The position numbers were made by a program, and so were the translations under genes. From contig CAIYFD010000027.1 in assembly GCA_903925425.1 (NCBI GenBank), positions 1 to 36,170 on the forward strand: a stretch of DNA of 36,170 bases. Reading direction: 5' to 3'. Positions within the stretch are counted from its first letter, which is position 1. Every line of letters begins with the position of its first letter. This document shows positions 1 through 36,170 of this stretch, piece after piece. The notes under the pieces are model-generated. The model did not search any database, was not told the DNA's origin, and worked only from the letters and a program-made list of their open reading frames with translations. This DNA is from an uncultured Opitutia bacterium (GTDB lineage Bacteria > Verrucomicrobiota > Verrucomicrobiia > Opitutales > Opitutaceae).

Positions 1-258
1 CCATTCGGCACCGTGCGACCGAGCCGCACCGAGGGTGTGGATAAGATCACGTTCGGCGCTGACATCGGCGGGGAGGAAATGGATCGCGCAGCCCTCGGTC
101 TGCAGGCGGCGCGCGACCTTCTCCGGCAGCGGGGCGCAGACAAAAGCCACCGCGCCACCCTGATCCTGCCAGGCCTGCGCGAGCGCAAGGGAGCGCATGA
201 CGTGCCCCACCCCGATGGCGGTGCTGGCGTCGGCGCGCAGGAGAAGGAAGGGCGGCAT
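1..258 (-). CDS. pseG: PseG-like UDP-2,4-diacetamido-2,4,6-trideoxy-beta-L-altropyranose hydrolase, N-terminal part (cut by window edge)
   Basis: Reverse-strand translation from ATG at 258: MPPFLLLRADASTAIGVGHVMRSLALAQAWQDQGGAVAFVCAPLPEKVARRL..., a PseG-type N-terminus (RAD.s..iG.GHvmRsLaLA). Lies in a pse locus. Confidence 0.85.
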   Translation of the reverse strand, partial: MPPFLLLRADASTAIGVGHVMRSLALAQAWQDQGGAVAFVCAPLPEKVARRLQTEGCAIHFLPADVSAERDLIHTLGAARSHGAEW

Positions 259-274
259 GGCGGAATAGGTGTGT

Positions 275-919
275 TCAGGCCCGGCGCTCGAAAAGAAACC
301 ACGTCAGGTCGTCCTGCTGCTCTCGCGGGTCGCGGTGGTAGCTGAAGCCGTAGTCGGCCAGCGCAAATTCGGGACAGACGTCCATGAACCCGCCGCCAAA
401 ATCGCGGCGGAAGAGCCTGCCCTCGTGCCCGTGATAAAGCACTTCCTCCGGCCGGCGGTTATAGTACTCCGCAATCAGCACGTGCCGGGCGGAGCAATCC
501 GCCAGCTTGCGGTACACCGCGGGCAGCATGTCCGGGCTGAGGTGAATCATCACCCCCTTGATGAGCACGAGGTCGAACGTCCGGCCCGGGGTGAAGTTCA
601 GGATCGAGCCGTGAACCACCTCGTCGCCGACGCCGTCATGGCGCAGGCGGTCGACCGCCCGGGCGTTGATCTCGACGCAGGTCTGGCGGGCCTGCGGATA
701 AAGCAGCTTCAGGGCGCGGAGGTTGAGACCGATGTTGGCGCCAAGCTCGCAGATCGAGCCGGGGGCCGGGCGGACACTCCCCAGCGCCCGCGTGAAGAAA
801 TGGAGGTTGCCGGCGAGGGCGGCCGGGTCGGCCTCGTTGCGACCGATGTAGTCGTTGCCGAAATCACCGGCCCAGAAGGCCTCCTGCGGGGTGCGGAATG
901 CATCGATCGCGGGGTTCAT
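275..919 (-). CDS. Pseudaminic acid biosynthesis-associated methyltransferase (SAM-dependent)
   Basis: ORF 214 aa; TPQEAFWAGDFGNDYIGRN...ICELGANIGLNLRALKLLYP resembles the pseudaminic-acid-associated methylase family. Sits between pseF and pseG. Confidence 0.85.
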   Translation of the reverse strand: MNPAIDAFRTPQEAFWAGDFGNDYIGRNEADPAALAGNLHFFTRALGSVRPAPGSICELGANIGLNLRALKLLYPQARQTCVEINARAVDRLRHDGVGDEVVHGSILNFTPGRTFDLVLIKGVMIHLSPDMLPAVYRKLADCSARHVLIAEYYNRRPEEVLYHGHEGRLFRRDFGGGFMDVCPEFALADYGFSYHRDPREQQDDLTWFLFERRA

Positions 920-1614
920 GCGGGAAGCGCGGCGAAAAAGTCATGCTTTAACTCGGCAAGGGCCCAGTCCTCCTCGCGGTCAATGTCCTGCGCCTCCATG
1001 GCGGAGACCTCGAGTCCGGCGCAATTCGGACCCATCAGCTCCTTGGTCGCGAGAAAACGGTCGACGCGCATCCAGTACCACTGGCCGGCATCATGATAGG
1101 CCGGCTCCAGATCCTGGCTGCGGGAATCGTAGTGCTCGGGATGCAGCATCGGGACGCGCCCCTCCCGGAGCAAGAGCGCCCGTTGGATCGGAGAGGGAAA
1201 CCGCACGAGCGGCAGCACGGCGGTGAGTTGTGCATCCATCTCCAGCTTTTCCCTTCCCCGCCTCAGTTGGTCGGCGGTCACCAAGGCCGCGGTGGGATAA
1301 AGGCCGCAGGCTAGGGAAAAACTCCGCCCGAGTTCCCGATAACGCAGAATCACCTCGTGAAAGACCTCCTCGCTGCCGGCAAAATCCCCCGCGTTCCTTT
1401 CCGAGCGCAGGAATGGCACGGTGGCACCGCATTCCCGGGCCACGGCGGCGATGGCCGCGTCGTCCGTCGAGACCATCACCTCCGCAAAGCAACCGGACTT
1501 CAGCGCGGCCTCGATCGGATGGGCGATGATCGGTCGGCCGCGGAACAGCCGGATGTTTTTTCCCGGGATCCGTTTGCTGCCGCCCCGGGCGGGAATGATG
1601 CAGAGGGCGCTCAT
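916..1614 (-). CDS. pseF: Pseudaminic acid cytidylyltransferase
   Basis: MSALCIIPARGGSKRIPGKNIRLFRGRPIIAHPI..., a CMP-sugar synthetase motif. Start chosen at ATG 1614, overlapping the upstream gene's stop; the track ORF extends further to 1950. Confidence 0.92.
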   Translation of the reverse strand: MSALCIIPARGGSKRIPGKNIRLFRGRPIIAHPIEAALKSGCFAEVMVSTDDAAIAAVARECGATVPFLRSERNAGDFAGSEEVFHEVILRYRELGRSFSLACGLYPTAALVTADQLRRGREKLEMDAQLTAVLPLVRFPSPIQRALLLREGRVPMLHPEHYDSRSQDLEPAYHDAGQWYWMRVDRFLATKELMGPNCAGLEVSAMEAQDIDREEDWALAELKHDFFAALPA

Positions 1615-2819
1615 GCCACGCAGGCCTGGGCGGTGGCCTTGACACATGTGATCACGTGCCCGACGTCGCCATCCGTCATGGCCGGATGGAGGGGCAGACT
1701 GAGCGCGCGCTGGTAAAAGGACTCGGCCGCCGGACATTTGCCCGGACCGTAGCCGAAGGTCCTCCGGTACCACGGCTGGAGGTGCACCGGCACGTAAAGC
1801 ACCTGCGTGCCCACGCCGGCCGCGCGCAGTTCGGCCATGACCTCGGTGCGGGTGCGGCCCAACGCGGCAAAATCCAGCTGCACCGTATAGAGGTGCCAGG
1901 AAATGGTCGCGGCGTCGCGCTCGTCGCGCAGCCGAGGCGTCACGAGCCAATCGCAGCCGGCGAACGCCGCGTTATAGGCGGCGACAATCTGGCGGCGGCG
2001 GGCGAGAAAGCCATCGAGCCGGCCCAGCTGCGACAGGCCCAGCGCGCACTGCAGGTCCGTCAGCCGGTAGTTCCAGCCCAGATCCTGCATCTCGTAAAAC
2101 CACGGGCCCTTTTCGCCCAACACCTCATCATCATCCGGGGTCACAAAACCGGCCGGATCGCGCACGATCCCGTGCGAACGCAGGAGGCGCGCCCGCGCCG
2201 CCCAGGCGGCGCGGTCCGTCACGAGCATCCCGCCTTCACCGGTCGTCATGGTCTTGACGGGGTGAAAACTGAAGACGGTGAGATCCGCCCACGGATGTCC
2301 GCCGATCGGAACGGCCGTCGAACCCGGCGGGCCCGCATGAAACGACCCACCCACCGCATGACAGGCATCCTCGATCACCACCGCGCCGCGTTCATGGGCG
2401 ATCCGGGCGATCTCCGGCATGTCGCAGGCCTGGCCGGCATAATCGACCGCCACGACGGCGCGGGTGTCGGGCTGCCAGTCCTGTTCGAGCGCAACCGGAT
2501 CGAGCGTGCCGCTGCGAGGATCGATGTCAGAGAAATCGGGTTTCGCGCCCACATAGGCCGCGCAGTTGGCCGAGGCGAGAAACGTGAGGGGCGACGTCAC
2601 CACGCGGTCACCCCGACCCACGCCGGCCACTCGCAGCGCAAGATGCAGCGCCGCCGTGGCGCTGCTCACGGCCACGGCATGCCTCGCTCCGACTCGCGCC
2701 GCGAAGCGCCGTTCGAAATCCTCGACGACGGGGCCCTGCGTCAGGAAATCCCCGCGCAGTACCGCGACGACCGCGGCAATGTCGTCCTCATTGATGGACT
2801 GTCGGCCGTAGGGCAGCAT
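1611..2819 (-). CDS. pseC: UDP-4-amino-4,6-dideoxy-N-acetyl-beta-L-altrosamine transaminase
   Basis: MLPYGRQSINEDDIAAVVAVLRGDFLTQGPVVEDFERRFAARVGARHAVAVSSATAALHLALR...; DegT/DnrJ/EryC1 aminotransferase, with SFHPVKTMTTGEGG PLP-lysine region. ORF opens upstream to 2906. Confidence 0.93.
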   Translation of the reverse strand: MLPYGRQSINEDDIAAVVAVLRGDFLTQGPVVEDFERRFAARVGARHAVAVSSATAALHLALRVAGVGRGDRVVTSPLTFLASANCAAYVGAKPDFSDIDPRSGTLDPVALEQDWQPDTRAVVAVDYAGQACDMPEIARIAHERGAVVIEDACHAVGGSFHAGPPGSTAVPIGGHPWADLTVFSFHPVKTMTTGEGGMLVTDRAAWAARARLLRSHGIVRDPAGFVTPDDDEVLGEKGPWFYEMQDLGWNYRLTDLQCALGLSQLGRLDGFLARRRQIVAAYNAAFAGCDWLVTPRLRDERDAATISWHLYTVQLDFAALGRTRTEVMAELRAAGVGTQVLYVPVHLQPWYRRTFGYGPGKCPAAESFYQRALSLPLHPAMTDGDVGHVITCVKATAQACVA

Positions 2820-3930
2820 GACGGGGTTGTGGGGAAGGAGCGTGGCGGCGGGTTCTGGCCGCGGGGCGCGGCGGGCGACTGTCGCGGGCGAGACCGACGG
2901 GGACATCGACCGGGCCGGCGACCTGTGTGCCGATCAAGGCGCGCAACTCGTCCACCGAGAGAAAACGCTCGTTGGTGCCGCTGTTGTAGCAGAAGCCCGG
3001 CGCGACGGGCTTCGCAGCCGTTTGATCGCAATAGGCCGGGAGGGTGTAGGCCGCGCCGCTCGGCAGGATCGCGTAGTATTTGCCGAGATCGACGGTGTTG
3101 GAGCTGTCGCTCGCGGTGATCATTTCCTCATGGATCTTCTCCCCGGGGCGCACGCCGACGACCGGATGGGCGCACTCGGGCCCGATCGCCTGCGCGAGAT
3201 CGGCGATGCGGTACGAGGGAATCTTCGGGACCAGAATCTCGCCGCCCCACGCGTGCTCCAGGCTCCACAGCACCATCTCAACCCCTTCCGGCAGGCTGAT
3301 GTTGAAGCGGGTCATGGTCGGATCGGTGATCGGCAGCACCCCGGTCTTCCGCCTCTCAAGGAAAAAAGGGATCACCGAGCCGCGGCTACCCATGACGTTG
3401 CCGTAGCGGACCACGCTGAAGCGCACGTCGCGGGAGCCCTTGATGTTGTTCGCGGCCACGAAGAGCTTGTCGGAGCAGAGCTTGGTGGCGCCGTACAGGT
3501 TGGTGGGCGCGGCGGCCTTGTCGGTCGAGAGCGCGACCACGCGCTGCACGCCGCGGTCGAGGCAGGCCTCGATGAGGTTCTGCGCGCCGAGGACATTCGT
3601 CTTGATGCACTCAAAGGGATTGTATTCGGCGGTCGGCACTTGCTTGAGCGCCGCGGCATGAACCACGACGTCGATGCCCTCGAGGGCGCGGCGCAGCCGG
3701 GCCTCGTCGCGAATGTCGCCGATGAAGTAGCGGATGGCCTTGTACTCCTGACCACCGAACTGCTGCGCCATTTCAAACTGCTTCAACTCGTCGCGGGAAA
3801 AAACCACCAGGCGCTTGATCCGAGGATAGCGGGCCAGCACGGTCTTGACGAACTCCTTGCCGAAGGAGCCCGTGCCACCGGTGACCAGGATGCGGGCATT
3901 TTCCAAGGAATGGAGAGAAAGCGGGGGCAT
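2788..3930 (-). CDS. pseB: UDP-N-acetylglucosamine 4,6-dehydratase (inverting)
   Basis: ILVTGGTGSFGKEFVKTVLARYPRIKRLVVFSRDELKQFEMAQQF...; extended SDR PseB signature. ATG at 3930. Confidence 0.93.
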   Translation of the reverse strand: MPPLSLHSLENARILVTGGTGSFGKEFVKTVLARYPRIKRLVVFSRDELKQFEMAQQFGGQEYKAIRYFIGDIRDEARLRRALEGIDVVVHAAALKQVPTAEYNPFECIKTNVLGAQNLIEACLDRGVQRVVALSTDKAAAPTNLYGATKLCSDKLFVAANNIKGSRDVRFSVVRYGNVMGSRGSVIPFFLERRKTGVLPITDPTMTRFNISLPEGVEMVLWSLEHAWGGEILVPKIPSYRIADLAQAIGPECAHPVVGVRPGEKIHEEMITASDSSNTVDLGKYYAILPSGAAYTLPAYCDQTAAKPVAPGFCYNSGTNERFLSVDELRALIGTQVAGPVDVPVGLARDSRPPRPAARTRRHAPSPQPRHAALRPTVHQ

Positions 3931-4242
3931 GGTCCCCCGGTTTAGCAAAGCCGGTGCCGTGGCCGAAGAGCCCGGGGCAAGTCGTTCCTCCTGAACGCGA
4001 AGAAAGTTTTTCGTGCGAGCCCTGTCGCCGGGATGAAATCCAACCGCGCAGCACCGGAAAAAATTTCCGGGCCGGCTGAATTCGCCATGCCGGCAGAAAA
4101 TCATCCGCACGGCTGATTGAGAAACAGGGTCGGAACCAAACTTACGTTCTGCGCGGCATGGGTCGCCGAATGCCCTGATGCATTCGGGGTCCTTCTCCCC
4201 ATGAGCGAAGATTCGCATTCCCCCGCTTCCGAAGATTCCCCC

Positions 4243-6129
4243 TTACGCCACCGCCAGCTCTCGTTTGGCACAGACTGAAGCCCAGCAGTTGCGCAGGGCG
4301 GCGCCAAAACGGGCGGCCTGGCCGGCGTGGTCGAGCAGCGGACTGGCTTGCAGCTCGCAACGCAGGCCGGCACGGGTCGCCGCGAGGCGGACCGGGTCGG
4401 ACGCCAGCTGCACCGCGATGGCGGTGTAGCCAGCCGCATCCTCCGCGATCCACTCCGCATGGCCTGCCGCCGTCAGCAAGCTCGCGCCTACCCGCGCCGC
4501 GTGCCGGTCACCGCGCAGCGTCACGACCGGCACGCCCATCCAGAGCGCCTCGCAGGTCGTGGTCGTGCCGTGATAGGGGAAAGTGTCGAGTGCGATATCC
4601 ACCCGGCCGTACAGTCCAAGGTGATCCTCCGTGCGCGTGGTGCGCTCCGCAAATTCCAGGCGCTCCGGTGCGATCCCGGCGGTCGCGAATCGCGCCAGAT
4701 AACCCCCGCGCACCACGGGGTCACCCAGCCCGCGGCCCTTCAGGAGCAGGCGCGAATCAGGCACGCGGTGCAGCACGCCCGCCCAGAGCCGCAGCGTGGT
4801 GTCAGATATTTTCCCGAGGTTATTGAAGCAGCCGAACGTGATCCGGCCACCGGCCGCGCCCGGGAGCGGCGCCACCCCGGGCGACTGCTCCGGCGGTGAA
4901 TAGCACCAGGCCGTTGGCGCAAAACGGACGAGTTGCTCGGTCGCGAGTGCATCCGACCCGCCCGGCGGATCGGCGATATCGTCGGTGAACCGCCAGCCGA
5001 TCGCCGGCAGGCCGGTCGTGTTGGGATAACCGAGATAGCTCACCTGCACCGGCGCCGGCTGGCCGGCGAAGAGCGGCAGGCGGTTGGTCATCCCGGTGTG
5101 CCCCGCAAGATCGATCAGGATGTCGGGCGCGTCAGCGCGGATCGCCGCCTCGACCGCCGGGGTCGGCTGGCCGACGAAGTTTCGCCAAACCGCGGCGAGC
5201 GACCGCAAGCGCCGGCTCACCTCATCCTCCCGGAAATGGTCATGGTAGAGGTACAACTCGAACCGGGCGGGATCGAGGTGCCGCAGCAAGGGCTCGATGA
5301 AATAAGCGCAGGAATGGGTGCGCAGGTCGGGCGAAAGCACCGCCACGCGCAGCCGGCGCGCCGGATCGGGATCGCGCACCGGCGCCGGCGCGGTGGGTGC
5401 CGCGAGCCGGCTGCCGTAAGCCACGTGCTCGCGGAAAAGCTCGGCGGGGGAAAGCTGGTCGAGGTAGTTCAAGGCGAAGAGCCGGTAACTCTGCGCCTCG
5501 TGGTGGCCGGGAGCGTGCCGCAAAAAAACATCGTAGGCCGCCACGGCCTCCGTGAGACGGTGCGACTGATGCAGGGCCTGGGCCCGGCCGAAATGGGCTT
5601 TGGGGTAGAGGGGATCGGCGGCAAGGGCGCGATCGTGGCACGCGAGGGCGTCGCTGATCCGGCCGGCAAGGCTGAGCGTCAGGCCGAAGCTGAACCAGCT
5701 CGGCGCACTCTTCGGGTTAAGGGCAACCGCGCGTTCGTGACTGCGGATGGCTTCGGGAAACCGATCGGCCACTTTGTGCCAATAGGCGAGATTGTCCCAA
5801 CCCTCCACAAACTTCGGATTGAGCTGCACCGCCGCGAGAAAATGGGGCTCCGCCTGCGCGGTCTGGCCGGCGCCCATGAGGGCGAGGCCGAGGCGCATCG
5901 CGCACACCGCCGAACGGGGATCGATCCGGCGGGCCTTGCCCAGCAAGGCACATGCCTCGGCGTTGCGGCCCTGCTGGAAGGCAACCAACCCGGCGAGATG
6001 CAACGCGTCGAAATTGCGCGGCGCGGCGGCACGGACGCGGCGGTAGAGCGCATCCGCCGGCTCAAGCCTGCCCGCCTGATGGTGGGCCACGGCCTGCTGG
6101 AGCAGTTGCTGGAGTTGCTGGGGGAACAT
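4243..6129 (-). CDS. TPR-repeat GT41 (SPINDLY/O-GlcNAc transferase-like) glycosyltransferase
   Basis: N-terminal TPR helices (AGRLEPADALYRRVRAAAPRNFDALHLAGLVAFQQGRNAEAC...), C-terminal LRVAVLSPDLRTHSCAYFIEPLLRHLD...DILIDLAGHTGMTNRLPLFAGQPAPVQVSYLGYPNTTGL...ITFGCFNNLGKISD, typical of Glyco_transf_41. Confidence 0.92.
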   Translation of the reverse strand: MFPQQLQQLLQQAVAHHQAGRLEPADALYRRVRAAAPRNFDALHLAGLVAFQQGRNAEACALLGKARRIDPRSAVCAMRLGLALMGAGQTAQAEPHFLAAVQLNPKFVEGWDNLAYWHKVADRFPEAIRSHERAVALNPKSAPSWFSFGLTLSLAGRISDALACHDRALAADPLYPKAHFGRAQALHQSHRLTEAVAAYDVFLRHAPGHHEAQSYRLFALNYLDQLSPAELFREHVAYGSRLAAPTAPAPVRDPDPARRLRVAVLSPDLRTHSCAYFIEPLLRHLDPARFELYLYHDHFREDEVSRRLRSLAAVWRNFVGQPTPAVEAAIRADAPDILIDLAGHTGMTNRLPLFAGQPAPVQVSYLGYPNTTGLPAIGWRFTDDIADPPGGSDALATEQLVRFAPTAWCYSPPEQSPGVAPLPGAAGGRITFGCFNNLGKISDTTLRLWAGVLHRVPDSRLLLKGRGLGDPVVRGGYLARFATAGIAPERLEFAERTTRTEDHLGLYGRVDIALDTFPYHGTTTTCEALWMGVPVVTLRGDRHAARVGASLLTAAGHAEWIAEDAAGYTAIAVQLASDPVRLAATRAGLRCELQASPLLDHAGQAARFGAALRNCWASVCAKRELAVA

Positions 6130-6360
6130 GCGACCGGTCGACGGTGCGAAACGACGAGCCGCCCTAGGCCGTGGGCTCCGGGGAGGAATGTCGGATTCGC
6201 ACCCCCTGCTTCGGCACAACCAAGATGGACTTGATCCGAATCCCTTGCCGCACCGGTTCCATCCGGAGTTTTTATCCGAGAGATGAGACTCTGGATGGAG
6301 CCGGCGCGGAATGACCTCAAGTCGTCGCCGCTGCGGCCGATTGCCCGGGCGTTGTACCTT

Positions 6361-7290
6361 ATGCCGACCATCGAGCCACCACCCTCCCCGACTGCCCGCG
6401 CCCCGCTCACCGAGGTCGAGATCCGTCGCCGGATCGATGCCTGCCCCAAGCTCGGCTCACTGCAATGCAACAACCGGGCGCTAAGCGACCTCGTAAAATC
6501 CGAGGGCAGCCTGACGTCGCAAATCGCCGAGATCATCCGGCGCGACCCGTCCCTCTCCGCCCGCCTCCTGCGGATGGTGAACTCGGTTTACTTCGGGCTC
6601 TCGGCGCGCGTGAACAACATCGAGGAGGCGGTGTTTTTTCTCGGCCTCCGCCAGATCCGCGAGCTCTCCCTCGCCACGCCGGTGATCGAGGAGTTCGAGA
6701 AACTCCAGGGCGACATCGCCGAGCCGCTGCCGTGGAAGGATCTCTGGGCGCACAGCCTCGCGACCGCGATCCTGACCCGCGAGATCCTGCAGGCGGCCCC
6801 GATCGCGGTGGACGACGAGACCGACTACCTCGTCGGTCTGCTCCACAATGTCGGCAAGATCGTGATGTCGGTCTCCTTCCCCGCCGAACAGCAGGAGATC
6901 GTCCACACGACCGCCGCCACTCCGGCGGAGATCTGCGCGCTCGAGCGCCGGATCATCGGCTGGGACCATGCCGAAATCGGCGCCCACTATCTGGCGAAGC
7001 ACAATCTCTCCGAGGAGATCACGCTCGCCGTGCGTTACCACTGCGCCCCCGACCAGGCCCCGCGGTGCCGGCCCTTTGCGGCGGCGGTCCAGGTGGCCGA
7101 CCACCTCGTGCGTTATGTCGGCATCTCCGGCGGCTTCGAACGGATCCAGCCGATCGAGAAGGACAGCTGGCTGCAGCTTGACGGCTGGCGCATCCTCTAC
7201 GGGACCGACAGCGCCGAGACGAAGCTTGCCCGCGCCTCGATCGAGAGCGCGCTGCAGCGCCTGCCCACCCTGCTCCGCCAGCTGCAGTAA
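6361..7290 (+). CDS. HDOD domain protein
   Basis: LGSLQCNNRALSDLVKSEGSLTSQIAEIIRRDPSLSARLLRMVNSVYFGLSARVNNIEEAVFFLGLRQIRELSLATP is a characteristic HDOD motif. ORF opens from 6283; start uncertain. Confidence 0.9.
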   Translation: MPTIEPPPSPTARAPLTEVEIRRRIDACPKLGSLQCNNRALSDLVKSEGSLTSQIAEIIRRDPSLSARLLRMVNSVYFGLSARVNNIEEAVFFLGLRQIRELSLATPVIEEFEKLQGDIAEPLPWKDLWAHSLATAILTREILQAAPIAVDDETDYLVGLLHNVGKIVMSVSFPAEQQEIVHTTAATPAEICALERRIIGWDHAEIGAHYLAKHNLSEEITLAVRYHCAPDQAPRCRPFAAAVQVADHLVRYVGISGGFERIQPIEKDSWLQLDGWRILYGTDSAETKLARASIESALQRLPTLLRQLQ

Positions 7291-7293
7291 GGC

Positions 7294-7995
7294 TCACGGG
7301 CCCGAGCGCACGGCGGAGCCGGGCGCCGGGCGGGCGGAGAGAAAAAAGGCCGCGCCGTTCTCGGACTCCGCGAACTCGGGGTAGGCCTCGGCGATCAGGT
7401 CGCGCAGATTCTCGCGGGCCCGGGCGATCCGGCTTTTCACGGTGCCGACGTTGATCCCGAGCTCGGCGGAGATTTCGTCGTACGCCAGCCCGCGAAGATT
7501 GCGCAGGGCGAGGATCTCGCGCTGCGGCGCATCGAGCCGGGCCATGGCCCGGCTGATGTGCTCGGCGAACTCTTCGCGCACGGCCAGCCGCGCGGGATCG
7601 GGCTCCTCGGTCGCAATGACATCGGAGAGCGAGCCGCCGTCGTCGCCGCCGATCGCGTGCTCGAGCGAAATCGAATCCTGCCGGCGGCGCCGAAAAAAGT
7701 ACCAGTAACGGTTGCGGGCGAGGTTGACCGTGATGCGGTGCATCCACGTGGCGAGCGACGAGTCGCCGCGGAAGCGGGCCAGCCCGCGGTACGCGCGCAT
7801 CAGGGCATCCTGGGTGATCTCCTCGGCGTCGGCGTGATTGCGGAGCAGTCCGATCGCGATCGAGAAGATCCGGTCGCGGTAGCGAATGACAATTTCGTCA
7901 AAAGCGGATTCGTCGCCGGAATTGAAACGCTGGACGAGCACGGCGTCGAAGGCGGATTCGGACATCGCGGGAGCTGCGGAAACAGAAGAAGACAT
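7294..7995 (-). CDS. ECF-type RNA polymerase sigma factor
   Basis: Region 2 (DAVLVQRFNSGDESAFDEIVIRYRDRIFSIAIGLLRNHADAEEITQDALMRAYRGL) and region 4 (LDAPQREILALRNLRGLAYDEISAELGINVGTVKSRIARARENLR). Confidence 0.93.
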   Translation of the reverse strand: MSSSVSAAPAMSESAFDAVLVQRFNSGDESAFDEIVIRYRDRIFSIAIGLLRNHADAEEITQDALMRAYRGLARFRGDSSLATWMHRITVNLARNRYWYFFRRRRQDSISLEHAIGGDDGGSLSDVIATEEPDPARLAVREEFAEHISRAMARLDAPQREILALRNLRGLAYDEISAELGINVGTVKSRIARARENLRDLIAEAYPEFAESENGAAFFLSARPAPGSAVRSGP

Positions 7996-8312
7996 GGGCG
8001 GGTGGGGTGGTGGATTGCGACTCTGCGCTCCCTGTTACCCCGATTCGTGCCAGCTCAATTTCTCGGAGTGTTAGCCGCTGGGGCCAAACTGTTTACATCT
8101 TCCCGCACCCAAGGAAGGCCGTGCGAGCGACACCCCAATCATGCAAAGCACAGGATTTCGCCGCCGCATTCTTGCAGGCTGCACGACCAAACCAATGCCG
8201 CTTCCCGATGCCCGCCCAACACCATGCCCCGAGTCGTAGAGATGCCCATGCGCACCCAGCCTCGGGGCGTTGACGCAAACCAACAACTACAACATCCCTT
8301 TAGCCCGTCATC

Positions 8313-8765
8313 TTGTTCACTTTCATCCAACGTCCCGTTAAGGCTGCGCGCCGCGCCTTCACCCTGTTTGAGGTGATGCTGGCCTCGGGCGTGATGGCCA
8401 CGGGCTTGGTGGGGATGATTCAGGTGGTCATCTCGGGCTCCGAAATGCTCGACGTGGCCCGCAAGCAGACGTTGGCGGCAAACATCATCCACACCCAGAT
8501 CGACCTGTATCGGGCCGCCATCCCGGCGGATTGGGCACAAATCAGCAACGGCACCACCACGATCACCCTTTCCTCGACGACGTTCAGCGCCGTCACCACC
8601 GGGTTCACCTGCCAGCGAGTCATTTCCAACGTGGCAACCAACGGGACCCTAAAGAAAGTGGCTTTCACCGTGACCTGGACTGGCGTGACGGGCCGGAGTT
8701 ATACGCGCATCGGCGTCACCTACATCAGCCAGTTCGGACTCCATGTTTCGCTGCAACGGACATAA
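8313..8765 (+). CDS. Prepilin-type N-terminal cleavage/methylation protein (pseudopilin)
   Basis: TTG start; AARRAFTLFEVMLASGVMATGLVGMIQVV resembles a class III signal peptide and hydrophobic helix. First gene of a plus-strand cluster. Confidence 0.82.
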   Translation: MFTFIQRPVKAARRAFTLFEVMLASGVMATGLVGMIQVVISGSEMLDVARKQTLAANIIHTQIDLYRAAIPADWAQISNGTTTITLSSTTFSAVTTGFTCQRVISNVATNGTLKKVAFTVTWTGVTGRSYTRIGVTYISQFGLHVSLQRT

Positions 8766-9348
8766 ACGCATCGGCCGGCCGGCCAGAGGTGCACCTACGG
8801 CGGGTTTCACCCTGCTGGAGGTCATGGTCTCCTCGCTGATCTTCGGCACGGTCTCGATCGCCGTGATGGCGGCCTTCCTTTTCCTCGGAACCAGCATGAC
8901 GCGCATGTCCTATGCCCAGCAGCTCGAGGAAAACAGCCGGCGCGCGTTATATCTTTTCAATCGGGATGTGACCAAGGCGACGAAAGTTTCGACCGCCAGC
9001 GACGCCATCCTGATCCTCACGCAGCCCGCCACGACCGTGAAGTACACCTACGACTCCTCCGCGCAGACGGTGACCCGTTACCAACCCGACACCAGCGTCA
9101 CCGGCACAATCATCCTGAAGAATCTGACCGCTTTCGACTTCAACTACTTCAACAAGGCGAGCGCCCAGCTCACGACCGCGCCGATGCTGAACGTCAAAGG
9201 CGTCCAATTCTCGTTCACCGCCAGCCTCGGCAGCACCATCAACGGCGTGTCCGGCACCTCGATCTACCGCACATCGACCCAATACCAGACCGTCTCGCCG
9301 ATCGTTTTCATGCGGAACACCGCGATCAACTCGCTCCTGCCGCCATGA
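8743..9348 (+). CDS. Prepilin-type N-terminal cleavage/methylation protein (PilW/GspJ-like)
   Basis: GAPTAGFTLLEVMVSSLIFGTVSIAVMAAFLFLGTSM, canonical G^FTLLEV prepilin peptidase site. Overlaps upstream gene. Confidence 0.88.
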   Translation: MFRCNGHKRIGRPARGAPTAGFTLLEVMVSSLIFGTVSIAVMAAFLFLGTSMTRMSYAQQLEENSRRALYLFNRDVTKATKVSTASDAILILTQPATTVKYTYDSSAQTVTRYQPDTSVTGTIILKNLTAFDFNYFNKASAQLTTAPMLNVKGVQFSFTASLGSTINGVSGTSIYRTSTQYQTVSPIVFMRNTAINSLLPP

Positions 9349-10892
9349 ACGCGACGCGACCATCCAGGCTGGGACTGAAGGGCAACCGCGGCTCGGCGCT
9401 GCTGGCGGTGATGTGCTTCGCGACGGTCCTCGTCCTCGCCCTCACGACCTTTCAGGCGCTCTGCAACCAGACCCTCAAGACCAGCAACCGCAACGCCCAG
9501 AGCACCCATGCGATCGAGCTGGCGGAATTGGGCATGGAGACCGCCGTCTGGTCGCGTACCAACGCCAAGTGGACCACCGCCGCCGGCGGCATCGGCGACT
9601 GGACCATCAGCAGCGGCACGGCGTCCATCACCCTCTCCGGGGCGAACTATAATTTCAGCAACGGCGCCACCGGCTCCGTCGCGATCAGCGTGACGAATTA
9701 CAATGTGACCACGTACACGTACGGGACCACCCAAACGTACCCGACCTCGGTGGCGACTGTCACGGCCACCATCACGCTCGCCGACGGGTCCACGGTGGCG
9801 CGTCAGCTCAAGGCCACGCTGAAGAAAACCGAGCCGGTCGCCAACGCCGTCGCCGCCCTCACCACCACCAATGGCGCCTCGACCTACGGCGGGACGGTGA
9901 CGATGTACTCCGGCGGATCGAGTGTCGACAGCTACTCGTCGTCCGTTGAAGCCGCAAAAACTCCCACCCCCTTCCCCGCCACGCCGACCACCGACTATGC
10001 CGCGATCGTGATGGCCAGCACCACGGTGACGATGCAGAGCAGCGCCACGATCAACGGTTACATCGCCACCGCCCCGAACGGCAGCAATGCGGTCTCCCTG
10101 AGTTATACAACCGGCGCCTCCGGCTCCAAGCTGAAGGGCCCCAGCACCTCCGCGACGCTGAACATCGACACCACCCGGCAGACCACGAGTCCCTACCAAA
10201 ACGCCTTTGATGTCACCGCCCCCACGAGCGGCACGGCCTTGTCAGCGCCGACGGGCACCGTCTATCTGGGAGCATACAACAGCCGGACGGTTTACCTGGC
10301 CTCCGCGGGTTCCCTCTACATCGACTCCGGCACCTTTATCATCGACGGCAAGGACGTGAACGGAGACGGGGTGGACGACGCGACCGACATCAACAGCGAC
10401 GGGGTCATCAACTCCAGCGACTACAAGAACGATGTGGTCATCGTGGTATCGAGCTACCTCCAGGTCTACCCGGCGGGCGGCAACATCATCATCCGGAACG
10501 GCGGTTCCCTGAAGCTCCTGGTCGCGGGCAGTTTCATCGTGCACACGGGCGGCATCGACAACCAGACCAAGCTGCCGAAAAATCTCTCGATCATCGGCAC
10601 GGGCAGCACGTCATCCGGCGCTTCGAGCTACATCTACTCGCCCACGAAGTTCTACGGCACCGTCTACACGCCGCGCCAAGACTTCACCTTTTACGGGTAC
10701 AATGCCGCCTCGGAGTTCTTTGGGGCCATGGTCGGGAGCAACGTCTACATCTATCCCCTGAGTTCCAGCAACCTGAAGGTCCACTACGACAAGGATCTCG
10801 CGACCGAAGTGTTCCGGGACGTCACCACGCCCTACGTGGTCCAGGGCGGAACCTTGAAGGAATACGACGTCGCAACCGGGACGGAGCTCTGA
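9345..10892 (+). CDS. PilX-like/DUF7305-like pilus-associated protein with an EF-hand/dockerin-like insertion
   Basis: N-terminus RGSALLAVMCFATVLVLALTTFQALCNQTLKTSNRNAQSTHAIELAELGMETA is PilX-like. C-terminus YIYSPTKFYGTVYTPRQDFTFYGYNAASEFFGAMVGSNVYI...KVHYDKDL resembles DUF7305-type beta-helix ends. DVNGDGVDDATDINSDGVINSSDY lies inside. Confidence 0.72.
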   Translation: MNATRPSRLGLKGNRGSALLAVMCFATVLVLALTTFQALCNQTLKTSNRNAQSTHAIELAELGMETAVWSRTNAKWTTAAGGIGDWTISSGTASITLSGANYNFSNGATGSVAISVTNYNVTTYTYGTTQTYPTSVATVTATITLADGSTVARQLKATLKKTEPVANAVAALTTTNGASTYGGTVTMYSGGSSVDSYSSSVEAAKTPTPFPATPTTDYAAIVMASTTVTMQSSATINGYIATAPNGSNAVSLSYTTGASGSKLKGPSTSATLNIDTTRQTTSPYQNAFDVTAPTSGTALSAPTGTVYLGAYNSRTVYLASAGSLYIDSGTFIIDGKDVNGDGVDDATDINSDGVINSSDYKNDVVIVVSSYLQVYPAGGNIIIRNGGSLKLLVAGSFIVHTGGIDNQTKLPKNLSIIGTGSTSSGASSYIYSPTKFYGTVYTPRQDFTFYGYNAASEFFGAMVGSNVYIYPLSSSNLKVHYDKDLATEVFRDVTTPYVVQGGTLKEYDVATGTEL

Positions 10893-11009
10893 AGACAAAC
10901 CTCCCAGCGGCAAGGCGGCGCGAACGCGGGATGGCGGGTTTCCCCATCAGGCTTGCTTCCGCCTTGCCCGCCGGACCGGGGTTCCGCTGACTGGAGCCGC
11001 GACCTACCA

Positions 11010-12131
11010 ATGTTTAAGCGGAAAGACCGGCATAGTGTCCTGATCGGCCTCAACGAGCACAGCGTGAAGCTGGCTCGGCTGCTGCAGTTGGAAGGCAAGC
11101 CCCTCGGGGTCGACCGCTTTACGGAGGTCCGGGCCAACGACGAGGAGGCCGTCGCGGCCTGGATCCGCACAAATTTTCCGGAGCAAATCAGCGGACTCCT
11201 CCCGGCCTACGCGACCTTCTACCCCGGCGAGCGCCTGCTCATGCGCGAGGTCGTCAACACCCGCCGCCTGCTCGAGCCGGCCTATCTCCCGGGCTTGGTC
11301 CAGGAACAGGCCAAGATTTCGTCCGCCAAGGAGTGGCAGTGCGGCCTAATAAGCTCGGCTGACGGCAGCCCCCTCACGCCGGAAAGCACCCAGCGTTCCG
11401 GCCTCATCGTCGGTGTGCCGTGGACCGCCGTACGCGATCTCCAGCAGAAACTGAAACGCTGGGGCCTGCGGCCGCGCCGCCTGGAGCTGGGCACCCTGAC
11501 GATGCTGGGCGGAATCAGCCGCCACATGGGCACGATTGCCTACGGGCACTCCGTCGCCGCCTGCGAGATCGGCCAGTCCCAGACCCGCCTCTACCTCATC
11601 GGCAAGGACGGCGTGCACACGCCGCCCGCCCTGCCCCACGGCCTGCTCTCCGTCATGGAAGCGGCCATGAAGGAGCTGGGCGCGCCCGACGTGGAAGCGG
11701 CCCTGCGGCAACTGGAGGAGCAGCCAGAGGCGCTCCTCACCCACAGCCGCCGCCTGGTCCGCATGCTTTCCCGCCATCTGCGCCCGGCGATCGACTACTT
11801 CGAGATGCAGACCGGCCAGCGCATCGGCTCGCTCTTCTGCGCCCATCTGCCCAGCCGGTTGCACTGGCTGGAGACCGCGCTCTGCAGCGCCGTCGACCTC
11901 GACCCCTTCCCGCTCGACCTGCCGTCGTGGCTGACCTCGGCCGGTCTGGAGAGCGAGCCGACCCCCGAAACCGCGCCCGGGGCCGACTGGGTGCAATTGC
12001 TCGGCGTCGTCGGCCAGCTCTCGCCCACGACCGCCGCGGCTCCGGCGCCGGCCGCACCCGCGGCACCCGCTGCTGCGCCCGCGACCGCCGCCACCAATCC
12101 ACCTCTCCCTCCCCATGGCCCGGAATCGTGA
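11010..12131 (+). CDS. PilM-like (actin-fold) pilus/secretion assembly protein
   Basis: MFKRKDRHSVLIGLNEHSVKLARLLQLEGKPLGVDRF... then Ala/Pro-rich tail. Assignment rests mostly on position upstream of PilN/PilO-like genes; divergent sequence. Confidence 0.6.
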   Translation: MFKRKDRHSVLIGLNEHSVKLARLLQLEGKPLGVDRFTEVRANDEEAVAAWIRTNFPEQISGLLPAYATFYPGERLLMREVVNTRRLLEPAYLPGLVQEQAKISSAKEWQCGLISSADGSPLTPESTQRSGLIVGVPWTAVRDLQQKLKRWGLRPRRLELGTLTMLGGISRHMGTIAYGHSVAACEIGQSQTRLYLIGKDGVHTPPALPHGLLSVMEAAMKELGAPDVEAALRQLEEQPEALLTHSRRLVRMLSRHLRPAIDYFEMQTGQRIGSLFCAHLPSRLHWLETALCSAVDLDPFPLDLPSWLTSAGLESEPTPETAPGADWVQLLGVVGQLSPTTAAAPAPAAPAAPAAAPATAATNPPLPPHGPES

Positions 12132-12699
12132 TCCGCTCGCGCTGAGCCCGAACTGGCACCTGGATCTCCGGCTTGAGGCCGAGTTGCCGGAGGACAACGT
12201 CGTGCGCACCCGCTTCGTGGTCGGGGCGGTCTTCGGGACCGGCGCGCTCATGTCACTGCTGCTGCTGGCCTGGGTCGGCTACACGCGTTCCGCCCTCCGC
12301 ACGGAAATCGCCGAGTGGGACCACATCGCGGCGGAGAGCAAAGCGAACGTCAACGAGGTCGAGCAGATGCAAAAGGAATTCGCGGGCGAGGCCCTGAAGG
12401 TCGAGAAGGCGGCCAAGATCATCAAGACGCGCCTGCTGTTCTCGGCCTTCGTCGCGAATGTCGCGCAGACCCGCCCAGCCGCGGTGACCGTCGACCAGAT
12501 CCAGTTGACCGAGGAAGGCATTTCGGTCGCCGGCCAGGTGGCCTCCAATGCGGAATTCACGCGCTACATGAGCGCGTTGAAACAGAACCCGAAATTCACC
12601 GGCGTGTTTGCCGAGATCAAACAGAAGAGCTTTGCCCCGGCCCGCAACGGCACGAACTTCGTTTTCGACATCCTGTTCCGCCTGAAGCCCAGCCCATGA
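12115..12699 (+). CDS. PilN-like membrane protein
   Basis: Single TM (TGALMSLLLLAWVGY) followed by coiled-coil and ferredoxin-like-sized domain; 17-nt overlap with the preceding gene. Assignment by topology and synteny. Confidence 0.55.
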   Translation: MARNRDPLALSPNWHLDLRLEAELPEDNVVRTRFVVGAVFGTGALMSLLLLAWVGYTRSALRTEIAEWDHIAAESKANVNEVEQMQKEFAGEALKVEKAAKIIKTRLLFSAFVANVAQTRPAAVTVDQIQLTEEGISVAGQVASNAEFTRYMSALKQNPKFTGVFAEIKQKSFAPARNGTNFVFDILFRLKPSP

Positions 12700-13253
12700 A
12701 CCCGGAGAAACTCAAGCAGCTCCTCGCCCTGCTCCGGCGCCATCTCTTCTCCGTGATCTGCACGGCGGTGACGGCGGCCGCTCTGGTCACCTCCGGCCTG
12801 TGGTGGCTCGGGATCCAGGATCTGCGGGACGAGCACAGCGAGCGGAGCGATCGGAACGAAAAGATGCTCAACCTGCTCAAGACGGGACCCGTCCTGAAAA
12901 CCGAACTGGCCTCGGTCAAGGAATTCACCCGGCGCCTCGAGGCCAACCTCGCCGCCGAGGAGGAACTGAGCGACAACGACGCCTATTTCCGGAATCTGGC
13001 GTCCAGCGTCCGTCTCCGCCTCGCCGACCTCCAGCAGATGATTTCCCCCGCGCTCGAGGAAGGCGCGCTCTACAAACGCATTCCATTCACCGTGCGCGTG
13101 GTCGGCTCCTACGCCCAGATCGAGGCGTTCCTGCATAAGGTGGAGACCGGCCCGCGGCTTGCCAACCTCACCGCCCTGAGCATGCTGCGCCTCAGCCCGG
13201 CCAGCACGGATGTCTCGCTCGAAATCGGACTCGAGCTGATCGGAAAGAAATGA
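12696..13253 (+). CDS. PilO-like membrane protein
   Basis: Single N-terminal TM (FSVICTAVTAAALVTSGLWWLGI), coiled-coil, then IPFTVRVVGSYAQIEAFLHKVETGPRLANLTALSMLRLSPAS, typical PilO/GspM-like fold segment. ATGA overlap with previous gene. Confidence 0.68.
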   Translation: MNPEKLKQLLALLRRHLFSVICTAVTAAALVTSGLWWLGIQDLRDEHSERSDRNEKMLNLLKTGPVLKTELASVKEFTRRLEANLAAEEELSDNDAYFRNLASSVRLRLADLQQMISPALEEGALYKRIPFTVRVVGSYAQIEAFLHKVETGPRLANLTALSMLRLSPASTDVSLEIGLELIGKK

Positions 13254-13783
13254 AGCTCACGACGTTCCTCGCCGTTCTGGTGCTCGCCGCCGGCCTCTGC
13301 GCCGCGGACGCACCGCCGCCCGCCAAGGCGGCCCCCGGAATTTCATCGCTGGCCACCCTGCCGCCCTCGCCGCTGACGACGAAGCTGAAGCAGGTTCGCA
13401 CCACCCTCGACGAGGTTTTTAAGGTCCGTGACCCCAGCAGCCCGCTGCCGGATCTGCGCCAGAATCCTTTCCAGATCCCGGGCGTCCCGGCGAGCACTGC
13501 CCAGGCGCAGAGTGGCAATGCCGGCGGCCGGGCCGGACCCCAGGCGCCCGAGACCGAGGCCGCGCGTTTGGCCCGGATCGCCAGCTCGCTGTCGTTTGGC
13601 TTCGTTGAAAAGAACGGCCTCGCACCGATGATCGCCATGGGCAGCAGCTCCTACAAGGAAGGTGAAGTCTACCGCGCGACCGATCCGGCAACCAACGCCC
13701 AATACCTCCTGCGCATTAAGAAGATCGCCGGTAAAAGCGTGACCTTCGGCTTGGGCAACTCCGAGTTCACGGTGACCAAGTAA
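13250..13783 (+). CDS. Exported protein, PilP/GspC-like position
   Basis: Signal peptide MKLTTFLAVLVLAAGLCAAD; Pro-rich linker; small C-terminal domain ending KKIAGKSVTFGLGNSEFTVTK. ATGA overlap with the PilO-like gene. Confidence 0.5.
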   Translation: MKLTTFLAVLVLAAGLCAADAPPPAKAAPGISSLATLPPSPLTTKLKQVRTTLDEVFKVRDPSSPLPDLRQNPFQIPGVPASTAQAQSGNAGGRAGPQAPETEAARLARIASSLSFGFVEKNGLAPMIAMGSSSYKEGEVYRATDPATNAQYLLRIKKIAGKSVTFGLGNSEFTVTK

Positions 13784-13865
13784 CGTCTGGGAAGGAGAGG
13801 AAGGGGCCTGCCGTTAAAGCATTTGACAGCACCCGGACCGGCCCGCACGTTTCGCCTCCGCTTGT

Positions 13866-13942
<77 letters not shown>

Positions 13943-13946
13943 ATTT

Positions 13947-13990
13947 AACTCCCTCGCCGACCGAAAGGTTGCGAGGGAGTTTTGGTTTTC
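13947..13990 (+). terminator. Rho-independent terminator after tRNA-Met
   Basis: AACTCCCTCGC (13947-13957) pairs perfectly with GCGAGGGAGTT (13971-13981), followed by TTGGTTTT. Confidence 0.85.
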
Positions 13991-14080
13991 ACTGCTGAAT
14001 CAATCCGGGCCTTGCGCCCTATTTCGGAAACCCTCCGGACCCGCACCCGTCATCACGGGAGTCCGCTTTCGCGTCCCGCC

Positions 14081-15739
14081 ATGAACCGCCGCAATCTCGC
14101 CCAGCTCTCGATCCTGCTCCTCCTGGGGATGGCGGCCCTGCTGGTCTGGCGGTATGGCCCCGTGCGGACCGCGGCGCCGGTCACCGCCCCGCAGGCTGTC
14201 GCCAAGTCCGTGGCACCGCGCCGGCCCGCCACCGCCGCCCGGCCCACCGCGGCTCCCCTTTCCTCCCTCTTCGACCAGGCCACCCGGCAGGAGGCGCTCG
14301 CCCTGCTCGAGCAAAGGCTTGTCCGCGCCAACGCCCGGCAGAACGAGGCCGTCATGCTGTTCCGCAGCGAAACCGCCTACCGGCAGTTCCTCGCCCGGGC
14401 CGCGGCGGCCGGCCTGACCGTGCTCGGCCAGCTCGACGGCCTCAATGCCGTCCGCGTGCGCTATGATTCGACCGACGCGCTCCTCTCCGAGCTGCTGGAC
14501 CACACCACCGATTACACCGAGGTGTCGGCCAACTACACCCTCCGCGCCCCACCGGTGCCGGCGACCGACAACCGCGCCGCCATCACCGAGGTTCCGATCG
14601 GCAACGGCCTGTTCGATTTCCTCGGCGCCGACGTGAACTCCACCACTTTGGGCCGGGGCGTCACCGTCGCCGTGCTCGACACGGGCGTCGCCGCCGACCC
14701 GACCTTCGTCGCCGGGCAGCTCCGCACCATCGACGTGGGGATGGGCACGGCCCCGGGAACCGGGCCCGAGGACGGGCACGGGACGGCAGTCGCGGCGCTC
14801 GCGGCCGGCACCGCCGACGGCGCCCAAGGCATCGCGAGTGCCGCCGGGATCCTGAGTATTCGCGTGACCGACGCGTCCGGCCTGGCCGACATCTTCACTC
14901 TTTCCCAGGGAATCATCGCGGCGATGGATGCCGGGGCCAACGTGATCAACATCAGCCTCGGCGGCTACGACACGAACTCCGTCCTTTCGTCCGCGATCGG
15001 CCGGGCCACAACCGCGGGCATCGCGATCGTGGCCTCGGCCGGCAACGATCAACTGTCCGGGCTCACCTGGCCGGCCGCCGACCCTCGGGTGATCTCGGTC
15101 GGGGCCGTCGACGGTACGGGCCAGCAGGTGACGTTCTCAAACTCCGGGCCGCAGCTCAGTCTTTCGGCCCCGGGCTACGGCGTGCCCACCGCGTGGCTCG
15201 ACAGCCAGCGCATCCTGATGGACGGCACCTCGGCGAGTGCCCCGCTCGTGGCCGGGACCATTGCCGCGGTGATCTCGCAGAATCCCACCCTGAGCGGCAC
15301 CGCCGCCGCCGCGATCGTGCAGCAGCACGCCAGCGACGCCGGCGAGGCCGGCAGCGATCCCAACTACGGCACCGGAATCCTGAATGTTGGCTGGACCATG
15401 AACCGCAACAATTCGGCCTACGCCGACACCGCCGTGGCCAGCACCCTGTACGATCCCGCCACCAGCATCACCAACGTCCTCGTCCAGAACCGCGGCAACC
15501 AGATCGTCGACGGCATGCAACTCCAGGTGACCGTCGGCTCGGATCCGCGCACCATCGGGGTCGGCCCCCTGCAACCCGGGGCATCCGTCTCGGTGCCACT
15601 CACGATTGACCAAGCCGCGCTGCAGGCGGCCGGCCAGCTCAACCTCGACATCCAGCTGGCCAACCCCGCCGGCCTGGCCGACCAGGTGCCGCTGAACAAT
15701 CGCGCCCGCGGCGCGATCACCGCCCCGGCGGCCAAGTGA
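14081..15739 (+). CDS. Subtilisin-like (S8) serine protease, membrane-anchored or exported
   Basis: Catalytic blocks VTVAVLDTGVAADP (Asp), EDGHGTAVAALAAG (His), MDGTSASAPLVAGTIAAV (Ser), plus ASAGND. N-terminal hydrophobic segment LSILLLLGMAALLVW. Start chosen at ATG 14081. Confidence 0.92.
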   Translation: MNRRNLAQLSILLLLGMAALLVWRYGPVRTAAPVTAPQAVAKSVAPRRPATAARPTAAPLSSLFDQATRQEALALLEQRLVRANARQNEAVMLFRSETAYRQFLARAAAAGLTVLGQLDGLNAVRVRYDSTDALLSELLDHTTDYTEVSANYTLRAPPVPATDNRAAITEVPIGNGLFDFLGADVNSTTLGRGVTVAVLDTGVAADPTFVAGQLRTIDVGMGTAPGTGPEDGHGTAVAALAAGTADGAQGIASAAGILSIRVTDASGLADIFTLSQGIIAAMDAGANVINISLGGYDTNSVLSSAIGRATTAGIAIVASAGNDQLSGLTWPAADPRVISVGAVDGTGQQVTFSNSGPQLSLSAPGYGVPTAWLDSQRILMDGTSASAPLVAGTIAAVISQNPTLSGTAAAAIVQQHASDAGEAGSDPNYGTGILNVGWTMNRNNSAYADTAVASTLYDPATSITNVLVQNRGNQIVDGMQLQVTVGSDPRTIGVGPLQPGASVSVPLTIDQAALQAAGQLNLDIQLANPAGLADQVPLNNRARGAITAPAAK

Positions 15740-15767
15740 GATCCCGCCGTTCCGGCGACAGTTGCGC

Positions 15768-17468
15768 TCAGCCGGAGTCTGAATCGGCCCCGGCGTTCTG
15801 CGGAATGTGCGGCACCGACACCCGCAGCAACATCCAGCCAAAGGCTGCGACCAGGGCGCTCGCCGCGACAAACCAGTCGCCATGCTCGACGTAAAAGCTC
15901 TTGAGTCCGATCCAGCGCTGGTCGCGTGAAACACTGATCGCGCGGGCGCCCCGGAAGTAAATGCTGCCCGCCTCGTTTGTCGCAGTATAGCGGACATAGC
16001 CAAACTCGTCGATCCAGCCGCTCCAGCCACCGTTGCCGACGCGCAGCACGGGCCGGCGGGTTTCCACCGCACGCAGCACCGAGTGCGCCGCATGCTGCAC
16101 TGCCGCGCCGTCCTCGCCGAACCAGCCGTTGTTGGTCAGCACCACGAGAACGTCGGCGCCAGCCTGCACCGAGCTGCGAGCGAGGGCCGGAAACACATCC
16201 TCGTAGCAAATCAGCGAACCGACCTCGGCGGTCGTGCCGTCCGCCGCCGTCACCTCGATGAGGCTCGGGGTCGTGCCGGGCAGGATGTCCCCATCCCCGA
16301 TCGGCACGATCTTCGACAGCCAGCCCAGCACCGGCCGGAAGGGCACAAACTCCCCGAAAGGCACGAGGTGGCGTTTGCGGTACGACTCAACCTGCAGTCC
16401 GCCCTGCGGCTTGATCAGGAATGCCCCGTTGGAAATGACCGTGCCCGCGCCCGGCACGTCCTCGATCCCAATCGAACCGATGAGCAGGGGTGTCTTCGCT
16501 CGCTGCGCGAGCCGCTCAGTCCACGCCTGGACGCTCGCGTCGCCCCGCACGGCCCAGGGCGTCACCGCCTCGGGCCAAAGGATCAGGTCGAGCGGGACGG
16601 AGGCCGCCTGCAGCGTGGTCTTTTCCAGCGCGCTGAGAATATCCGGCGCACTCGCCGGGTCCCATTTCAGGGTCTGCGGGATATAAGGCTGCACCAGCCC
16701 GACCCGCAGGAAACGCACCGCGAATTCAGTGCGGTGCACGGTCTCCTGCACATAGACCGCGAGGCAGGTCAGCAGCAGGAACATCGCGAGGAAAAATTCC
16801 TGGCTGCGTTTGGAGAAGCCCGTCTGCTCCTCGCGGAACAGCCGGTGCGCGTAGGCCGCGAAGCCGAGGTTCATGGCCACCAGCACGAAAGAAACCCCGC
16901 CCGCGCCCGTGTAGGCCGCAATCTGCAGGATGCTGATCCGCTTCCACTGGCTCGCGGCCAGCGGCAGCCAGGGGAAGCCGCTCAGGAACCAAGTCCGCGT
17001 CCACTCGATCACCACCCAAAGTCCGGCCAGCGCGAGCACGGCCACCAGGCGCACCGGGGTCGACCGGCCGAACATCCGCGGGATAGTCCACCAGGCAGCC
17101 AGGTACCAGACCCCGACCCATACTCCGGTAAAGGGCCCGAGCAGGAACAGCCCGAGCCACGAGACGTGGTGCAGCCAGCCGAGGATGATGGTCCATGCGA
17201 CCATCTGCGCGCCGAGCAGCGTGAGGGCGTAAACCTTGAATCCCGGCCGGAGGTAGGCCCAGAAGATGCCCGGCACGAGCATCGCGTAGGCGAACTCCGA
17301 CATCTCGTACGGCGGGAACGAGCCGACCGCGAGCACCACCGTCAGGACGGCGACGAGAACCGGGATGACCCGGTCCCAGCGCCGCGTCCAGTACGCCGGC
17401 GCCTTGGCATAAGGGTCGTCCGCAGGCAGGGCGGTGGCAGGTTCGGAAGTCACGCGGTGGTTAAGCAA
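15768..17468 (-). CDS. lnt: Apolipoprotein N-acyltransferase
   Basis: Multiple TM helices then nitrilase domain with LILWPEAVTPWAV (Glu), RKRHLVPFGEFVPFR (Lys), GSLICYEDVFPAL (Cys). Confidence 0.93.
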   Translation of the reverse strand: MLNHRVTSEPATALPADDPYAKAPAYWTRRWDRVIPVLVAVLTVVLAVGSFPPYEMSEFAYAMLVPGIFWAYLRPGFKVYALTLLGAQMVAWTIILGWLHHVSWLGLFLLGPFTGVWVGVWYLAAWWTIPRMFGRSTPVRLVAVLALAGLWVVIEWTRTWFLSGFPWLPLAASQWKRISILQIAAYTGAGGVSFVLVAMNLGFAAYAHRLFREEQTGFSKRSQEFFLAMFLLLTCLAVYVQETVHRTEFAVRFLRVGLVQPYIPQTLKWDPASAPDILSALEKTTLQAASVPLDLILWPEAVTPWAVRGDASVQAWTERLAQRAKTPLLIGSIGIEDVPGAGTVISNGAFLIKPQGGLQVESYRKRHLVPFGEFVPFRPVLGWLSKIVPIGDGDILPGTTPSLIEVTAADGTTAEVGSLICYEDVFPALARSSVQAGADVLVVLTNNGWFGEDGAAVQHAAHSVLRAVETRRPVLRVGNGGWSGWIDEFGYVRYTATNEAGSIYFRGARAISVSRDQRWIGLKSFYVEHGDWFVAASALVAAFGWMLLRVSVPHIPQNAGADSDSG

Positions 17469-17505
17469 TATCCAGACCGAACACGCGCGGCCGGCGCGCG
17501 GATTC

Positions 17506-20475
<2,970 letters not shown>

Positions 20476-20548
20476 GAAGGGCCGAGACCATAGCCCGGAG
20501 GGAAGGCTTGGCAAACGGCAATTTGGGTCGCGAAAGAGCGATTTTGAT

Positions 20549-20627
20549 GCGGAAAGCAGGAAAGCAGGAACGGATCAGGCAGGATCAAAATTCCGACCCC
20601 ACCTTTCCCCCTTTCCCCATTCTTCCC
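20549..20627. repeat. 8-nt-phased degenerate repeat region between secA and the UXS gene
   Basis: GCGGAAAG CAGGAAAG CAGGAACG GATCAGGC (20549-20580) and TTTCCCCC TTTCCCCA TTCTTCCC (20604-20627). ATTTTGAT (20541-20548) is matched by ATCAAAAT (20584-20591). Confidence 0.7.
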
Positions 20628-20631
20628 GGCT

Positions 20632-21558
20632 TCAGACCCGCGTCTTGAAGTAGGCGATGGTGCGCTTGAGACCGTCCTTGAGCGAAATGGCCGGCTCCCA
20701 CTTCAGGACCTTCTTGGCCAAGGCGATGTCGGGCTTGCGCTGCTTGGGGTCGTCGGCCGGGAGCTCCTTGTGCACAATCTTCGATTTGCCGCCGACGAGC
20801 TTCAGCGTGAGCTCGGCCAGCTCCAGCATCGTGAACTCGCCCGGGTTGCCGAGATTCATGGGCCCGACGGTCTTCTCCTGGGCCATGAAGCGCACGAAGC
20901 CCTCGATCAGGTCGTCCACGTAACAGAACGAGCGCGTCTGCGAACCGTCGCCGTAGATCGTGATGTCGTCGCCCCGCAGGGCCTGCACGATGAAGTTCGA
21001 GACCACGCGGCCGTCGGCCTCGTGCATGCGCGGGCCGTAGGTGTTGAAAATGCGGACCACGCGGATATCGACCTTGTTCTCGCGGTGGTAGTCGAAGAAG
21101 AGCGTCTCGGCGCAGCGCTTGCCCTCGTCGTAGCAGGAACGTTTGCCGATCGGGTTGACGTTGCCCCAATACGACTCCGGCTGCGGGTGGACCTGCGGGT
21201 CGCCGTAAACCTCGCTCGTGCTGGCTTGGAACACCCGGGCCTTCACCCGCTTGGCGAGGCCGAGGCAGTTGATCGAGCCCATCACCGACGTCTTGATGGT
21301 CTTGATCGGGTTGTACTGGTAGTGCGGCGGTGAGGCCGGGCAGGCGAGGTTGTAGATCTGGTCCACCTCGTACTTGAACGGATCGATGATGTCGTGCCGC
21401 ACGAACTCGAAGTTCGGGTTGCCCGCGAGATGGGCGATGTTGAGCCGGCGCCCGGTGAAGAAGTTGTCGAGGCAGATGACCTCGTTGCCGTCCTTGAGCA
21501 GGCGGTCACAGAGGTGGGATCCGAGGAAGCCGGCGCCGCCGGTGACGAGGATTCGCAT
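20632..21558 (-). CDS. UDP-glucuronic acid decarboxylase / UXS-type SDR
   Basis: [44 protein letters not shown]...[36 protein letters not shown]...STSEVYGDP, the UXS signature. Confidence 0.92.
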
Positions 21559-21561
21559 GAT

Positions 21562-21694
21562 ATTCGATTTTTGATTTCGGAAGCGTCCGGAACCGCGGCG
21601 TTAGATTCACCCGCACCCTTCGCCCATACCAGCGAAAAAGACCGTCCGGCCCGAGTCGGGTAACAATCCGAAATCGGGAATCAAAAATCCAAAA

Positions 21695-21697
<3 letters not shown>
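21562..21697. repeat. 7-nt-phased inverted repeat pair between the UXS gene and tgt
   Basis: Left: ATTC GATTTTT GATTTCG GA (21562-21581). Right, as reverse complement: GATTTTG GATTTTT GATTCCC GATTTCG GATT (ending within the tgt stop codon). Confidence 0.8.
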
Positions 21698-22840
<1,143 letters not shown>

Positions 22841-22845
22841 GAGGA

Positions 22846-22996
22846 AACGCTCAACGTTCAACGCTCAACGCTCAACGTTCAAGTAGTGGCCGATTCGACC
22901 CGAGAACGCTTAACGTTTAACGCTTACCTTTTAAGGTCCAAGTCAGAGCACTGCAGATCGAACTTAAAGGTTAAGCGTTAAACGTTAAGCGTTCTC
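22846..22996. repeat. Heptamer array plus 34-bp near-perfect inverted repeat between tgt and trpG/pabA
   Basis: AACGCTC AACGTTC AACGCTC AACGCTC AACGTTC (22846-22880), then arms 22902-22935 and 22963-22996 containing AACGCTT AACGTTT AACGCTT and its reverse complement. Confidence 0.9.
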
Positions 22997-23045
22997 CGGC
23001 TTGTTCAGCCACACTTGACCCAGCCCCCACCCCTCCGGATATTGG

Positions 23046-23618
23046 GTGGAAGTGCTCCTCGTCATCGACAACTACGACTCGTTCACCTTCAACCTGGTCC
23101 AATATTTTGGCCAGCTGGGGGTGGAGCAGCGCGTCTTCCGCAACAACGAGATCACCCCGGCGCAGGCCCTCGCGCTCAACCCGGATCGCGTCCTCATCTC
23201 CCCCGGACCCTGCTCGCCCGCCGAGGCCGGTGTGTCGCTCGACATGATCGGCGCCTTTGCCGGCAAAAAGCCCGTCTTCGGCGTTTGCCTCGGCCACCAG
23301 GCGATCGGACACTATTTCGGCGGCAAGGTCGTCCGCGCCGACCGCCTGATGCACGGCAAGACCTCGCCCATCCTGCACAAGAACACCGACCTTTTCCACG
23401 GCCTCCCCCAGGGCTTCGCCGCCACCCGCTACCACTCCCTGCTGGTCGAGCGCGCCTCCCTCCCCGCCTGCCTCGAGGTCACCGCCGAGACCAAGGAGGG
23501 CGAGATCATGGGCCTGCGCCACCGCACCCTCCCCGTCTGGGGCGTCCAGTTCCACCCCGAGTCCATCGCGACCGAGGGCGGGATGAAGATCCTCGAGAAC
23601 TTCCTCTCACTGAATTAG
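23046..23618 (+). CDS. Anthranilate/aminodeoxychorismate synthase glutamine amidotransferase subunit
   Basis: [22 protein letters not shown]...[17 protein letters not shown]...[11 protein letters not shown]...[13 protein letters not shown]. TrpG and PabA not separable from sequence alone. GTG start. Confidence 0.93.
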
Positions 23619-23632
23619 GAACCCACCGCATG

Positions 23633-23685
23633 ATCTGGAACTCAGGAAATCAGGTTCCGAAAACTTGAGTTCCTGAGGTCCAGAT
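23633..23685. repeat. 24-bp imperfect hairpin with 8-nt phasing between trpG/pabA and nrdR
   Basis: ATCTGGAACTCAGGAAATCAGGTT (23633-23656), loop CCGAA, AACTTGAGTTCCTGAGGTCCAGAT (23662-23685); 3 mismatches in 24. Phase: GGAACTCA GGAAATCA GGTTCCGA AAACTTGA GTTCCTGA GGTCCAGA. Confidence 0.85.
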
Positions 23686-23710
23686 TCTCCCTTCCCCACC
23701 CTCTTTTCCC

Positions 23711-24178
23711 ATGCGTTGTCCCAAGTGCACCTCGATCGAGGACAAAGTGATCGACTCCCGGATCAGCCGGGAGGGAAACACCATCCGCCGCCGGCGCGAA
23801 TGCCTCGAGTGCGGCCACCGCTTCACCACCACCGAGGGCCTCGTGCGCGACGGCCTGATCGTGACGAAGCGCGACGGCCGCCGCGAGGACTTCAGCCGCG
23901 AGAAGCTCAACCACGCCGTGCGCGCCGCCTGCCACAAGCGCCCGATCGAAGCTGAGCAGATGACCATGCTGGTCGAGGACGTGATCGACGCTCTCGAGGC
24001 CCAGTATGAGTCGGAGATCCCCTCGCAGGCCATCGGCGACGCCGTCATGCAGCGCCTGCGCAAGATCGACCAGGTCGCGTACGTGCGCTTTGCCAGCGTC
24101 TACAAGGAATTCCGTGACGTGAACGAGTTCGTCGACGAGATCAGCGCGCTGGTGAAGTCCACGCCGAAGAACCGCTGA
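23711..24178 (+). CDS. nrdR: Transcriptional repressor NrdR
   Basis: MRCPKCTSIEDKVIDSRISREGNTIRRRRECLECGHRFTTTE zinc ribbon followed by ATP-cone domain. Confidence 0.97.
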   Translation: MRCPKCTSIEDKVIDSRISREGNTIRRRRECLECGHRFTTTEGLVRDGLIVTKRDGRREDFSREKLNHAVRAACHKRPIEAEQMTMLVEDVIDALEAQYESEIPSQAIGDAVMQRLRKIDQVAYVRFASVYKEFRDVNEFVDEISALVKSTPKNR

Positions 24179-24185
24179 GCCGCGC

Positions 24186-24692
24186 ATGGCCGCCCCCTCC
24201 CGCGACGAGCTGCGCCGGTTGCACCTGATCAACGCGCTCTTTGCGCACGCCACCGGCGACGACCTCTATCTCGCCCAACAGATCCAGGGCGCGATCACCT
24301 TCAGCCTCGCCGAGCTCGCGCGCCAAACGACCGCGCACCCGGAGCTCGCGGCCAAATACGACGCCGCCTTCAACGCCGCCGCCGCCGACCTGCTGGCCCG
24401 GCTCTTCCGCCACTTTCCGCGCCGCGGATTTTTTCATTGGGACGCCTCCCTGACCCCCGCCGCGGCCACGCCGCTCTTCGCCCGGGCCGAACTCATGGTC
24501 GGTCTGCGCCAGCTCTCTCCCTTCCGGCAATCCACGCTGCTCGTCACCAACCTCCGACCGGCCTTCGTGCCCGCCGGCCGCCGCATCACCCCGAGACGCC
24601 AGCGCGAGTACGAGGAAGCCCTCGCCTTCGTCCGCGCCCTCGCCGCCGCCCGCACCGTCCGCGGCTCGGAGATGAATTTGCTCTTTTTGTAA
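24186..24692 (+). CDS. Hypothetical protein
   Basis: 168-aa ORF fitting between nrdR and the HIT gene on the same strand with short spacing; no family recognised. Confidence 0.65.
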   Translation: MAAPSRDELRRLHLINALFAHATGDDLYLAQQIQGAITFSLAELARQTTAHPELAAKYDAAFNAAAADLLARLFRHFPRRGFFHWDASLTPAAATPLFARAELMVGLRQLSPFRQSTLLVTNLRPAFVPAGRRITPRRQREYEEALAFVRALAAARTVRGSEMNLLFL

Positions 24693-24694
24693 TC

Positions 24695-24737
24695 GATCAG
24701 ACGGATCAGTCTGATCCGACCGATCGGTCCGATCCCC
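24695..24737. repeat. GATC-rich nested palindromes between a hypothetical gene and the HIT gene
   Basis: GATCAGAC-GGATCA-GTCTGATC (perfect 8-bp arms) followed by GATC-C-GACCGATCGGTC-C-GATC (12-bp perfect core palindrome). Confidence 0.85.
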
Positions 24738-24745
24738 CTTCTGCC

Positions 24746-25084
24746 ATGAAAACCATCTTCCAACGCATCATCGACCGCGAGATTCCGGGGCGTTTCGAGC
24801 ACGAGGATGAACACTGCATCGTGATCCACGACATCGTGCCCCAGGCGCCGGTCCACCTGCTCATCATCCCCAAGCGCGTGATCGTCCGCGTCGCCGAGGC
24901 CACCCCGGCCGACCAGGCCCTGCTCGGTCACCTGCTGCTCGTCGCCGGAATCGTCGCCCAGAAGCTCAACCTCGGCGGCGGCTTCCGTCTCGTGATCAAC
25001 AACGGCCCCCTGGCCGGCGAGACCGCCCCCCACCTGCACGTCCATCTCCTCGGCGGACGTCAGCTCACGTGGCCGCCGGGCTAG
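24746..25084 (+). CDS. HIT (histidine triad) family protein
   Basis: TIFQRIIDREIPGRFEHEDEHCIVIHDIVPQAPVHLLIIPKRVI...ETAPHLHVHLLGGRQLTWPPG, HxHxH triad near the C-terminus. Confidence 0.95.
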   Translation: MKTIFQRIIDREIPGRFEHEDEHCIVIHDIVPQAPVHLLIIPKRVIVRVAEATPADQALLGHLLLVAGIVAQKLNLGGGFRLVINNGPLAGETAPHLHVHLLGGRQLTWPPG

Positions 25085-25097
25085 CGGCTGCGCCACT

Positions 25098-25204
25098 CGG
25101 TTCGGAGTTCAGTGTTTTGGGTTCTTGGTTGGGCAGACGCCTAGCGTGCGGGAATCCGAACTCCGAACTCCGAACCCTGAACTCTGAACTCAGAACCCTA
25201 AACC
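25098..25204. repeat. Inverted heptamer arrays between the convergent HIT gene and dprA
   Basis: CGGTTCG GAGTTCA GTGTTTT GGGTTCT TGGTTGG (25098-25132) versus GAACTCC GAACTCC GAACCCT GAACTCT GAACTCA GAACCCT (25158-25199). Confidence 0.9.
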
Positions 25205-25209
25205 GATTC

Positions 25210-26346
25210 TCATTCGATTGCTTCGAACGCCCCATCCGCCCTTCGGGCGATACGGTGCTTCAGTTCCAGCATCATCAAGCCGGCGGACACCTCCGCGGCT
25301 GCGAGACCGGTTTGAGCCACAAGTTGATCCGGCCCGAGGATTCCGCCGCCGGCAAAGCACGCCAGGATGGCCCGCTCGCCGGGAGTCAGGTCGGCGAGTC
25401 CCGTCACTTCCCCGTTGGCATCGGCCTTCTCGGGAATCGGCGCGGGACGGAGCCCGTCGAGATAGCTCAACTCGGACATCAGATCCTCGACGCCCGTCAG
25501 CAAGGTCGCGCCATCACGAATGAGTTGGTGGCACCCGGCGCTGGTCGATTGGTCGATCCGGCCCGGCACCGCGAAGAGCAGTCTTCCCTGCTCGCCCGCA
25601 AACCGTGCCGTGATCATCGCTCCGCCGCTGACATCGCTCTCGACCACGATCACCGCCTCGCAGCAGCCCGCCACGATGCGGTTGCGCATGGCGAACGACT
25701 GCTTGTCCGCCCGACGTCCGATCGGGAACTCGGAGAGAATCGCCCCGTGCTCCTCGATCCGACGATAGAGCGCCAGATTCTCCGGCGGATAGATCAGGTC
25801 GATGCCGGTGCCGAGCACCGCGGCGGTTTTTCCGCCCGCCTCCAGCACGCCCTCGTGCGCCGCCGTGTCGATGCCACGAGCAAGTCCGCTCACCACGCAG
25901 AAACCGCGGGCCGATAATTCGGCTCCAAGTTTTCTGGCGGTGGCCTGTCCGTACAGCGTGGTACGGCGCGAACCCACGATCGCCACGCACGGCGCCGCGA
26001 AGTCGTAGCTGCCCTTGCGATAGAGCCCGATCGGCGGGTCGTTGATTTCCTTCAGCAGCCGCGGATAACCCGGATCGCGCGTGGTGATGAATGTCACGCC
26101 CGACTTCGCCATCCGCTCCTCCTCGCGCCCCAGGTCGAAGTGCTCCCGCCACGTGGCAATCGTGCCCGCGATCACCGGGCCCACGCCCTTCACTGACTCC
26201 AGCCGCCGCGCTCCGGCGTCAAACACCGCCCGCGGATCCCCGCCCAGCTCGGCCAACAGGCGGTTCAGCGTGATCGGCCCGATGTTCGGCAGCGCATTGA
26301 GGACAAGGAAGGCCTGCTGCTCGGTAAGCTCGGTGGGCATGGCCAC
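25210..26346 (-). CDS. dprA: DNA-processing protein DprA/Smf
   Basis: VAIVGSRRTTLYGQATARKLGAELSARGFCVVSGLARGIDTAAHEGVLEAGGKTAAVLGTGIDLIYPPENLALYRRIEEHGAILSEFP, Rossmann-like DprA core. Confidence 0.96.
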   Translation of the reverse strand: MAMPTELTEQQAFLVLNALPNIGPITLNRLLAELGGDPRAVFDAGARRLESVKGVGPVIAGTIATWREHFDLGREEERMAKSGVTFITTRDPGYPRLLKEINDPPIGLYRKGSYDFAAPCVAIVGSRRTTLYGQATARKLGAELSARGFCVVSGLARGIDTAAHEGVLEAGGKTAAVLGTGIDLIYPPENLALYRRIEEHGAILSEFPIGRRADKQSFAMRNRIVAGCCEAVIVVESDVSGGAMITARFAGEQGRLLFAVPGRIDQSTSAGCHQLIRDGATLLTGVEDLMSELSYLDGLRPAPIPEKADANGEVTGLADLTPGERAILACFAGGGILGPDQLVAQTGLAAAEVSAGLMMLELKHRIARRADGAFEAIE

Positions 26347-26408
26347 GATTCTATCGAACCGAGGCGCCGCTGCCCAAGCGTAAAGTCAGACCGCGGAAAA
26401 ACGTCCGC

Positions 26409-27914
26409 CTATTCGCGCAGCGCCGAAGGAAGGAAATCCAGCAGCTGAGTGACATTCACCGCGACCTGCCCATGGGTTTCGGCGAGCAGATCCGCGGCGC
26501 GGCCGTGCCAGACGGTGGCGCGGGCGGCGGCGTTCAGCGGATCGCTCGGGGCCTGGGCCAGCAAGCCGCCCGCCAGACCGGCCAGCAGGTCACCACTGCC
26601 GCCGCGCGAGAGCACGGGACCGCCGAAGGGACTGAAATAGTTCTCCTGGCCCGCAGTGATCCGCGTCAACGGACCCTTGCGGATCACCACGGCACTGGAA
26701 GGCACGGCCTGGGCGATCCGTTCCCACTCGCCGGCGTGCGGGGTGAGGATCCGCGGGGCCTTGCCGGCCTTCACGATCTCCGGCCGCAGCGCGTCGGCGT
26801 CGATCACCAGCGGGACCGTCGCGGTCGCCACGATGTCCTGCGCCAGCGCGAGGGTCTCCGCTTCGCGGCCGAGGCCGGGACCGATCGCCAGCGCGGTCGC
26901 CCGCTCCCAGCGGGCCCGCAAAAGATGTGCCCCCTCGAGGGCGAGCCCGCCGTCGGGCGTTTCCGGCCAGCCGATCCACATCGCCTCGGGGGCGCGGGCC
27001 GCGAAGGCGGGCGCCACGCTCTCCGGCACGAAGGCCGTGACCAACCCCGCTCCGCTGCGCAGGGCGGCCAACACCGCCATCAGCACCGATCCCGGATAAC
27101 TCCGCGAGCCGCCCACGATCATCAGGTGCCCATGGCTGCGCTTGTCGCCGGCCGGATCGCGCCAACCGCGCAGAGCGGCCAGCACATCCAGAGTCAGCAC
27201 GCGCTCATGACCGGCGGCCCCAGCCGCATCGGCGAAGAAACCGAGATCGAGATAACGCAGGCGCCCGACCGCGGCGGCGTTGGCCGGATCAACCACCGGT
27301 GCCTTCACACTGCCGGTCGCATAGGTGCAGTCGGCCCGGATCACGGCCCGGCCACCGACTCCGCTCGGCAGATCCACCGCGGCACGCAGGCGGATGGGCA
27401 GGGCGTTCACCTGCGCCATCAGCGCCGCCACCTTCGCGTCCACCGGCGGACGGAACTGAAAACCAAAGATCCCGTCGAGCAGCAGATCGTAGGCGGATCC
27501 CGCCCGCAGCACCGGAAGCGTGCGCACGCGGCCCGGCGCACCCTGGAGGAGGGCCTGCAGGCTGCGGGTGGCAAGCGGACGCAATGGCCGCGTCCCGAAG
27601 ACGGGCAGCACATCCGCCGTCGCCCCGGGAAACCGTTCCAGCAGATTCATGGCCGCCAGCAGGGCGTCGCCGCCGTTGTGCCCCTTCCCGGCCAGCACGA
27701 GGATCCGGCCCGTGGCCGGCAGACCGCCAATTTCGCGGAAATCGTTCACCACGGCACCCGCCACGGCCCGGCCGGCCGCCTGCATCGCGAACCATTCGCG
27801 CACCTCGCTGCCGCCGAACAGCTGGGACTCCAACCCGCCGGCCGCGGCGCATTCCAGGACCGGATGACTGCCGGGGAGCGATGGGGAAACGTTCGTCGCG
27901 TTGCTGCCTGTCAT
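26409..27914 (-). CDS. Bifunctional NAD(P)H-hydrate epimerase / ADP-dependent (S)-NAD(P)H-hydrate dehydratase
   Basis: YjeF_N part (GRILVLAGKGHNGGDALLAAMNLLERF) and carbohydrate-kinase-like part (GHLMIVGGSRSYPGSVLMAVLAALRSGAGLVTAF...RGGSGDLLAGLAGGLLAQ). Confidence 0.92.
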   Translation of the reverse strand: MTGSNATNVSPSLPGSHPVLECAAAGGLESQLFGGSEVREWFAMQAAGRAVAGAVVNDFREIGGLPATGRILVLAGKGHNGGDALLAAMNLLERFPGATADVLPVFGTRPLRPLATRSLQALLQGAPGRVRTLPVLRAGSAYDLLLDGIFGFQFRPPVDAKVAALMAQVNALPIRLRAAVDLPSGVGGRAVIRADCTYATGSVKAPVVDPANAAAVGRLRYLDLGFFADAAGAAGHERVLTLDVLAALRGWRDPAGDKRSHGHLMIVGGSRSYPGSVLMAVLAALRSGAGLVTAFVPESVAPAFAARAPEAMWIGWPETPDGGLALEGAHLLRARWERATALAIGPGLGREAETLALAQDIVATATVPLVIDADALRPEIVKAGKAPRILTPHAGEWERIAQAVPSSAVVIRKGPLTRITAGQENYFSPFGGPVLSRGGSGDLLAGLAGGLLAQAPSDPLNAAARATVWHGRAADLLAETHGQVAVNVTQLLDFLPSALRE

Positions 27915-27935
27915 ATGTTTGGGGTTAGAGGATCG

Positions 27936-28007
27936 ACGGTAGGGCGGCGACTCCGTTCGCCGCCGGGATGAGGATCGCGGCGGTCACGGAGTGACGCGCC
28001 CTACCGT
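27936..28007. repeat. Inverted repeat between nnr gene and hypothetical membrane protein gene
   Basis: ACGGTAGGGCG (27936-27946) with CGCCCTACCGT (27997-28007), and inner ACTCCG (27950-27955) with CGGAGT (27987-27992). Confidence 0.85.
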
Positions 28008-28030
28008 TCTATCGAAGGTGTCCATCATAC

Positions 28031-28642
28031 TTACTTTCCGCCGGCCGGCGGCTGCACCGTTGAGTTCGCTTGCGCCGGCGGAGCCGGGGGCACGTCGGCG
28101 GGATCCGCAGGCCGCCGGCCGCTGAAGGCCTCGATGATGCCCCGCGAGACCTGCCGCCCGCTTTCCTGGGCCACATCCTTGAGCCATTGCTGGTACTGGG
28201 CCTCGGTCTCCGTGAATTGGATCGGCAGGTTTTCCGGCACCCCGTGATTGAGCGGCCGGCGCGTCAACTGCGGGATTGTGCGGAAATAGAGCGTTTCGCC
28301 CACGCGCCGGATCTCGAAGCGATCGATGACCTCCTGCGCCCCGCGATTCCAGAGCACCACCTCGGTCAGGTCGTTCGCCCAGTGGGCGAGTTCGCTGTAC
28401 TGCGCGAACACGGCCTCGATCTCCATCGGCTTGGGCGGAGTGGCCACCCGGGCCGGCGGCACCTCCACTGGATCCACGATCGGCGGGTCCGTCTCCTCCA
28501 CCGTCGCGCGGAGCAGCCACATGAAGAGAATACCGCAGGCGAATCCCAGCATCACCCACGATGGCGTCGTCGAGGGACGCCTCGTCTCCGGCGGCGTGGC
28601 ACCGCCCTCCCCGCCTTCGCCCAGCTCTTCAGGATCGTTCAT
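28031..28642 (-). CDS. Hypothetical single-pass membrane protein
   Basis: 203 aa; one TM (SWVMLGFACGILFMWLL), Pro-rich C-terminus; same strand as acpS and pdxJ. No family recognised. Confidence 0.65.
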   Translation of the reverse strand: MNDPEELGEGGEGGATPPETRRPSTTPSWVMLGFACGILFMWLLRATVEETDPPIVDPVEVPPARVATPPKPMEIEAVFAQYSELAHWANDLTEVVLWNRGAQEVIDRFEIRRVGETLYFRTIPQLTRRPLNHGVPENLPIQFTETEAQYQQWLKDVAQESGRQVSRGIIEAFSGRRPADPADVPPAPPAQANSTVQPPAGGK

Positions 28643-28661
28643 GGCCGGGTGGGTCGGGGGC

Positions 28662-29090
28662 TCAGGACTTTACGGCGGCGGAAGGCGCCCCCAGCACCAC
28701 GGCCACGGCGATCGCGGTGGTCTCGGTGTGGGACAGTGTCACCTGCACGGAAGTCCCGCCCACGCGGCGCAGCAATTCCAGCCCGCGCTCATCGAGGCGC
28801 ACCAGCGGCTCCGCACGTTCGCCGGGATAGATGGAAACGGATTTCCAACCAAGTTCCGCACCAATGCCGGTGGTGAAACATTTCGAGACGGCCTCCTTGG
28901 CCGCCCAGCGCGCGGCGAGGTGCTTGTGCGGGTGCGCCTTGCCGGAGCAATAAGCCCGCTCCTCCTCTGTGTACACCCGCCCAAGGAAACGCTCGCCGCT
29001 GCGCTCGATGGCTTCGCGGATGCGCTGCACCTCGATCAGGTCGCACCCGATCCCGATCACGAAGCCGCCGGGGGGAAGGGAGAGATTCAT
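28662..29090 (-). CDS. acpS: Holo-[acyl-carrier-protein] synthase
   Basis: [36 protein letters not shown]...[21 protein letters not shown]. Confidence 0.95.
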
Positions 29091-29824
29091 GGATTCATCC
29101 GTGCCTTCATCTCGCGGACGGCCTCACCGATGCCGGTCAGGACCGCGCGGCTCAGGATCGCATGGCCGATGTTGAGCTCATGCAGGTGCGGGATCGTGCG
29201 GACCTCGGCGATATTGACGTAGTTGATGCCGTGGCCGGCGTTGACCGTCAGGCCAGCCTGCGCCGCGAGCCGGGCGGCGGCGATCAGGCGCGCCAACTCC
29301 TTTGCCCGCGCCGGGCCGGTGGCATTGGCGTAGGCGCCGGTGTGCAGTTCGATCACGGGCGCGCGCAGTTCCGCTGCCAGCTCGACCTGGGCCGGATCCG
29401 GATCGATGAAAAGACTGGTGGCGATGCCGGCGGCGTTCATCGCGTCCACGCAGGCCTGCACCCGTGCGCGATGCACGACCACATTCAGCCCGCCCTCGGT
29501 AGTGATCTCGGTGCGGTTCTCCGGCACCACGCAGACGGCCTCGGGCTTCAGGCTCAGCGCGTACGCGATCATCTCCGGCGTGCAGGCCATCTCAAGATTG
29601 AGGCGGGTGGCCACGACCTCGCGGAGCCGGCGCACATCGTGTTCCTGGATGTGGCGGCGGTCCTCGCGGAGGTGGACGGTGATGCCGTCGGCCCCGGCCT
29701 GCTCAGACAGCAAGGCGACGGTCACCGGATCAGGCTCAACGCAGCCGCCCGGGCCGGAAGCGCCGCGGTAGCGGGCCTCGCGCAAAGTGGCCGCATGGTC
29801 GATGTTGACGCCGAGAAGAATCAT
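29087..29824 (-). CDS. pdxJ: Pyridoxine 5'-phosphate synthase
   Basis: [64 protein letters not shown]. Start chosen at ATG 29824. Confidence 0.97.
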
Positions 29825-29912
29825 GGGCGGCGACCATGGCACAAAAGACCCGACCGGCAAACCCGGAAAGATTCCTCTTTCCAGCGGCGCCCGCCCTGAA
29901 TTCAAACACACC

Positions 29913-30614
29913 GTGCCCGAGACCAACGCCCCGCGCGAAAACCTCCTCGTCAACCTCATCTGCAACATCGCCGTGCCGACGTATGTCCTGACGTCGCTCA
30001 GCAAGGACGATCATCTTGGTCCGGTCTGGGGGCTGGGGCTGGCGATTCTTTTCCCGATCGGCTACGGCATCTACGACTTCGCCCGGCGCCGGCGCACCAA
30101 CTTCATTTCGGTCATCGGCTTCTGCAGCGTCCTGCTCACGGGCGTGCTCGGCCTGATGCACGTGGGCGGCATGGGCTTCGCGATCAAGGAGGCGGTCATG
30201 CCCACCCTGATCGGCGCCGCCATCCTGTTCTCGGTGCGCACGAGCAAACCGCTCGTGAAGGAACTGATCTACAATGACCAGATCATCGACGTGCCGCGGG
30301 TGAACGCCGCCCTGGCGGAACGGGGCCGGACCCGCGACTTCGAACGCCTCGTGCTGCAGATCAGCATCTGGTTGGGCGCCAGTTTTGTCCTGAGCGCGGG
30401 CCTGAACTTCAGCCTCGCGCGCTATCTCCTGCGCGGCGCCCCGGGCACGCCCGAGTTCAACGCCCAGCTCGGCCGGATGCACCTGCTGGCGTGGCCGGTC
30501 ATCGTGGTGCCGAGCATGCTCGTGATGATGCTCGTGTTCTGGCGCCTGATCTCGGGGCTCAAGCAGCTCACCGGCCTGACGACCGACGAGTTGCTGCGGA
30601 CGGAGCAGAAGTAG
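29913..30614 (+). CDS. Multi-pass membrane protein, VC0807-like family
   Basis: [75 protein letters not shown] start proposed at 29913; track ORF begins 29787. Confidence 0.7.
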
Positions 30615-30626
30615 GGCCTCAAGGCA

Positions 30627-30715
30627 GGGCGGACATGTCATGTCCGCCCCAGTGGGTTCTTCGCGGCGGACTCATCAGCCTTCGCGAAGCCTACGGCTGA
30701 CAAGCCGAGTCCGCC
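30627..30715. repeat. Two adjacent inverted repeats between convergent membrane-protein gene and gltA
   Basis: GGGCGGACATG-T-CATGTCCGCCC (perfect 11-bp arms, 30627-30649), then GGCGGACTC (30665-30673) with GAGTCCGCC (30707-30715), enclosing TCAGCC/GGCTGA and the palindrome TTCGCGAA. Confidence 0.88.
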
Positions 30716-30732
30716 CTAGCCCGCAGACCGTA

Positions 30733-32025
30733 TTAGCGGTCCTTGATCGGCACGTAGTCGCGCTTGGTGGGGCCGACGTAGATCTGGCGGGGGCGGTAAA
30801 TGCGGCCCTTGGGATTTGCGGCGACCTCGCGCCAGTTCGCGATCTGACCCGGCGCGCGGCCGATGGCGAAGATGACCGTGAACATGTTCATCGGGATGCC
30901 GATCGCGCGCATGATGATGCCCGAGTAGAAATCGACATTCGGGTACAGCTTGCGGGCGAGGAAATAGTCGTCCTTCAGCGCGGCCTGCTCGAGGTTCTTG
31001 GCGATGGCGAGGAGCGGATCGTCGATCCCGAGCTTTTTCAGGACCTCATCACAGGCCTTGCCGATGATCTTGGCCCGCGGATCGAAGTTCTTGTAGACCG
31101 CGTGACCGAAGCCCATCAGGCGGTTGCTCTTGCTGCCCGACTTGGCGGCGGCGATGAAGCGCGTGCCGTCGTCACCCTCGTCGTGGATCGCCTGGAGCAT
31201 GCCCATGACCGCGGTGTTGGCGCCGCCGTGCAGCGGGCCCGAGAGCGCGCTGATGCCGGCGGAGATCGAGGTGAACATGTTGGCTGCGCTGGAGCCGACC
31301 ATGCGCACGGTGGAGGTGGAGCAGTTCTGCTCGTGGTCCGCGTGCAGGAGCAAGAGGAGATTGAGCGCCTTGGCGACCTCGGGCGCCACGGTGTAGTCGC
31401 TACCGGGCTCCGAGAACATCATGTGCAGGAAATTGTCGCAGAACGACAGCTCCTGGCGCGGCCCGACGTAAGGCAGCCCGCGTTGATAGCGGTAGATCAT
31501 CGCGCCGATCGTGCGGATCTTCGAGATGGCGATCGCCGCCGCGAGGTCGAAGTTCTTCAGGTCGGTCTCAAAGTTGTTCGTGGCGAGCTGCGGATAGTGC
31601 GCCGCGAGCGAGCCGACGATCGACGAGAGCAGGGCCATCGGGGGCGCGTCCTTCGGGAAGCCCTCGAAGATCTTCTGCATCTGCGTCTCGATGCCGGCGT
31701 TGATGCGGATGAGCAGGCCGAAATCCTTCCGCTGGGTGGCGTTGGGCAGCTCGCCGTAGATGATCAGGTAGGCGGTCTCAACAAAGTCGCTGTACGCCGC
31801 GAGCTGCTCGATCGGGTAGCCGCGGTGACGGAGCACGCCGACCTCGCCGTCCAAATAGGTGATCGAGCTCTCGCACGAGGCGGTGTTGCCGTAGCCCTGA
31901 TCGTAGGCAACGACGCCGGTGTCGGCGCGGAGCTTGCGGGTGTCGATGGCCCGTTCGCCCTCCGTGCCAACCATCACCGGCAGGGTAAACTCCTTGTCAT
32001 CGATCTTTAGGGTAGCGGAACTCAT
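30733..32025 (-). CDS. gltA: Citrate synthase
   Basis: [35 protein letters not shown]...[47 protein letters not shown]...[18 protein letters not shown]. Confidence 0.97.
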
Positions 32026-32201
32026 TGGTTGAACGAAGCCACTGCCCCGGGGCTTGGCAAAGCAAAGAAGGCGGCCCCGACCCGGCCCAGAGGGAAATAA
32101 GGGCCGGGACCCCGGCAAGTAAGAGATCTTGCGGGGGGCTGCTGCGGAAGGGTGCGTTATCCTGAACGCGCCGGGGCTTCCCTAGGCTGGGCCTAATATG
32201 C

Positions 32202-32223
32202 GGCGGGTTAAGGATAACCCGCC
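32202..32223 (-). terminator. Hairpin downstream of hisH (possible terminator)
   Basis: GGCGGGTTA AGGA TAACCCGCC, perfect 9-bp stem with a 4-nt loop, 13 nt past the hisH stop; no clear U-tract, so a weak call. Confidence 0.4.
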
Positions 32224-32236
32224 CGACCAGATCAGG

Positions 32237-32920
32237 TCACCGCCCGCCGGAGCCCGCCACGACGTCGACGAAGTTGCGGTAAATCCGCAGGCCCTTGGCC
32301 TGGCTCTTTTCCGGGTGGAACTGGGTGGCAAAGCACCGGCCACGGCCGATCGCCGCGGTGAAGGCCCCGCCGTAGTCGCACTCGGCCAGCACCAGCGCCG
32401 GATCGGCCGGCACGCAGTGGTAGCTGTGCACAAAGTAAAAGGACTCGCCCTCGCCCGCCAGGCCCGCGGCCAGAGCCGAGCCCGGCTGGGTGAACCGCAC
32501 CCCGTTCCAGCCCATGTGGGGGATCTTGAGCTCGGGCGGACGCCGGAAGCGCACCACCTGCCCGGGGAAGATCCCGAGCCCGGTGACATTACCCTCCTCG
32601 GAGTGCTCGAACAGGGCCTGCATGCCAAGGCAGACGCCCAGGAAGGGGCGTCCGGCGCCGATCCAGTCCCGGAGGGAGTCATCCAGTTTTTCCGCGCGCA
32701 GTGCCGCCACGCAGTCGCGCAACGCGCCCACGCCCGGAAGCACAAGGCCCGCCGCGCCGCTTGCCGCGATATCCGCCGGAGTGTGGACCACCACGGGCAC
32801 GCCGCCCACCGCCTCCAGCGCCTTGGTGACGCTGCGCAGGTTGCAGATGCCGTTGTCGATCACGGCGACGCGGACGCCGGACACGGCCGGCAGTTGGGAG
32901 GTTTTCAGGTCGGCGGGCAC
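32237..32920 (-). CDS. hisH: Imidazole glycerol phosphate synthase subunit HisH
   Basis: VAVIDNGICNLRSVTKALEAVG...LVLPGVGALRDCVAALR...FLGVCLGMQALFEHSEEGNVTGLGIFPGQV...FATQFHPEKSQAKGLRIYRNF. Start uncertain (GTG 32920 proposed). Confidence 0.95.
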   Translation of the reverse strand: MPADLKTSQLPAVSGVRVAVIDNGICNLRSVTKALEAVGGVPVVVHTPADIAASGAAGLVLPGVGALRDCVAALRAEKLDDSLRDWIGAGRPFLGVCLGMQALFEHSEEGNVTGLGIFPGQVVRFRRPPELKIPHMGWNGVRFTQPGSALAAGLAGEGESFYFVHSYHCVPADPALVLAECDYGGAFTAAIGRGRCFATQFHPEKSQAKGLRIYRNFVDVVAGSGGR

Positions 32921-32972
32921 GGTCAGGACATGGGATCGCGGCCGGGCCGGCGGCCCAGCCCTACCCGGCAAA

Positions 32973-33578
32973 CTAGATCTTGCCCTTGGTCGAGGGCAGC
33001 AGGTCGGCCGCGCGTGGCTCGATCTGCGTCGCGACATCGAGCGCCCGGCCGAGCGCCTTAAAAATCGCCTCGGCCACATGGTGCGGCTCCTCGCCGTACA
33101 CGAGCTGGACATGGAGGTTCGCCCCGAGCGCGTTGCTGAACGCCCGGCAAAATTCCTTCACGAGCACGATGTTGAAGTCGCGCACGAACATCGTCGGGGC
33201 CTCGGCGCTGTAGACGAGGTGCGGGCGCCCGCCGACATCCACGACAACACGGGCCAGCGACTCATCCATCGGGAGAATGAAGAAGCCGTAGCGGCGGATG
33301 CCGAGCTTGTCGCCCAGCGCCTCCTTGAAGGCCTGCCCGAGCACCAGGCCGACATCCTCGACGGTGTGGTGATAATCGACGTCGGTGTCGCCCTTGGCCT
33401 TGATCTCGAGGTCGAAGAGGCCGTGCTTCGCAAACAGCGTCAGCATGTGGTCGAAGAACGGCACGCCGGTGCCGATCTTCGATTCGCCGCGCCCGTCGAT
33501 GGACAGGGTGAGCGCGATGTCCGTCTCCGCCGTCTTCCGGCGGACAGTCGCTACGCGTTGGGAGGAGCCTTTAGCCAT
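32973..33578 (-). CDS. hisB: Imidazoleglycerol-phosphate dehydratase
   Basis: [55 protein letters not shown]. Confidence 0.97.
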
Positions 33579-34660
33579 GCGTCGAGGTTTTGGTTGAGGA
33601 CGAGCATCTCGTCGTCGGTGCCGACGCTGATGCGGAGGAAGGGAGCGGTCAAGGCGTGGCTCGGAAAGTGTCGGACGAGGACCTTGCGGGCGAAGAGGAA
33701 ACGGTAGGCGGACTCGGCGACCGCGGCGCCGGTGACTCCACCGGCGTCGCGCGGCTCGGTGAAGATGAAGTTCGCCTGCGAGGGATAGGTGAACCAGCCG
33801 CGGACGGCGAAGGCGCGGAGCTGGGCATCGCGCGTGGCCCGCACCCGGGTGACCAGTCCCTCGAAGTGGGCCTGGTCGCCCAGCGCAGCGAGCGCCGCCG
33901 CCTGCGAAAGCCGGCTGACGTTGTAGCTGTCGCGCACGCGGTCGAGCAGTTCGATGACCTTGGCACTGGCGAGAGCGTAGCCAACGCGGATGCCGGCCAG
34001 CGCGTAGGCCTTGGAGAAGGTGCGGACGACCACGAGGTTTTCGTACCGCGCCAGCAGCGGCACGGCGTTTTCCTTCGCAAAGGGAGCGTAAGCCTCGTCC
34101 ACCACCACGATGCCGGGAAAAACGCGCAGGACCTGCTCGATCTCGGCATTGGGAAACGCCACGCCGGTCGGGGCATTCGGCGAGGTCAGGAAGAAGATCT
34201 TCGCCTTGGTCGCGGCGATCCGCTCGACGGGAAGGCGCATGCTCCGGTCGAATTCGATCACCTCGCAGCCGCCATCCTGGATCGCGACCAGCACGGGATA
34301 GAGCGAGTAGCTGGGCAGGGTGAATCCCGCGGCGGCACCCGGGCCGGCAAAGACGCGGATCAGCAAATTCAGGATGTCGTCGGAGCCGTTGCCCACGCAG
34401 ACCTCACCCTCCGTCCGGCCGTGATGCCGGGCGAGCGCCGCGCGCAGCGGGCTGCTCTTGGGATTCGGATAAAGGCGCAGCGCGGCGCCGTCCGCGCCGA
34501 CTTCGTTCCTGACCGCCTCGGCCACGCGCGGGCTGGGAGGATAGGGACATTCGTTGGTGTTCAGCTTCACCCAGCCCCGCTCGGAGGGTTGCAGGCCCGG
34601 CGTGTAGGCATGGAGCCGCGTCACGTGCGGCTGGGCGAAGAAGGAAGGATCGGAAGACAT
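33551..34660 (-). CDS. hisC: Histidinol-phosphate aminotransferase
   Basis: [22 protein letters not shown]...[37 protein letters not shown]...[17 protein letters not shown]; 28-nt overlap with hisB. Confidence 0.95.
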
Positions 34661-34710
34661 GCGGAGAATGGGGCCGGCGGCGCCGGACCAGGTCCGGGCG
34701 GCCGAGGGGC

Positions 34711-36014
34711 CTACTTGACGCGCACCGAGACCGAGCGGCCGTGGGCGTCGAGCTGTTCCATGGCGGCGAAGGCGGCGACGATGGCGCGGCGCGGCGGACC
34801 CCGGCCCGGTCGTAACGGACCACGCTGGTGCGGCGCATGAAATCCGTCACGCGAAGCCCGCTGAAGAAGCGGCCGGCGCGGCCGGTGGGCAGGACGTGGC
34901 TCGGTCCCGCGGTGAAGTCGCCCAGTGCGGTCGCGGTGTGGTTGCCGACCATGATCGCGCCGGCGGTGGTGACCGCCTGCGTGAGTTTCGTGACCCACGG
35001 CTCGCGCACGAGCAACTCCAGGTGCTCCGGGGCGACGTAGTTGGCGATCTCCGCGGCCTGCTCGACTTTCTTCACCGTGATGGCGAGGAATCCCTCAGCC
35101 AGCACGCGGGCGGTTTTTTCCGAGCGGCTGATCAGCTTGGACTGCGCCTCCAGCTCGGTCGCAATGGCGGCGATGATCGCGGGGGACGTCGCCACGAGGT
35201 AGATTTTCTCCCGGCCGGAACCGTGCTCCGCTTGGGCGAGGAGGTCGGCGGCGGCCCAGTCGGCCCGGACCGACTCGTCGGCAATAACCATAAGTTCGCT
35301 CGGGCCGGGCAGTGAATCGACTCCCACCGTGCCGAAAACCTGGCGCTTGGCTTCGCACACCCAGGCGCTGCCCGGGCCAAAGACCTTGTCCACGGCGGGT
35401 ATCGTGGCGGTGCCGTAGGCCATGGCGCCGATCGCCTGGACTCCGCCGACCCGATAGACTTCGGAGACGCCCGCCAAGTGCAGGGCGGCGAGCAGACCGT
35501 CGGCCACGCGCCCGCTCGGGCCGGTGGGGGTGAAGGCCGCGACCTCCGGGCAGCCGGCTAGCTGCGCGAGGGTGGCCGTCATGAGCACGGTCGAGACGAG
35601 GGGGACCTGGCCGCCCGGGATGTATAGCCCCACCCGGCGGATCGGATCGAACTTCTCCCCCACCCGCGCCCCGTGCGGGTTGCGGGCCGCCCAGGCCTTT
35701 GGCAACGAGCGGCGGTTGAAATCGACAATGCTCGCGTACGCCGCCTGAAGAGCCCGGCGCTCGCCGGCCGAAAGTCGTTTCATCGCCCCGGCCAGATCGG
35801 CGCGCTTCACCCGGAAACGCTCGGGCGTCAGCTTGGAGCCGTCAAAGCGGGCCGCGTACTCGGCCACGGCGGCATCCCCGCGGACCCGCACGTCCGCGAG
35901 CAGGCCCGTGACGGCCCGGACGGTTTCCTCGGACACGGCGGCGGTTCGGCAGAACGCGGCGAGGTCGTCGGCGAAATTTTTTTCGGTGTAACTGAGCAGG
36001 CGCACGAGGTCCAA
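34711..36014 (-). CDS. hisD: Histidinol dehydrogenase, apparently frameshifted near the 3' end
   Basis: MDLVRLLSYTEKNFADDLAAFCR...GLYIPGGQVPLVSTVLMTATLAQLAGC...DSLPGPSELMVIADE...GPSHVLPTGRAGRFFSGLRVTDFMRRTSVVRYDRAG. The expected ending IVAAFAAMEQLDAHGRSVSVRVK* is in a neighbouring frame with stop at 34711. Confidence 0.95.
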
Positions 36015-36073
36015 CGTGGCGGCGATTGCGGCCCGAATCCAGCCGGAAGCAACCGGCCCGAGGGAGAAAGGGC

Positions 36074-36170
36074 CTACTGGCGCAACGAAGAGATCGTCGG
36101 CACCGTGAACAGGTTCGCCGGGAACTTCTCGTTCACCGCGACCTTCTCGAAGACGATTGTGACGGTGACA
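36074..36170 (-). CDS. C-terminal fragment of an unidentified protein (possibly a LolA/outer-membrane lipoprotein-sorting type)
   Basis: Reverse strand reads ...VTVTIVFEKVAVNEKFPANLFTVPTISSLRQ*, stop at 36074-36076, open to the window edge. Family is a guess. Confidence 0.45.
   Translation of the reverse strand, partial: VTVTIVFEKVAVNEKFPANLFTVPTISSLRQ

Follow-up and report, generated by a model that had tools for sequence, protein, structure and literature searches.

Heptamer repeats between tgt and trpG as a probable copy of a dispersed palindrome in an uncultured Opitutia bacterium

The gap between the divergently transcribed genes tgt and trpG of an uncultured Opitutia bacterium holds an array of tandem heptamers followed by a long inverted repeat, which raises the question of what these repeats are and what became of the promoters of the two genes. 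The locus was analyzed within a stretch of 36,170 nucleotides (the window) and compared with related genomes, mainly a congener (G001) and a sister species (G002) of the genome that contains the window (G000). The element at this junction is real, and ordinary in being one of many copies.

Layout of the repeats

Both flanking genes are what the preliminary description had named them. tgt (queuine tRNA-ribosyltransferase; P0001) occupies 21695-22840 on the minus strand, with its start codon at 22838-22840, and its product is 84–97% identical to Tgt of relatives; trpG (anthranilate synthase glutamine amidotransferase; P0002) occupies 23052-23618 on the plus strand and begins with GTG. Five AACG(C/T)TC units had been placed 5 nt from the tgt start codon (complement of 22838-22840), and this is exact base for base: on the plus strand, positions 22846-22880 read AACGCTC, AACGTTC, AACGCTC, AACGCTC and AACGTTC, and AAGT comes next at 22881-22884. 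This (AACGYTC)5-AAGT block (22846-22884), recognized by direct reading, by TRF (5.3 copies) and by comparison of arrays, is a solo arm of the canonical form of its family. A linker (22885-22901, plus strand) leads from it to a complete hairpin, the left arm of which (22902-22935, plus strand) consists of GAG, AACGCTT, AACGTTT, AACGCTT, ACCTTTT and AAG, and the right arm of which (22963-22996), read on the minus strand, consists of GAG, AACGCTT, AACGTTT, AACGCTT, AACCTTT and AAG. Direct reading agreed with the earlier account of these arms, 34 nt each with two mismatches (agreement at 32/34 positions) around a spacer of 27 nt (22936-22962, plus strand), which differs from the spacers of other loci. 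The hairpin beside the solo arm is made of two arms with -CTT/-TTT unit endings. Partial complementarity of the linker to the right flank (22997-23012) forms a weak extension of the hairpin, and a weakly lengthened form of the inverted repeat has arms of 53 nt that agree at 81%; the right flank is also homologous to the flank of the right arm in G001. A degenerate three-unit pattern gave 11 matches in the window against 0.11 expected, and the stem had a folding energy of -65.5 kcal/mol on one strand and -72.8 kcal/mol on the other (z = -10 and -11, respectively, relative to shuffles).

The claim that the entire divergent gap is built of repeat material had to be corrected, because the trpG promoter (TTGACC-17-GATATT, 23015-23043, plus strand) sits beyond the element; its -35 box is conserved in nine relatives. 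The -10 box ends 8 nt upstream of the GTG start (23015-23052 in the window) with similar spacing in several relatives, so that the trpG mRNA is probably leaderless or nearly so. The ancestral tgt promoter likewise lay very near the tgt start codon. A TTG inside the array and in frame with tgt, pointed out earlier, does exist at 22861 (ORF 21695-22861), but is unlikely to serve as a start, because two congeners use the homologous codon, a GTG that is not part of the array, as the start of Tgt.

Dispersal and arm design of the AACGYTY family

The repeat proved to be dispersed. The counts in this analysis draw on roughly 475 kb from G000, 770 kb from G002 and 270 kb from G001, the sequences of G000 and G001 having been partly picked for AACG matches. 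An AACGYTY arm, with four or five heptamers and an AAGT end, was found at about 30 intergenic loci of the window's genome, in inverted pairs or singly, and no array lay within a confidently called gene. The exact three-unit pattern AACGYTYAACGYTYAAC had 67 matches in this genome and the reversed pattern none; the number elsewhere was 54 in G001, 29 in G030, 18 in G006 and 6 in G002. In a survey of the phylum, the repeat occurred in 35 of 388 genomes, with zero matches in most genomes and a maximum of 119 in one distant genome.

Analysis of 118 arrays from G000, G001 and G030 revealed exactly five units in 71 (29/50, 30/50 and 12/18, respectively), and AAGT was the commonest continuation after the array (64/118); the AAGT end also recurred in distant families (G254, G150 and G386). 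The arms, being predominantly five-unit, look like a fixed design, and the array at 22846-22880 is a standard arm, since five units and AAGT are the commonest design across these arrays. The idea that gain or loss of heptamers acts as a switch for tgt thus found no support in the genome-wide unit counts. Across loci, the arms formed inverted pairs with spacers of 7–177 nt as well as single arms, and a strict AAGT-spacer-ACTT search pattern proved too rigid for the family. The spacers of different loci shared no sequence except in double-counted copies and in one 11-nt match. Pairs of T-type arms (-CTT/-TTT), as in the hairpin between tgt and trpG, were present at two further loci (L141 and L235). 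A conserved asymmetry between arms, with AACTCTC as the fourth unit of one arm and AACGCTG in the other, was considered and dropped, the permutation tests being not significant (p = 0.95 and 0.10). Literature searches yielded no description of the AACGYTY family or of intergenic heptamers in this phylum.

Orthologous gaps and the origin of the element

The orthologous gaps fall into empty and filled ones. In genera outside that of the window (L032, L033, L034, L115 and L116), only 19–28 bp separate the tgt start codon from the trpG -35 box, without any element, and these empty gaps carry overlapping divergent promoters with TTGACC for trpG and TTGACA or TTGACC for tgt; L037 has the same promoters. 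The filled gap measures 173 bp in the window, 112 bp in G001 with an AACG hairpin, 184 bp in G006 with other sequence, and 151 bp in G002, where a hairpin of a different heptamer, GTGAAAG, stands beside a remnant AACGCTCAAGT (L112) at the position equivalent to the solo arm of the window. The trpG promoter was intact directly to the right of the insert in all four filled gaps, and the tgt -35 box, present in every empty gap, was lost in all four (Fisher p = 0.008); as three of the four, all but G006, come from one genus, the independent cases of promoter loss number about two. Scanning of the element for a sigma-70 site directed towards tgt gave no credible site, the best score (7.5) being equalled in 479 of 500 shuffles. 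The earlier conclusion that the element must contain or displace both promoters is thus right in part: the element fills most of the gap, and the ancestral tgt -35 box is gone with no credible sigma-70 replacement, but the trpG promoter lies outside and is conserved in relatives. The most economical reading of these alignments would be that the element arrived later, leaving the trpG promoter outside and displacing that of tgt. A target-site duplication was not recognizable in the diverged orthologous gaps. Other orthologous intergenic regions showed the same range, being occupied by the element, empty, or occupied by a different family.

These data suggest that the repeats between tgt and trpG are probably a copy, comprising a complete hairpin and a leftover arm, of an interspersed, non-autonomous, REPIN-like palindrome. 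Its arms would be short fixed arrays, (AACGYTY)4-5 followed by AAGT, inverted around a variable spacer, and the family would have spread through the intergenic DNA of the lineage much as REPINs do, its copies most likely being single-stranded or hairpin forms moved by a trans-acting enzyme. An ancestor of the genus may have received a copy within the back-to-back promoter region, with the tgt start codon on one side of it and the -35 boxes of both tgt and trpG on the other; this would have kept the trpG promoter intact to the right of the copy and cut off that of tgt. The tgt -35 box would then have decayed, so that transcription of tgt would begin at an as yet unrecognized point within the element or past it and give a new, repeat-containing leader. 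By default, we take the repeat to be selfish or neutral and tolerated in intergenic DNA, rather than of benefit to the host.

A cognate transposase was not found in G000 and G001, the PF01797 genes of which have different terminal repeats; a RAYT partnership appears unlikely on the same ground. The Y1 transposase genes concerned (PF01797; L205:892-1863 and L247:4328-5308) are flanked by repeats of their own (GTTAGCGTCCCGACCCCG; GGGACAGACC) and resemble TIR-associated tyrosine transposases, and in L247 AACG arms lie one gene away from the PF01797 gene. The family also departs from MITEs, which are recognized by a conserved interior and a target-site duplication: the spacers are unshared, no duplication is recognizable and full-length copies identical to one another did not turn up, a combination unusual for a MITE that has moved recently.

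Other origins were weighed against dispersal. It is unlikely that the hairpin is a selected RNA or DNA structure regulating tgt and/or trpG, whether by attenuation, by RNA processing or as the site of a heptamer-reading protein. The stem is indeed very stable on either strand, the C/T type of the seventh base is correlated between the arms of a hairpin (rho = 0.62 overall, 0.55 within G000), and in G001 the element edges on the start-codon side lie within 20 nt in 18 of 46 cases. However, the arms of one hairpin are hardly more alike than shuffled partners are (identity 0.804 vs 0.787, p = 0.035), so strong selection on complementarity was rejected, and the fifth base is uncorrelated between arms. 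A terminator role was rejected likewise: no T run, which an intrinsic terminator combines with a GC-rich stem, was found after the stem, and gene orientation is inconsistent (3 divergent and 7 convergent in G000, 11 and 1 in G001). Moreover, the sister species has an unrelated hairpin at this junction and other genera have none, and Rfam returned no match in the element region, its sole match in the whole window being a tRNA. Local slippage of a microsatellite, leading to phase variation of tgt, is very improbable; it could appeal to the closeness of the tandem heptamers to the start codon (5 nt), to the in-frame TTG and to the single unit in G002 as opposed to five in the window's genome. Against it stand the recurrence of these arms at dozens of loci, five being the modal unit number, the presence of the sequence family in distant families, the housekeeping nature of tgt and the lack of any RBS-like sequence in the array.

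Formation of the second hairpin in place by template switching, as an inverted duplication of one arm and its flank, is quite improbable as an account of the locus. It would fit the -CTT/-TTT endings of both arms, unlike those of the adjoining -CTC array, as well as the lengthening of the inverted repeat by its flanks to 53 nt and the correlation of the seventh base in other hairpins; however, the flank extension is weak (about 12/19 positions), the T-type arm pairs recur at L141 and L235, and the dispersal to other loci is left unexplained. In-place inverted duplication could account for part of the arm pairing. An integron-type, attC-like recombination site came into consideration because GYTYAAC fits the RYYYAAC core consensus, and a crude association with integron integrase exists in the phylum (23/35 AACG genomes vs 85/353 others). 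It was rejected because of its layout, all heptamers within an arm pointing in the same direction whereas attC has inversely oriented core sites in each arm, and because of the missing integrase, with none above the cut-off in G000, G001, G002 and G030; the association is mostly family structure, shrinking within families to 16 observed against 11.0 expected (z = 2.1), and the element flanks housekeeping genes rather than cassettes, which makes this origin extremely improbable. Integron integrase genes above the cut-off were present in 108 of the 388 genomes of the phylum.

Other hairpin families and known systems

Intergenic regions, delimited with a purpose-written small gene finder, exhibited a period of 7 at lags 7, 14 and 21 (z = 10.2, 9.7 and 6.0 in G000; 6.1, 5.3 and 3.3 in G002), which was not seen in coding DNA. 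Palindromes scoring at least 14 were found in 50 of the 207 intergenic regions sampled from G000 and in 73 of the 237 from G002, and in none of the shuffles, and many of their arms consist of short tandem units (6–9 nt) of unrelated families: AACGYTY, CACAGAG, CACGGAT, GGCACGC/AAGACGC, GGCGCA, GTGAAAG, TGACGAG, GGAGGAC and GAACTCC, together with GTAG-tagged REP pairs. Orthologous junctions in congeners often held another hairpin family or nothing. Where a region contained two hairpins, one lay within the loop of the other in 35 of 47 cases, against 13.4 expected from random position and 17.8 when hits in arms were discounted; in the six nested cases with an AACG hairpin, this family always formed the outer partner and never the inner one. 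Concentric hairpins of different families occur in G000, G001 and G002 (e.g., L245:354-986, L247:7136-7747 and L236:10429-10717), and G001 repeatedly shows the order AACG, GTAG, GGCACGC and TTATCGA from the outside inward. The window itself has further intergenic inverted repeats with tandem arms of 7–9-nt units at 21559-21694, 23619-23710, 24693-24745 and 25085-25209 (AATCAAA, GGAACTCA, GATCAGAC and GAACTCC), and at some of these other junctions congeners have different families or none. We entertain, as a tentative and rather unlikely reading, that one shared process, so far undescribed, moves or rebuilds tandem-armed hairpins with 6–9-nt units of unrelated families and enters existing loops; with the loop as the entry point, families would replace one another and pile up in concentric shells, and the hairpin between tgt and trpG would belong to an outer shell.

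If the dispersal of a REPIN-like palindrome accounts for the locus, competing hairpin repeats would turn over intergenic DNA at a pace indicated by the unrelated hairpins of sister species at one junction, and an insertion would be able to strip a housekeeping gene of its promoter. The empty site, the old element and the new element would then form a natural series for testing how promoters are rebuilt, and the tandem-armed, nested design would be a lead to a mobilizing activity as yet unrecognized. As far as the searched papers show, the AACGYTY sequence family, the set five-unit arm that ends in AAGT, the substitution of one hairpin family for another at the same junction in sister species and the nesting preference are new.

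Cyanobacterial short tandemly repeated repetitive (STRR) heptamers are intergenic tandem repeats in many copies, and we know of no paired hairpin design among them. The TAACTGA repeats of Beggiatoaceae also form numerous sets of two to six heptamers in intergenic DNA, with a patchy distribution across phyla and often near start codons (PMC4679880). The AACGYTY family shares the intergenic sets, the patchiness and the frequent proximity to start codons, whereas TAACTGA differs in sequence and consists of direct repeats with a single inverted case, in contrast to the inverted pairs of AACGYTY. REPINs or BIMEs and GTAG or TIR palindromic repeats are mobilized by RAYT or TIRYT; REPINs and GTAG/TIR repeats are known in Opitutus terrae, and REP dimers within other palindromes have been noted previously (PMC3116915, PMC3733652). 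As in REP/REPIN systems, inverted doublets with the capacity to form a hairpin are scattered outside genes here alongside singlets, with variable spacers and several families per genome, and GTAG-type pairs coexist with AACGYTY in the window's genome. However, each AACGYTY arm is an array of heptamers, arms and flanks carry neither a GTAG nor a CGTC tag, and a single arm does not amount to the short tagged palindrome that constitutes a REP; we therefore do not class the family as REP, as it lacks the GTAG tag and no RAYT association was recognized. In form, the family, while also near REPINs and GTAG/TIR repeats, is closest to the inverted GGGAATC heptamers of Xanthomonas. These, like GGGGAYT in Nostoc, are intergenic heptamer arrays with a preferred unit number of four; inverted pairs of GGGAATC number 70–75 cases per genome, few of them between divergent genes, and usually occupy the same gene junction in two species with differing length and sequence (PMC4692102). 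Both kinds have many intergenic heptamer arrays, frequent inverted pairs and a preferred unit number, five here and four there. In contrast to the Xanthomonas repeats, the present family has the unit AACGYTY instead of GGGANTN, a non-G-quadruplex sequence, a fixed AAGT inner end, a nested arrangement and an Opitutaceae-like host, and it coexists with many hairpin families that replace it at orthologous sites.
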